From Parietichytrium sp. I65-24A (taxonomy: Eukaryota > Sar > Bigyra > Thraustochytrida > Thraustochytriidae): a stretch of 64,000 nucleotides of DNA. Below, one piece after another: positions 1 through 64,000 of the stretch. The position numbers and the translations under genes are program-made. The stretch spans positions 255,712-319,711 of the forward strand of contig BLSF01000034.1 of the NCBI GenBank assembly GCA_012862575.1. The letters run 5' to 3'. Each line of letters begins with the position of its first letter. Within the stretch, counting starts at the first letter, position 1. Under the pieces are notes generated by a model. It saw only the letters and a list, made by a program, of their open reading frames with translations. It ran no database searches and was not told where the DNA came from.

Positions 1-1223
1 AGAGTTTGGGGCCCTTTGGGATTTGACTCGGACATTAAGGTTTAGAGTAGTTGGCAATAGCGTCTTCCCTGTGCTCGCACGTCCCCCTTTGGGAGCATAG
101 ACGGTGGTAGACAGCGTGTAGTGTGTAGTAGAGGGTGAATAGGGAGAGAGACATCGTAGGAGGGGCTTAGGCGTTGATAGGGTGTGCCGAAAAAGTGTTG
201 CTGGCTGATGATCAAGACGTAAGACTATAGTGAAAGGATGTGTATAGGTATAAGAGTCGGTGACGCAAGACGAAGCGATTGACACCCCGCCAATCAGACA
301 CGTTTGATAACAAAACACGCGCAGTGAGCACTGTTAAATATATACGTTCCCTAACAGAGTATCCTGGTCTGCTTTGAAGTTTCACCGCATCTTTCACAAT
401 ACATGCCGCTACCAGCACCATATCTTAATCGAGTTTTAATAAAACGCTATGCCCGCTACCACTTCCAATAATAATTTGTATCAGATACTTACGCTGTCTA
501 CAATAAGATAGACTATATCGTAGAGTAAGGTTGCGAGGGTACTACTTGAAGGTAAACGAGCGTTAAAAGTGGCTAGTAGTAGCTATAGAGCTAGTTAGTC
601 ACGAATACACTAATGGGAAGAGATTGGAGCAAAATCAGAACAGTTTCATCCCAGCAACTTTAAAATCAATTGATTGATTGACTGTGAATGAGATAAAACC
701 ACAGGGAGCAAGAGGCAAGTCACCAAAATTTCAAGCAAACAAACTTTTTTGCTTCTCCTCGCTTCCCGCCTTTTGTCTGACAGATCCTTCTGCCGAGAAC
801 AAAAGTCTTCGATCATCTATCTCTGTCTCTACGTCGGCCTCGAGCCCTGTGCCTTGTGAGATCCCATAAGTACGAAGTACCTGGGCAGGCAGGGATTCTA
901 AGAGCAGCACGGAAAGCATCGCGGAATGGATGTGTGCGCACCTTGTTTGTTGCGTCTTGCAAAGTCTTGCATGTCTTCCACGGCGGCACAAACGTCATCG
1001 CACACACGTGAACTACTACTGCACAAGTGCACACCATCACAAAAGTGGCGATCGTCATGTAGAATGTGGTGATCGACTGAGTCGTGAAATTTGTCAAGTA
1101 AGTTAGAGGGCGAAAGCATCAAGCGTAGAGTGTAAAGCGATCGGCTGGAGCCAATTGATTCTAAGGTGCGTTTGTTCACTTTGATGGAGGGGTTGTGTAT
1201 GTAAAGTGGGTTGAGGACGGGTG
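1..1223. other. Intergenic, no gene recognised
   Basis: No reading frame here has a recognisable domain or convincing coding composition. A short TTGATTGATTGACT tract lies near 668-683. The segment next to the ABC transporter stop is probably its 3' flank. Confidence 0.6.
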
Positions 1224-3464
1224 TCAGTGGAGCTGGCGCGCGACGAGAGCAGAATACAGTCCGTTGGCTTGCATCAGCGATTGATGGGTTCCTTGCTCGC
1301 AGACCTGGCCATCTTGGATCACCAGTATGCGGTGTGCGTTGCGAACGGTGGACAAGCGGTGGGCGATGACCAAAGTTGTCTTGCCGACCATCACCCTGTC
1401 AAGAGCTTCTTGAACGAGATGCTCACTCTCTGCGTCTAAGGCAGAGGTGGCTTCATCGAGTAGAAGGACTTTGGGGCACGCGAGTAAGGCTCTGGCAATC
1501 GCGACGCGTTGCCGCTCCCCACCTGAAAGCGTAACTCCGCGTTCACCAACAAGGGTTTTGAAGCCTTCAGGGAACTTCTGAATAAAATTGAGAGCATTGG
1601 CCTGCTTGGCAGCCTCCCGCACCTCATCGTCGGTAACCTCGCGATGCACGCCATAGCGAATATTGTCTTCGATGCTCATAGAGAAGAGCGTTGGCTGCTG
1701 CGAAACAACGCCAATAAAGCCATGAAGCTTGATCGTGGACATGCTTCGGATGTCCTTGCCGTCCACCAGAACCCTACCTTGATCGGGGTCATAGAACCGG
1801 AGGAGAAGGTTTATAATTGTGCTTTTCCCTCCGCCGGATGGCCCGACGAGCGCGGTGATTTCGCTCGGCTCCGATACAAAGCTTACGTCTTGCAGGACCT
1901 TGATGTCGGGCCGCGAAGGGTAGGTGAAGGAGATATTTTCAAAAGTGATCTTGCCGACAATCTGCTCGGATTCGAGTTCCTTTTTGGCTGAATCGCCGGT
2001 GATCATGTCCGTTGGAACCTTTGGAACTCTGTCGATAAGCTCGAACATCCGCTGGCTTGCGCCAACGGCGGACATAAGCTGGCTGTAGAGCCCAGTTAAA
2101 CCTCCAAGCGCGGTGGCTATAAAGATGGTATAGAGAAGAAACGCCGTGAGCTTGGCGGCGTCCAGCTCCGAGTTGCCGGATATCACCAGCTTCCCGCCGT
2201 ACCAGAGAACCAGAGCGATGGCAAAGTATGCGAAAAGCCCAATTCCTCCGAGGAAGCCGCCGTAAGCCCACGCCATCTTGACTCCAAATCGGTACGACTC
2301 GTTGATCCGGTTCTTGTACCGCTCAACTTCGTGCGCTTCTTTGGAGAAGCTTCGAACTGTGCGGATGCAGCCGAACGCTTGTTCGGCGACCTCTCCTGCT
2401 CTCGCGAGAGATTCCTGATACTGCGTAGAGAGGCCTTTGATATACATTCCGAACGTCCTTGCTCCAAAAGCCAAGGCAGGTATGACCGATAGCATGATGA
2501 GAGTTAGCTTCCAGCTCAACACGAACAAGATTGCGAGCCCAACGATCACTTGCGCAAACCATCGGAGCCCCATGGAGATGTTGGCAGTTACAGCGTCTTG
2601 AATCTTGGTGGTGTCGTTCGAAAGCCTGGATTGGAGCTCTCCGCTTTGAGTGACGTCGAAAAAGGCGATTTCGTTGCGGATGACGCTCTCAAACACGCGG
2701 GCTCGGAACCTCGCCACCACGCGCTCTCCCGCGAGATTAAACAGCGCCCCGCGAAACATGGAAAAGATGGACGATATGGTGAATACAACCAACATCATCA
2801 CCACAGTCCTGTCCAGGTCGGCCTCGCTGTGAGACTTGGAGATGGTCTGAATAATCCGCCCAAAGAGCGTGGGGACCACCATCTGCGATGCAGAGGCCAC
2901 GAACAAGCACACCAGCGCTACGCTGAGAATGTAACGCTCAGGCCACGCCAGCGACAGAACGCGTCGAAAGCTCGCGCCCTTGCCAAAATACCTGTCATCC
3001 TCTCCTGTCTCCTCTAGCCTCGCGTATCCCGCCGTCTCCTCCTCATCGCCGTTTACGCCGTTTACGCCGTGCGCCTCCACTTGCGTCTCGGCCGCCACGC
3101 CCTGCACGGCGTATATGCCCGCTTCTGCTGCGGACAGCAGCATGAGCGCCCACACCGCCGCGTGCGCTCTGCCCGATCTTTCGTGCAGGCCATGTGCCGC
3201 CGCCAGCTTGACCACCGCGAACACCGCCACCCCGACGTTCACCGCCGCCAGCGCCACTTTCCATTTCTGGCCTCCGCCTCCGCCTCGCACTGCCGCGTAC
3301 CCCAGCGCCGCCAGCGCCAAGCCGCCCTTGCCCAAGGCAGCTCCCACCACGTCTCCCAGCGAACTGTCCCATGAGTAACCCTTCGCAGCCCAGTCCGCGC
3401 TCTCCGCAAGGCAGCCCACAGACAACGCGCACACTACTGCGCACGCCCCGCCTCCCAACGACAT
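1224..3464 (-). CDS. ABC half-transporter, ABCB/TAP-like exporter
   Basis: This 746-residue protein is a half-size ABC exporter of the B subfamily, which works as a dimer to move a substrate across a membrane using ATP. An extra hydrophobic N-terminal region (about residues 1-125) resembles the TMD0 of TAP and ABCB9-type proteins. It is followed by the six-helix transporter domain (about 165-470) and a nucleotide-binding domain (about 503-746). Visible motifs are Walker A GPSGGGKS (541-548), the Q-loop VSQQ, the ABC signature LSGGERQ (646-652), Walker B VLLLDE (666-671) and the switch histidine H702 (IAHRLS). All catalytic motifs are intact and the gene is a single exon. The ATG sits about 8 bases from a long CT tract, which reads as GA on the sense strand. 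The substrate and the membrane (lysosome, ER or mitochondrion) cannot be told from sequence; TAPL-like peptide export is one possibility. Confidence 0.93.
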   Translation of the reverse strand: MSLGGGACAVVCALSVGCLAESADWAAKGYSWDSSLGDVVGAALGKGGLALAALGYAAVRGGGGGQKWKVALAAVNVGVAVFAVVKLAAAHGLHERSGRAHAAVWALMLLSAAEAGIYAVQGVAAETQVEAHGVNGVNGDEEETAGYARLEETGEDDRYFGKGASFRRVLSLAWPERYILSVALVCLFVASASQMVVPTLFGRIIQTISKSHSEADLDRTVVMMLVVFTISSIFSMFRGALFNLAGERVVARFRARVFESVIRNEIAFFDVTQSGELQSRLSNDTTKIQDAVTANISMGLRWFAQVIVGLAILFVLSWKLTLIMLSVIPALAFGARTFGMYIKGLSTQYQESLARAGEVAEQAFGCIRTVRSFSKEAHEVERYKNRINESYRFGVKMAWAYGGFLGGIGLFAYFAIALVLWYGGKLVISGNSELDAAKLTAFLLYTIFIATALGGLTGLYSQLMSAVGASQRMFELIDRVPKVPTDMITGDSAKKELESEQIVGKITFENISFTYPSRPDIKVLQDVSFVSEPSEITALVGPSGGGKSTIINLLLRFYDPDQGRVLVDGKDIRSMSTIKLHGFIGVVSQQPTLFSMSIEDNIRYGVHREVTDDEVREAAKQANALNFIQKFPEGFKTLVGERGVTLSGGERQRVAIARALLACPKVLLLDEATSALDAESEHLVQEALDRVMVGKTTLVIAHRLSTVRNAHRILVIQDGQVCEQGTHQSLMQANGLYSALVARQLH

Positions 3465-3471
3465 CTCCTTC

Positions 3472-3472
3472 G

Positions 3473-3503
<31 letters not shown>

Positions 3504-3560
3504 ACTCACTCAATCTCACTCACTCACTCTCACTCACTCTCTCACAATCACTCTCGCTCT
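3472..3560. repeat. CT/CACT microsatellite upstream of ABC gene
   Basis: A run of CT dinucleotides passes into CTCA and CACT repeats. It begins about eight bases upstream of the minus-strand ATG, so the mRNA-sense strand is GA-rich. It is followed (3585-3720) by short direct repeats such as GGAGACTGC, GGCAAGT and CTGGGGACT in two to three copies each. Confidence 0.9.
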
Positions 3561-3970
3561 CTCCGTGCCTTGGCGCGCTGCGGAGACTGCGGAGACTGCG
3601 GAAACGAGGTGGCAAGTGGCAAGTGGCAAGAGCCTCGTTTACTTTTACTTGCACTCTGTTTACTTTGTTTACTTGTTCCTTCCGCTTGCTCTGGGGACTC
3701 TGGGGACTCTGGGGTGGACGTAGTCCAAGGTCCCGGCAGAGATATGTGCGAGCAGGGAAGTGCAGTGCAGTGTAGCCACGCAATTCGTGAATTGGCAAAG
3801 TCCTGGAAAGGCAATTCACCAAGTACTCTCGGTTGAGAAAGTGTTCGGGACCTTTCGAGCGGAGCTACGAAAGGTGTGGGTTCAAGGAGATGTGGCTGTG
3901 GGACGGCCTCGAAAGTGTGCTGTATGGAAGCTTCGGGTGAGCGAAAGGGCGCAATGGCTATCGCGCTGGG

Positions 3971-4507
3971 ATGGAACCGGCCGAAGCAAATACGGCGTTC
4001 AACGTGCGAATCGAGGTTCTAAATGCATCGGAACCGGTTTCCTTCGAGGGAATGTGCAGCACGTCGTGTGTTGCGACCCACCGCTTGCCATTTCGTTCCA
4101 GTACTGCACACCGCGAATGCCTGCTCCGTGGTGAATGCCTACACAGCAACAGTTTCCCCTCTTCAGAAAAGCTGCGGCCACTGCTTTTGAGGGTGCTATC
4201 TGGGAACTCGCTTCGCATAAACCACGGTCTGTGCGCTGCTGTCCCGGAACCAGCGTCTCGAATCTCTAAGGAGGGTTGGTGTTCCGGATCATGGTGCGTG
4301 GCCAGCGTGCAGTTCGCTCTGCAATCTCTCGCCGGCGCAGCCGCGCCCACAAATACCTGGAGGTTGTGCAATCCCTTTGTCGTTTTACCGATTCCTGAAA
4401 TGTCAGAATTAGTTGTTAAATTACTTCTCCGGCTGAAAGCGCACGAGAGACTGGCACGAAAACTCTCAAGCCTTGAAGGCTCGGCTTCCAAATTTCTTAA
4501 CCGCTGA
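3971..4507 (+). CDS. Hypothetical ORF, 178 residues
   Basis: An ATG-initiated frame of 178 residues with no recognised domain, signal peptide or clear membrane segment. The opposite strand is open over almost the same interval, which is common in non-coding GC-balanced DNA, so this may be chance. It ends with a short helical stretch rich in Leu, Lys and Arg. It is listed only because its length is above the background of this window's intergenic DNA. Transcript evidence is absent. Confidence 0.2.
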   Translation: MEPAEANTAFNVRIEVLNASEPVSFEGMCSTSCVATHRLPFRSSTAHRECLLRGECLHSNSFPSSEKLRPLLLRVLSGNSLRINHGLCAAVPEPASRISKEGWCSGSWCVASVQFALQSLAGAAAPTNTWRLCNPFVVLPIPEMSELVVKLLLRLKAHERLARKLSSLEGSASKFLNR

Positions 4508-6692
4508 TTCGTTACGTGGTTCTCTAGCTAGGGTTGAGCAAGCGGAGCATCCAAGTAGCCTCGCCATGCACGCCATCCTCCTAGATCGAGATAATTCAAG
4601 AACACCCAAATTCCACTGTCAAGAGTACTGAGTACCAGTCGCAATTGCAGTTGCAGTCGCAGTTTCTTGTTGTGTTGCTGTCGGTGTGGCATGGTGGTCA
4701 CCTCGTCCGAGGTAAGCATCCCTCCTTCGAATTCTCCAAACAGTTTTCTCAGCTCAGGAGGATCACACTAAAAGCCTTCAAGAGAGAAAGACTCAGCGGC
4801 AGCACTCTCTGACAGGTCAGAATGTTCTCACAGCGCCTCTTGGTTGCGCGGACCCAGCTAGGTGAGAGAAACTATTGAGAAAGTCAAAGGATCGCTTTGG
4901 ATAGCTTACTCGCGTCCACAGCCTTCCACAGTGGAATTTGGGATTGCAAATTGACATTGATCGTGCAGGAAAAAGCTTTTTGCCACTTTGCTCCGCAACA
5001 AGCCTTAGCTGTGCTCAAACCTTTTGACTGTGTTGGAAAGCAGTGCTGGTATGCACTTTCGTCTCTAATTACTCTGATTAGAAACATCCAAGCCGCCGCC
5101 TGCGTCTACAGCTGTGTCATTTTCCAAATTTCACATGAGTTTGTCTCGCACGATAAACAAGTACTTTTCCACTTTCAGCTGTTCAGACGCATTAAACTCA
5201 GAGCGCTGAGACGTGCTGAGACTCACTCCTTCACATCCTTCGCATTCGCACTCCTTGCACCCCGCAATGCCGTAAGCGTTTCGCAGCAGCGATAGCGCCA
5301 GCTAGCGAGACCACCATCCCCGACAAAACGCCAGCAAGCCATAAATCATCCGAAGGTGTGTGCGAAATTAACAAGTTTCAAAAGTTACTTATCTCAAGTT
5401 CATACGCTTGTTTGCTTGGTTGCAGCACTGGCAGAGTCCGTCAAGCCGGCGGTGTCGCGTCCTTTGCTCTCCACGGAAGTGCAGTGCAAAGGCGCAAAGG
5501 CGCGAGTGCAGTATCGAGCCAAAGTTCCTGCAAGAGAAGGATGCAAGAGGCGCGAGGAGCGCCACGTAAGGATGTAGTATGGCCAGGTCTTCAGAAGTGT
5601 CGCCATGGAATGGGTGAATCCCCCCGTGATTCACGAATCCCACGTACACTGTACTCACGAACTGTACTGTCCTGCTGCAGCGCCATAGCGGTGGTACTGA
5701 CAGTGAGTACGACAACGCGACAATGAAAGAGTAGCAGCACATAGCAGCACCCAGCACTGTCACTCTCAAGACATTCAAGATTCGCGGCGCGTTCCTCTGA
5801 GAGTCTGAGTCGCCATCGAGACAAAGTAAACTTACTGTTAGTCGCTTTCATTCTTTCAGAACAGAATTTCAGAGCAGGCATTCTTTCATTCTTTCCCCGC
5901 AGCGTTTCGCATTTGTTTTTGGAACAGAGTGGCTTTTCTGTTCATCAGTCTGAGCACAAAGCTCACGTGAGCCTATTGCACCTGGTACTACTGTAACGAC
6001 AATTAGAAATACACACCGTATCACTGGCCGCTGGTCCAGTCAAGACTCAGGCTCTTGAGCATCTTGCCTATCTTTAAAGTCAATCTTGAAACAAATTGAA
6101 ATCAATGAAAGCAGGTAACGAAGTGGTTGATTGACTGTGAACTTGATTCTGATCAAACTTCTACAAAAGTTGCTAGCCTGTTCATGTTCGCGGGTGAAGG
6201 AAGTACTGTATCGGCGCCATTACTGCAAAGACTGCAAAACGTGAAATGAGCGAGCGACAGGAGTGATGAAGTGGTGGCACTCAGTACTCAGTGCTGGGTA
6301 TGCAGTACTAGTAGGTGCAAAGTGCAGGGAGAAACGAGGCTCTCGAATCAAAGCCAATCACGATGCGACAGTGCAGAGGTTGATCCAACATTGCTCTTGC
6401 TCTTGCTCTTGGAATTGTTACTTATGCACTGTCCCTTGCTGTGTATCAAGGGCTGGGCAGCCCGATAGGTACAGGACTTGATAGCTGACTGGGTGCGCAA
6501 GGCGATGGAAGATTGCTTCACATCAACTCCGTGCATGCACTGTTCATCGAAGATTCAGCGATTTCTTAACAAGTACCGACCGAGTAGTACTGCTACTTGG
6601 TACCGGGTCCGTCAACTGACGCCATGTGGCAGACCCCAAACAACGAAAATATCTGAATTCTGTTCTGGGTTCCACTTGCGTGACGTGGGAAG
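4508..6692. other. Intergenic, no gene recognised
   Basis: Frames here are short and lack domain signatures. The interval holds the recurrent word GTACTGAGTAC at 4625-4635, a related GTACT...AGTAC inverted arrangement near 5694, an ACTCAGTACTCAGT stretch near 6289, and CTGAATTCTG at 6653-6662, just upstream of the next gene. Confidence 0.6.
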
Positions 6693-7283
6693 ATGCGCGT
6701 CTTTGCCATTCTGAGAGTTTTGGCTGCCGTGTCGGGCATCGCACTGGCTTCGGGCGAATGGTCCTCATCAACCTCCTGCCCTTCCCACGGCGGTGAAAAC
6801 AGCCTCTACTGGACTAAAATCATTCGCGAGGAGCAGGTCTCACGAGCATTATGCAGGAGTGAGTGCATCGAGTCTAGCAATAATATTTCCGCTGCATTGT
6901 GCTCTTTCATAGCATACAACACCGAGACGAGAGACTGCCTGACGTTCTTGGTCAGTGGCCAGGAAACGCTTCGCGTCGGATGCGACTCTGCTCCTGAGAA
7001 CGGCAGCTGGGAGTTTGACACAATTCAAGTACCCGATGAAGAACGGATCTCGGCAGGAAGCTCAAATTCCAACGACGCAGACGAGGAAGATGCATTCGGA
7101 AGAGGGGTCCTAGTTGTACTGTTTGCTTGCCTAGGGCTGCTGGTCATGGCGACAATCAAGTTTGTCGCCGAAAGAGTGACGCTAAAGAGGAGCTCTTCAG
7201 ACTCGGACGCGACATCAAGCGGGCCCTCAGAGGCCGCTTCAGGTGAAACCGTTGTTACCATCAGAAATGACCCGGAACTTTGA
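6693..7283 (+). CDS. Small type I membrane protein with PAN/apple-like Cys-rich ectodomain
   Basis: The 196-residue product has a clear signal peptide (about 1-20). Its ectodomain has six cysteines (29, 54, 58, 70, 82, 97) and two N-glycosylation sequons (NNIS near 63, NGS near 103). An acidic Ser/Asp-rich linker leads to one transmembrane helix (about 136-156) and a Ser-rich cytoplasmic tail of about 40 residues starting with basic residues. The spacing C-x3-C followed by a Phe/Tyr-containing strand and two further cysteines is like PAN/apple domains, which bind proteins or sugars, but the match is by eye and weak. It is probably a cell-surface or secretory-pathway adhesion or receptor protein. 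The ATG follows the motif CTGAATTCTG by about 30 bases. Confidence 0.72.
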   Translation: MRVFAILRVLAAVSGIALASGEWSSSTSCPSHGGENSLYWTKIIREEQVSRALCRSECIESSNNISAALCSFIAYNTETRDCLTFLVSGQETLRVGCDSAPENGSWEFDTIQVPDEERISAGSSNSNDADEEDAFGRGVLVVLFACLGLLVMATIKFVAERVTLKRSSSDSDATSSGPSEAASGETVVTIRNDPEL

Positions 7284-7601
7284 CAATAGCACCGGTGAAG
7301 CTTTTGACGGACATTTTTTTAGATTATATATTTATTTTCGACGAATTGCCGCAGCAACAAGTCTAGTTTGAGAAGGGGTTCGTTAAACAAGCAGACTTCG
7401 TTCACTCGCACTCCATTTAGCATTCCATTTAATTTCACACTATTTATGTTATTTTTGTCTCACTCATCCCAGTTCACTCATCAGACCCATTTCGAGTGCG
7501 ACGAGAACAAATTCAAGATAGATCATGCCCTGCGTCATGAGGGGCCAATTCTCACTGCATGGCGCTAGGATCAATAAAGTCCTCCATGACTGCAAACGCA
7601 G
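7284..7601. other. Convergent intergenic, AT-rich 3' flanks
   Basis: This short gap lies between the end of the PAN-like gene and the end of the minus-strand gene that follows. It contains AT-rich runs (near 7310-7345) suited to polyadenylation, and AATAAA at about 7573. No gene is seen. Confidence 0.5.
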
Positions 7602-8310
7602 CTACAGGCTCTTCTCCTCCCCGGCGTCCTTTTGGCTCGCCCCCGTAGAGCCATTCTTAGGTTCCGCCTGTCCTAACATCACGTCTCTGGTCTTGAGCGC
7701 CGCGGACACGAAGCCCGGCAAGTCCACAAAGGCTTCGTTCATACACTGGTGCAGAGCCCGCTCTTCTTCCTGCTCCGCCGACAACACACTCGTTAGCCGC
7801 CGCCCCATTGCAAACAACCGCGCCCCATCTCTTCGCACGCCAGTACCCGCGAGTACATTCGACCGCGGCCGATCATCTTCAACAAACACAGTTCGCGAGG
7901 ACGACCTTCTTTGCCAAAATGCCAAAGTGTCAAAAGCGAAGCGTCCAAGCGTCCAAACGTCTAGACATCAAAGCTCCAATGCCCCAAAGCCACACCAAGA
8001 CCCAGTTCCACCTAGCACACTAGCACACTAGCACACTCACCGCACACGGCGCCTGCGCGTACCACTTGGCGTCCACCATGCACAGCATCATCCTCGCGTA
8101 CTCCGCCTTGCACCTTCGCGCCGAGTCCCGCACCATCTCCTGGTCTCCCCAGTGATCCTCTCCCTCTCCCATCGCCTTCCCATCTTCTCCCTTCTCAACC
8201 TTCTCCACCTTCTCGGCCTTTGCTCCGCCTTCTGCCGCCGGGTCCGCGGCCGCCTGTCCCGCCTGTCCCGCCTGTTCCGGCAACGTTCCTCGCGAGCCAC
8301 CCTGTCCCAT
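7602..8310 (-). CDS. Tentative two-exon small protein with a Cx9C motif
   Basis: Two coding-like blocks lie on the minus strand. The upstream block (ATG at 8310 to about 8041, 90 residues) is rich in Ala, Gly, Lys and Glu and ends with a C-KAEYARMML-C sequence. That is a Cx9C half-motif, as in mitochondrial twin-Cx9C (CHCH) assembly factors. It runs into GTGAGT at 8040. The downstream block (about 7605-7915) is open and acidic or amphipathic, ending at a stop at 7602. A consensus GTGAGT splice at 8040 does not keep the downstream frame with the visible acceptors near 7909; a GTGTGC donor five bases earlier would. The exon junction is therefore unresolved, and the second Cx9C pair is not evident. 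Divergently transcribed from the gene at 8643, sharing a GA-rich promoter. Confidence 0.35.
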
Positions 8311-8479
8311 CGGCAATTTCTTCTTCTTCCTCCCGCGTGCGTACTGAGTACCGTCCCGAGTTGCGCCGACACCAACGCAGCACGACGCAGCTGGGCAGGC
8401 GGTGCTATTGTTTAGGCTAGGTGCGCGGTATCGGTGAAAGAAGCGGTGGATGAGAGATGGAGAGAGAGGAAAGTGGGAG

Positions 8480-8590
8480 AAGAGAGAGAGAGAGAGAGAC
8501 GGAAAAGAGTAATTTGCCGAAGGGGTCCTCGCGGGAAACTGTACAAGTGGAAAGAAGACAGAGAGACAAACAGACAGAGAGAGAGACACG

Positions 8591-8624
<34 letters not shown>

Positions 8625-8628
8625 AAGC
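8480..8628. repeat. GA and CA microsatellites in divergent promoter
   Basis: Runs of (GA)n at about 8480-8498 and 8607-8624, with a (CA)n run at about 8588-8605, lie between two divergent starts. They read as GA toward the plus-strand gene, whose ATG is at 8643. GTACTGAGTAC lies at 8341-8351, just upstream of the minus-strand ATG. Confidence 0.85.
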
Positions 8629-8642
8629 GTGAATTGGTGGCC

Positions 8643-9286
8643 ATGGAGGAACAGAAGCGGCGGAGAAAGCGCAAAGTGGAGGACTTTGAGCACATTCAGG
8701 TGAGTTTTTGCGCTCCTGCTCTCTGGCTGATCCGTGCGCCGTGAGAAGCTGAGCAGCTGAGCAGCTGAGCAGCTAGCGGCGAGCTTTGCGCTTGCAGTGA
8801 GGAAATGAAAATATTCGATGACTAATGATGCAAGTTGGTTTTCAGGTTCAGACGAAAAATGCGAAAGCGAGCAGAGACATGGCGCGGCCGAGCGTAATGG
8901 TGAGTCTAGGAGACCCGGAGTTCGCGGACAAGTTTGTGTCACTGTTTGAGGAGCACGTGGAGGGATTTACTGGGCTGCGCGGCGTGAAGAAGAAGAAAAC
9001 GGAGAAGGAGTTGCAGATGGAGTGGCGAGTAAGACTGAAGGCGAAAACCGAAGGCTCGAAGAGCACAAAGGCAAAAGGCAAAGGCGATCAGGACAATTCC
9101 AAGAGCCCCAGCGCAAAAGCGAAAGCTTCAAAACAAGCAGCGGCTCCCAAAACCACCGCGATAGTGTCAAAGGTCGCTCGGAACGATGCTATTGCCAAAT
9201 ATCGCGAGTTGAAACGGCAGCAACAAACTAAGGGCGGCTCGAGCGCGAGTGGCTTGAGAGCGTCGACGAAAAAGGTTGTATTTTGA
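8643..9286 (+). CDS. Small basic, Lys-rich protein, two exons, unknown function
   Basis: Exon 1 (8643-8699, 19 residues) starts with a polybasic stretch (KRRRKRK) like a nuclear localisation signal and ends at GTGAGT. The intron (8700-8845, 146 bases) has a CTAAT-like branch site at 8822-8826 and a TTTTCAG acceptor. Exon 2 (8846-9286) keeps frame and gives 165 residues in total. A short conserved-looking core (VSLGDPEFADKFVSLFEEHV, about 37-56) is followed by a long Lys/Ala/Ser-rich tail with further basic clusters. I do not recognise the family. Composition suggests a nuclear or nucleolar nucleic-acid-associated protein. An alternative start inside exon 2 would avoid splicing, but the exon 1 context and splice sites are good. 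Confidence 0.6.
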
Positions 9287-9621
9287 AGTAGGGTAGTAAA
9301 GTAGTAAACTCGTGTTTTGTCAATAGTGGTATTCTTGCTTAAGTTTTTAAGGACTGCGCGTCATTCAAAGCAATGGAAATCAGAGTAGACAAGTCGATCC
9401 TTTCTCTTTTTTTTTTTAATAAAAAATAAAGAAAAAAGTAATGCGCAGCTGGCGCAGATCGTCACCACGCGACACGAAAAATTGTGACCTTGCGCAGACA
9501 ATGCCGGCTGTCGTTTTCTTTCAACTACAGTTCGTTTGTTCAGTGTGCAATCCGGGCAATTAAAGGGGAGGGGGGGGGGCTGTCTCTTGAGACAGCAAAC
9601 ATGGAAAACGCACACATTCCT

Positions 9622-11070
9622 TTACAATGTTCCAGCAACGGCAGTGTCTCCAACAACCGAGTCTCTAGCGTTGGTGCGAACCGAGAAGGAGTCCTCGCTC
9701 ATGTCGATGTCGTCCTGGGCATTGTTGCTACTAGAGTCCTCAGTGACGGACTGCGTTGAACTTTGTACAAGACGGCTGTAGTAGCCAAGAAATCCGGACC
9801 CACCTTTTGCCCAAAAGTTGATCATGACAGTTGGTTCCTCTTGCTCGACATGGTGGAACCAGCCAGCAGGAAGGTACAAGATGTGCCCAGCAGGAAGGTC
9901 AATGCTGACAAACTGCGTGTTGTCGCGGAGTTTGGTCTCTGGGATAGTACGCGCATGCTTGTCAGCGTGTGGAAGCTTCTTTACCCAGCAAAGTCCTCCC
10001 TTGCAGTTTGGCTTCAAGATACGCGCCTCAGAAGGGGGTGCCAGGAACCACTTCTTGGTGCCGGAAACCATCATTGCCCAGTTATCACAGCAGTCGGAGT
10101 GGAGAGGGGTTGCCTCAGACGTCGACGCAAACCAAAGAGACGGAAGCATCATCGGGATGTCGCTTGGAATGAACGGTGGGTTCTGAATGTTCAGCTTGGT
10201 GAGGGACTTGAGCACAAATTTGGTGTTGCGCGGATAGCTCTTGCCAACTTGGGTCTTCTTGAGCTTCTTGTTCTCCATAAGTGAAGCCACTGCAGGCCCA
10301 AGGTCAATATCCCGCTGGACAATGGCCCCGTACTTGTACAGCATTGGGGAGGAGTTTGGGTAGAGCTCGCTCAACTCTTCGAGGGTCCATCCGGCCTTGG
10401 TGGTGAAGTCTAGGTGGCGCATGGCTTCGAACGGAATGATGACAGGCTGCGACCGATCCATAAAGATTCTGCGAAACTGCTCGACAGTGAGATGAGAGTT
10501 CTTTTTGAGTGTTGGGACGTACAGCTTGGCGGGGTGGTTACGGTAGTAGCGCTCATGGGCCAACACAATCTTGCTGTACTTCCTGATCTTAGACTCAGGC
10601 AGGACCTTGATAATCGGCGCGTTGTCATACTCGACTTGATCAACAAAGATATCACCGTCCTGCTCCTCGTCGTAGTTCTCTTCAGACTCCTGCACAGCAT
10701 CCTCCATGTCGTCCGAGTCGGAGCCGAGGGAGGCTGGGTCCTCGCCGAGGGTATCTTGAGGTGAGACCATCTCGTCCTTTTCTGAGGTCTCCTCATACCT
10801 TGGATAGGACGCGGACAGACCCATGTCCGGCTCAGATGCAGTGTCCTCCTCCTGAGGCTCCTCGCTTTCAATAGGGATCTTTGACCTGAACGCCGTGGTG
10901 GTCACCGTGCCCACGACATTCACGGTCGTGCCGCTATTCTTGTACGGCGCCATAGTGTACAGCAGCACGAGGGTCACCAGCCCTCCCACCACCAAGTACA
11001 TGGTACTCGCGTGGCTCCTGCCCTTCTTCCTGTACTTGCTCTCGCCTTCGTCGTACATCTTGTCAGCCAT
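9622..11070 (-). CDS. Type II membrane JmjC/cupin-8 dioxygenase-like protein
   Basis: The 482-residue product has a short basic N-terminus, one transmembrane helix (about 24-40), a long acidic Ser/Glu/Asp-rich stem (60-150) and a C-terminal JmjC (cupin-8) domain (about 190-430). The Fe(II)-binding facial triad is visible as H324-S-D326 and a distal His in WFHHV (406 or 407). TKKW at about 338-341 lies where the 2-oxoglutarate-binding Lys is expected. This predicts an Fe(II)/2-oxoglutarate-dependent hydroxylase. An uncleaved signal anchor with the catalytic domain after it implies an orientation into the ER or Golgi lumen, as for JMJD8-like proteins. Histone demethylation is therefore unlikely. 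The first ATG is at 11070; the open frame upstream has no ATG. Single exon. Confidence 0.85.
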   Translation of the reverse strand: MADKMYDEGESKYRKKGRSHASTMYLVVGGLVTLVLLYTMAPYKNSGTTVNVVGTVTTTAFRSKIPIESEEPQEEDTASEPDMGLSASYPRYEETSEKDEMVSPQDTLGEDPASLGSDSDDMEDAVQESEENYDEEQDGDIFVDQVEYDNAPIIKVLPESKIRKYSKIVLAHERYYRNHPAKLYVPTLKKNSHLTVEQFRRIFMDRSQPVIIPFEAMRHLDFTTKAGWTLEELSELYPNSSPMLYKYGAIVQRDIDLGPAVASLMENKKLKKTQVGKSYPRNTKFVLKSLTKLNIQNPPFIPSDIPMMLPSLWFASTSEATPLHSDCCDNWAMMVSGTKKWFLAPPSEARILKPNCKGGLCWVKKLPHADKHARTIPETKLRDNTQFVSIDLPAGHILYLPAGWFHHVEQEEPTVMINFWAKGGSGFLGYYSRLVQSSTQSVTEDSSSNNAQDDIDMSEDSFSVRTNARDSVVGDTAVAGTL

Positions 11071-12597
11071 TTCGCCCAGCCGCCGACAACCCGTGATCTC
11101 ACTGCCCACGCTGCGCTATGCACTCTGCAACTCTGCCTCTGCACTCTGCAGTCTGACCAAGGGGACTGACTGATTGACTGACTGATTGACTGTCAATCTA
11201 TTCACCAATGCCACAATGCCACAATGCCACAATGTCACAATATGCCACAATGCCCAAATCGAGGTCGACCAAGTTGGATGACTGGGACGTGGTGCCTGTT
11301 CACATGCTTTATACTCTCTCTCCCCTCTTCTCTCCTCTCATTTCCGTCCTCGCCTTTGCCGGGTCCTCTCTGTTTAAACCATCTACGCTAAATGAGTACG
11401 ACAATTACGATTTGTTTAAACTACATGCCCCAGAGGTGATTATATAGACGCAGGAGTATAGAGTGAAAGTACTTGGAGGGACACTGGTTCTAGTGGGGCG
11501 TCGGTTAGTATTTGGAGTAGGGGATTGCTAGTAGTCCGTTTAGTTCCCTCAGGCTGGCTCCAAGGGTCCCACCGTAGTGTTTATGGTGGCTGGGCGATAG
11601 TGAGTGGGCTGGAGATAGAGCGATCAGAACAGCCGATTGGCCTGTAGCTATAGTTTCGTGTGATATGTCATAGTGGAGGAGATCTGGTTGCAATTACGTT
11701 CCGCAACTTGCGAGGAACAAAAAGGAGCTAGGAATGATCTCCGAGGAGCCGATTGAGCCAGGTGCGTCCCTTGAGAAAGAGTTTTAGTCCTTTTCATAGT
11801 CACTGTCAGCGGCGGAACATCAATCTTGAGTTGAGTGCCCTGCCGTGGGATGTTGCCGCGGAACATCGCGGAACGCTGGAACATTGCGAGACCCAACTAT
11901 CTCTTCTCTTACTGTAATCTTTGGGCTCGTCAACTCAAATCACATGAACAACGAGGACAGTGGTTTAGATTTACTTGTGAAGATTTGACAGCTTGAGATG
12001 AGGCGCCGTCGTATATTTGACGTTGAAACGGTCCATGGAATCGATCATTCGGCATGTTTTGAGTGTTTTGACGGTTTCAACATTTGGATCGACGTTTTTG
12101 ACTTTGTTCAATCAATCATCTTGAAATCAATGAAAAGATCGAGCAACTGCTGCGAAAGCAAGTTGAAAAAGAGCGCTTTAATTTTAAAATCTTGTTCGCT
12201 CAAACAGTTGTTGCTCTGCACGATGATCGTATTCCAAAGAGGTGCTCCATCCGTTTGAGCGGGAAAATTCTCGCAATTGGTGCGGGGATCCGGCCATCTA
12301 CAGGTAAGAGAACGTACATTGAACGTACCCGGGTACTCACTCCCGCTGGGTTCTCCTGAGTACCTGTATCATTCACTGTGAGTGGTACGGTAATGACGCA
12401 TGGTCAGTATTGTCAGTAAGCGCACCGTGTTTCGAGCTGTGAAAGCTGAATTCTCTATTCTGTATTCTTCACTGCTGCGTCACCCTCGCGAAAAACAAAG
12501 AGAAAAAGTGGAAAAAAGGGGATATATCTTATTCTATGTATAACTTATAGAAAAATGTGGCAGCAGCAATGGCCGTTACCTCTGTTGCTTTCAAGTT
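11071..12597. other. Intergenic with minisatellite and possible gene relic
   Basis: Imperfect CCACAATG repeats occupy about 11207-11250, after a TGATTGACTGAC stretch (11163-11190). At 12102-12359 an 85-codon plus-strand frame without an ATG has coding-like composition and a CAG|GTAAG donor-like site at 12303 (see findings). Nothing else is recognisable. Confidence 0.5.
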
Positions 12598-13716
12598 TTA
12601 TACAGCACAGCGCTGCAGGGTTCGCTCGGTTTGGTTCTTGAGAAATTTGTCAATATGTTCCAAATCGCTGCGAATTGACTTTTCGTATCGCTTTCCCGCC
12701 CTTTTGAGCACAGTGGCGGCAAAGAGACGTTCTAAAATTCCAGGAATTCCAGAGTAATTCGGCTTCGCCGGGTTGCCCTGCCTCGAGTTTTGCGCCTCCG
12801 AAGAACCAGGCAGTGACGCCGATGACGGCGAGCTTTCTCCATTCTGTTTCGGCATTTTTTGAAGTTCTAGATGCGGAGCAGGCTCGCTTTCCTCTTTCAA
12901 AGGGTTGAGCGAAGTGTTTTTACTTTCCAAGCCACCAGGTGGAGGGGTGCTGTGAGTTTCACCACAAGACTGTAACTCAGAATTTCGTAATTTCTTGCGT
13001 GGGTTGAAGTCGCCATCAGATCCACTTTGGTCGATAGAGGGTCGCTTGCTGGAGGTAGAGTTGCTCGCTTGGCTCTGGAGAGGAGAGACCGAGAAGACAG
13101 AATTGCGATTTCGACTCTCTTTGGCGACAACAATCAAATCATCGCTAAAAATGGCTTTGAAGAAAGCAACACGATTAGCGCCTTCTCTGTCCACAAGATC
13201 TTCTTCAGAAAGCTCGAGTTTCTTTTGCATCTTGATCTCGTACCCAATGTCCTTGACTTTGGACTTGTTGTGCTTCTTCAAAAGTTTCTCTGGTGTGAAG
13301 TTATTCTTAAGACCAATTCTAAAGTACTGGGCCGCTGTACTTCCACACTCCAGTAAGGAGCAAATCAAGTCCACTCCAGGATTCACTTCAGAGCAGCGTG
13401 TCAGCCGGTACGGAGACCTCAAAATGAGAGCTGCATGAATCAGGTGTTTATATTTTGAGTAAGCGGGGGTCGTTTTCACCATGTCAAAGGTCCTGGCCGA
13501 GAACTGTCTCGCCATCAAAATAAAGCAGGCCCTGGAAGAGCTGACCACAGCCTCGTCTTCTTTCTTGGCCTTCATAATAGAGGATACGTTTGAAAGATCT
13601 AGATACTCCAAGCCCAGTGATTTTCGATTCTTTTCCGCTTTCACTATCACGGATAGCATTCTTTTGCAATCATCGTTATTCGGCAACACCTCGCCGCGCT
13701 TCCCCTCTTGCGTCAT
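12598..13716 (-). CDS. Unknown conserved-looking protein, 372 residues
   Basis: The first ATG is at 13716. The upstream in-frame extension runs through a low-complexity CGCACTTCG repeat (about 13745-13800) and lacks an ATG. Residues about 15-190 look like a folded, mostly helical domain with regular hydrophobic spacing and basic patches. Residues 200-310 are disordered, rich in Ser, Pro and Asn. A helical basic C-terminus (about 315-372) follows. There is no signal peptide or membrane helix. A cluster of basic residues (PRKKLRN) in the disordered part may be a nuclear signal. I do not recognise the family. Single exon. Coding status is supported by length and composition only. Confidence 0.6.
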   Translation of the reverse strand: MTQEGKRGEVLPNNDDCKRMLSVIVKAEKNRKSLGLEYLDLSNVSSIMKAKKEDEAVVSSSRACFILMARQFSARTFDMVKTTPAYSKYKHLIHAALILRSPYRLTRCSEVNPGVDLICSLLECGSTAAQYFRIGLKNNFTPEKLLKKHNKSKVKDIGYEIKMQKKLELSEEDLVDREGANRVAFFKAIFSDDLIVVAKESRNRNSVFSVSPLQSQASNSTSSKRPSIDQSGSDGDFNPRKKLRNSELQSCGETHSTPPPGGLESKNTSLNPLKEESEPAPHLELQKMPKQNGESSPSSASLPGSSEAQNSRQGNPAKPNYSGIPGILERLFAATVLKRAGKRYEKSIRSDLEHIDKFLKNQTERTLQRCAV

Positions 13717-14294
13717 TTTGAGCCCAAGCTTTCCCTTGCTTTTCGTACTTCGCACTTCGTTTTTCGCGCTTCGCACTTCGCTCTTCGCACTTCGTCTTTC
13801 TCTTGCTCCCCGGTTTGGGTACTGCTGATGCCTTTCTGAATTCTGTAATTCTCTCCTCTCATAGAAAACAACTCCATAGAGTTCTTCGCCATCACACTAC
13901 GGCAGGATACTCGCAGTCATGGTCTGCGGAGAGATCAAACAGAGTACTTATGTAGGTACGAGTTCTGTGCTCTATCCTGGGGTGAAAAATCGTCGTTAAA
14001 AATCTTCAGTCCGTTCAACTTCAGCACGTTCGTTCACAGCCTCGAAAGCGCATTCCCTCGTTTGCTTTCGACTGATGATTGACTATGAGTGAGTGAGACT
14101 CGAGGAACTTCTCAAAAGCACTAACTTCGAAACTTGAAAGAATTTTTACTCTTGGTTTCGAAGCAGAGGGTGGCACTCAGTACTCACCACTATGGCTTCG
14201 ATTATGACCATGTGTTCCATGTGTAACTCGGATGCGATCATCCGTTGCTAGTAGCAGTTAGGATAGCTATATAGGAGGGAGTGCACAAGAGGGG
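13717..14294. other. Intergenic upstream of tandem repeat
   Basis: Contains the CGCACTTCG iterations next to the preceding gene and CTGAATTCTG at 13836-13845. A CACTCAGTACTCACC stretch near 14174 is related to the GTACTSAGTAC word. No gene is seen. Confidence 0.5.
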
Positions 14295-15206
14295 GTACTG
14301 TGCGTTACACCATAAAAGTCCTCGTCACGCTATGATATTATATATATATTTGCAGTAGTCGTAAAAATTGTGCTCAGAGAGCTGAGAGAGTTGTTGCACT
14401 CACAAGGAAGGAAAGAGTAAAAATCGCATAAAAAAAAAAACAGATAACAAAAAGAACAAGAAAATGTCGAACAACAAGTGGGAATATTACATAAATACAA
14501 ACAAACAAACGAAAGTCGTTCCGTGAGCCTTCGAATGGCGTTTCGAGTGAGGAAAGAGCAGAAGGGTAAAAAAATTGCCATCGTACTGTGCGTTGCACAA
14601 TAAAAATCCTCGTCACGCTCACATGGTCACGCTATGATATTCCCACTTACAGTTCAACATTTTCTTATTCTATATTTGCAGTAGTCATAGAAATTGTGCT
14701 GAGAGAGCTGAGATACTCGGAGAGTTGTTGCACTCACAAGGAAGGAAAGAGTAAAAATCGCATTTAAAAAAAAACAGCCAACAAAAAGAATGTTACATAA
14801 ATACAAACCAACCAACCAACCAACCAACCAACCAACCAAACAAACAAACAAACGAAAGTCGTTCCGTGGGCTTTCGAATGGCGTTTTGAGTGAGGAAAGA
14901 GCAGAAGGGTAAAAAAATTGCAATCTTAAGAGGTACTGTGCGCTGCACAATAAAAATCCTCGTGACGCTATGATATTATAAATATATTTGCAGTAGTCAT
15001 AAAAATTGTGCTGAGAGAGCTGAGAGAGTTGATGCACTCACAAGGAAGGAAAGAGTAAAAATCGCATTTGAAAAAAACTCAACAAAAAGAATGTTACCTA
15101 AATACAAACCAACCAACCAAGCAAACAAACGAAAGTCGTTCCGTGGGCCTTCGAATGGCGTTTTGAGTGAGGAAAGAGCAGAAGAGTAAAAACATTGTCA
15201 TCTTAA
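14295..15206. repeat. Three-copy diverged tandem repeat, about 270-350 bp units
   Basis: Three copies start with GTACTGTGCG at 14295, 14583 and 14933. Each continues through AATAAAAATCCTCGT-like sequence, a TTTGCAGTAGTC segment, CACTCACAAGGAAGGAAAGA, an A-rich run, a CAAACAAAC/CCAACCAAC stretch, CGAAAGTCGTTCCGTG, and GAGGAAAGAGCAGAAG. Copy 2 is longer because of a CCAA expansion and an insertion near 14620-14670. The minus-strand frames over this region simply repeat each other and are not genes. Confidence 0.9.
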
Positions 15207-15465
15207 GGATATCTGAATATACACAGTCTGAAGACCTGCTTCTAAGAGAACGTAAAGCGTATTTGTCTCGGAATACATCATCGCTTCGCGAAAAAATGAT
15301 CGTCTCAAAACCCTCAGTTTGAGTCAACATCGTGGCAGTCTCCCAGTTCAAGTTCCGCAGTCCCGAAACGCTCCGGAGGGTGAAGGCAGTAAGAGTGTGA
15401 GAAGTGCTTAAATCGGGGTCAACTGGTCGGTAAGGGATACAAGTTTGTCAAAGCCAAGGCCAAGG

Positions 15466-15780
15466 ATGTTTTCCAGCTGGCTACAATTGTCATCGTCGTC
15501 AGCCGACGAGCAAGGCTCCACCGGCGGCACCGAGCAAGAGACGGGGTGCAGCGTTGCACCAGCAGCGGGACTAGGCGCAATTTTTGGAGAGTACTCAGAG
15601 AAGGTCACCGCGCTTCAGCACCAAATGGACGAAGTGATCCCGCGTCTCAATCATGAAATTGAGAAGCTGAGAAATGAGATGGCCAAATTAAAAGAGGAGA
15701 ACGCTGATTTGAAAGTCCTCACTAAAAAGTACGAGGAAAGAGAAAAAAGTTTTAAAAAACTTATGAACGAGGCATCCTGA
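15466..15780 (+). CDS. Small coiled-coil protein, 104 residues
   Basis: The first ATG is at 15466. The N-terminal 50 residues are Ser/Gly/Thr-rich and disordered. Residues about 52-100 form a continuous amphipathic helix with heptad-like hydrophobics (VTALQHQMDEV, then EKLRNEMAKLKEENADLK), typical of a dimeric coiled coil. No known family can be assigned from this. It could be a small tethering or motor adaptor subunit, or a scaffold protein. The coiled-coil composition makes chance unlikely. No signal peptide. A 104-residue single exon just downstream of the tandem repeat array. Confidence 0.6.
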   Translation: MFSSWLQLSSSSADEQGSTGGTEQETGCSVAPAAGLGAIFGEYSEKVTALQHQMDEVIPRLNHEIEKLRNEMAKLKEENADLKVLTKKYEEREKSFKKLMNEAS

Positions 15781-15837
15781 GATTATTGATGTTGATTTTT
15801 GCTGCTTTCATTTTAAAGTGAGTAATGATAGCTTGAT

Positions 15838-15900
15838 TTCATATCATATCATATCATATCAGATTATATCGTATCATTTCATTTCATATCATTTCAGTCC
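15838..15900. repeat. ATATC/TATCA microsatellite
   Basis: Iterated ATATC and ATTTC pentamers. The same TATCA iteration recurs at about 16010-16028, between the two copies of the 106 bp duplication. Confidence 0.85.
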
Positions 15901-15908
15901 TATGCAAT

Positions 15909-16147
15909 CCGGTTTCTTCGAAGTCTTTTGGAGAGTCAAATAGTCCTGCTTGTGCCATTTGTTCAAGCATATCTCAGAAGCTGGCGTCTGCAACTAAAGC
16001 GTTGTTCTCATATCATATCATATCATATGGATCGTTCTATATCCAGTTTCTTCAAAGTCTTTTTCAGAGTCAAAGAGTCCCGCTTGTGCATTTGTTCAAG
16101 TATGTCTCAGAAGCTTGCGCCTGCAACTAAAGCGTTGCTCTCATATA
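15909..16147. repeat. Tandem duplication of about 105 bp
   Basis: Copy A (about 15909-16014) and copy B (about 16043-16147) share TTTCTTC, AGTCTTTT, GAGAGTCAAA-like, CTGCAACTAAAGCGTTG and TCTCATAT segments, with scattered substitutions and a one-base indel. The frame that is open in copy B has a stop in copy A, so coding function is not supported. Confidence 0.85.
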
Positions 16148-16846
16148 TGTGTGGCCTCCTGGCCAAAAAAGCTGTACCGAGCCGGGCTTCGTAGCCTGGA
16201 ATCGACAACGACACGATCAGAAAGCTCAATGCTCGACGACTTTGTTGTGCACACCCAGCAGGTAGCCTCATTGGTTTTTCGAGGAAATCATTTACTCGAA
16301 TACTCGAATAGTTATTTTTTTCTCTTGCAAAAGTAACTTACTGCTGGAGTATACCCTTCGGTGTCGAGGATTCGTTCGATGACTTCTGAGTGTCGATTGA
16401 TGTCCTTGTATTTGTAAAATAGAGAGTCACTAGGAATTCTTAGGCGTGGAGGATCTCGATCGATCCGCACTTTGCAAAAGCTTGATCGCCGGACTCGCAC
16501 AAAAGTCACAAAGTTCTGTCATGCCGACATATCGGTTTCAAATCCAATCAAGACCTAGTACTCGCATGAACAAAACCAAACCTATTCTAGGTTCCGATTT
16601 TGATCGCTGAGCCGGAAAATTGAAGTGTTCTATCCACTTCTATCTTATCTTATCAGATCAGATAGAGCAAGCCGCTACTAAGACAGGGTCAATCCTCTGT
16701 TCGAGAGCCTACGAAAGTGTCCTCAACGCGTACCGACACGGTGCTGAAGGCCAGCTTGACGCGTTTTCCCCACGTACGGGTTCTGCGAGCCCTGTGGTAG
16801 CGAGAGGCGTGGCAGGGTACCCACGAGAAGAGAAAATTTGAGCACG
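16148..16846. other. Intergenic upstream of UBA3
   Basis: No recognisable gene. A minus-strand frame at 16312-16509 has somewhat coding-like composition, but no domain or ATG start that I can support. Confidence 0.5.
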
Positions 16847-18267
16847 ATGAACGGCTTAAGTGGAGTGGATGTGCTGCTCTCCCGGCCGTCAAAGTTCGGG
16901 AACGAAACTGGAGCGCTGGCGAACGGCGAGTTTGCGCCTGGTCAGGAGACGAGAGACTACATCGGCCAGGTGGCCAACGTGCTCGTAATTGGCGCTGGAG
17001 GCCTCGGATGCGAAGTGTTGAAGAATCTCGCGTTGAGCGGATTCAGGAATATCCATGTGATTGATTTGGATACGATCGACGTGACCAACCTGAACCGGCA
17101 GTTTCTCTTTCGGCAAAAGGATGTTGGCAGGATGAAGGCGCAAGTGGCGGCAGAGTTTATCAAGTCGAGAGTTCCAGGCATGAACATATCGTACTCGACT
17201 TGCCCTATCCAGGACAAAGATGAGGAGTTCTACAGGCAGTTTCATCTGATCGTGGCTGGGCTGGACAATATCAAGGCGAGGTAAGTGCACGAGGCATTCC
17301 GGCTCGGCTCCTCTGAGAAGCGATTCTCTCTAACACCGGTATCTTGTGACGCGCTTGTAGGCGGTGGCTCAATTCCCTCTTGGTCAATATGGTGGAGATC
17401 GACGATGACGGAAATATCAACCCCGAAACGATCATTCCCCTGATAGATGGCGGGTCTGAAGCTTTCAAGGGCCAAGCGCGTCTTATTTTGCCAAGGCTGA
17501 CCTCCTGCTTCGAGTGCAGTATGGAGAGCTTCCCTCCTCAGACCCATTTCCCCTTGTGCACTGTCGCAGAAACGCCGAGAAAACCGGAGCACTGCATCGC
17601 TTACATTCTCTTTGCTGTGAACAAGGCTTTGTCAAACCCTGAAGCAGATATCATTCACAGCCAGTTCGTGAAAAAGTTTGGCACGGACAAGCTCGACCGC
17701 GACAGTCCCGACCATATGCAATTCATATTTGAGCATGCTGAAGCGCGGGCGAAAGTGTACAATATTGATGGCGTTACCTATATGCTGACCATGGGCGTTG
17801 TCAAGAATATCATACCTGCTGTTGCATCTACCAACGCCATTATCGCCGCCGCGTGCGTCAATGAAGCCTTCAAGTTCCTCTCTTTCGGATCGCAAAGCTT
17901 GAACACATACTGGATGTACAACGGAACAACCGGGGTTTATAGTTATACGTTCGAGTACAGCAAGAAGGAGGGCTGCCCAGTTTGCGATACCAAGGAGCTC
18001 CGGCGCACCGTGCGTCCGGACATGACATTGCAGCAATTTATGGACGAGCTAACCGCGGATTCTGCCCTGCAACTGGAGAAGCCGTCCATCGCAAAACCGG
18101 GTCTCTCGCTATTCATCCAGAAGCCAGAGGTACTTCGAAAGCAGACCATGCCAAACCTCGAGAAAACCCTGCGCGAACTAGTCTCTTCAGGTGATGTCTT
18201 GACCATCACGGACCCAGTCTACCCACAAGGGACAAGTATCGATGTAGTCGTCGAGTTTATTTCTTGA
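16847..18267 (+). CDS. UBA3: NEDD8-activating enzyme E1 catalytic subunit UBA3
   Basis: Two exons, 16847-17280 and 17361-18267, join in phase 2 to give 446 residues (human UBA3 is 463). The intron (17281-17360, 80 bases) has GTAAGT, a CTAAC branch site at 17330-17334 and a CTTGTAG acceptor. The protein continues smoothly across it (DNIKAR then RWLNSLL). UBA3 pairs with APP-BP1/NAE1 to adenylate NEDD8 and pass it to UBC12, activating cullin-RING ligases. Visible features are the ATP-binding GAGGLG (49-54), the [18 protein letters not shown] segment, the Zn-binding CFEC (194-197) and a later CPVC, and the catalytic cysteine C211 in [18 protein letters not shown]-terminal ubiquitin-fold domain for E2 binding occupies roughly the last 90 residues. 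The first in-frame ATG is 16847. Confidence 0.95.
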
Positions 18268-19693
18268 TGAACTTGTTCAATGAATGAATATTTTGCGTTT
18301 TTTGTTTCCCTTCCTGCTGCTTCTTCGCTCGCGAGAGAGTTGTTCCATCACACATGGCTTGTGCAAAGATGCGGATCACCGCAGACGGCTCCTTGGCCCG
18401 GCCGGGCCAAAGCCATATGGAGGGAGGCACCGAAAGACTAGGCATGAGTTCCAAATTCAAAATCAAAAACTCACAATTCAAATTCACAATTCAGTTTTCA
18501 AAATTCAATTCAAAAACTCATCAAAAATTCAAAATTGGGAAAAACAGGTTATAGAGTTCTACCCTCAGAATGGCTTACCATGTGGTAGTATTTCCTATAT
18601 CTCTTGGAAGGGAAAAAACATGCCGACTGTGAGTAGAAAACCTCCAACGTCTTCGCAACTATGAGAACGACCTCGCTAGCTCTCCGTCTAATAAGAGGCT
18701 AAAGCTACTTGCACACTGTACACAATGTAGCAAAAAACCTAGCTAGCCCAGAGATTTTTTCCTCTTTTGGTGTATCGGTTTGCTACCGCTAATGGTTAGC
18801 CTACCAAAGACCGGTGTTGAGCTGTGGCTCGTTTCTCACGATCATCTGAATTGGTCTTTTCTGGTTGGTTCGTGTGTACCGGTACCTTTATGTATGCGTA
18901 ATCGTGCCTTTATTTACCTTTTATGACATGTAGTTCACTAATTTTTTCTCACCTTTTGCATGGTATTATTGGATTGATTGTCGATCTCGAGACTAGCTCA
19001 AGAAGATTTCGTTCGCTGCCAATATTTTTGAAAAAGGCGTCTCTAGCGGTGACTAACGAATTGTACTATATAGCTGGATGTGCATAATGAAAGTATAGTG
19101 TTAAGGACGCGCTACACTTTCCTTAAATAAGAGCTACTACGGAGCGTCTAATTGCCTTCTACGATCACTCCCACTACCGTTATCTACCGTTTCCTTTGTC
19201 CTAGTGCTGAAGGTAAGAGTTCTGAACTATCTGAACTCCCCGTTTCGAGTTTGGCTTTTCCAATTTTTTCCCCTCCCGTAGTGCCACTATGCGATTGGCA
19301 TAAGAGCCGCCAGAGCAGAACCTTCTTTTGAGACAGGCTTACCGAAGCAGCTATGTACAGCGTACCGCACCGCACTCCCCTCAGTCTTTCCGCTAAAGTT
19401 TGCCCATTCAAGAAAAGAGAAACTGTCTAGCTCTATATAGCGCCGCGCTAGTCCTCCGCTCCTCCCTTCCGGAAAAGGCCTCAGTGTCCTCTGTGGAGAC
19501 ACTACCGTAAGCACTATCCATGCACTAGCCCTGCCATCTTTGCTGTTGGGCCTGACTTGCTCTTTCTTCTTCTTTCCTTTCTTCCTCTCCCAGGCGAAAC
19601 GGCGCGCACGTGCGCGAGGACACACTAGAAGTACTCTAGTGGAGCCAGTAATCTCGCTGCGAGCCGAGCGGACGAGGGGAGCTGCGGTCCCGC

Positions 19694-19732
<39 letters not shown>

Positions 19733-20187
19733 AGGAGAGCAAAGTGGGAAAGGGGAACTTGGAGAGTTGGGCACTCCTCGTGAGAGAGAGAGAGAGAGAG
19801 ATAGAGAGCGAAGGAAAGAAGGAAGGAAGGAGAGCGAGAGGTGCGCGTGGCGCTGGTGGCCTAGCATTTCGCCTGGCCAAGCAGCGCTAGGCGAAAGGCT
19901 GAGAGAGCAGGCGGACACGGTTGCATACTTTGCATACTTTGCATACTTTGCATACTTGCAGTTGTTTGCTGGAGCACAGTGCGAAAGCCGCGTCCTTTTG
20001 GGCTGCCGTTGTCGATTGTCGATTGGCGATTGGCGATTGGCGATTGGCCACGCGGTTGGCGGCTCGATTGGACCCGTTCCGTTTGGGCTTGAATAGGTGC
20101 GAAAGGTTGGCCAAAATCGGACGATCGAGGAGTTGAGCAGGTGAGGAGGTGAGGAGGTGAGGAGCTGCCCACGGTGCAGGCGTGAAA
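18268..20187. other. Intergenic with AT-rich and GA-rich low-complexity DNA
   Basis: AT-rich ATTCAAAATTC-type repeats lie at 18450-18540 downstream of UBA3. From 19690 the strand is GA-rich. CGAGGACAC occurs at 19615-19623. Iterated TTTGCATAC (19921-19958), GCGATTG (20010-20048) and GGAGGTGA (20140-20163) lead up to the next ATG. No gene is seen. Confidence 0.6.
19694..19808. repeat. GA microsatellites upstream of HAT gene
   Basis: Two (GA)n blocks (about 19694-19732 and 19782-19808) lie on the sense strand of the gene starting at 20188, in a region otherwise full of short direct repeats. Confidence 0.9.
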
Positions 20188-23100
20188 ATGTACCAAGGAC
20201 AAGGGTGGCAAGATGAGTCGGAGGACGACGAGGTGCAGGGGATCTTTGAAAAGCGCGAATATGAGGACGTCGTGCACAGGTTTAGCGGCCTGATGGGGCA
20301 AAATTTGTTCGGGGGAAAGAGTTTCATAGAGACACCGAAACGCAGCCAGCTGAACGCGAACGTCCCGGAGTACACGCCTGATTCGCATCAGCAGATGCTG
20401 TACCACCAGCATGCGATGATGAACTCCGCGATGATGTCCAGCGGGGCGCTGGACGCTGGTCACACGGAGCAATACTCGCATCAGACGTCCAACTATCCGC
20501 AGGAACAACAGCAGCAGCAGTGGCAGGAAGCCATGCGGACAAAGAGAAGAACGCCTGGGCCAAGTCCCGGCGCAAATGCATCTAACGGCGCGAATAACCA
20601 ACAAGCCAACGGAGGGCCGAGCCCCACAAATCCTTTCAGATACGGGCTGGGGTTCAACTACCCTTTGGGTAAAACCGGTCTCACGCCAGTTAGCTTTGCT
20701 GAGGACCAGCAGCACCCGTTTGCAAACTCTTACAACGTTCCAAACTTCATGCATACTCACCCCGACATGAACATGACGCAGCAACAACAGCCGCCAAACG
20801 CTCACGCACAGCAAATGCATTCTGGTAGCGCCTGGTACGAACAATTACCTCAGGGCGGCCCACTGTCTGCCAAGGGGTACGGTAGTGGTGGGTATGGCTC
20901 ATCAGACCTCGCTGGCGGCGATGGCAGCGGCGATAATACCTTCGAATATGGTGGCGTGGAAGGAAGCGCTGCCAAAAACCTTGACTTCTCAGCCCCATTT
21001 TTGCAATCCGTGGCCGATGAAGTTGGAGCTGAGGTCGACTACCCTGGTGGCGGGGACGCATCTTACGGTGGCGCTCAAGGGGAGTTCAGAGTGCACCACC
21101 AAGGAAGTGCAAACTCGCCCAACTTGTTTTCGATGCCTAGCACAGGCTTTTATGGTTTTGGAGACTACACAGGGCAGGAACACCCTTCCATGTACTCTGA
21201 GGCTGGGCATGACCACCTTGTCTACCCCGCGATGCACCACACGCAACAGGGATTCGGGAACAATTACGGCAACGACAGCGCAGTCTCTCCAAGCCAAAAA
21301 GATGGGAGGCTGGGGCCGAGCGCCAGAGACCAGCAGCATGGCAAGGGACTTTTGTCCCCTTCCTCGCAACAGCAAACAACATTTAGCAACACTAATAGTG
21401 GCCAGGTTGGCGCTCTGCCTTCGCACAAATTCTACGCGTACAATAATAACGCTGGAGGCCCGGGCAGAGGAGGAAGCGTAGTGCCTCAAACAAAAGTCCA
21501 GAGCCCTCCAAACTACGCGAAAGCTGCAATGCAAGGGAACAGGGGCATTCATGGGGTGCATGGGCAGCATTCTCAAGCACAGCAGTTTGCCGAAGCTTAC
21601 CAAGTGCAGCAGCAGCAGCCTGGAGTGAAGGCGCAAGGGCTGGGTCCGGGCTCTTTTCCACACGCGAACAATTCGGGTTATCATCCGGAGGCACGTCATC
21701 AACAGCAACAGCAGTTCCAGCCCGGGAACCATCGGATCCAACATGACGGGGCACAGTACTTTGCAGAGGAAGAAGAGCGGAAGGACAAGCGAGACAGTGT
21801 CAGCAGCACCTCTGGACCCGGGCCCCGGTCGAATTTTGGTGGGGGTCCATTCGTCGCCGGCAAAGGCGGAAACCGACGCGTGTCAAACTCGATCGACAGC
21901 AGTCGAAGCTCTGCATCGAGTTCGATTGACAGTCAGACGTCGAAGGACGCTTTTGCAATGAAGAAGCGGCAAGAACTTGAAGAGTCACCTCAAACGCGGA
22001 GCATCTTCAAGGACTTTTATAAGACATTCCGTACGAAGGAGAAAGAGGGGTACGACGAGGCGTTTGCTTACGCTTCTGCGTGCCTAGAGTCGAAGGAGAC
22101 GCCAGAGAAGATTCATTGGAAAATTTATCTTGAAATGGCGGATCTTGCAAAGCGGGAGAATCGTTTCTACGAGGCGAGGAAATTGTATCAGCTTGTGAAT
22201 CAAACCCAACCTTATGCCCATCAGGGGTGGTTGGAATACTCCAAGATGGAGGAGGAGTGCGGACGGTTGCACCAGTGTCGCCTCATACTTCATCAGGGGT
22301 TGGAGTATTGTAATTACGCAGAGCAGCTTTTAACCAAGGCCATAAAGCACGAAGAAAGGATGGGGAACCTTCAAGGTGCGCGGTCTTTGCTGGCTCGTCT
22401 GCGAAATCAGAGCGTAGACAAGACGTGGAGGACGATCTTGGAAGGGGCCTTGTTGGAGGCGAGAGCAGGCAACATCATCGTCGCTCGCAAGGTTTTCAAG
22501 TACTTGATGCGCCACGTTCCTTGGTACGGCCCAATTTATTACGAGGCCACCAAGTTCGAAGAGAAGAATGAGGAATTTGAAAGAGCGATTACCATTGTGG
22601 AGAAGGGATTGAAAGAGATTCCGCGGTACGGGCCACTGTGGTTTAATGCGTTCCGACTCCACGAGAAAATGGAAATGGAGCTGGCAAGAGCCGAGGCGAG
22701 TTCGGCTCCAAGATCCAGCTTGCCGATGAAGTTGTTGCGAGACGATGTAGACGAATCGGTCGATTTGTTTGAAATGTTCGGCACCACCGGAGAGGAGTTT
22801 CAAGCTGCGCCGCTCACTTGCCAGCTGTTGCGCACTCGGGGTTCGCTTCAGCGCGCAATGAATTGCATTTCCAAGGAGCTGGTGTGGAAGGTGCATTTCG
22901 AAGCTGCGCAAGTGGCCGAGCGAGGCGGCGGGGACGATTCACTTGAGCGAGCCCGGCATGCTTACGTTCAGAGTATCCTGCGGTGTCCAGTAAATCTACG
23001 ATGGAAGGTGTGGCTCGCAGGAGCTCGCGCCGAACTCACTCATGGATACATCAAGAAAGCTAGGTCCCTTCTCGACCGCGCCCTTCAGGATGTTCCAACA

Positions 23101-24084
23101 AAGTCGAAAGCTCAGGTGCTTTTGGAGTATTCTAGGTTAGAGGAGTACACCGGCAACTTACAAGAAGCTCGAAGTATCTTGGCCCTTGCCAGAAATGAAA
23201 CGAGACACGAATGGAAGGTTTTCTTGGAAAGTGTGATGCTCGAGGTTCGCCACGGAAATCATCAAGATGCAATCCGCGCCGCGGAAGACGCTCTTGCGAT
23301 TCACTCCGGTACTGGTCGCCTCTGGGCCATTTTGGTTCAGCTCAAGCACATCCACGGTCCTGATGCCCAGCGTCTTATCTTTCGGGAGGCGCTCAAGCAG
23401 GTTCCAAAGTCCGGCGAAGTGTGGTGCGAAGGTGCGCGCATTCATATGCACCCCCTCTCCCCGCACATGGATCTAGACACCGCTCAGCGGTATCTTCAGT
23501 TCGCCATCCAGTTCACCCCGCAATACGGAGACTCGTTCATAATCGCACTACGATGGCAATTGCTCTATGCCAACTTTGGAAATGGCAAACTGAGCCATCA
23601 GGATGCTTCCACTACACTCGAGGAGAGTGAGTTTTTGAACAACATGGAGAGGTGCGACACAAGTGACCTTGAGCTCAAGTGCGTCAACGCTGACCCAAAT
23701 TACGGGTCTTTGTGGTTTCATTGCAAAAGAGGCCCCTTTGACACTGCGCGCCAGGTTTTGCGTACCGCGAAGAAGCTTCTTATTGCAGAGCTGACCAAAT
23801 TTAGGTACGTGTATCGTGACGCAATTCTCGATTCAGTCCGTCGAAAGACCGAGCACGTTCTGCATCCTTCAAAGGCAAGAACAAAAGCGCGCACAACCCC
23901 TGCTCTCGCGAATGGGGAGAACGTATGGTTGACAGAGCGGCTCCAGCGCATTCCAGGAGCAGAAAAGTACTGCGACTTCAGCTCGGGGCTTTTGTGTGTG
24001 AACTGGCTGCGAGAACACGTAGATAAGCTAGTTGACTCGGAACGACGCAAGTTCTTGTTTGGATCGGACCAGATCGTCCCTTGA
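20188..24084 (+). CDS. Large HAT/TPR-repeat protein with Gln/Asn-rich N-terminus
   Basis: The 1298-residue single-exon product has two halves. Residues 1 to about 590 are low-complexity and rich in Gln, Asn, Gly, Ser, His and Tyr, with many short QQ runs, a prion-like composition. Residues about 605-1225 form a long helical-repeat solenoid with HAT (half-a-TPR) features: repeated W-x-x-Y/F or W-x-x-F/A on one helix and E-x-x-x-G-N/R then A-R-x-I/L on the next (for example RKLYQLV, GARSLLARL, EARSILALAR). HAT proteins scaffold RNA-processing complexes such as Clf1/Syf1, Prp6, CstF77 and HCF107. The protein may belong to the 'RNA-processing protein, HAT helix' group seen in plants and protists, but I cannot name an orthologue. 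Likely nuclear or in RNA granules, by inference. The ATG at 20188 lies two codons after a GTG. Confidence 0.8.
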   Translation: MYQGQGWQDESEDDEVQGIFEKREYEDVVHRFSGLMGQNLFGGKSFIETPKRSQLNANVPEYTPDSHQQMLYHQHAMMNSAMMSSGALDAGHTEQYSHQTSNYPQEQQQQQWQEAMRTKRRTPGPSPGANASNGANNQQANGGPSPTNPFRYGLGFNYPLGKTGLTPVSFAEDQQHPFANSYNVPNFMHTHPDMNMTQQQQPPNAHAQQMHSGSAWYEQLPQGGPLSAKGYGSGGYGSSDLAGGDGSGDNTFEYGGVEGSAAKNLDFSAPFLQSVADEVGAEVDYPGGGDASYGGAQGEFRVHHQGSANSPNLFSMPSTGFYGFGDYTGQEHPSMYSEAGHDHLVYPAMHHTQQGFGNNYGNDSAVSPSQKDGRLGPSARDQQHGKGLLSPSSQQQTTFSNTNSGQVGALPSHKFYAYNNNAGGPGRGGSVVPQTKVQSPPNYAKAAMQGNRGIHGVHGQHSQAQQFAEAYQVQQQQPGVKAQGLGPGSFPHANNSGYHPEARHQQQQQFQPGNHRIQHDGAQYFAEEEERKDKRDSVSSTSGPGPRSNFGGGPFVAGKGGNRRVSNSIDSSRSSASSSIDSQTSKDAFAMKKRQELEESPQTRSIFKDFYKTFRTKEKEGYDEAFAYASACLESKETPEKIHWKIYLEMADLAKRENRFYEARKLYQLVNQTQPYAHQGWLEYSKMEEECGRLHQCRLILHQGLEYCNYAEQLLTKAIKHEERMGNLQGARSLLARLRNQSVDKTWRTILEGALLEARAGNIIVARKVFKYLMRHVPWYGPIYYEATKFEEKNEEFERAITIVEKGLKEIPRYGPLWFNAFRLHEKMEMELARAEASSAPRSSLPMKLLRDDVDESVDLFEMFGTTGEEFQAAPLTCQLLRTRGSLQRAMNCISKELVWKVHFEAAQVAERGGGDDSLERARHAYVQSILRCPVNLRWKVWLAGARAELTHGYIKKARSLLDRALQDVPTKSKAQVLLEYSRLEEYTGNLQEARSILALARNETRHEWKVFLESVMLEVRHGNHQDAIRAAEDALAIHSGTGRLWAILVQLKHIHGPDAQRLIFREALKQVPKSGEVWCEGARIHMHPLSPHMDLDTAQRYLQFAIQFTPQYGDSFIIALRWQLLYANFGNGKLSHQDASTTLEESEFLNNMERCDTSDLELKCVNADPNYGSLWFHCKRGPFDTARQVLRTAKKLLIAELTKFRYVYRDAILDSVRRKTEHVLHPSKARTKARTTPALANGENVWLTERLQRIPGAEKYCDFSSGLLCVNWLREHVDKLVDSERRKFLFGSDQIVP

Positions 24085-24662
24085 CGTATTCCACTAGAGC
24101 TCCAATCTCTGACAATTCTAATCCATTTTTCGATTCCTTCCTTCCTTCCTTGAACACGACTGTAAAATCGTCCCATTGTTTGGCTTGCGGCGCCAAGAAG
24201 CAAAACCGTGATTTTTGTTTCGGGAGTAACAGTAGATGTACACATCGCAAAAGAGTTTTTGAAATGTGGGAGTGAAAATAATGTAGATTTCATAGTTTAC
24301 ACTGGGGATAAAAAAAATATAATGCCAAGCAAGACCCGCTGGAGGCATCAAAGCCAGCAAGACAATAAATAGTGTGTTTCCGTTTTCTTCAGAAGCAGCA
24401 TAACTCCTGTTTGTTGGTCGTCCCTCTCTCTCTCAACCGTTGTCTGCCGCGTAAGTATGGGGTGGCACAGTTCGGGAAAACTGATAGGGGACGGTGCGGT
24501 ACTATCGTGACTCGGGTGATTGTGATCATGAGTCCTTACGACAGGTAGGCGGCAAAGGCTCAACATCGTAGGAGCACGGGGGCGAGGTATCGATCGGCTT
24601 TTCTATCAAGACGAGATCTCGAATGTGTTTGTTTGTTTGTGTTTCAGAGTGAGAATAAGGTT
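24085..24662. other. Convergent intergenic between HAT gene and FGAM synthase
   Basis: Holds the two 3' ends only. AT-rich stretches near 24270-24320 and 24365 are candidate polyadenylation regions. No gene is seen. Confidence 0.6.
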
Positions 24663-27600
24663 TTAGTGCTCCATGCACCAGTTGTATGCGTTGTGGAACA
24701 TTTTCATCCACGGGGATTGAGTATAAGACTCCTTCCATTCTTCCGGCATCCATGGAAATTGCCACAGACGGTGGACGCGCTCCGGGTGAGGCATCAGGGC
24801 TAAGTGACGGCCGTCTTCTGAGCATAGAGCAGTGATGCCATCTGGCGAACCGTTCGGGTTGAAAGGATACACCTCGGTAGACTTTCCAGAATCGTCTACG
24901 AAGCGCATTGGAGCTTGGCCATTCGCGACAATCGTCTCCCGAACCTGGGGGTCTGGAAAGTGAGCACGGCCTTCGCCATGCGCAATCCACACCCCGAGCA
25001 CGCTACCTTCCATACCCTTGAACATCATAGCCTTGTTGTCTTCCAGGATTTTCACGGTGGTGAACCTCGACTGGTATCTGCCAGATGCATTGTGGACGAA
25101 TCTTGGTTGTTTATCCCACTCGACGTCGTGCGACTCGCGATTGTAGATGCTTTCATTACCTGGAATCCATCCCAAGAGTGCCATAAGCTGGCAGCCATTG
25201 CAGATGCCAAGACTGAACGTGTCCGCGCGTTTATAAAACTCGCGGAACTGTTGCCACACCTTTTCATGGAAACGAATGGTTCCGGCCCACCCCTTGGCAG
25301 AGTCCAGAACATCCGCATAACTGAACCCTCCAACAAAGACAATACCCTTAAACTTGTCGAGTGTCATCCTTCCGCTCACCAAGTCTGCAACATTGACGTC
25401 CCATGCATCGAAGCCAGCGGCAACGAATGCAGCCGCCATTTCTCGGTCTCCATTCGAACCCTCCTCTCTGATGATGGCAACGCAAGGGCGGTTCTCTGCA
25501 GTTGACTGCACGCGATCATCTGGCATTGTGTTTGGATCAAACGTGAGTGACCAAGGAGGTGTGATGCGATCGCACATGCCTTTCTGCTCCTGTTCTGCGC
25601 ACTCTGGGTTGGTTTGAAGCTTTTCGAGTTCAAAGCTGGTGGCTTCCCAAATGTCTCTCCAGGATGTCATTGAGTTGGAGCCGGCAAGCAGGTCGCTGCC
25701 ATTTGCAAGACTGACGCCAAGAGTTTTGGAAGGCAAAACTTGTCCGATTTTGTAAAATGGGACATTCGCCTTAGTAAAAGTCTCGGTAAACTCGTCCTCC
25801 TTGTCCTGAGCAACCTGAAACACGAGGCCAGGCTCCTCGGCGAAAAGAAAAGGCAATGCCTCGCTCTCGCTGTTGACAGACTCTGGCAGGAGCAGCGACA
25901 GACCCAGGTTTCCGGCAAACGCCATTTCCAGAGCAGCGACAATCAATCCTCCGTCAGACACATCGTGACCGGCCAAGAGAGCTTTGCTCTCAATTAACTG
26001 TTGGGTCGCATCGAATGCACGAACAAGAACCTGTGGGTCGTCAAGGTCAGGGGAAATATCTCCAAGCTGCGAGTGCACTTGCGCAAGGGCAGACCCTCCG
26101 AGACGATGGGCAGTAGGATTGCTGATGCGAACGTAAAACAGGCTTGATGGCTTCTTGACGTCCTTCAAGTCGGGGGTCAAAGTGAGGGCTACATCGGGAC
26201 ACATCGCGTAAACGCTGATGGCGAGCTGCCCAGGGCACTTGACAACTTCTTCCCCTGCTTTGGCAGCCATGGAGAGAGAGTCTTTGCCTCCATCAACAGA
26301 GATGCCAACCTCGTTCATCACCTGGCACATTGCTTCGCAAGCTGCATACATGGCTGCGCCTTCACCTTTTAATTTGGCCGCCCACATCCAGTTTGCTGAG
26401 CACTTGACGTCCTTAAGAGCAGTGATCTTGGCGAACACGAGATTCGTTAGAGCTTCCGTCACGGTGAGCCTTGCCATGGCGCCGTAGTCCACCAGTCCTT
26501 TGATAGGCTGTTCTCCAATCGCAGTAGCGACACCGGTGTACTTGCCATCTTTGTTTGGAAAGTGCGCCTGCGCAATCACTCCGACATCTGCGAGTGGGGT
26601 GTGAAGCGGACCAACGCATTGCTGTTGCGCCACGAGGCCAGTGACGGATCGGTCGACCTTGCTTGTGAGGAATCGCTTACTTCCGACTTGAAGAAGACGA
26701 AAGACTCTATCTAGCGCGGAGGCCACGGTAGTGTCAGCTGCAAGGTTCAGTGGCTGGTGACCGATCTGCTCGCTGTCAGAGGTGAATGTCTTTTGCGGCA
26801 TTTTCGCAAGTACATCTTCAAGGTCGAGCTTGACTGGAGTGGAGTCATCTTTCTCGTCGTGTACAACCACGATTCCATCGCCAGTGACGTCTCCAACGAA
26901 TGCAAAAGGCATGTTCTCTCGCTTGCAAACGCGCTCGAATAGCTGGCGGTGTTCCGGGCGAATTAGAAGAGCACAGTTCTCCTGGTACTCTGCACCCCAC
27001 AACTCCAGCGAGGTCATCGTATCATCTCCGATTGGGAGCCTGCGGAGGAAGAGCTCCGCGCCAGCTGGTTCCGAAATCTCTTTCAGCACGTTTCCGTTTC
27101 CACCCGCACCTTGATCATGGATACTGACAATCGGATTTTTGTCTCCAAGTTCAATACATGCCCTGATTACACGATTCATCTTGTTCTCCATCTCGGCATC
27201 CCCACGCTGAACGGCGTTGAAGTCAAGGTCTGCTGACTTGGCGTCCTGGACGCGGCTTGAGGCAGCACCGCCGCCCATCCCGATTCGGTAAGCGGGTCCG
27301 CCGAGCTTGACTACAGTCATGCCCTTCTCAGCGGCGCCTTTGGAGACATGGCGGCCGTCGAGAAGACCTACCCCGGCACTCATCATGATGGGCTTGATCC
27401 ATTCCCTGCGCTCGCCATTTGGAAGGCGCATTCCAAAGGAGCGAGTGTATCCAGAGATCACGGGCTCGCCAAATTTGTTCCCGTAGTCCGAGGCTCCATT
27501 GCTTGCTTCAATCTCGATTTGAAGCGGGGTGGCCATGTTGGACGGATACTCGAAGGACTTGTCCTCCCACGGTAGCTCGTAACCTGGGATATGAAGGTTC

Positions 27601-28724
27601 CCAACACAGTAAGAAGACGTTCCAGCAACAACATGAGCACCGCGGCCGGTGGCATGCACGTCGCGAATACGCCCCCCGGTGCCGGTCTCCGCTCCAGGGA
27701 AAGGGGCGATACCGCACGGGAAGTTGTGGGTTTCGGCCGTTAAAATGCCGTGCATTTCGATCTCGCGCACTTTGTAAGAACTTGGCTGCGCTTCTTCGCC
27801 GTCATTCTTGGCCTCGGTGTCTGGCTTGCAAAAGTTGACAGGAAAGCCCTGAATCGCAGACGAGTTATCGTGGAAGGCGATGACCGAGTTGTTCTTGACT
27901 GGGTTGGTTTTGGAGCAGGCAGGGTTGGTCTCCTTGACGAGCTGAAAGAGAGTCTTGTCCTTTTCAACCCCATCAATGACCATCTTCCCGCCGAAAAACC
28001 AGTGCCTCGAATGTTCCGAGTTGGACTGCGCAAGGTCAAAGCACTCCACGTTGCTTGGATTTCTCTTGAGCTTGTCTTTGAACAGGCCGGTGTAAAAATC
28101 CAAATCCCACTCGTCAAAGGACAAGCCCAGCTCGTCACTAATGCGCTTGAGGGCGTCCTTGCCTTCTTCCATGATAGGCACCCACTGCGTTCCCGCCGCG
28201 GATGCCTGCAGAGTGCTCTGGTCAGGCTCAAACGTCTCGATGGGTTTGTCAATCACAAACTCGGTCATGCGGTCGTGCAACTTAGCCATTATCTCCGCCT
28301 TTTGAGCATCTGACAGGGACTCGCTGCCAGTGTCAAACTCAAATCGACGAGATCGCTCGATGCGGCGAATGCAGCCAAGGCCGCATGCCTGGCAGATGGA
28401 CACCGCGTTAGAAGACCATGCCGTGGTGAAGGTCAACCGCGGCCCTACCTCAAAGCAAAATGCAGCATCGCTTGCAGACAAAAAACTGCTGGAGCCAAAC
28501 TTGTCCTGCTCAAAAGTCTCGCTCAGCAGCCAGTGCAAGATCGAACGCTCCTTGTCGCTGAGCTCGTAGTCTGCGGGCAGTTCGATGTTGAATCTGAACT
28601 CCGACTTGATGCTCTTGATCTCGGGCAAGCCGTTGATCGCCGCCAGCTTGCGCTGGAACGCCACCATGTGCGCCTCATCGATGGCTGGCGTCCTAAACAA
28701 GTGCACCACTTTCCAAGCCGCCAT
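24663..28724 (-). CDS. PFAS: Phosphoribosylformylglycinamidine (FGAM) synthase
   Basis: The 1353-residue single-exon enzyme matches the large single-chain FGAM synthases (E. coli PurL 1295, human PFAS 1338). It catalyses the fourth step of de novo purine synthesis: FGAR + Gln + ATP to FGAM + Glu. An N-terminal PurS-like region is followed by the linker, two AIRS-type synthetase halves (for example SNSEHSRHWFF, VSIHDQGAGGNGN, VGPLHTP, VSDGGLIVAALEMAF) and a C-terminal class I glutaminase domain. The glutaminase triad is visible: C1175 in LGICNGCQ, and H1313 and E1315 in PHPERVHR. The first ATG is at 28724; upstream codons lack ATG. Probably cytosolic, since no targeting peptide is apparent. 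Iterated AAAGACCC units lie about 60 bases upstream. Confidence 0.97.
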   Translation of the reverse strand: MAAWKVVHLFRTPAIDEAHMVAFQRKLAAINGLPEIKSIKSEFRFNIELPADYELSDKERSILHWLLSETFEQDKFGSSSFLSASDAAFCFEVGPRLTFTTAWSSNAVSICQACGLGCIRRIERSRRFEFDTGSESLSDAQKAEIMAKLHDRMTEFVIDKPIETFEPDQSTLQASAAGTQWVPIMEEGKDALKRISDELGLSFDEWDLDFYTGLFKDKLKRNPSNVECFDLAQSNSEHSRHWFFGGKMVIDGVEKDKTLFQLVKETNPACSKTNPVKNNSVIAFHDNSSAIQGFPVNFCKPDTEAKNDGEEAQPSSYKVREIEMHGILTAETHNFPCGIAPFPGAETGTGGRIRDVHATGRGAHVVAGTSSYCVGNLHIPGYELPWEDKSFEYPSNMATPLQIEIEASNGASDYGNKFGEPVISGYTRSFGMRLPNGERREWIKPIMMSAGVGLLDGRHVSKGAAEKGMTVVKLGGPAYRIGMGGGAASSRVQDAKSADLDFNAVQRGDAEMENKMNRVIRACIELGDKNPIVSIHDQGAGGNGNVLKEISEPAGAELFLRRLPIGDDTMTSLELWGAEYQENCALLIRPEHRQLFERVCKRENMPFAFVGDVTGDGIVVVHDEKDDSTPVKLDLEDVLAKMPQKTFTSDSEQIGHQPLNLAADTTVASALDRVFRLLQVGSKRFLTSKVDRSVTGLVAQQQCVGPLHTPLADVGVIAQAHFPNKDGKYTGVATAIGEQPIKGLVDYGAMARLTVTEALTNLVFAKITALKDVKCSANWMWAAKLKGEGAAMYAACEAMCQVMNEVGISVDGGKDSLSMAAKAGEEVVKCPGQLAISVYAMCPDVALTLTPDLKDVKKPSSLFYVRISNPTAHRLGGSALAQVHSQLGDISPDLDDPQVLVRAFDATQQLIESKALLAGHDVSDGGLIVAALEMAFAGNLGLSLLLPESVNSESEALPFLFAEEPGLVFQVAQDKEDEFTETFTKANVPFYKIGQVLPSKTLGVSLANGSDLLAGSNSMTSWRDIWEATSFELEKLQTNPECAEQEQKGMCDRITPPWSLTFDPNTMPDDRVQSTAENRPCVAIIREEGSNGDREMAAAFVAAGFDAWDVNVADLVSGRMTLDKFKGIVFVGGFSYADVLDSAKGWAGTIRFHEKVWQQFREFYKRADTFSLGICNGCQLMALLGWIPGNESIYNRESHDVEWDKQPRFVHNASGRYQSRFTTVKILEDNKAMMFKGMEGSVLGVWIAHGEGRAHFPDPQVRETIVANGQAPMRFVDDSGKSTEVYPFNPNGSPDGITALCSEDGRHLALMPHPERVHRLWQFPWMPEEWKESYTQSPWMKMFHNAYNWCMEH

Positions 28725-31700
28725 TTTTCCGCTCAGGCTCTTCACCAAAGTCGAAAGCTAGCCCGCCTCGAAAACCAACGCGGTCAAAGACCCAAAGACC
28801 CAAAGACCCAAAGACCCAAAGATTCGAAGACCTGGCCTGGCCTGGAGGCTATAGGCGCCCTGAATATGGCCACCGCAGCTCCGCGTCGACGAGGACGGTT
28901 TGCCGTTCCGCGAGAAGGGTGACTGACTTAAAAACGCGCTTCTTGGAGGAAGCCAAGAGACAAGTGCGGTTGGTCGTCGGCGTTGCCACCTCACACCTCT
29001 CACACCTCACACACCACACAGCAGAGGATGAAAGGAAGTAAAGAAGGGAGGAAAGGAGGTAGGGAGGGAAGGATTATGTTCGCAGTGAGGCGGTTAGGGC
29101 AGCAGCTGGTGGAGACAGTGGAGACGGATAGACAGACAGACGGATTTGGTTTGGGACTAACTAAAGACTTCTTACTCGTATCTTTTCTTTCTTTCTTTCT
29201 TTCTTTTTTTGCCGTCAGTCAAAGCATGCAGTGAAGTTTGGTTGACCGAGAAAGCGAGCTTAGTTGGTCGTGAAATGGATCATCATCTTCACTAGAAAGG
29301 AACAAAACAAATCACATCAAAACAAATCAAATCAAATCAAAGCTATCAAAATAAAGCAAGAAACCATTGAGTGCCGGAGATTTTTTTTACTATTCACTGT
29401 AAATATATTTTTTCATTCATTGTGCGAGTCCTGCAGAAATATTCAGAATCGATCTCAATCAATCAATTCAGACCAACTCGGATGTCTGTCTCCCAACACC
29501 TGCCTCTTCTTCGTCATCCACCAAGCCAACACTCGTCGTGAGAGTCGTGAGGAAAGAAGAAAAGAAAGAAAGAAAAGAAAAGACAAGAAGAGGAGAGTAC
29601 TGAGTACTCACAGTCAGTACTAGTAGCACGCGAAGAAATGTTGTTGTTAGTTGGAGTTCCGCGCTAGTCGCTGTCTTAGACTGCGATGTGAACATGCAAA
29701 GATGTGAACATGCAAAGATGTGAACGTGCAGAAGATAGAAAGGAAGGAAGGTGGAAGTGGAAGGTGGAAGATGGAAGGTGGAAGGTGGAAGGCGGCGCGG
29801 ACCTGCGCAACCTGCGCAGCGCCCTTGTCTTGTGAATTTCTGAATTCTGAATTCTGAATTCTTAAATGAGCGTTTCATGATCTTGATGAAAGCCAAGTTT
29901 TGTGAATACTGAGCGCTGCTGTTGTTGTCGTTGTTGTTGCTTCGCCATTTGGTGCCACAATTTTCCTCTTGGGACTTGCCGTGCTGTTGGTAGACGGCTG
30001 GCTGCCTACTGAGTGCTGTGGCAACTGACAGACGCGGGCTGCGAGACGAGATCTTGATTGACTGTGAACACTCACTATCAGTCAGAACATGGACATTTGA
30101 CATCATCACATCATAGCACACCGAGCAGCGCCCTCTCGGTCTCCTCACGCTCCTCACGTCTTTGGATCAACGCGAAAACCGTGACCACCAGCAATTCAAC
30201 CGCACCTTTTCTCCTCGCAAAAGCCCAACGTCCTTCGCTTTCCCTCCGGTCTTGTGCCCTTTTGCCATTTTTGCTCTTTTGCCATTTTTGCGGATCCACG
30301 TCCCCTACCGGTACGAGTACTCAGTACGTAATAATGGAACAGGAACGTGTGGCTGTGCTGCGTATTTGTATCCCAATTTCCGTAGCTGGCATATGTTAGT
30401 AGTAGTTACGAGTGAAATTCAGTCGATTTACTGTGTTTTTGGTTTGTGACGTAAAATAAAATGCAAACTTTGAAGTTTTTGTTTTTATTTGATTCTTTTT
30501 TAAAGCAGTTCAACTGTTCATCCGGCAAACTTTGCTGGCAGTCAATCCATGTTCAACTTTTGTTCAAAGTTCAATAAAAATTGATTGATTGATTGATTGA
30601 TTGGACGAACGTTCAAGTTCGCTATGACTGACAAAGATAGAGTACCGGTCGGTCTTTCTGGGGCGGCATGAGCATGGGGATTCTGAGAATGCCAACTTGT
30701 TCAATCAAGTTAGTTGAACGAATGAACGATAATAAACGTAAACTTGGAGGTAGTCGAGCTAACTGATCGATCGGTTGCAGTCAAGATGCGGCGACGGACG
30801 TTGAGCGCCGACGAGTTGGACATAGTCCCGGCATAGCTGGCTGGACCTTGGAGAGTAGACAGGTACACCTTTCAGTACAATTGACAAGTACACAACATCG
30901 ATGACGCTTCGCAAGGCGCTGGGCCTACCAACTAGCTGAGACGAAACGACGAAGCGACGATGCGACGTGTGCAGACGAAAGGAATGAAGGAAGAAAGGAA
31001 GAAAGGAAGGAACACGTGGAGAGAAAAGTCTTCCGTCTCGGGCCCCCTGATGGCCGCAGAGATCCGCAGAGTTCTCTCTGCTCGAGATGGACTGACTAAC
31101 GAGACTAACGACGCCAAGGTCGCTAATCAGAGGCACTGTGACGGACTCGCACTGGCAGGTGTGGAGTAGTAAGAGAGAGAGGCGAGTGAGGAGAGATGAG
31201 GAGAATGCGCGAAGACATTTCCACTCACCGCATCGCTTACAAATGTAGAATGAGGTTTGTGATTTGTGGCATGATGAATGCAATGCGCTCCGAAAGGCGT
31301 GAAACTGGATGGTTCGGCCCGTGCTTGACCTGTGGTACCTGTGGTCTGCGGGAGGCGCGGCCATTCAGGCCATTCAGACCATTCAGACCACTCCGCATTG
31401 GCTGCTAAGTTTATCCAGGATCATCGAGCACAGTTGAGAGCGCGAGCCTTTTTTCTTTTTTCCTTTTCCTTCTTTACACACTTTACACGCTGCGCATCGC
31501 TCGCACACCTCCGTTGCTAAACTGCAACGACCATGAAAGCCATCGTGGTCCCCTAGCTCTTGTAAGAGTGAACCACCTCTCGTCGTAGGTACTGGCGCGA
31601 AGTCAGTGCTTACTGTCGATACCAGAACGCGGAGAAGCGCGCAATACTGGCGCTGAGAATATCTCGCGAGGGGTGGAAAAAGCGCAGACGTAGAGAGCGC

Positions 31701-32219
31701 TGCGAGAAGGCCGCGGCACGGGAAATCGGCCGAGCGTAGCTTTCAAATTTGGAAGGACCACGTCTGCCTCAATTGAGTTGCCGAAGTGACAAGAAGGTTT
31801 TTTGGAAATGGCCCAAGTTTAAGCGCGATGATCATCGGAGACCGCCATGATCCGCCATGAGCCGAAAAGAATTGCAGAGCACTTAAAGAACTGCGCAAAA
31901 AAGGGAGCACTTGATTTAGTCTGCCTGTTGTAGGGCAAGATATTCACAACAGCGCTAAAGCTCATGGCAAAGGTTTGTGCTTGGAGAGTTAGTTTGAATG
32001 TCAGACCCCAGAGAGAACCGGGGAGAAGAACTGTGAAGCATGTACTCGCTTCCGATGCGCTGCAAAAGAACAAGATCGCTTGCCAGCAACAAAGCACAAA
32101 CTCTCAGAATTCACATATAAAGGAAGAGCAGAACAAGATGGTTTGATTGAAACTACGCAAGCAGAAAATAAGGGTATCCATGGAAGCGATCAGTTATCGC
32201 CCCGAAGGCTAGATCGTGC
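28725..32219. other. Long gene-poor interval with recurrent intergenic words
   Basis: About 3.5 kb without a recognisable gene. It holds AAAGACCC iterations (28786-28822), GATGTGAACATGCAAA and GGTGGAA iterations (29690-29795), GTACTGAGTAC at 29597-29607 overlapping ACTCACAGTCAGT (29606-29618), and GTACTCAGTAC at 30318-30328. It also has two overlapping CTGAATTCTG copies (29840-29856), a TTGATTGA tract (30581-30603) and CCATTCAGA iterations (about 31365-31393). An exon-like open stretch at 31590-31739 is discussed in the findings. Confidence 0.6.
31590..31739 (+). other. Exon-like open stretch, 49 codons, after a possible acceptor
   Basis: After CTCTCGTCGTAG, a frame of 49 codons has strongly protein-like composition: an aromatic and basic start (YWREVSAYCRYQNAEK), a helix-forming Ala/Leu/Ile segment and a polybasic KKRRRRERCEK tail, then a stop. 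There is no ATG in frame. If real it would be the last exon of a small gene whose first exon I could not place. The nearest upstream GTAAGA (31562) follows an in-frame stop. Confidence 0.3.
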
Positions 32220-32747
32220 CTACTGCTTTGCAATGGTGCCCGCAGGAGCTGCCTGAACGGTTGCCGGGGTGTTGACGATGACAGTGGTGTTCTGCTTCTT
32301 GCAGCAGCAGCAGTAAATCACCAAAGCGATGACAATCACCACGATGACGGCCGCAACAATTGGGATGATAACGAGGAGGGAGAGACCAGCTGTGACGGCG
32401 GTGGTGAGGGCGTCGATAGCCTCGCAAGCATTCTGGGAAAAGCTGTAGCTTTCCGAGGTGGCAGTGGTCTGAAGGCACTGCTCGGTGTCGCAGTCATACA
32501 CCCAGTTCGATTCGGTGAGCCACTCTCCGCACAAGCAGTCAGCTCCGTCCTCCGAAGTGTAGTAGCAAGTGTCGTCGGTCCAGGCGCCGCATCCCTTGGC
32601 CTGGCTCAAGGTGTACGAGGTAGCAGAGGAGTCGGACGGCAAACAGCAGAAGGTCTCACTTCCGGAGCAGGTGTAGTCGTCTGCCACTGCAAACCCAGCG
32701 CTGCAGAATGCTGCTGCGAAAGCTACGATTGCCTGTGCTGCCTTCAT
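32220..32747 (-). CDS. Small Cys-rich single-pass membrane protein
   Basis: Starting at the ATG at 32747, the 175-residue product begins with a typical signal peptide (about 1-22, ending AVA). The ectodomain has ten cysteines (27, 34, 35, 53, 61, 71, 73, 86, 91, 108) and no obvious known fold. A long hydrophobic helix (about 120-145) is followed at once by CCCCKK (146-151), a likely S-palmitoylation cluster, and a short Ala/Thr-rich tail. This fits a type I surface protein or a secretory-pathway cargo receptor. An ATG at 32942 is in frame and would add 65 mostly polar residues, burying the signal peptide; I prefer 32747. Family not recognised. Confidence 0.72.
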   Translation of the reverse strand: MKAAQAIVAFAAAFCSAGFAVADDYTCSGSETFCCLPSDSSATSYTLSQAKGCGAWTDDTCYYTSEDGADCLCGEWLTESNWVYDCDTEQCLQTTATSESYSFSQNACEAIDALTTAVTAGLSLLVIIPIVAAVIVVIVIALVIYCCCCKKQNTTVIVNTPATVQAAPAGTIAKQ

Positions 32748-32942
32748 TTTCTTGTTTCTGAGTTTACTAGGTTTGCTCTTGGAGTCTGTTGGGCTTTTCT
32801 GAGCTTTGGTTTGCTGGTTGAGTTGCGGGTTTGCTGCCAGCGCTCTGCCGGCCGACTCGAGACTTTCGTCTTCGAAGCCTAGTTGCAATAATGCTTTTGC
32901 ACTCATTTCTACGTGGTGAGATATGAGAACAACGCGAGACAT

Positions 32943-35312
32943 TTACTAGGAGTGACTCAAAATCCCTCAACGGATCTGAGAAGCTCATGGGTCTCTGTTT
33001 GTTTCTTTCAAAGCAAGCGTGTTGACTGATCACTCTTGAAGAAGCGAAGCCGGTGAGCGTTTTCGGTGAGTGTTCGACTAAGAAGATGGAGAGGGCAGGC
33101 GAATATTTGTGCCGGTGTCCGTTCTCATACGACCGAGCTGTTTCAAAGTCTGATTCCTCCATGTGGCTATTCAGGTTCTTCTCTCGTCAGGTCACTCGAA
33201 ACAGAACTCTCCGGGGGGAGCTCCTCCTCCTCATCGTTCTCAGGGCCTCGAAAATATAAATGTAACGAATCTAAAACCCCACCCATCTATCCCTCGCCCC
33301 CCCAAGATCACTTTGCTCCTGTTGGCCTTTCTCACCACCGTGCCGCCAAGAAAAAGTCGATGTTAACAGTAATAGTTGAGATCAATCAAACATGACACCA
33401 GAACGGAATCCAGAATAACAGTTTGGAAATCAGTTCAGCTATTTCTCGAGATGGTCTTGCGCTGTTCGGGGTATTGGCATGTGGGAAGTGAAGAAGGTGA
33501 TGAGCGCACCTTGTTTCCACGAGATCGATATACTTTGAGCCCAGGCAAGTAGATCATTTACCCGACAGAGCCGCTTACCGGCCGGAAAGTAGCCGTTCAG
33601 CTCGGACATCACTGGCACTGTAATACTGTGGCACTGCATAAACTGTGAGCGGCGTTTGCACATCCAAGAGAAGTCGAAACTCGATATTTGCTAGAATCTT
33701 GCCGCATGGGCTTCTCTCTTCTGAGCCCAAGCTCATGAGACTGGGACTAAGCCTCTGAGCGTCTGAGCCTTTGAGGAGTTACCGGGTCACGGTCACCGTT
33801 GAACTTCAAAGTTCAAGTTTGAAGTTCAAGTTCTCGATCCTCTCAACGGTACTCCATATTAGTAGGCTTTGTCATAGAGACTATTACGAAAGGGGTTGCC
33901 GTCTTTCGGGCAATATTTTTGTTCGAAAGGTTTCCATCAGCCCAATGAAATTGACAGTGAATCAAGAGAAAAGAAAGTGAGTACTAGAAACGGATTGTGA
34001 GTTGTCTGAGAGTCATTTGATTGCGTGGATTTTTAATTATTTTTTTCTGAATTTTCAATCAATTCATGAATTGCTTCCTTGGAGATGCAATGCGACACAG
34101 CTCCATCAAGTGTCGAATGTCTGACTGTGATCCGAATGGAGGCGTTTCGACCCTCCGATTTGCCTGCGTTCGGTTCGAGTATTGAAACGGCGAATTCTGA
34201 ATTCCGAAAAAGAAGGAGGGAATTGTGGAATGCTTGTGAAACTTCAAGCGCTCCTGAAGCTACCTTGTGGGCTGAGAGTAACTCAAAAAAAGTGCCGTTT
34301 CGTCCCTCGGTTTCCGAGTGCTTTCGAAGGCTTCAACTATGAACCCCTCCTTCCTCCGAAACTCCTTCCTCTTCCAAGTCTTTTACGTTGAGCTTGCGGG
34401 GGTACGATGCCCGCAGGTGACCGAGCGCTCTCGCAATTATTGCATATACTTTTCCTTGGCACTTGGAAACCGGCCGCTCTTCAGAAGAGGCTGGTTTTGA
34501 CAGTTTGACAGACAGAATTAGTAATCATTTCCGCAGGGCCAGGAGTATTTTATCCGTTCAGTCACATGCGGTGACTCTTTCGCTGGCCCTATGGCACCGC
34601 ATTGATGTGAGTGCCTTCGCAGTTTGGAGGCCGAGCCGTGACGACACCCACATATACATCGAGAGTCACAGTCAAAAAGATGCAGGTCTCGTTCGTCACA
34701 TTTCACGGCCCGCCAGCCATAGCTCTTAATTTGTTGGGTCCTCTCTTTTTTAGTGTTTGCACGCTCGCTTTTGTCCATGGGTTTGCTTCAAGTCCGAATC
34801 AAAAGTTGCTGGTCAAGTGACTCTATCCGATCGAAGGAGATTTTATTTCACGGAGGGGAAGGAGGGATCACTTGGGAACGTGGGTCACGAATGCTAAGTT
34901 TCGGCATTCTAGGGAAATGAAATTTCGAATAAAGCTTGTTCTACAGTGGAGCCACCAGTGCAGTGCGCGATGTTGCCAACGAAAATAAGATTTGGCACGT
35001 GTACTGAGTACGTGCTAGTATACGCAACCTGGCCTTATTTGAAGATACATTGTTTGAATTGGAAAAAGACGTGGAAAAGAACAAAAATAGAAATAAAAAA
35101 GGAGAATGGGCATTTGTCCCCTCGATTAGCGAGCGAATGAACCTTAACACGCGTGAGCGCTATAGCCTTGTCATTTGGAGAGAGCGATGTGTGCAATCCA
35201 CTCAAGGACAAAACGTCTGGACGGGTCAATTCTTGGGCAAAAACGAATCGAGGCATAAAATTTTCAATTCTTTGGCGCATTCTTAAACGGCAAAATCCAG
35301 TTAAAAGCAATG
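32943..35312. other. Intergenic, no gene recognised
   Basis: About 2.4 kb with only short, uninformative frames. GTACTGAGTAC occurs at 35001-35011. Near 34190-34205 there is a GAATTCTGAATTCC stretch resembling the CTGAATTCTG word. Confidence 0.55.
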
Positions 35313-36089
35313 TTACACGTTCTTTACAGTCACAGCCGCTCCAGCGAGCCCTGCCGACTCCACCGTCGCATCAAAATCAGTAATAGGCTTTAATGGACCC
35401 CCTCCTGACACCAACAACTGATACGGTCCCGTCACATTGCCTGAAGCGTCGGCCACGGCGATTAGATCGCGGACGGTGTGCGTCTTGTTGAGTTTGACCA
35501 CGAGCTTCTTCCTGTTCGGGAAGACCAGCTGCACCCTTACCGTGGGTGCGTTTTCGTCCACCTGCGGCTGCGCCGCACCCTGCTTGGATGGCGTCACAAT
35601 CGACTCGGCCGCGGCAGCTGTTCCCGCGGACTGCCCTCCGCCGCTGAACGCGACGTACGCCGGCGGCTTGTACTCCTCGGCGCTCTTGTCCACCAGCTTG
35701 ACCGCGGACGGCTGCCCGTTCACCACCAGCTCCGCCGGGCAATACCCTTGCATCACCTGCTTCAAGAACTGCTCGTTCTCCGGCACGCTCAGCTCTCGCA
35801 GCGGCCCTTCGCCCACCGTGAACCCGTTCGCGTAGAACGTCACCTGCGCCACCGGCGTGTCGTCCCCGAGCCCGCCGCCGCCGTCCGCGCCAGCCGCTTC
35901 TGCTTGTGCGCGGCGGAGGATCCCGTGCATCAGGTCCCCGCCCCGCGCGCCATCGTCGCCGCCAACCACGCTCAGACCGGATCCGCCGCCCTGACCGGAC
36001 ACTCCGCCGGCGTAGTACTCGTTCCCGTCGCTGCCTTCTGCATCCTCGCGCTTCTTGCGCAGAGAGTCCAGCGTTGCAAAGTTCGACAT
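35313..36089 (-). CDS. SEP/UBX-domain CDC48/p97 cofactor, p47/Shp1 family
   Basis: The 258-residue product has the p47/Shp1/PUX4 layout without an N-terminal UBA domain. A short N-terminus includes TLDSLRKKRED and EYYAGGVSGQGGGSGLSVVG, resembling the p47 'YAGG...SGQ..VVG' stretch. A SEP domain follows (about 80-145, with VTFYANGFTVGEGPLR), then an Ala/Ser linker and a UBX domain (about 181-256). Such proteins recruit the AAA ATPase CDC48/p97 to substrates in membrane fusion and protein degradation. The S3-S4 loop that inserts into p97, usually containing Phe-Pro, here reads GGGPLKP, so the Phe is missing. ATG at 36089 with a CT tract (GA in sense) directly upstream. Likely cytosolic or nuclear. 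Confidence 0.88.
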   Translation of the reverse strand: MSNFATLDSLRKKREDAEGSDGNEYYAGGVSGQGGGSGLSVVGGDDGARGGDLMHGILRRAQAEAAGADGGGGLGDDTPVAQVTFYANGFTVGEGPLRELSVPENEQFLKQVMQGYCPAELVVNGQPSAVKLVDKSAEEYKPPAYVAFSGGGQSAGTAAAAESIVTPSKQGAAQPQVDENAPTVRVQLVFPNRKKLVVKLNKTHTVRDLIAVADASGNVTGPYQLLVSGGGPLKPITDFDATVESAGLAGAAVTVKNV

Positions 36090-36093
36090 CTTA

Positions 36094-36180
36094 CCGGCTC
36101 TCTCTCTTTGTCTCTCTCTTTTGTCTCTTTGTCTCTTTGTCTCTTTGACTTATTGTTTTTGTCTCTCTGTTCTCTCTCTC
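36094..36180. repeat. CT-rich tract upstream of SEP/UBX gene
   Basis: TCTCTCTCTTTGTCTC iterations begin within ten bases of the minus-strand ATG, giving a GA-rich mRNA-sense leader. Confidence 0.85.
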
Positions 36181-37637
36181 GCTCTGCTGCTTGTGCACTG
36201 CGTGGAAGAGCCTTTTTTCAAACTGGGTTTGTTTGAAAAGAGTTTTATTTTAATAGATGAAGCCACTGCGCAGATTACGGTGCTGCTAGGAGGTCGTGTG
36301 GTGCACTGAGTGTCCGCGTATGTGGAGTATGTGGAGGACAGCTGTGGTAGTACTCACAGTCAGTGCTCGAGGACACCTGAAAAACTCCTTTTTCTAAATT
36401 CTATACAATTGATACAATTGATACTATGTACTCAGTACTGTACCATACATGGACAAAGATCATGATCAGAACAGAATTTGGAAAAGGTGGGAGTTTCCCG
36501 AAGGTTCTCGGAGAGCGTTCGGTTTGGTTCTTTGGGTTCCGATTTGGTTTTCGATATTGTTCTTTGGAATTCTTAGGTATTTAGGTGCTATAGAGGGCAA
36601 TCCCACCTACCAAGGGCGAGGCATTTTGCACCAAAGATCGCCTAAGCTGTTGACTGGAACTCAACCTATCTATTTACTACATCTGCATAAGCTCCCCACT
36701 GACGAACAAATGAACGTACCTCCTTACCGCTAGCCGCTGATCATCTCTTTCCTTAACGCGTACATCACAAAGTGATTTCAGCACCAAACTCTAACCAAGC
36801 CCGTGGCCATCAACCCCAACCCTCACAAGACCCAGCGCGTCGCCGGTCTGCATCACCTCTTAACACTCGTAGCCGCGTAACATTCGCGCCGCTCCCCCTT
36901 TCCCAGTAGCAAGGCCACGATAACCCCGAGGTCCTACCTCCAACTATCCCGCTCCTACTCCTCGGGGCGGTAAGGCCGGCTACACAAACGCGTAATGTAC
37001 CGGGAGACAGAGAGACAGAGCGAGCGAGGGAGGAAGAAGGCAAGAAGAGGAACGAGCAAGGAGGAAGGAGGAAGGAGGAGAGGAAATCCGCGTTCGTTCC
37101 GCACAGCAGCAAGGAACGTTCCTCGGTTTTCAGCGCGGACACCTTACTGCGTGCGCCACAGTGTGAGGTACGTTGCGCGGACGCCCGGCGAGGACACTTG
37201 GGTGGCAAGGGCGAGAGAGAGAGAGAGAGAGAGAGATTGAGGTCGGCGCTGGGGCGCGTGCCAGCTAGCTGGTCCAGACACACAGGAACAAGTGCGCGTA
37301 CACATACGTACGTACTTAAGTACTTACTTAGGTGGAGGCGTACGGCCGCGGGTGGGACTTGTGGGCGCAAGAGATAATATTGCGGGAACTGTCTCGAAGG
37401 GAATATATATATATATATACACACATATATATATATATATATTGCAACGCTCGGGCATAATAAACCGGTACACCTTTCTGAAATTTCCTTTCCTCCAATA
37501 AGAATAAGCAAAAAGGTCGTCTTGTGCTTGCGGTGCAACACACACACACATACACACACTCGCGCATATAATATATAATACGGGTGTACAATTGCGCGGT
37601 TGGAGCTCAGAGCTTTGCGGACGACAAGGAGAGCAAG
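36181..37637. other. Divergent promoter region between SEP/UBX gene and NDR kinase
   Basis: Contains GTGTCCGCG (36310-36318), ACTCACAGTCAGT (36352-36364), CGAGGACAC (36368-36376), GTACTCAGTAC (36428-36438), CGCGGACAC (37134-37142) and CGAGGACAC (37189-37197). It also has a (GA)n block (37208-37238) and a (TA)n block (37402-37443). A 94-codon plus-strand frame at 36449-36733 begins with ATG and contains a hydrophobic stretch, but nothing supports it as a gene. Confidence 0.6.
37402..37443. repeat. TA microsatellite
   Basis: Alternating (AT)n interrupted by ACACAC, about 200 bases upstream of the NDR kinase ATG. Confidence 0.9.
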
Positions 37638-39378
37638 ATGATGGCGTATTCGAGCAGACAGTCCGCGGCGAAGAAGCCAGCTGGACAAGGCGGGAACAAC
37701 ATTTCTGCAGCGTCGCAAGAAAGGGCGGCAGCCACTAAAGAGTTCCTGGAGCAGCGGTACAAGGAAATTGAGCGAGAACGCACTGAGCGGAAGATTCGTA
37801 TGGAGTTGCTGGAGCGCCAGATGTCGACGCTCGGGCTGGACGACGAAGCGAAGGGCAAGTTGCGAGAAAAGCTCATGAAGGAGGAGATGAAGAAGGCCCG
37901 GTCGATGCGGAAACGAATGACCACGGACGACTTTGTGCCTTTGCGCATCATCGGCAAAGGCGCATTTGGTCAAGTCAGGCTTGTAAAAAAGAGGGATACA
38001 GGCGAAGTGTATGCTATGAAGACGATGATCAAGCAGGCGATGGTGCTAAAAAATCAGGTGTCGCACGTGAGAGCTGAGAGGAATATTCTTGCTCACGCAA
38101 GCCCAACGGGTTCTGCACAATGGCTGGTCGAGCTGCACTACTCGTTTCAGGACGAGCACAATCTGTATCTTGTGGTAAGTTGAAACGGCTCAGGACCAAA
38201 ACGTTGGCTCGTGTCTCGCTGTGTGTGTGTTTGTGTGTGTGTGTGACGCAAGGATAAGACTAACTTTTAACATCTTTATGCCAATGCTTGCGCACGTTTT
38301 GCAGATGGAATATCTTGGTGGTGGTGACCTCATGGCTCTTTTGATGAAGGAGGATATTCTCACGGAAGAAGCCACAAGGTTTTACGCTGCAGAGACAATG
38401 CTTGCGATCGAAGCTGTACATTCGCTCGGCTACATCCACAGGGACCTCAAGCCTGACAACCTTCTCTTGGACTGGCGTGGACACATCAAACTAACCGATC
38501 TCGGGTTGTGTAAAAAGGTCGAGGCTGAGCCGCTTCCAGGCATGCCAGGATCCATCAGCAGTGGTCGAACTGGACATTCTAGAGAAAATCCGGCGGGCTT
38601 CAAATCCCCAACCTCTAGTCCAAGCGGTACGTCATCAGAAGAGGGCGTGTCGCCGACGCCTTATCGCCGCGACCGAAAGCTTGCGTACTCAACAGTCGGA
38701 ACCCCGGACTACATTGCACCGGAGGTTCTCTCACAGAACGGGTATGGCATGGGTTGCGACTGGTGGTCCCTTGGTGTGATTCTCTTCGAGTGCTTGTGCG
38801 GCTACCCGCCATTCTATGCAGACCAGCCAATGGAGACCTGCCGCAAAATCATCCATTGGCGGAAATCGTTGGTCTTCCCTCGCGACTGCGTCACCCGTTT
38901 AAGTCCTGCATGTTTAGACTTTGTTAGGCGTCTCATTTGCGACCCCGAGCAACGCATCGGGATGAGTGGCGCGGATGAGATCCGTCAACATCCTTGGTTT
39001 GCAGAACTCGACTTTGTGCACATTCGCGACATGGAGGCACCGCATCCTCCCAAATTTAACCAAGACGTGACCACCATGTTCGATCGGCTCAAGGAGTTGG
39101 ATCACACCGAGCCCGAATTCGAAGCAATCATTCAAGACATTACGCAAAACTTTGACGACTTTCCTCACGAGCCTCTTCCTGGTGCCCCTGAGGGACGCAT
39201 CGGGAAAACGTCTCGCTTGGGCCACACCAAGCGCGACGCCAAGTTCCTCGGCTACACCTACACAAAACCAAAGATGAAGCAAACGCACGAGCTGGTTCAG
39301 TCGGTGGTGGCAGAAACGATTCGATCATCAGACTCCTCGTCGCAAGCTGACGGGGTCGCACCCCCGACGGCTCCTTGA
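37638..39378 (+). CDS. NDR/LATS-family AGC kinase
   Basis: Two exons (37638-38174, 38305-39378) join in phase 0 to give 536 residues. The intron (38175-38304) has GTAAGT, a (GT)n run, CTAAC at 38260-38264 and TTTTGCAG. Kinases of this family (NDR1/2, Cbk1, Orb6) bind MOB proteins and control polarity and cell separation. An N-terminal basic helical region (about 30-95) corresponds to the MOB-binding NTR. The kinase domain begins near 99, with [10 protein letters not shown]128, HRD (224-226) and DLG (244-246). An approximately 50-residue Ser/Pro-rich insert precedes the activation segment [13 protein letters not shown], with S308 equivalent to NDR1 S281. The hydrophobic motif FLGYTY (493-498) has T497 equivalent to NDR1 T444. 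DLG replaces the usual DFG. ATG at 37638; the frame upstream lacks ATG. Confidence 0.93.
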
Positions 39379-39810
39379 GCTTGATGAGCCGCGCACGATC
39401 GTGCCACCTGGCAGACACTTCTATGACGATTGACAATTCCCTAATTTTCTTAATCTTTTTTAAAAAACAAACACATCACAAGCTGTATTTACCGAACGAG
39501 GACGGTTTAAATTAAAATTGACTTGGTGCCCTGCTCTGCCCACCGTACTGAGTACCTCTTGCGTCGAAGCTACTTGTGGCCACGATTTATTTTTTCTAGC
39601 TAGCTAAATACTGGAGAGTCTTCCCTCGTGAGGACTTGTAAGCACGTGAACAAATGAAGAGTAAAAGGAAAGAACACCACTCGAATTGTTTTCAAATTGA
39701 AACGACAGAGAAAGAAAGACCTGAGGTGGGAATTAAAATGAGCACAGGCTCAGGACTATCCTGCTGCTCTGTTAGACGCAAACGCGCGTTTCCTACTGCC
39801 TTTGCGAAAA
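39379..39810. other. Convergent intergenic
   Basis: Lies between the NDR kinase and DHHC gene 3' ends. AT-rich near 39435-39525 and 39585-39610. GTACTGAGTAC lies at 39545-39555. Confidence 0.6.
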
Positions 39811-41091
39811 CTACTCGGACTTCTTGCCTTTCCTTCTTCTTGCCGATGCCGCGGCAGCTGCAGTTGCGCTAATTGAGCGGCTGTTGCTCGCCGGGAACAA
39901 GACTTCTTTAAAGTTGTTGAGAAACCCTCGATTGTACGCATTTGCAGGCTTTTCCCACGGAAACATATCTTCGGTTCGCCGCTCGAGGGGTGGAGCAGTA
40001 TCAGGATTCAAAAGCTCTTTTTCCTCTTCCTCGCTTTTTCGCTCCAAAACTGCTGGCGGATTGCCATGGGCATGATCGCAGGTAGACCCGTCCCCGTGAG
40101 AGTGAGAGTGCGAATGTGAATGCTGTTGACCTGCCTGCCTCTTTTTATTGAGCTTCTTGTAGTACGAGCTGACTCCGCCCCACTTGCTGGATTCGTTGGT
40201 AGTGGTGCCGACAAAGATGAGGTACATGTGGTACATCAAGAAAGCAAACACTACGATGCCCATCACCGCGCAGAGGACCAGAAGCATGATGATTGCCGCC
40301 TTCTCAATAAAAAGGTAGGTGAACACGACCATGGGGCTGGCAGCCACAGTTTTCCCGGACTCGCGGTTAATGAACCTGCGCTGGAAAAGCTTCTTCTCTT
40401 CAACGTAATCAAGGAGAATGAGACCGATGCCAATGGTAGCGTACCAGAGAAGGCACATGGTGCAAAACACGAACCAGAGGAACAGCCGATAGTTTGACTC
40501 TCCGACGCAAGTGTTGATCCACGGACAGTGGTGGTCAAACCGTGCCACACAATTGTTACAGATCGAGCAATGCTTAGATCTCGCAAGTTTGGGTACCTTG
40601 CAAGTCGTACACTCACGTTTGACGTACAGAAACCCATCATACGGCAGGTGGTCGTACTTTCTGACCGATTCGGGCGTGATGACGCCCGGGTTCGAGTTGC
40701 TCGCCGCCACGAACGACAGCAGCGTTATGAGCAGCGCCAGGTGGCTCGTGTACAGATGAACCTCGCCAAGATACTTGTTCGGAATCGATGGCATGGCCTC
40801 GACCACAAACGCTGCAAAGCCTCCGAGCACCAACGCCAGGTACACCAGCTGCAGCAGCGGATTCCTCCTATTGCAAAGGTAATCGTACGCAGAGCCCCAA
40901 CAAGACACGGCGCTGGCCCCACCGGGCATTTGCCGCACGGTCCTCTCCAGCGCCACGGGAAAGTACACCGTTGAAAAGTACGTGGCCTTCCCCAGCAATG
41001 TAGAGCTACTTGGGTCTCCAAAGAAGCATACTGCCACCACGCCCGCGATCACCAGCGTGTACACCACCACCACCACCAGTATGAAGCTCAT
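39811..41091 (-). CDS. DHHC-type protein S-palmitoyltransferase
   Basis: The 426-residue integral membrane enzyme transfers palmitate to cysteines of membrane proteins. It has a hydrophobic N-terminal helix (1-24), two helices (about 78-98 and 112-130), the cytosolic DHHC Cys-rich domain (about 158-208), and two further helices (about 203-228 and 255-295). The layout and the long segment between helices 1 and 2 resemble ZDHHC4. Visible motifs are [22 protein letters not shown] itself (186-189) and TTNE (297-300), the conserved TTxE motif. The C-terminal cytosolic tail has a His-rich stretch ([10 protein letters not shown], about 324-342, followed by CDHAHG), an acidic part and a basic end (RRRKGKK). 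Probably ER or Golgi. ATG at 41091, with a CT tract (GA in sense) about 45 bases upstream. Single exon. Confidence 0.93.
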
Positions 41092-41131
41092 TCTGCTCTG
41101 CAGTTCACAGCTCTTCTCTTTTACTTCTCTC

Positions 41132-41162
41132 TCCTATTTCTCTCTCTCTCTCTCTCTTTCTC
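41132..41162. repeat. CT microsatellite upstream of DHHC gene
   Basis: A (CT)n run in the 5' leader region of the minus-strand DHHC gene. TGTCCTTGTA iterations and GTGTCCTCG follow at 41226-41264. Confidence 0.85.
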
Positions 41163-43175
41163 TTCCTTTCTTCTGAATTTTGAACAAGTTCGTCGGAGAG
41201 CCAACGGCGCAAGCTAGTGCCACGTGTGTCCTTGTATGTCCTTGTATGTCCTCGAGTGTCCTCGCACACCGTGTTACCGCGCACGCCCGCACCTTATACT
41301 CGGCGCTATGTGAGCCAGTAGCAGTAGCCGCTTCCGAGGACCAAACCGTACGAGGACCTGGGTCAGACAGTGCGTACTAGTAACGCTCGTTGACCGAATA
41401 ATTTATTATGTGCTAGTAAGAGGAGGCGGTGGTGCGCGCACAGGACTCGGGCGCAAGCTGTGGTGTTGACTATGAGATTTTGATCGAGATTGAAGATTGA
41501 TGGATGCATTGAATGGATGAACTGATGTGTAAGTACTGCACGTCACTTGGTCCAGAGTCGGGGACGTGGGCAGTCTGTGTTGAATGAAAAGTTGAACCTG
41601 CAAGAGTACTGAACGGGAAACTTGCTGGGTCGTTTCAACAACGATTGTGGAGGTTGTTTTGATTGTTTTGATTGCACGTTTGCAAATTTTTTGCACGAGC
41701 TTAACACTTCGCACCATGTCTGGTAACATGAGCTGCGAGCCTCAGTAGAATTTGAGAATCAGAAATTGGAGGGGCTGCGAAAACGAGCGGGCGGGACGTC
41801 TTGGAGCGTAAATCGTGGCCGCCTGCATTTTAGTTCGAAGTAAGATCCACGGAGATCAAGGATTACGAGGTGTGAACTGACATTGAGATATCGCTTCGCA
41901 GAGTTAGGCTGGGGCCACACTTTTCTACAGTTTGTTTATTTATTTATTTAACCGCGATCATTTTGCACATGGGGAGTTGAACACTTGTCAAATAAATTTT
42001 TGCTCATGGGCACACGCTCATAGGTAGATAGACTTTGGCCTTTGGCCCAACACACAACGATACTAATAGTAAGCTTTACTCAGTACCGGTACCGGTACCG
42101 GTACCTTTCATCAATCCAAACCAACACAGTTCCAAGTCTCCACTTTGCTATATTCACTGTGGGATTTCCCCTTCTACTTCACACCTCACACAGAAGAACC
42201 CTTAACTATTGCGTCACCTGTGACATCCTGCCTCTACTCAAAACCTTAGTGTCGCTCACTCTTAGGTGCTAGGAGAGCACCGGTCAATAACCTAAGAGGG
42301 GCTGTCTATGGGATATCCTACGAGGATTCGTAAGATCTTCGTTCACAAACAAGGGAGAGAGAGAATGAGAGAGAGAGAGAAAGGAAAACGCACAACACGT
42401 ACGCGGAAGGTGTCCTCGGCGAGCCCCTCCCCCATTCCCTCTCACGACGAACGCCCGGAACTGAGGAAAGTTCCGCGCTCTAGAGATCTAGAAGGACGTC
42501 GCCTCTCAGGGCCTACTCCGTTTTACGTTTTGGTGCAGCTGATTGGTTGATTGATTGATTGATTGTTACGAGGGAGTTGAGAAAGGCGATCGAGTGGAAG
42601 GACCAAAGGATCAAAGGATTAAAGGATAAAGGACCCGGCGTCCGCGTGAAAAGCGCGTGTGCGTGTGGAAGAGGCGGCTTTCGATACACTGCCCCCGCTG
42701 GGGGGCGCTAGGAATCATCAGATCAGAAAGTACCTGTGAGGAGAAAACGACGATATCGGTGTCGGGAACATCGACTGCGAGAAGCTCTGTGTGTACGTGA
42801 ATGTCCCTGCGCGCTTGGGTCTGTGTGGTTTTGCATTGGATTTGCTTTGCTTGGTTTTGGCTGGTCTTTGTAAAATGAATGGGCACGCCGCGGATACGAA
42901 TGAGAGTGGTCGAGCGACTAACTAACCATTTTTTTTTTCACAGTGGAATTGAATTATTCAGTGGTGACGAAAGAGGCCCTAAATTTGCAGATCCTGTGAG
43001 AACTTGGCGAAGGAATTGACTGCCACGGAGAGAGCACCACGGCTCAAATTGCTCGTGGTGAACAGGTTGGAGCCTGGGACGCAGCAGAGCTAGATAGCGG
43101 ATTTATCAGCAGGAGAAGGAACGGTCAATAGAAGGAAGAGAAAGGAGACGCCCGCGGTGCGAAATCTTGCGGGCG
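41163..43175. other. Intergenic, no gene recognised
   Basis: Holds GTGTCCTCG at 41256-41264 and 42410-42418, GGTACC iterations (42083-42105), a GA tract (about 42357-42382), and a TTGATTGATTGATTG tract (42541-42565). No coding sequence is convincing. Confidence 0.55.
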
Positions 43176-44378
43176 ATGCGTAGGCACAGCCGTTCGTGCG
43201 ACGTGGGCGAGGTGGACGCCGATGCAGACATCCAGGTCTTGCAAGCGTCCCAGGCCGCGTCAGTGCGTCCTGCTGTGGCCAGGGCCATCCGCGTACACGA
43301 GGACCGCGAACAACTGGGCAAAGGCAGGAGGCGCGGTAAGCAGCACCGAAGCAAAGCACGCTCGTCGAAGGACGCTGACGACGACCAAGACGACCAAGAC
43401 GTGGACGCCGACGCGGATGCAGACGAGGATGCAGACGAGGAGAGCGATGACGGATCCTCGGGCAGGCACGATAAGCGTGGCTGTAGAAGGACCTCAGATG
43501 TAGACTATGACGCCGACAGCGAGGATGAGGCGTTTCTAGGAGGGCTGCGACCGACGAGGAAGAAAAATGGCGGCAAAGGGAAGAGCAGGGGACCGTGGAG
43601 CGCCGAGGTGTTTGAGCACTTGGTGGAGTTCCTCGAACACCTCGAGTTTTTTAAGACAAAGTACGGTTGGCAGGGCGAGCAGCTGGAACAGGTGAGGGAG
43701 GTGACAGACGCCATCCGCCTGGATATCGAGGCGCTTAGGTCTGACGGCATTGAGGTGGCGGTGCCTAGCGAGCTCATGCAGGAGCAGGCTTGGATGGAAC
43801 CCGTGATCAGCGCAGATTACGTCGCTGACCTCATTCAATCGGTGGTGTACAGAGGTGAGGACAGCGAGAGCAGCGATGGCGGGCAGAGACTTTTGGGGCG
43901 CAGCAGCGTGCTGTTTCCTCTCAACGTATCTCGTGAGCTGCACGTGATCTTGGATGACCGCGAGGTTTTGGAGAAAGTAATTGATTATTGGAAAGCAAAA
44001 CGCAATGCGCGCGGACCACTTTTACGGCGGTTCCAGAAGTCACCGCTTTTGGAGAATTGGTCCATTTCAGACTGTCTTTCTGACGAGATAAGCACTGCGG
44101 ACACGTCGAGGGAATCTGCCTTCAAGAGGCAGTTTACAAAGTCGATGATGTCTGCTCTTCTGCACATCAGGACGGATTTTTTGCAGCTCGAAGACCTCTG
44201 TGCTCTTGTCAAAGAACGCGAAAATATGAAAATGTTGGTGGAGGAGGATAGCTACCAAAGCGCGGACTCACAGGGTGACTCCATGGCCCTTTCACAATTT
44301 ATGGAGCCGGACACCGAATTGATGAAACGTTCCCGAGACGTTGAGGGACTTCAGAACAGAAAGAAACCTCGCAGATGA
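43176..44378 (+). CDS. Enhancer-of-polycomb (EPL1)-like protein
   Basis: The 400-residue product has an acidic low-complexity N-terminus (65-95, Asp/Ala/Glu) and two features of the enhancer-of-polycomb-like domain. These are YDADSEDEAFL (111-121), matching the EPL1 'YDMDSEDE..L' signature, and YWKAKRNARGPLLRRFQ (271-287), matching the 'YW..KR....PLLRR.Q' segment. EPL1/EPC proteins scaffold the NuA4/Piccolo histone H4/H2A acetyltransferase by binding the Esa1-type catalytic subunit. PHD-finger proteins of the BRPF/Jade type carry the same domain, but no PHD finger is visible here. The C-terminus is basic (NRKKPRR), fitting a nuclear protein. The region between the two motifs is helical. The ATG at 43176 was chosen as the first in frame. 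Assignment rests on two motifs only. Confidence 0.65.
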   Translation: MRRHSRSCDVGEVDADADIQVLQASQAASVRPAVARAIRVHEDREQLGKGRRRGKQHRSKARSSKDADDDQDDQDVDADADADEDADEESDDGSSGRHDKRGCRRTSDVDYDADSEDEAFLGGLRPTRKKNGGKGKSRGPWSAEVFEHLVEFLEHLEFFKTKYGWQGEQLEQVREVTDAIRLDIEALRSDGIEVAVPSELMQEQAWMEPVISADYVADLIQSVVYRGEDSESSDGGQRLLGRSSVLFPLNVSRELHVILDDREVLEKVIDYWKAKRNARGPLLRRFQKSPLLENWSISDCLSDEISTADTSRESAFKRQFTKSMMSALLHIRTDFLQLEDLCALVKERENMKMLVEEDSYQSADSQGDSMALSQFMEPDTELMKRSRDVEGLQNRKKPRR

Positions 44379-44955
44379 GCTTCTGTGACTCTATATTTGC
44401 CTGTTTTTGTCTGCTCTTGGGTAAAGTAGTCGTATACCGCCTGCTAGCTCGGTTTTGCTTGTTTATTTTCGAGAGAGGTGCGTCAGCCGTTGCCTCGCGG
44501 ACTCGAGCAGTTTTCAGCCTATTGAGAGTCTAATTGGGCAGCCTCTCTTTGGCCTTTTGCTCTCCGTTTCGAGTTGCTCTATTTTCTCTTGCCTCCACCA
44601 AGTTTTGCTTTCAAATTTTTCGGCACACCGGGGATCGTTCAAGAATTCCCAACGCGCAAGCGGAATTGACGAACTAGCACCCATCAGCGCTGTGCTCCTC
44701 AGGGTTAATTCTTGGGCTGTGTTCAATCCAGAAGATTTCCCCTCGGTGACTAACCTTTCAGCTCACAATGTCAATACAGTTTTTGTTTTTGCCTTTGGAC
44801 AAATTTGTCGCTTCTCTTCGCTCCGTTCCGCCGCCTAATTGTAGAACTACCGACGGGAAAATTAATGCAGGCTGAACGACATCTCCCAGATTGAGCGGAT
44901 GAAAATTACAAACATGTTTACTTAGTTTCTACAATGATGGGCAATAAATGTCCCA
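44379..44955. other. Convergent intergenic
   Basis: Lies between two convergent 3' ends. AT-rich near 44890-44960 with AATAAA at about 44942. No gene is seen. Confidence 0.55.
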
Positions 44956-46287
44956 TTAATTCTCATTCGTTCTGAAGGGGGGAGGAGGTTCATCCACCTT
45001 GATGGTCATTGTTGCAGGGTGCAGCCAGAATGGCTCGCACGATATACGCGACAGATTCTCCTCCCAGCCGTCCTTGAAAGCTACAGGAAAACCATCTTGC
45101 ATCTTGCCAAAAAAGGCCCTGATTTTTGCAGGATCCTTACAAATGAGAGTCTTCCGTGGCGATATGCTCCAACGAGCGCAAGACCGCATGAACTCCTGAA
45201 AAACATCCTCTGGGATCCCAGGCTCAACACTTTCCTCCCCCCCCGACCCGCTGAGAGATTCCAACTCCTCTTGTGGTGTATCTTCTCCTACCATTGATTG
45301 AGACGCCACGGGCGAATCAGACTTTTGGGCCGCGGATACTTTGGTCCTCACAGGGCGCGGTGGGAGCGTAGGTTTTGTTGGCTGACCACAACTCGTGGCA
45401 AATTGGTATTTATGTGTCTGATTCGTGGCACTGGCCATTTGATCGTGATCCTCTTTGGCTGCCACTAACGATGGCGGTTTTGCGTCTTTGCAGGCAGGGG
45501 AGTCAGGAGTGGAAGCCTTAACGTCCAAATTTTGCCTATCATTATGTGGCCCTGCTGGGATCATCGGGACAGACTTTTGTTGTGCTGACTTGAGCATCTT
45601 TTTCCCCACGAAATCCTCTTTTCGGCTTACAAGACGGCTTGTGCCATAGCGGATATCTTTTGCAAACTCCTGCAGGCACTCGAGGTCATCCAGCTTGCCC
45701 GTTATACAGAACAAGACGGTGTTGAGAAGCTCGAACTCATGTGTACAGCATCCGCTTTTGAACTCCTGCAGCATGAAATCGTACGTAAAGTCCAACGCGA
45801 TGCGTTCATGATTATATTTGGCTGGCTTTGCCACACTCTCATTCATGTAGCGGAGATCGTCCTCCTTCCCGTTTTTTTGGAGATATTGAACGTGTTTTTC
45901 TCGTGTTTCAATTGCGCGATCCATTTCGCGTCGGAGAATAGAGAGGGCTTCACGGCGCGTGTCAAGTTCCTTCATCAAGCTCAGTTTGGCGTCAATGGAA
46001 TCAATGGCAGCCTGCAGACCATCTGAAACCGCTTTTTGGCAAACTTTATTCACGAGCACAGCTGCCGCAGAACCCAAGCTCTTGTCCCCATTTTTAACTG
46101 CTTCGCCCATCATCGTTTCTGCCACCTTGGCCATGCAGTTGACCATTTTCTGATTCTCCAACATGATATTCCTCCCATCGCGAAGGTCTTGCGCGAAGTT
46201 GGAAACCACCATCGCCTTGGCTTCCGAGTATCCCACCGCGCCCTCATCCTTCTGAGCAGACTGCTTGAGCAGACCGAGTATCGCCAT
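44956..46287 (-). CDS. BAR-like coiled-coil protein with WW-like C-terminal module, paralogue A
   Basis: The 443-residue product begins with a helical region (about 1-235). Its length and heptad-like spacing suggest a BAR- or IMD-like membrane-curving dimer, with long charged helices such as LDTRREALSILRREMDRAIE. A disordered linker (235-365) contains Pro-rich PTLPPRPVR, a possible SH3 ligand. The last 75 residues hold ARWSI (371-375), then a helix, then GWEE (407-410), PFWLHP (419-424) and PPPPF near the end. The Trp pair, with Pro after the second strand, resembles a WW domain, though atypical. The same layout and C-terminal module recur in the next gene, so the two are duplicates. Probably cytosolic, at the membrane-cytoskeleton interface (inference). 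ATG at 46287. Family not known to me. Confidence 0.7.
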   Translation of the reverse strand: MAILGLLKQSAQKDEGAVGYSEAKAMVVSNFAQDLRDGRNIMLENQKMVNCMAKVAETMMGEAVKNGDKSLGSAAAVLVNKVCQKAVSDGLQAAIDSIDAKLSLMKELDTRREALSILRREMDRAIETREKHVQYLQKNGKEDDLRYMNESVAKPAKYNHERIALDFTYDFMLQEFKSGCCTHEFELLNTVLFCITGKLDDLECLQEFAKDIRYGTSRLVSRKEDFVGKKMLKSAQQKSVPMIPAGPHNDRQNLDVKASTPDSPACKDAKPPSLVAAKEDHDQMASATNQTHKYQFATSCGQPTKPTLPPRPVRTKVSAAQKSDSPVASQSMVGEDTPQEELESLSGSGGEESVEPGIPEDVFQEFMRSCARWSISPRKTLICKDPAKIRAFFGKMQDGFPVAFKDGWEENLSRISCEPFWLHPATMTIKVDEPPPPFRTNEN

Positions 46288-47970
46288 CTCCAGCTCTCTC
46301 CTCGACCCCGCCGCTCAAGTCTTCAATCTCCTATCTCCTATCCCCAAACCCCGACTCAGGAAACACCAAAACCTCCAAGTCTCCACTTCAGTCACTCAAA
46401 CACACAAACAGACGAGCAAACACAGAAAATTGCCGCCAGTCTCAGGGTCCTCGCCGCGGACACACTAACTTCCTCTTACAACCGTTTAGACGCTCTGCTT
46501 GCCGCCGTGGGTTTGGTTGTCTGTACTTTCTGTACTTGCAAGTTGTTCATAGTTGTCCGCTCCAATTTCTCCAATTTCGCTCTCAGAGGCTCTCTCTCTC
46601 TCTCTCTTTCTTTCTTTCCTCCTAGGAGTAGTCCCGCTCTCTGTATACCAAGATCCCAGGAATCCCAGGCTCCGGTTCCGCCAGTTTTCGCGCGGGTTCT
46701 TCGGCCAGGAACCGAGTAGGATGTGCTAGGAGTCCTATCGTTATCGTCCCGGTGGGTTCAGCATGTGTGTGTCGTGGTGTGTCGTGTGACAAGGTGAAAG
46801 GCGGATGGAAGGGTAGAACGGCGCTAATGGAGTCTAGGAGCTGTGGCTGGGTGTGTCGCTAGTGTCGCTAGAGTGTCGCTGTGAAGAAAAGGTTGGGAAA
46901 AGTGTGGGAAGGTAAGGCTAAGGAATTGACTGGGAAGGACTATCTTTTTGGCGAGCAACTTGTTTTCCCAAAACGCACAAACGCTCCGAGATTGATTGAT
47001 TGATATTTTTCTGGAGCCTGCAAGATCTTGCAAGAAGGAAAAGAGCGATTCATTTGCAGTTTTCCTTTTTCCCGAATTCCAAAAGGTCTAGAACCAGTCT
47101 CCTTTGTTTTCCGCTAAATTTCGTCACGGTCTACAAAGTCTGGGCGGACTGAGGGACGGGCGAAATAAATATAGTATAAATGATTTTTAGCGAAAGAGAA
47201 TGAATGAGTGAATGAATGAACTTGAAAGAGCCGAACGCAGCGATGCAAGTTGTAGCGCTAGCGCTAGCTAGAGACAGACAGAACGGCGGCTAAGCAGAAG
47301 GCGCGTTCAGCGAGGCATCCCGCTTTCTCCCGGGCTTCAAGTCTAGCCAAGGTGATGATTGCGACTCAGCTTTTCAAGCGATGAACGGTCGACCCGAAAC
47401 CCTCGCTACGATCCCAGCTACTCACAGTCAGTTCCAACGTTGCTCTCATGTCGAGAACGCGTGGCAACATGGCGGTCATGACTGCGACTTAGGAAGCTAA
47501 GGAACAGTTTTCAACTCGGAAGATTGTTCCAGATCCCAGGGCTACCTAGAATACATCGGAGCTGCATGCGCTTGCATCCGCCAAGGCCGCAGGAAAGTTC
47601 TTCTTCAGACAAAATGTGACTCTAGTTTGCTGGGCTTTTACAGAATACAATTACTTGGTATCGACCAGCCTTGCGCCAAACGAATATGAGATTGAGGAGG
47701 CGGGGGAAAGGCGCAGTTTTGTACAGTTGCAGCATCTGCTGCGCGCTTGATCGGTTCTCCGTAGGAAGTTACAGGAGTGGACTCGAGTACCGCACTAAGA
47801 ACTATGGATAATGATTATATATGGGAGGCAAGGAGGTGACAACATGTGCAACTGCGCACAGCTTTGGCTTCAGCTTCCACGTTCATATTTACAGAGAGGG
47901 CCGCCGCCGACAAACAAATTCCTCAGTCAGCACCAAAAAAGCACGGCAAATACAGGCACTTCCACTGTCA
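46288..47970. other. Intergenic between the two paralogues
   Basis: Contains CGCGGACAC at 46455-46463, a (CT)n tract (about 46586-46612), GTGTCGCTA iterations (about 46852-46880), a GATTGATTGATTGAT stretch near 46992, a GCTAGC-rich patch near 47258-47270 and ACTCACAGTCAGT at 47420-47432. No gene is seen. Confidence 0.55.
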
Positions 47971-49737
47971 CTAATCTGCAAACGGCGGCGGCGGGCCATC
48001 TGACTTGACTTGCATAGTTGATGGGTGAATCCAGAAGGGATTGCCCGTCTCTCGGCACACATACTCCTCCCAACCACCCTTTCGTCCAATGAGAAAGCCG
48101 CTGAGCATCTTTTCCTTCAGCATTTCAAACTCTGGAGTTTGCAAGGCCTTGGAATCAAACTGTATGCTCCAGCGCGCATACGACATGTCTACATTTGACA
48201 TTCGGCGACGCGACCGCGCGGCAAAAGTGGGGCTGTTTGAGATTTCATGAATGACACTCTTGTCATTTTCATCCATGTCACTGAGAATAGATTCAAAGAG
48301 TGGGATCTCCTCTTCGCCTGGCTCGAATGAGTCAAATTCAAGAGGAGCGGGCGAAGCTGACGAACTCAGGTCTGTGGTTTTTATGGACATGGCCCAGTCT
48401 CCGCGGGTAAAAGTGGATTGGTTCTGAACAGGACTGACCAGAAACATATCCTCTCCGCGCTTGCTTTCCTCTAATCCGCCTGAAGGCAAAGTGTGCATGA
48501 TACTGCCTCGCTTGCCCTTTCCGGCGACGGAAAGCTGGGGTGGGGTTGTTTGGTCGTCTTTATGAACTTCTTCCAACAAAGAACTCTCATCTAAGCGCAT
48601 GCGCTGTAAATCCGGCATCGCAGAAACGGAGGACATCAAGGGAGGCTTGGACTTGACGTGGCTCTGCGGAAGTTTATTAATCGCCTTATCTCCGGATTGC
48701 ATTGACTCGTTGGGAATGTTATTCGCTGTCTTGAAAGTTTTTGGCGGAATTACCGGTGGGGCGACGAAGTCCATTACCTGTATCACGTCGGAGTCCACAA
48801 TCTGGCTGCCTCGGCGCTCCAGAATGTAAGAAATTCGCGAGCCTTTCTTTTGCACAAGCGTATCCTGGTAGTTCTGCATAGGTTTCTTCGCTGCAGAAAA
48901 GGATGTGACGGGCTCAGAATTTGTGGTTGAATTGAACTCAAGGTCCACCATGGCAGCGTTTTCCGTCACCGACTGGAGCTTCACCGCCTTACCTCGAGGC
49001 TTTGCGAATGATACAATGCCCTCTCTTAACAGCTTCTCCTGCATCGCTGTGTTTCGACGACTACACACGAACTCCTCTTTGCGGCGGAGAAAATTTTGTT
49101 TGTATCGTCTAATGTCGTGCATGGAAGGGATTAAAGACTGCTTGCTGTGGCACAGCGGAAACACTTTGTTCAAATAAACTTTCAGAAACGCGAATTCCTC
49201 TGCGCAGATTCCACCCTTGCCCTCCTGAATAAAGAAATCGAATTCCGCGGTAATCAAGCAGAGCTGCTCTTCGTAGGCCCATAGATTGCGTTCATATTCT
49301 GCATTGAACTTGGGCACGTCCCGCTCGATCCCCCTTCTGCGCAGACGAGATAGATAGTCATTCCTCTTGCGTTTGAACTTGTCTCGCTCTTGCCTGAGCT
49401 TTTCTAACTTTGCACATCGCTCATTAATGGCCGCAATCATTTTCATTTTGCGCTCAATGGACTCGATTGCTGTCTCGAAGAGGTCAATCACTTGGTTTGC
49501 GCCAATCACCGAAAAAAAGCAAGCCCCCATCTCCGCAAGGTCCTCATCCATGCGCTGCTGCTCCAAAAGATTTCCGGCAGCCTTCACTCTAGTGATGGCG
49601 TATCTCCACGCGCGGAGGATGCCTCTGCCCTTGGTCAGCTCGGTATTCATGGAGTCAACCAGCCTCTGCTTGTCTCTGATCGCGGTGGGCAGTCCAGCCC
49701 GGCTGCTCGAGTTGAAGCGCTTCAAAAGTTTGGCCAT
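47971..49737 (-). CDS. BAR-like coiled-coil protein with WW-like C-terminal module, paralogue B
   Basis: The 588-residue product starts at the ATG at 49737; the longer upstream frame has only a GTG. Residues 1 to about 265 are helical and alignable by eye with paralogue A. Both have a charged helix with RRE/RQERD, a YL-x-R/K linker, a helix containing E-F-x-F or Y-D-F-M, a C-x-x-E-F/E-E-F segment and an R-K-E-x-F motif. A long disordered Ser-rich linker follows (about 270-515), with FVAPPVIPPK as a possible Pro-rich ligand. The C-terminal module repeats that of A: YARWSI (520-525), a helix with KEKM, GWEE (555-558), PFWIHP (567-572) and PPPPF. Candidate roles are membrane shaping or scaffolding at actin-rich sites, but that is inference. 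Confidence 0.7.
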   Translation of the reverse strand: MAKLLKRFNSSSRAGLPTAIRDKQRLVDSMNTELTKGRGILRAWRYAITRVKAAGNLLEQQRMDEDLAEMGACFFSVIGANQVIDLFETAIESIERKMKMIAAINERCAKLEKLRQERDKFKRKRNDYLSRLRRRGIERDVPKFNAEYERNLWAYEEQLCLITAEFDFFIQEGKGGICAEEFAFLKVYLNKVFPLCHSKQSLIPSMHDIRRYKQNFLRRKEEFVCSRRNTAMQEKLLREGIVSFAKPRGKAVKLQSVTENAAMVDLEFNSTTNSEPVTSFSAAKKPMQNYQDTLVQKKGSRISYILERRGSQIVDSDVIQVMDFVAPPVIPPKTFKTANNIPNESMQSGDKAINKLPQSHVKSKPPLMSSVSAMPDLQRMRLDESSLLEEVHKDDQTTPPQLSVAGKGKRGSIMHTLPSGGLEESKRGEDMFLVSPVQNQSTFTRGDWAMSIKTTDLSSSASPAPLEFDSFEPGEEEIPLFESILSDMDENDKSVIHEISNSPTFAARSRRRMSNVDMSYARWSIQFDSKALQTPEFEMLKEKMLSGFLIGRKGGWEEYVCRETGNPFWIHPSTMQVKSDGPPPPFAD

Positions 49738-52617
49738 TGTGGACGCAAGCACACACTTTCTCTGACCCCGTTGAGCGATTTGCTGCCCCCTCCCGCGCTT
49801 GCTTGGTGCTTGGTGTGTATCAGTACTGGTGCCGACGCCGGACCGCCGAGGGTACCGCCGAGATCGTCGGACTAGACTACCTCCCGCACTCGACTGAGCT
49901 CTGAGATCCGCGCTGCTGCTTCGAACGTGCAAGTTTCCAACGTTCACAATATCGACTTGTTGGAGAGCCAGCCGGAAGTGGCGTCACGTGCATTCCACTC
50001 CACAAGAGCACAAACCGTTCAACGTCTTAAACCCTACAACAATCTCTCGGTCTCAGACTCTCACACTCTCTCAGACCCTCTCTGACTTCCATGGGTGGAC
50101 TTGCCTCTCTCCCTCTCCCAAGCCTGCCATGCCTTTTCTGTGTCATGAACTTATGCCATCGCAGCCTCTGACAACCGAAAAGTCTAGTAGCGTCTCGAGA
50201 GTCTCGAGTCTTCCTTCTCGCCTTCTTGTTGCAAATAAAGCAAAACCAAGTAGGGAGGAAAGGTTTTTCTTCCAAGGATCAGAATTCGCATGCACAATCT
50301 GAGAACTCAGCTTTGCATGTTCTTAACTTCGGAAACAAAATTTCTTTTCTCACTTGGCCGAGATCAGAATTCACCGTCAGAATCCAGAATTCAGATGAGA
50401 ACAGCTACCTCAAGCTCAGGCGCAAGGCTCAAACTCGAAGCTCAAGGCTCATGGCTCAGCTCAGCTTATGTGCTGTGCAACATTGTGCAACGGTCCTACT
50501 CATGCTAATGTCGTCTTTGTCACATGGCATCTCATGCTCATCGCTGCTGATCTGATCTTTCTTTCCAAGTCACTGTCAATGGCCTGCGAACTGCGAAAAC
50601 AGTCGTGTCGTCGAGATACTTTCAAGCCTACTGCGTGCAATGCGCAACACTCACATCCTCGGTGACTGTCTCAAGGCTGTCATGGCATCGAAGAAGCCAA
50701 GCCAAAATGCCATTGCTCACTGTCCTGGTCAATGAACATCGATCAAAGGACTGTTAAAAGCACTCATTAACACAAATCCTATTGAGCGGAGCCTGAGGTG
50801 AGACACTACTATGATTTATAAAGAGCGAATGACTCAACCGTCTTCTGCGTGGGTGTTTCCAGTAGATAAGTCTCCGTGTCCTATGAATCCAAGGCTGAAC
50901 AGCATCGGCGGCGATTGAGTGCGCCACTGAGCTAAGTGAGCTGAAAGCTCTTTCGTGAGTTGATAAACTCTCAAAGTCGAAATGGCAATGTTACGTAGAA
51001 TGTAGAATGAAGAATGAAGAAGACTTCATCGATCTTCATCGACGTCATTGACCACCCCCCTTCCCCCTTCCCCCTTCCAGCGTGTGCCCAGTGTGCCCTG
51101 ACCAACTATCCCAACCCGACCAGGGGGGGATGATGGCATGATGATGCCAGCGAAGAGGGCTTTGTTCATCGAGCTCTGCTTTGTGGGAGATGAATGAATG
51201 AACTCTCAGTCAGAATGTCGTGGAGACACCCAAGACTCCTTCCTTGAACAGAAGAGACAAGTCGCTTGCTGGATCTCTCCGGTCGACGCTTCAGGCGAAA
51301 CAAAAGGTCCCGGGAACAGTGTGTGAGGGTTATTCCAGAGCACGCGAAGACAGTCCCGGTGGGGTGCTCGAATGTAGTGTCGTACGTAAGATCAGCACCA
51401 CAACGCGGAGGGGAGTGCGTATTCACGATGAATATTGCTTTGGCTCATCGAGAATTCAATCGCCATGCAAAAACTGGCCAATTTGGGATCACGCACTGGA
51501 CAGTCCCAAGTCCCTGTTCTCTTAACTCTAGAGCTAGCTAGATTGGCTCGCCCAAAAGCAAAGCAAAGCAAGCGCCATCGAGCTTACTTTCTAAATTCTT
51601 GAGTTCTGTTTCTGGTGTCTGCGAAATCTGGGTGAACCCTGTCCTCCCAAGTCGAGATGGAACACTTGGCTTTGTAATGGCAATCGAATCTGATGACAAC
51701 AGCATGCCAAAGCGTTCATCCGTCAAAGGGTTCTCAGCCCAGTTTTCGTGAATTGGATCTGTGAACGACATTGACAAGCCCGGAAACTCAAGGCTCTCCA
51801 ATAGAATCCAATAGTCGTGTCCGAGCTGAAGCGTTTCTCAGGTGGCTTTAGGTTAGGGTGTCGGGGGGAAAAATCTGCGCTCACAGAGCGTCAATCGAGG
51901 CGAGCCGTTCTCCGACTCTGCGGAAAAAGGCCAGGGGAAAAAACACGCTTACCACAGCGTTCAACCAAAACACTAGTAAACCGCTGGGAGGGAAATATCC
52001 CAGCCTGTCTGACTGACTGCTGTAAACAAACCAAAGATTTAAAAAACGATCAGCGACTTTCTTCTGAATTCTGAATTTCTGAATTCTGCGAAAGCCTTGA
52101 GAAACTATTCGGACTCGAAGAGCCATAGAGCACATCGCGCAGGCAAAACGACGCTTGCAAGGTCCACTTTTCGAAATGAAAATGCCCGCATAAGCTTAAA
52201 CTTCAAGTTAATCTGTTTGGAATGAAACTCGTTCAATCAATCAATGTTTTCAATCAATCTAATCTGTCTCTATCTATCTCAGTCATCAACAACAGACTTC
52301 ATCTTCACTCTTCATCCTCTACTCCTACGCTGTGGCGTAGCATTGTTATAGCAAGAAGGCAAGAAAAGGGCAACAGAGAAGAAAGCGACTGAGCAGAAGC
52401 TAATGCAATAGCACGAGCCCAACGAAAGCGGTAATGAGCCGTGACGGGTGAGTGAGTAGAATGAGTAGAATGAGTAGCATGAGTAGAATGAGTGAGTAAG
52501 TGAGAGAGTGGGAGCAGTCACTCTTCGAAGAGTTTGAAAAGCGCAGAGCAGTGCAGTGGAGTGCATTGAGTGAGTGGGCAAGTTGGGTAGATAGAGTGAA
52601 AGGGATCGACGAGCAAG
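49738..52617. other. Long intergenic interval, no gene recognised
   Basis: CT/CTCA-rich DNA lies upstream of paralogue B (50040-50095). CAGAATTCAG occurs at 50385-50394, CCCCCTTCC iterations at about 51055-51080, and CTGAATTCTG at 52064-52073 and 52079-52088. CAATCAATCAATG-type repeats lie near 52233-52260, and GAATGAGTA iterations (52450-52500) lead up to H2B. A minus-strand frame at 51538-51801 has mildly coding-like composition but no ATG or domain. Confidence 0.5.
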
Positions 52618-53183
52618 ATGGCAAAGCAGGCGTCCAAGAAGGCTGCGTCGAGCAAGGCGTCGGCGAAGAAATCCACAGATAGCACCAAGAGGAGGAAAAA
52701 GAGGGTGGAGACGTTCTCGTCGTACATTTACAAGGTGCTCAAGCAGGTGCACCCGGAAACTGGTATCTCGCGGCGCGCGATGAGTATCATGAACTCGTTT
52801 GTAAATGACTCGTTTGATAGGCTGAGCGGGGAGGCGATCAAGCTTATTAGGTATAACGGACGACAGACACTCAGCTCCCGTGAGATTCAGACTTCAGTGC
52901 GCCTCTTGCTCCCTGGGGAGCTTGCCAAGCACGCGGTGTCAGAGGGAACAAAGGCTGTCACAAAATACACGGTAAGTTGGGTGCAAAGCGCAAGCGTACT
53001 CGATCTGCTCGCTGACTTGAGCGCCACTGACGGTTTTGTTTTCTGCCTTTCTGCCTCGCCTGTGCCCTTCGTAGAGCGCAAACCCTGTAAGTCCTCGCTT
53101 TTTTCTCGTAAAAACCTTGCCTGCCTTTCTTCTTTGATACTAACAACAAGCGCCTTTGTCTCTTGGTGTGAATGAATTAGTGA
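52618..53183 (+). CDS. H2B: Histone H2B, three exons
   Basis: Exon 1 (52618-52971) encodes 118 residues: a Lys/Ala/Ser-rich tail, then the histone fold with [35 protein letters not shown] and [29 protein letters not shown] follows. Exon 2 is a 12-base microexon (53075-53086) after TTCGTAG, adding Ser-Ala-Asn-Pro, followed again by GTAAGT. The second intron carries TACTAAC at 53148-53154 and an ATTAG acceptor at 53180; exon 3 then starts with the stop codon TGA (53181-53183). The product would be 122 residues ending KYTSANP. H2B pairs with H2A in the nucleosome. The alpha2 C-terminal part ([19 protein letters not shown]) differs from the usual IFERIA-EA form. Reading through the second intron would add about 17 unlikely residues. 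No animal-type histone stem-loop is seen. Confidence 0.9.
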
Positions 53184-53444
53184 ACTTTTCCCCTTTGGCT
53201 CATCGCCTTTCCCACAACGGACCTTGTTACCTTTTCAAATCATATACATTGCAGAATCGTCAAAACAATTTGCTTTTTTTACAATTCTATTGATACGTTT
53301 TTTCAACTGCGAAATCAACCGTCAAAAAATGAAAACTCGAACAAACGTTCTATCTTCGTCTTTCTTGTCGATTTGTGTATGGTTGGGAAGCAGGGAAAAA
53401 AATTGAAAATCAGGTTTGCGACGGCTTGGTTTATTTATTTCACT

Positions 53445-56429
53445 TCACTTCTTGCTATTCATATTTATTGCATTGCCAGCTCGGTTCTCATCCTTGGTCA
53501 TGGCCTCGACTGCAGCCAGAGAATCCTTGGTCTTGGTGGAAGACTTTTTAAAGCTATTCTTCAGTTTCTTGCTAATTTTGTCCACCTTCAATTGCTTGTC
53601 CAGTTGCTTGCTGGTGGCGGCAAGGCTGTCGGCCAGGTCAGACTTTCTTCGTGACTTGTCGCTTTGTCTTTTCTTCTTGTCATCGACCACGCGCGTGAGA
53701 GCGTTCTCCTCCTTTGCCTTCACAAGAGACTTGCAGAAGGCCACCGCAGTGCCGAAAAGCTGCGAAGCAGAGCATTTTGAAGGTACCTCGCCATGCAGCT
53801 CTAAAAGTTTGGTCGCCATCTTTTGCACATTGTCCATCTGGTTCTGAATCTGCTCGGTGACAGGCTTGCCGTTCTCAACCAAAAATGGCTTCATGCAGTC
53901 GATAAAGTCGCGTGCGCCAGGGGCGGTGGAAGGCACGCCGAAGGTCTCCCCAGAACACGCCTTGAGCTCGCGCTCGACTAGTTCGCACCCTTTCTTCAGC
54001 TGCGCGAGGTCTGCCTTCAGGTCCTCGAGATTCATGGCGGACGCATCTTCCAGTTTGTCAAGCCGCTCTGCGAGGGTGAGCAGCTCCGGGCACTTGTGCT
54101 CTGCCACATCCGCGATCCAATGAAGGAGCGAGTACTTGGAGTTCCCAGTTGCCTTGGACTGTGACAGTTTTTGCAAACCGGTACTGATTTCGAAACCCCA
54201 TGCACCTCCAGTGGACTTGTTTCCGCAGTTGAGGTAGTTTCCTGTGATAAGCACGAGGTGAATGAGCTTTTTCCACTCCGCGCAATTGAGCAACTGCCTG
54301 CACGCCGCATCGTACTTGGCAATGGATTCCTGCAGGCACTCAGACTGGCGCTCAAATGTCATTTCTACAAACACTGCCTGCAGACGTTGTCTGAGGCGAG
54401 GGATCTTTGCCATCTCATAGACAAAGTGCTCCACGCGAGAGAGGCTGTCAGTGAACTTGCCTGGGCCCGACCATTCGCCCTCTGCTGCGTTCACTGCCTG
54501 GACCTCTTCCGGGCTTGGGACCATCGTCAAAAGTTTGTGCACGACCTCCATAGTAAAGAAGCTCTGGTCCATCTTGAGAATGTACTCTTTCAAGTCGCTC
54601 ACTGGCTCCTTGAAACGCGCAATCGCGATTCCCAAGTTTTGCTGGCGCTTGCCGTCCAAGAGTGGAGGTCGTTCATTGCCAGTCTTCTCTTTGGCGCTTG
54701 GGCTCAGAGCCGGAATTTTCTTCGCCTCCGTCTTTGCGAAGTTTTCTTCCAGCCCAGCAAAGAAAGTGTCCATCGGAAACGGTGGGGCGTCAGGGAGTGT
54801 TGCCCACATCGAGTTCTCTACTCTCTTGGCGGGAAGCACGTTCCAAAAGACACCACGAAGCGGCTTCTCTTTGGCATTTTGACGGAGCTCCTTGCGACGA
54901 GTGGTGTCGTACTTGCTCTTCGGCTCAGGTGGCTCCTCTGGCTTGCCCGCGGCCTTGATGGCAGCCAACGCACCGCCCATTCCAGGCAAAGGTGGGGCAT
55001 TTGGTGGAGCTGCTCCCATGCCTGGAAGAGGCGGAGGAGCTGGTGGTCCGCTCGGCCCTGTTGTAGAGAAAAAGTCCGGTGGAAGCTGGACGCCGTCTCT
55101 GCCCGCAGCCTGAATAACTGCGCCCTCCGGAAGCCCGGCCTTTTGCATCTTGCGATACTTTGCAAATTTTGGGTCTTCCTGGACCACAGGTGCAGCTGGG
55201 GACGCTGCTGGAACTGGCCCAGAAAAGAATGTTGCTGGGAGCTCGATGCCATCGCGAGACGCTGCTTGACAGATGGCTCCCTCTGGCAAACCAGCCTTCT
55301 GCATCTTTCTGTATTTCTGGTATTTGGGGTCTTCTTGTACAACAGGCGCCGCCGGTGCCTGCGCTGGAGCGCTGGATGGAATTGGTCCACTGAAAAATGT
55401 TGCTGGCAGGTCGACGCCGTCGCGACTTGCGGCTTGCATGATGGCGCCTTCTGGAAGTCCTGCTTTCTGCATCTTGCGGTATTTGAGGAATTTGGGGTCC
55501 TCTTGCGGCACAGCCGCTGCCTGGATTGGAAGAGCCGGAGCCGCAGGCGGGGCTGCTGCAGTCGGAGCTGGTTCTGTGAAGAACGTGGAAGGAAGCTCGA
55601 CCCCGTCGCGGGCGGCGGCATGGGTAATCGCCCCTTCCGGGAGGCCCGCCTTCTGCATTTTTCTGTACTTTTGGAATTTGGGGTCTTCAGCAGGTTGTGG
55701 CGGTGGGAGAGGGGCTGCAAGAGCGACAGACTCCAACGAAGCACCGGAACCACCTTGCAGGGAATTGAGCTGCTTCAGACGAGAATTCTGGTCCATGAGG
55801 AACTCGACTTGCTGCTGCAACTCAAGGATGTGCGACTCGCTCTCTTTCTTGAGCTCCTCGATCATGGCCTTCATGTTGTGAATGCCATCTGAGTCCATCT
55901 GGCCATTTCGGATGCGCTCGTTCTCCTGCTGGAGCTCAGAGATGAGCTTCTTCTGGTCGTGGATCTCCTTGAGCTTCTCTCGGCTAAGCGCCTGGAGGTC
56001 CTGTTGCAGCTCGGATGGGATTATTGCAATGTTTCGGCTGCTGTTGTAACCATTATTCCGTGGCTTTTCAAGCATACTCGCGACCATTGAAAACTTCTGG
56101 TTCAGAGCCTTTGGCATTTTTTTCTCCTGAGGAGCTGTGTTGGTCGCAGAAGAGGAGCTCCTGCGAAGACCCCCAAAGATGCGCTTGGGCATCTTCAGAT
56201 TCCAGAAACGACCCTTGTCTTTTGCTTTCACATCCTTCACCCACTTTCCCATAAACTCGCAGTCCTTGCAAACAATGGAGGCTTCCTCAACCCCATCTTC
56301 ACCAGTGTGCTTTACCTCCCGCACGCACCGATTGCAGATGGTATTGGAGCAGTTTGAGCAACATTTCCTTTCCTCAAATCCTACAAAGTCAGAGCTGCAG
56401 CACAAGCACTGGTCAACACCTTCCGCCAT
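53445..56429 (-). CDS. Formin with N-terminal FYVE-like zinc finger and four WASH-subunit-type repeats
   Basis: The 994-residue product nucleates and elongates unbranched actin filaments. An N-terminal Cys-rich finger (C8/C11, C24/C27, C32/C35, C54/C57) has FYVE-like spacing but lacks the RHHCR lipid-binding motif. A coiled coil follows (about 140-225). Four repeats of about 37 residues come next (248-284, 310-346, 366-402, 418-454). Each contains DPK-F/Y-x-KYRKMQKAGLPEG-A and RDG-V/I-x-LP, like the CCDC53/WASHC3 motif. A short FH1-like Pro-rich stretch (456-486, APPPLPGMG, APPLPGMG) precedes an FH2 domain (about 515-900). FH2 hallmarks are GVFWNVLPAKR, the helical core, and LVLITGNYLNCGNKSTGGAWGF. 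The Lys-rich tail (about 915-980) may be a DAD-like or membrane-binding region. ATG at 56429. Single exon. Confidence 0.9.
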   Translation of the reverse strand: MAEGVDQCLCCSSDFVGFEERKCCSNCSNTICNRCVREVKHTGEDGVEEASIVCKDCEFMGKWVKDVKAKDKGRFWNLKMPKRIFGGLRRSSSSATNTAPQEKKMPKALNQKFSMVASMLEKPRNNGYNSSRNIAIIPSELQQDLQALSREKLKEIHDQKKLISELQQENERIRNGQMDSDGIHNMKAMIEELKKESESHILELQQQVEFLMDQNSRLKQLNSLQGGSGASLESVALAAPLPPPQPAEDPKFQKYRKMQKAGLPEGAITHAAARDGVELPSTFFTEPAPTAAAPPAAPALPIQAAAVPQEDPKFLKYRKMQKAGLPEGAIMQAASRDGVDLPATFFSGPIPSSAPAQAPAAPVVQEDPKYQKYRKMQKAGLPEGAICQAASRDGIELPATFFSGPVPAASPAAPVVQEDPKFAKYRKMQKAGLPEGAVIQAAGRDGVQLPPDFFSTTGPSGPPAPPPLPGMGAAPPNAPPLPGMGGALAAIKAAGKPEEPPEPKSKYDTTRRKELRQNAKEKPLRGVFWNVLPAKRVENSMWATLPDAPPFPMDTFFAGLEENFAKTEAKKIPALSPSAKEKTGNERPPLLDGKRQQNLGIAIARFKEPVSDLKEYILKMDQSFFTMEVVHKLLTMVPSPEEVQAVNAAEGEWSGPGKFTDSLSRVEHFVYEMAKIPRLRQRLQAVFVEMTFERQSECLQESIAKYDAACRQLLNCAEWKKLIHLVLITGNYLNCGNKSTGGAWGFEISTGLQKLSQSKATGNSKYSLLHWIADVAEHKCPELLTLAERLDKLEDASAMNLEDLKADLAQLKKGCELVERELKACSGETFGVPSTAPGARDFIDCMKPFLVENGKPVTEQIQNQMDNVQKMATKLLELHGEVPSKCSASQLFGTAVAFCKSLVKAKEENALTRVVDDKKKRQSDKSRRKSDLADSLAATSKQLDKQLKVDKISKKLKNSFKKSSTKTKDSLAAVEAMTKDENRAGNAINMNSKK

Positions 56430-59403
56430 GATGGTTGAATTTCAGGGACTTGCGACCCGCTGAACGGCCTATTTGGTGATTACTCAACAAAACTCCTTCG
56501 CCTCTCCCCGCTGCCGCCGCTTCAGAATTCGATGCACGCTCTCCCGAGCTCGAAGAGCCTCCTGCAGCCGTGTCCGCCTCAGCTGAGATCGACGTGGGCG
56601 CGACGCAAACAGTTACGAACCTGAATGCTGCAATATTTTAGCGTGCACAATCAAGTTTGTGGGATGCTCTAGCTCGGCAATCGTGAGTGGAAAGTATACG
56701 TTATAGAGCCATAGACAGTGACTGGGCGAAACAGTCCACAGTCACCAGACGTGCAATGTTGGCGAAAGGGTTCTCAACTCTCGTAGCACGGCCTACTTGA
56801 GCGACTTGTCCGTACGTGTCAGGGAGGTCAATTTGGATCTGGTTTCGATTGACGTACCGGCACGGCAAGTACTTGGTCTATGCGGGAAGGTTGGCTACCT
56901 TCTTGGTCCATGGAGCAACGTGCTTTCGAGTTGCCCGAACGTGCTCATTGCAGCATGCAAATATAATGCTGATTGTGTTGGACACCGCATTGTTATAATA
57001 CTTGACCGGAATCTCCCGTGCGCGATCTGCCACGCCGATTCCATCAAATGCCGCAGGGCTCTTCCCTTCAGAGTGCATGTGGCACCAGAAGTCAGCTACA
57101 ACTTGCCACCCATACTGTAATTATGATTGCATCGCACAAGAATACTTTTTATAGACTCTAGCACAAACAGGCCCCCTCCCTTCCTACTCTGCCGCGGGCG
57201 AGGCGAAACGTTAAGTAAAAGTGGCCAACTCCCAGGATGTGTCCATTGTCTCCCTATGCCTCCCTATTCTCTTTCTCTCACTCTGCTTGCTTGCTTGCTT
57301 GCGTGATAATGAATAGAGCAATCTCATGTATAGTTCGGCGAATGTGTCCATCTGGTCCATTTGTTTGCACGATTATACACCGAATTTTAGTTGAAAGTCG
57401 AAATGGTTTATGCAAATGTTCGGCCGGGCTTCTCTTTCGAGCACTCAAATGCTTCTGTGCCAACTCGCATGCGCGAAGAAGGACGGAGAGTGCCAGGTGG
57501 ATGGATAACCCTAGTGGCGGAAGGATGGATCGATGGATGGATGAATGGATGATACTCAGTCAAAGAGCATAACGCAATGAACGGGTGGACGAATGTGGAC
57601 TCGTTCTATTCGCCTCGGGAAGTACCAAAGGATGGGCGATTCCTGTGCTCCTTAGACTACGCCGCTACGCCGCATGTTCGATGTTCGCATGGGCCGAGGA
57701 AGCAAGCCGCCCCGCTCCGGCCAGCATGGCGTGGATGAGTCCGTGCCAACTACCAGACTTGCGCTGGCTTGATGGCCCAGATCATTGAGAATGGGGCCAA
57801 ATGCCCGCCTAATGCGAGGCTCACTTTTTCCTGAGACCGTTTCCAACGTTTTATAGCTTTCCATCAACTTTTTTTTCTTTTTTTTTTATTGATTGATTTG
57901 ATGATGATCGAAGCATTTGGTTAGAAAAACATTGCACGAATCTGTCCGTTAAATCTTGCCGCTTCTAAAGAAACCACTAGCTAGGCTAGCTATATAGTGA
58001 TATTATTAATATTTTTGATAGTGGCCACCGTAAGCACATCGTTATTCGTTTCGTAGCAAAGCTTTTAATGGTATTATTTCCGTTAGCAGATTATTACTTA
58101 TAGTAAATCAATAGCAAGCCCTACCGAGTTGCGATTGACCCCGCGAGCAATGTTTTGTTCTCTCGGTTCTGGCGACACATCAGAGCATCGACCGCGCTGT
58201 GTTCGTGACCTCAATGATTCCAGGATTTGCTTGTCCATGAATCTTCCTCTTTTCAGTTTTGGGCTGAGCTCGTAGAGCTCGTTGAACATTCATTCGAGGT
58301 TCAACAAATGGATTCCTTCCTTATGCCTTTCGATACTTCACGACAAGAAGCACTTGATCATATTTGGAACCTACTCATCGATTTCCATTTCTTATGCGCA
58401 CAGACTCATGCTTGGACACTGTTGAAAGTGACCATTTAAGCCTGCTCGCAGCGCCAGCTGTCGCATCACAGTCTCGTAATGCTTGTGGAAGTGCCCGACA
58501 AACGCACCCAGCTTTTGGATTACCGTCCACTTCCGCGCCAAGCTTCACAAGCTTATCTTGCTAGGTCAAACGCGCTCCACTCTCTCACCTCGGTGACGGG
58601 AAATCGAAAAGCGCTCTAGTCTACTCGGTCTTGCTTCCCTTCACTTTCTTTCTCAACATGAGACACGAAAACAGCAGCGAGCGGGAATCTCGTGGCCACC
58701 CGTGCTCCGGTTGAAGAAACCATTGGCCAGCTCGGTGTCATCACATTGAAAGTGAGATTCGCGGAAGCTATTGTGGTCGTCGCCATTTACGTCTTCTTGT
58801 CCACAGTTCATTAAAGGCTGGCACATAGCTTGAGTTCCGAAGAAAGCGAGTGACGTATGACAGAATTTTCCCACGAGACACAGACCTTCGTCAATCTCCC
58901 CGAGCATCCAGTGATGCGCTTTATTTCTTTGACGTATCTGTTTTTGGTTGAGTGCAACCTCAACGGCGTTCAAGATGAGACTGAAGAACCCAAGGGAGTT
59001 TTCCAGTCAAAACCAGTTTTCGCAGCCGCCTTGGATAACACATTCAATTGGTTTCCGGCACGGGAATCACGGGAATGTCATTCTTAAAAATTGTTCCTCG
59101 CAAAGCTTGCAAAGAAATCCTGGACTCCCACACAGGCGCCTTCGACCTGGTTCCTGCTGCATTTGTCAATCAGAAAGAGAATGCCGGCTCCTTTCCCGAG
59201 ATGAGCCCCGACTCCGGTTGCGCTCAAGGTCAAAGAGAGGTACATAACTAGGCGAATAACTCAAATGGGAACATAGCTGGAACCGAGGTCGCCTTTCTTG
59301 ACGGCATTGGCTGGTGAGTGTACTCGGGTAACGAACTGAGCCGCTGAGGTTATTGTCATGGCCGGAAAACAGATTTGGTACTGATTGATTGATCGATTGA
59401 TTA

Positions 59404-59437
<34 letters not shown>

Positions 59438-60590
59438 AATTCATTCGTTCACTGATTCGTTGACTCTTTTGATTCATATCAATGACACACCAGCCAGCCA
59501 CCGTCGTCAAACGCAGCGTGATATTTCCAAATACTCCCTGGCATAGCCTCCTCCCTAGCTGCCCCACTAGCGCATCACAAAACAAACGCTGGAGCCATAT
59601 TTCCAACTACACTCCAAATACGAATCGTATCTTCCAAAGTTCATTGTTCGCTACCATTTACCCCATGCACCCTTACCATGCGTCTTCCCTCCTCCACAAC
59701 CAACAATGAATGCACTTTCTCCTTCTTCTCCAACTATCCCCACTCCTACCACTTTCCTACCGCACAACACTAGCACCTCAGGAACAGCCTCACGCTCGAC
59801 GACGCGTGCGCTTAACGCTGAACGCTAAACACTCTAAAGAGTACTCAGTACGGTCCTCGCGGACACCTTTCCCCCTTCCCTCTCCCGGGCGTTCTGCGAG
59901 TTGCGAGTTGCGAGTTGCGAATTGCGCCGACTGACCACCTCTGCAGCCCGAGGAGAGAAAAGGAGAAGGAGAGAAAAGGAGAGAGAGAAAAAGAGGAGGG
60001 GACGAACACAACACAACACAACCTTCCACAACTTTCCACAACCATAAGAAGAAAGTGGAAAGTGGAAAGTGGAAAGTGCGCGAGGACACTTGGGCGAGCT
60101 TGGATAGGACACGGCGGAGACGTGCTGTGGCGAGGACAGAGCGACGGACAAAGGCGCGCAGTAAATAAACTAAAAGCTAGCATTGGTGGCGAAAGTGGGA
60201 AAGAAACCAGCCCCCGCGTGATTTTGTAAGCGAAATACGAAATTGCGAGGCTGATAGTGCGATAGAAAGATAGACAGGTATCAAGTACCAAGTACGCGCA
60301 AACGTAACTAGTTCAGCAGATAGGAATTGGAGCTCGAGAAGGACGATAGGGAGGAAAGTGATTTGTTGGTCGCTGTCGTTGTAGCTCTAGTCCAGTGCTG
60401 CTCGTCCTTCGGAGTTGGTTGAGAGTTCAGTTTGCTAGTTTGCATTCGTATTTCGTATTGGTCTCAGAACGAAGAGAAGGCGAACAGCCTGCTGCTTCTA
60501 TATATTCTGAGGGGTGACTCCGATTTCTGGTGTGTTAGAAGAAAGAAACCAAAGGGTGAAAGAACCAGGCTTTTCGGGATAGATGCAGTG
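56430..60590. other. Long gene-poor interval
   Basis: About 4 kb with no recognisable gene. It contains an approximately 55-base TTGATTGATTGA tract (59382-59437), GTACTCAGTAC at 59841-59851 next to CGCGGACAC (59858-59866), and CGAGTTG iterations (59896-59921). GA-rich DNA (59955-59997), GAAAGTG iterations (60052-60078) and CGAGGACAC (60081-60089) follow. The stretch from 59840 onward is probably the promoter and leader of the AGC kinase. The in-frame extension upstream of 60591 has no ATG. Confidence 0.55.
59382..59437. repeat. TTGA microsatellite
   Basis: Near-perfect TTGATTGA iteration. The same word forms shorter tracts at about 668-683, 30581-30603, 42541-42565 and 46990-47004. Confidence 0.9.
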
Positions 60591-62324
60591 ATGAGCGTGG
60601 CCGAGGAGAAGAAGATGACCGCCAGCGCAACTTCGCCAACAGCAGGGCAACCTCAGCTTGGCAGGCCTGTGAAGGACGCGGAAAAAGAAGACTTTTCCAC
60701 ATCGGTGCAGACGCAGCTGGTGCGACGGCAGAGCTCGGTAGAGATCGCAGCCGATGCTTCATTCGATGAGGGGGAGCACAAGGTGTCTCCGCGAGACTTT
60801 GATCTGCTGACGGTAATCGGCAAAGGGGCGTACGGCCGCGTGCTGCAGGTGAAGGAGACGCGTACAGACCAAATCTACGCGATGAAGGTCTTGCAGAAGG
60901 GACATGTGATCAAAAAGAACAATATGGGTTACGTCCGTGAGGAGAGGAACATCCTTAGTCAGGCTGACCATCCATTCGTGGTAGCGCTCATGTGTGCCTT
61001 CCAAACGGAGGACAAGCTTTATCTGGTGATGGAGTACGTCTGCGGGGGTGAGCTTTTCTCACACTTGCGCAACGAAGGAGCGTTTGACGAGAAGCAAACG
61101 AGATTCTACTCTGGCGAGATGATATTGGCAATTGAGTACCTGCATCAGCATGGAATCATCCACCGCGACCTCAAGCCTGAGAACGTTCTTCTCGATGGAG
61201 ATGGCCACATTCGAATCACAGACTTTGGCCTGGCCAAGATCGACCTTGAAAACAAAAAGGAAGCGCGCACACTTTGTGGGACAGACTTGTACATGGCACC
61301 GGAGATGCTTGCGTGCAAATCGGGCTCTCAAGGGTACGGCAAGGCAGTAGACTATTGGAGTCTAGGTGTAATGATCTTTGAGATGCTGACCGGGGACACT
61401 CCGTTTTACGCAAAAGACACCCAGAAGCTGTACAAGATGATTTTGACTTCCAAGCCCAAGTTTCCTCGATGGCTCTCCAACACCTGTCTATCCCTCTTAA
61501 AGGGTCTATTAAACAAGAATGTCGAGCAGCGACTAGGCGCCGCGGAATCCACGATGTTCAAAGTTGGCGGAGTCAAGGCTCTCAAGCAGCACGAATTTTT
61601 TCAGGATCTCGACTGGGCAAAGCTAGAGAAAAAAGAGTACCCGCCCCCCATCTCCCCGACTCTGAGCGATGGTAAATTAGACACTTCCAACTTTGCGAAG
61701 ATCTTCACTGAGCTGGAGCCCAACGATGTGGACGAAGAGGGTAATGAGCAATATAATACGCACTTGGCGAAAGAGACTCCGGAAGACTTTAAAGGGTTTT
61801 CCTTCACGCGCCCGAGCTATTTGGACGCGGCTATGTCTGCCAGAAAGAAGTCTGTTAATCGAGTGGACTCGAGCGGCGTGCGCATTCCCCAGGTTATAGA
61901 GTCGGACAACGAATGCTCAAGTCACGCGACGAGTGCACCGAATTCGAGATCAAACTCGGTCGATGACAGGAGTGTCAGGTCTCTCGACTCCCGCCAAGAC
62001 AATGAGCAGCAAGAAGTCGACCAAGCAAAGGTTGTCACCCCAGCTCCTATCCAGGAGAGTGCCGAGGAGTCCGAGACTGGACAGGGTGCCGAGGACGCCT
62101 CTGCGTACTTTTCGAAACAAACTGTTCCAGTACAAGTTAGCTCAAACAAGCCAGTGTCGGGCTTAACGTCACTTAGAAAGAGTGTGCCAGCGTCATTGGC
62201 ACCAGAACGCGGTGGCGGCGAGTCAGCCTTGGCGCCCCCGCCCAAGCCTTCTTTGAATCCGAATGCCAAGCAATGGACGCCCAATCCCAATGCAAGAGAA
62301 TGGGTTCCACCCTGGCTAAAGTAG
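60591..62324 (+). CDS. AGC-family Ser/Thr kinase (S6K/Akt/SGK-like) with C-terminal PAM2-like motifs
   Basis: The 577-residue product starts at the first ATG, 60591. After a disordered 70-residue N-terminus with no PH or other domain comes the kinase domain (about 70-337): IGKGAYGRV, K99, HRDLKPEN (D193), DFG (211-213) and a T-loop ARTLCGTDLYMAPE with T227 as the PDK1-type site. The AGC C-tail ends in the hydrophobic motif FKGFSF (400-405, S404). This architecture fits S6K, SGK or Akt-like kinases downstream of PDK1/TORC signalling. No further assignment is safe. The disordered tail (410-577) ends with two PAM2-like motifs, LNPNAKQWTP (555-564) and PNPNAREWVP (564-573). Their Trp in place of Phe is like the LARP4 'PAM2w' variant that binds the MLLE domain of poly(A)-binding protein. 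Confidence 0.9.
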   Translation: MSVAEEKKMTASATSPTAGQPQLGRPVKDAEKEDFSTSVQTQLVRRQSSVEIAADASFDEGEHKVSPRDFDLLTVIGKGAYGRVLQVKETRTDQIYAMKVLQKGHVIKKNNMGYVREERNILSQADHPFVVALMCAFQTEDKLYLVMEYVCGGELFSHLRNEGAFDEKQTRFYSGEMILAIEYLHQHGIIHRDLKPENVLLDGDGHIRITDFGLAKIDLENKKEARTLCGTDLYMAPEMLACKSGSQGYGKAVDYWSLGVMIFEMLTGDTPFYAKDTQKLYKMILTSKPKFPRWLSNTCLSLLKGLLNKNVEQRLGAAESTMFKVGGVKALKQHEFFQDLDWAKLEKKEYPPPISPTLSDGKLDTSNFAKIFTELEPNDVDEEGNEQYNTHLAKETPEDFKGFSFTRPSYLDAAMSARKKSVNRVDSSGVRIPQVIESDNECSSHATSAPNSRSNSVDDRSVRSLDSRQDNEQQEVDQAKVVTPAPIQESAEESETGQGAEDASAYFSKQTVPVQVSSNKPVSGLTSLRKSVPASLAPERGGGESALAPPPKPSLNPNAKQWTPNPNAREWVPPWLK

Positions 62325-63191
62325 AGCTCTAGGATTCATCGTCTTCTAACATATCCATGTACCATGCATGCCCCAAGGTAGTTTGGCCACCGGTAGTACC
62401 GAAATAACATAATGAGGGAAAACTCGATAAAGAATTAATTGGCCGGAAAAGTCAGGTTAGGTTTTCTATCTCGTAATTTCTATGTTTTGTCAGCAGAAGA
62501 ACTCGACACCATGCGGGTGTTGGGAAAGCGCAAAATTATTTTGAATGCACTTGCTTTGACCTCGCTGAACTTGAGCTGCAGGGCTTGTTCTAGTCTTCTA
62601 TTTGTGTGATTGACAGCGATTCACAGTCAATACCCACTCTATAAGAACTGCATCAGTTTACAAACTTTGGTATCACTTGTTGGAATCAAATTGTTACCAT
62701 CGTGTTTATAAACAGTGCACTTGCTCCCATTCGGTGTTGATTCAAACTTGCCAAGTATACATAAATCTCCATACCCTCGATACTGACGCCGACACTCCTC
62801 CATGTAGTCTCCGCTTCTCTCGTCTTCTTCTCTTTCCCTTTCTCCACTGGGGAAGCGTACAGTCTCCTGCCTAAAGTATAGCTCTCAAGGCTCACATACC
62901 CATGTCCATGGACTCCATGGCCATGCAAGTTGTTTTCACTGTAAATTTAAAAAAACTCTTCTCGATGTTTGTTCGCATTGCTCTCTTTGATGGGAGGAAG
63001 GAAAGCAGGGCATTGGAACGCATATGCTTGATTGACTGATCAAGATTGATTAATTTGTGCGTTAAAAAAAAAAGAGTTAAATAATAAAAAATGATTTTCA
63101 CGAACGGTAAGGATAAGTACAGACGGCTCTTCGCCGATTTTTTTTTAAATGTATTCACAAATTTGATGCTTCAGACGATGCATGAGGCGCG
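62325..63191. other. Convergent intergenic
   Basis: Lies between the AGC kinase and PI4-kinase 3' ends. AT-rich segments at 62400-62480 and 63055-63095 are likely polyadenylation regions. A TTGATTGACTGATCAAG stretch lies near 63030. No gene is seen. Confidence 0.55.
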
Positions 63192-64000
63192 TTACGAACG
63201 ACCGTCAAGCCTCGCGAGTAGCACGCGCTTGAAGCGCTCCGAGAAGTCAGCCATCGCTTGCCAGTCGAAGCCGTCCTCGAAAGATTCGCCTGACTTGGCG
63301 GTGCCGAGCCAGTCCAACCCCGCGCAGTCAACCATGTCCTTCAATTCACCGGACTGAATTACTCTGCCAATCTCGTACAGAGTGTGGCCGCGCGAAGCCA
63401 TGGCTTTGAGGAGCTCAGTGCTTACGCAGAGAGAGGTGAGCTCTTCCATCCCTAGCCCGTTCCCGAGCGAGCTGCGCAAAAGCTTCACATCTTGCTTCGC
63501 GTCCAGGTTGCGAATGTACTCTTTGGCATCCGGCAGAAAGGGTTGTTTCGCTTGTGGCCAGTTCATCCATTCAAGAACAATGCATTCCTCGTCGGTGGCA
63601 GTGTCCGAGTCTGAGGTGCGGGACAATTGAGAGATTTTAGGAAGACAGAGCCCGTGGTCGATCGGGACCAGCCGGATCTCGTGTGGCGCCGAGCCACCAC
63701 CACAAAAGCTCTCCGAACGGCGGTTGTAGCGCCTCGTTGGTGCGCTGGAAAACTCCTTGGAGGCCTTTGAGTTGGTGTAACCATCCCTCTCCACGGTTTG
63801 AATCAAGATGTTGCCGCCATGCCGATCCAAGTTGAGGAGCCGAACGTCAAGAATTCCGATGCGCTGAACCGACTCCAGAGGAAACAACGAGCAACCAATG
63901 TCGTCTGCGCTACTGTGGTGAGACACGTATGCCTGCAACGACCCAACCTTGGAGGCTAGCGGGACACAGTTTTGCGACCGATTTGGTGGCGTTGATGCAT
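63192..64000 (-). CDS. Phosphatidylinositol 4-kinase, plant gamma-type, 3' part
   Basis: At least 269 C-terminal residues are visible, and the frame stays open to the window edge, so the 5' part lies outside. The segment SKVGSLQAYVS, then FPLESVQRIGILDVRLLNLD, then DRHGGNIL and RLVPIDHGLCLP matches the catalytic core of PI4K gamma (type II-like PI3/4-kinase family). DRHGGN is the catalytic loop and IDHG corresponds to the DFG-type metal-binding motif. The following WMNWPQAKQPFLPDAKEYI and LDAKQDVKLLR segments also match that family's C-lobe. Some plant PI4K gamma members carry N-terminal ubiquitin-like domains and act as protein kinases instead. The upstream domains are needed to tell. Product: PI4P or phosphoprotein. 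Stop TAA at 63192-63194. Confidence 0.85.
   Translation of the reverse strand, partial: ASTPPNRSQNCVPLASKVGSLQAYVSHHSSADDIGCSLFPLESVQRIGILDVRLLNLDRHGGNILIQTVERDGYTNSKASKEFSSAPTRRYNRRSESFCGGGSAPHEIRLVPIDHGLCLPKISQLSRTSDSDTATDEECIVLEWMNWPQAKQPFLPDAKEYIRNLDAKQDVKLLRSSLGNGLGMEELTSLCVSTELLKAMASRGHTLYEIGRVIQSGELKDMVDCAGLDWLGTAKSGESFEDGFDWQAMADFSERFKRVLLARLDGRS

What the first reader, a model, noticed from the sequence alone, without database searches (positions are those of the whole stretch)
62250..62309. Twin PAM2w-like motifs at the C-terminal end of an AGC kinase
The kinase tail ends in LNPNAKQWTP followed directly by PNPNAREWVP, nine residues out of phase. PAM2 motifs (consensus roughly LNxxAxxFxP) bind the MLLE domain of poly(A)-binding protein. 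LARP4 uses a variant with Trp in the Phe position, and both copies here have that Trp. A growth-signalling-type kinase tethered to poly(A)-binding protein would link phosphorylation directly to translating or stalled mRNA. I do not know of such an AGC kinase. The motif match is direct from sequence; the binding is inference.
Basis: partly seen in the sequence, partly recalled or inferred. Interest (0 to 1): 0.72.

Follow-up and report, generated by a model that had tools for sequence, protein, structure and literature searches.

The report
AGC kinase with release-factor-like PABP-binding tail
A protein kinase in a compact eukaryote genome ends in two overlapping peptide motifs laid out like those that the translation release factor eRF3 uses to hold poly(A)-binding protein, which suggests, but does not prove, that the kinase works on messenger RNA tails.

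Summary
A 577-residue AGC kinase (60591-62324, +) ends in LNPNAKQWTPNPNAREWVPPWLK-stop. Pfam's PAM2 is the only family matching the tail, in two stretches, but below its cut-off (17.2 of 20 bits). The pair is unlikely to be chance: 0 of 200,000 shuffles of the 161-residue tail gave it. A lone NPNAxxW in this 42.5 Mb genome is at chance level (8 matches).

The pair has the register of eRF3/GSPT1's overlapping PAM2 motifs: nine residues apart, no Leu in the second, the first aromatic placed to serve both. Of 15 eRF3 positions named by Kozlov and Gehring, 9 are identical; both aromatics are Trp. That predicts one PABP per kinase, not two. One MLLE domain was found in the genome, in a PABP-like frame; 22 of 26 compared MLLE positions are as in human PABPC1.

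The kinase is not the genome's most S6K-like one; its AGC subfamily is unresolved. Binding, orthologue conservation and the genome's own eRF3 were not tested: no relatives are held, and the genome server stopped answering.

The parts
60591..62324 (+). AGC kinase gene, 577 aa, one open frame (no intron needed), stop TAG 62322-62324
   Evidence: Pfam Pkinase 6.4e-75
60804..61547 (+). protein kinase domain, residues 72-319, with GKGAYGRV, AMK, HRDLKPEN, DFG, APE
   Evidence: Pfam PF00069, 252.4 bits; residues read
61671..61805 (+). AGC C-terminal extension, residues 361-405
   Evidence: Pfam PF00433, 26.0 bits, cut-off 20.9
61788..61805 (+). hydrophobic motif FKGFSF, residues 400-405
   Evidence: direct reading; the S6K1 chain 4l46 aligns to residue 409
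61839..62249 (+). tail, residues 417-553, presumed disordered tether
   Evidence: residues 417-577 are rich in S, P, A, V, E; no Pfam match there; disorder is inference
62253..62282 (+). first PAM2w motif LNPNAKQWTP, residues 555-564
   Evidence: Pfam PAM2 sub-threshold
62274..62309 (+). second, overlapping PAM2w-like motif WTPNPNAREWVP, residues 562-573, Pro at the Leu position and Trp at position 1, as Pro78 and Phe76 in eRF3
62310..62321 (+). C-terminal PWLK, residues 574-577

Best explanation
The last 23 residues are an eRF3-type overlapping pair of PAM2 motifs, with Trp in place of Phe, that docks the kinase on the MLLE domain of cytoplasmic poly(A)-binding protein. W562 fills the alpha2/alpha3 pocket when L555 is bound (first register), or bends into the alpha3/alpha5 pocket when W571 is bound (second register), so MLLE slides between two registers and one kinase holds one PABP with a raised affinity. 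About 150 residues of tail between the hydrophobic motif and the PAM2 pair act as a tether, so the catalytic domain is concentrated on poly(A) mRNPs, where it phosphorylates PABP, its neighbours or initiation/deadenylation factors and competes with other PAM2 proteins. Shown: the gene, the kinase signatures, the motif pair and its register, and a PABP-like frame with MLLE in the same genome. Inferred: binding, stoichiometry, tethering, substrates.
For: The register equals eRF3 residues 69-87: 9 of 15 named positions identical, the other 6 being V/P (twice), F/W (twice), V/T and H/N. PMC2854688 accepts P or V at position 5, calls position 6 solvent-exposed and position 11 not conserved. Trp at position 10 binds MLLE pocket A in LARP4B. 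PAM2 is the only Pfam family hit for the tail peptide up to E 10, two stretches. Pair 0 in 200,000 shuffles. Between the repeats the motif positions are kept, three by synonymous codons. One MLLE found in the genome, 107.6 bits, in a 705-residue frame; 51 of 75 aligned residues as in human PABPC1, 22 of 26 positions picked from the two structure papers and the MLLE signature the same. 0 of the 14 nearest other kinase frames carry such a string (14 of the 77 other matches were looked at, and the tail of one of them, L020, was not seen), so it is specific to this gene among those.
Against: Pfam's PAM2 score is below its cut-off of 20: 17.2 bits for 30 residues, 13.4 for 39, none at E<=1 for the full protein. 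LARP4's Trp motif binds weakly (22 uM as quoted in PMC9249222), and in LARP4A changing Trp to Ala or Phe hardly weakened MLLE binding while losing Leu did, which counts against a second motif without Leu. In LARP4B the Trp change had only a slight effect in cells. Four of the 26 MLLE positions differ (Q560D, F567Y, T576L, I588M), two of them in the aromatic pocket; a further contact, His617, lies just outside the compared stretch and is Ala here if the alignment is carried on without gaps. Codon use of the tail is less like the kinase domain's (-0.14 per codon against 0.29), and though its frame is the best of the three forward ones, one reverse frame scores higher (-0.06). No orthologue seen. 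No binding or complex model was run.
Confidence: 0.7

Rival explanations
1. Only the first motif is a working PAM2w, as in LARP4; the second is a decayed or neutral short duplication without the Leu anchor, and the tether is weak.
For: The first motif has all of L, N, P, A, W, P; its core agrees with the LARP4B residues L56 N57 P58 N59 A60 and W63 named in PMC7356810. The two repeats are 18 of 27 bases identical, so a 27-base duplication is likely. In LARP4A the Leu matters more for MLLE than the Trp.
Against: Between the repeats the motif positions are kept, 3 by synonymous changes, and Pro at position 3 with an aromatic at position 1 is what eRF3's second motif uses.
Confidence: 0.15
2. The tail ligand is not MLLE: the NPNAxxWxP repeats bind another domain, fold back on the kinase, or act on RNA like the LARP4A N-terminus.
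For: LARP4A needs its Trp (W22) for oligo(A) binding but hardly for MLLE binding. The tail has only a sub-threshold PAM2 score.
Against: The only family hit for the tail is PAM2, and the partner domain exists in the genome. [quoted passage not shown] Pfam shows no RNA-binding domain in the kinase.
Confidence: 0.1
3. Chance resemblance in a Ser/Pro-rich tail, without function.
For: Single NPNAxxW matches occur at about chance level genome-wide (and own arithmetic); NPNAxxF has 4 matches against 12 for its reversed control; a short duplication could double one chance motif.
Against: Pair 0 of 200,000 shuffles; exact eRF3 register.
Confidence: 0.05

Closest known systems
eRF3/GSPT1 overlapping PAM2-N and PAM2-C (PMC2854688)
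   Same: Two PAM2 motifs nine residues apart, shared central aromatic, second motif with Pro instead of Leu at position 3, Asn-x-x-Ala and Glu-aromatic-x-Pro in the second
   Different: Both motif aromatics are Trp; the module sits at the C-terminus of a kinase, not in the N-terminal region of a GTPase
LARP4/LARP4B PAM2w (PMC7356810, PMC6486636)
   Same: Trp at position 10; core L-N-P-N-A-x-x-W as in the LARP4B residues named
   Different: A pair instead of one; no La module; C-terminal; kinase
Plant Ataxin-2 CID3/CID4 overlapping PAM2 (PMC4105795, passages)
   Same: Two overlapping PAM2 motifs, in the C-terminal part of the protein
   Different: LSm/LsmAD protein; the passages seen do not mention Trp
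Upa2 of Ustilago, four PAM2 motifs (PMC9249222, passages)
   Same: More than one PAM2 in one protein
   Different: A scaffold protein of endosomal mRNA transport, not a kinase; nothing on overlap seen
PAN3 (kinase-like fold recalled; its PAM2 named in PMC2854688)
   Same: Kinase-like domain and a PAM2 with Pro at position 3
   Different: A pseudokinase of a deadenylase (recalled); here a kinase with catalytic signatures
AKT, RSK, SGK and S6K1 kinases
   Same: Kinase domain, AGC C-terminal extension, FxxF[S/T][F/Y] hydrophobic motif (motif recalled)
   Different: HRD not YRD, GTDLYMAPE in the activation segment, long tail with the PAM2 pair, no clear orthology

Membership tests
PAM2 motif | hydrophobic residue at 3 (mostly Leu), Asn/Ser at 4, Pro/Val/Thr at 5, Ala at 7, Phe at 10, Pro at 12 (PMC2854688) | tested here: inconclusive
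   First motif meets all but Phe (Trp); second has Pro at position 3 and Trp at 10
PAM2 motif | Pfam PF07145 over its cut-off of 20 bits | tested here: not met
   17.2 bits for 30 residues, 13.4 for 39, no match at E<=1 for the full protein
PAM2 motif | binds MLLE | not testable with these tools
PAM2w variant | Trp at position 10 in LNxxAxxW | tested here: met
   W562 in LNPNAKQW; the second copy has W571 but no Leu
eRF3-type overlapping PAM2 pair | second core nine residues after the first, aromatic at position 1 and Pro at position 3 of the second | tested here: met
   W562, P564, W571 at the places of Phe76, Pro78, Phe85
eRF3-type overlapping PAM2 pair | 1:1 stoichiometry with raised affinity | not testable with these tools
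   needs calorimetry
AGC kinase | kinase domain plus C-terminal extension with hydrophobic motif | tested here: met
   PF00069 and PF00433 over cut-off; FKGFSF at 400-405
AGC kinase | catalytic signatures (G-loop, Lys, HRD, DFG, APE) | tested here: met
   read; activity itself not tested
p70 S6 kinase | closest to S6K1 and the genome's best S6K relative | tested here: not met
   270.9 bits to S6K1 chain 4l46 against 277.1 to AKT1; another gene (L011/L031) scores 351.9 to the same S6K1 chain

The most novel reading that the evidence does not exclude
A lineage of AGC kinases gained an eRF3-like docking module in Trp form, so that a phosphorylation pathway competes with termination and deadenylation factors for the MLLE of PABP, and may itself be switched by phosphorylation at T563 (a Thr-Pro site inside the pair): a direct kinase-to-poly(A)-tail wire.
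Probability: 0.3. Interest if true: 0.8.

Novelty: new variant of a known kind. Interest (0 to 1): 0.6.

Why it matters
A kinase with its own docking module for poly(A)-binding protein could sit on polyadenylated mRNAs at large and vie with eRF3, Tob and PAN3, which use the same MLLE site (PMC2854688). That would link a phosphorylation signal to the mRNA tail without an adaptor. It also poses a structural question: does the overlapping eRF3 layout, called in 2010 the only example of its kind, work with Trp in both aromatic places?

Tried and rejected
Orthologues: the search for related loci with the kinase in viral contigs gave 2 pattern stretches, no relative; the tandem DNA pattern in viral contigs gave 0. 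These are viral contigs, so this says nothing on conservation; genome contigs (bacteria and archaea) was not scanned, and metagenomes had no scans allotted. The organism was not identified.

Structure: AlphaFold2 on the kinase alone, without alignment, gave mean pLDDT 33; it was not used further.

S6K identity: tempting because of the FKGFSF hydrophobic motif; dropped. The 17-row tree (window kinase, 13 other kinases of the genome, 3 human ones; L020 was dropped as too short) groups the window kinase with four of the genome's kinases at 81/75 only, so its subfamily is left open.

PDB search with the 30-residue tail gave one hit, gamma-glutamyl hydrolase, E 8.1, taken as chance. NCBIfam gave 18 models, all below cut-off.

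Other PAM2 proteins of the genome: NPNAxxF gave 4 places, 12 for the reversed control; their surroundings could not be fetched, so none was judged. Searches for LNxxAxEFxP and Ataxin-2 (LsmAD) did not complete; the genome's own eRF3, LARP and PAN3 were not searched.

Literature: a PAM2 with a kinase, and PAM2w or overlapping PAM2 at large, were sought in searches of one open-licence library (listings were cut in 18: 20 of 52; 32: 20 of 4,953; 53: 20 of 26). No AGC kinase with a PAM2 appeared in the listings or the passages opened. PMC12898128 (passages) lists Ataxin-2 chimeras with kinase domains (RIO2, CAMKK-like, MAPKAPK5), which its authors think may be read-through or artefact. Seen of each paper: PMC7356810 abstract, part 1 of Results, figure legends; PMC2854688 abstract and parts 1-2 of 4 of the text; PMC6486636, PMC4105795, PMC12898128, PMC9249222, PMC2939887 and PMC6313912 passages only; PMC3028612 (LARP4 PAM2w, 2011) is not held.

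Full report
What is there. The window lies in G000, an assembly of 42.5 Mb in 172 contigs, eukaryotic by its PABP, AGC kinases and formin. At 60591-62324 (+) one open frame codes 577 residues. Pfam finds a protein kinase domain (residues 72-319, 252.4 bits) and the AGC C-terminal extension (361-405, 26.0 bits, cut-off 20.9). The catalytic signatures are present: GKGAYGRV, AMK, HRDLKPEN, DFG and APE. FKGFSF at 400-405 is a hydrophobic motif of the AKT/S6K/SGK kind (motif recalled). Then comes a tail, rich in Ser, Pro, Ala, Val and Glu, and the chain ends SLNPNAKQWTPNPNAREWVPPWLK.

Is the motif real? The frame and letters are certain. Pfam's PAM2 model is the only family hit for the last 30 residues at E up to 10, in two stretches, E 0.0041, 17.2 bits against a cut-off of 20; with 39 residues it is 13.4 bits, and the full protein gives none at E up to 1. 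So by the curated standard this is a sub-threshold PAM2; I did not test whether LARP4's own motif passes. Chance was examined three ways. Shuffling the 161-residue tail 200,000 times never gave the pair, and gave one LNxxAxx[FW]xP 21 times; the halves look duplicated, so the pair is not two independent events. NPNAxxW in DNA has 8 matches in the genome, 0 for its reversed control; equal base odds give about 5 (own arithmetic), so one such match means little. Two lie in this gene, 27 bases apart; of the other six none has the Leu before or the Pro after. In 209,952 residues of six-frame open frames held (some counted more than once), the fuller motif was found only here, apart from one match on the opposite strand at this gene's 5' end. 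NPNAxxF is not enriched (4 against 12 for the control).

The pair is an eRF3 layout. Kozlov and Gehring (PMC2854688; abstract and parts 1-2 of 4 read) name eRF3 residues L69 N70 V71 N72 A73 F76 V77 P78 N79 V80 H81 A82 E84 F85 P87. Laid gap-free on the kinase's L555 to P573, 9 of 15 are identical; the rest are V to P twice, F to W twice, V to T and H to N. Their refined motif accepts P, V or sometimes T at position 5, calls positions 6 and 8 solvent-exposed and 11 not conserved, and prefers Glu at 9, which the second kinase motif has and the first (Gln) lacks. In eRF3 the second motif lacks Leu; Phe76 bends back with Pro78 into the Leu pocket, so Phe76 serves both motifs and one MLLE binds; affinities are 3.9 and 3.1 uM alone and 1.3 uM together. 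The kinase has W562 and P564 in just these places. I therefore read the tail as one overlapping module in Trp form. That Trp can sit in the aromatic pocket is known from LARP4B (PMC7356810, Results part 1). Against a strong role of Trp: in LARP4A, W22A or W22F hardly weakened MLLE binding, L15A did (PMC6486636, passages), and in LARP4B the Trp change had a slight effect in cells. PMC4105795 (passages) reports overlapping pairs also in plant Ataxin-2 CID3/CID4.

How the pair arose. The two 27-base units are 18 of 27 identical; of 9 codon pairs 3 are the same, 3 synonymous (P, A, P) and 3 replacing (K/R, Q/E, T/V) at positions 8, 9 and 11. A short duplication followed by selection on the motif is the simplest reading; nine codons are too few for a test.

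The partner. One MLLE domain was found in six frames (107.6 bits), near the end of a 705-residue frame with RRM-like segments (the RRMs are my reading, not a search). It aligns to human PABPC1 at E 4.1e-27, 51 of 75 residues identical. Of 26 positions picked from the two structure papers and the signature, 22 are the same and 4 differ: Q560D, F567Y, T576L, I588M. 560 and 567 line the aromatic pocket. His617, another named contact, lies just beyond the compared stretch; carried on without gaps it is Ala here. Whether these changes favour Trp is untested.

The kinase. Against PDB chains it scores alike to AKT1 277.1, RSK2 275.1, SGK1 272.3 and S6K1 270.9 bits. A different gene (L011, contig C44) scores 353.1 to RSK2 and 351.9 to S6K1 and is the better S6K/RSK relative. 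A 17-row tree leaves the window kinase loosely by four other kinases of the genome (81/75). Its catalytic loop reads HRD where 12 of 13 other own kinases in the tree read YRD and one FRD; its activation segment reads GTDLYMAPE, but several of the others depart from GTPEY too. Of the 77 other kinase matches the 14 best were checked for PAM2-like strings: 0 of 14. Limits: single open frames were read, L020's frame ends inside the kinase domain so its tail was not seen, and L019 and L023 lack N-terminal parts.

Mechanism. Most likely the tail docks the kinase on PABP, one to one, through two alternating registers, and works as a tether that concentrates the kinase on poly(A) mRNPs (0.7). Shown: gene, kinase signatures, motif register, partner domain. 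Inferred: binding, stoichiometry, substrates, competition with other PAM2 proteins. T563-P564 is a Thr-Pro inside the pair, so phosphorylation there could tune docking (inference).

What could not be done. After no genome search or fetch was answered, so the genome's own eRF3, Ataxin-2, LARP and PAN3 were not seen. Folding the kinase alone failed (mean pLDDT 33). The tail's codon use does not by itself prove coding: its frame is the best forward one but one reverse frame scores higher.

Known or new. Kinase and motif kinds are each known. I found no AGC kinase with a PAM2 in literature searches, which cover one open-licence library with some listings cut, and of which I opened only the texts named in Tried and rejected. 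New variant of a known kind, interest 0.6.

Noticed in passing
63192-63998 (-): Neighbouring frame, cut by the window end, matches PI3/PI4-kinase (Pfam 4.4e-18); it runs towards the AGC kinase, tail to tail.
   Followed up: no
53445-56438 (-): Formin with FH2 domain (1e-75); long frames on both strands overlap here.
   Followed up: no
20161-24084 (+): Open frame of 1307 residues, beginning in a stretch of high AT skew (0.188 at 20001-22000); not identified.
   Followed up: no
60591-62324, catalytic loop and activation segment: The AGC kinase reads HRDLKPEN where 13 of 13 other own kinases in the tree read Y/F-RD, and GTDLYMAPE in the activation segment.
   Followed up: partly
L003 and L004 (G000:C11:174372 and 178506): The same 21 bases with NPNAxxW twice, 4.1 kb apart, in short frames: perhaps a repeat.
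   Followed up: no
L002:343-1878 (-): A sulfotransferase-like frame carries NPNAKLW without the Leu and Pro of PAM2.
   Followed up: partly
L025 (PABP MLLE, G000:C13:328761-328958): Human Q560 and F567, both at the aromatic pocket, are Asp and Tyr here; could bear on a taste for Trp.
   Followed up: no
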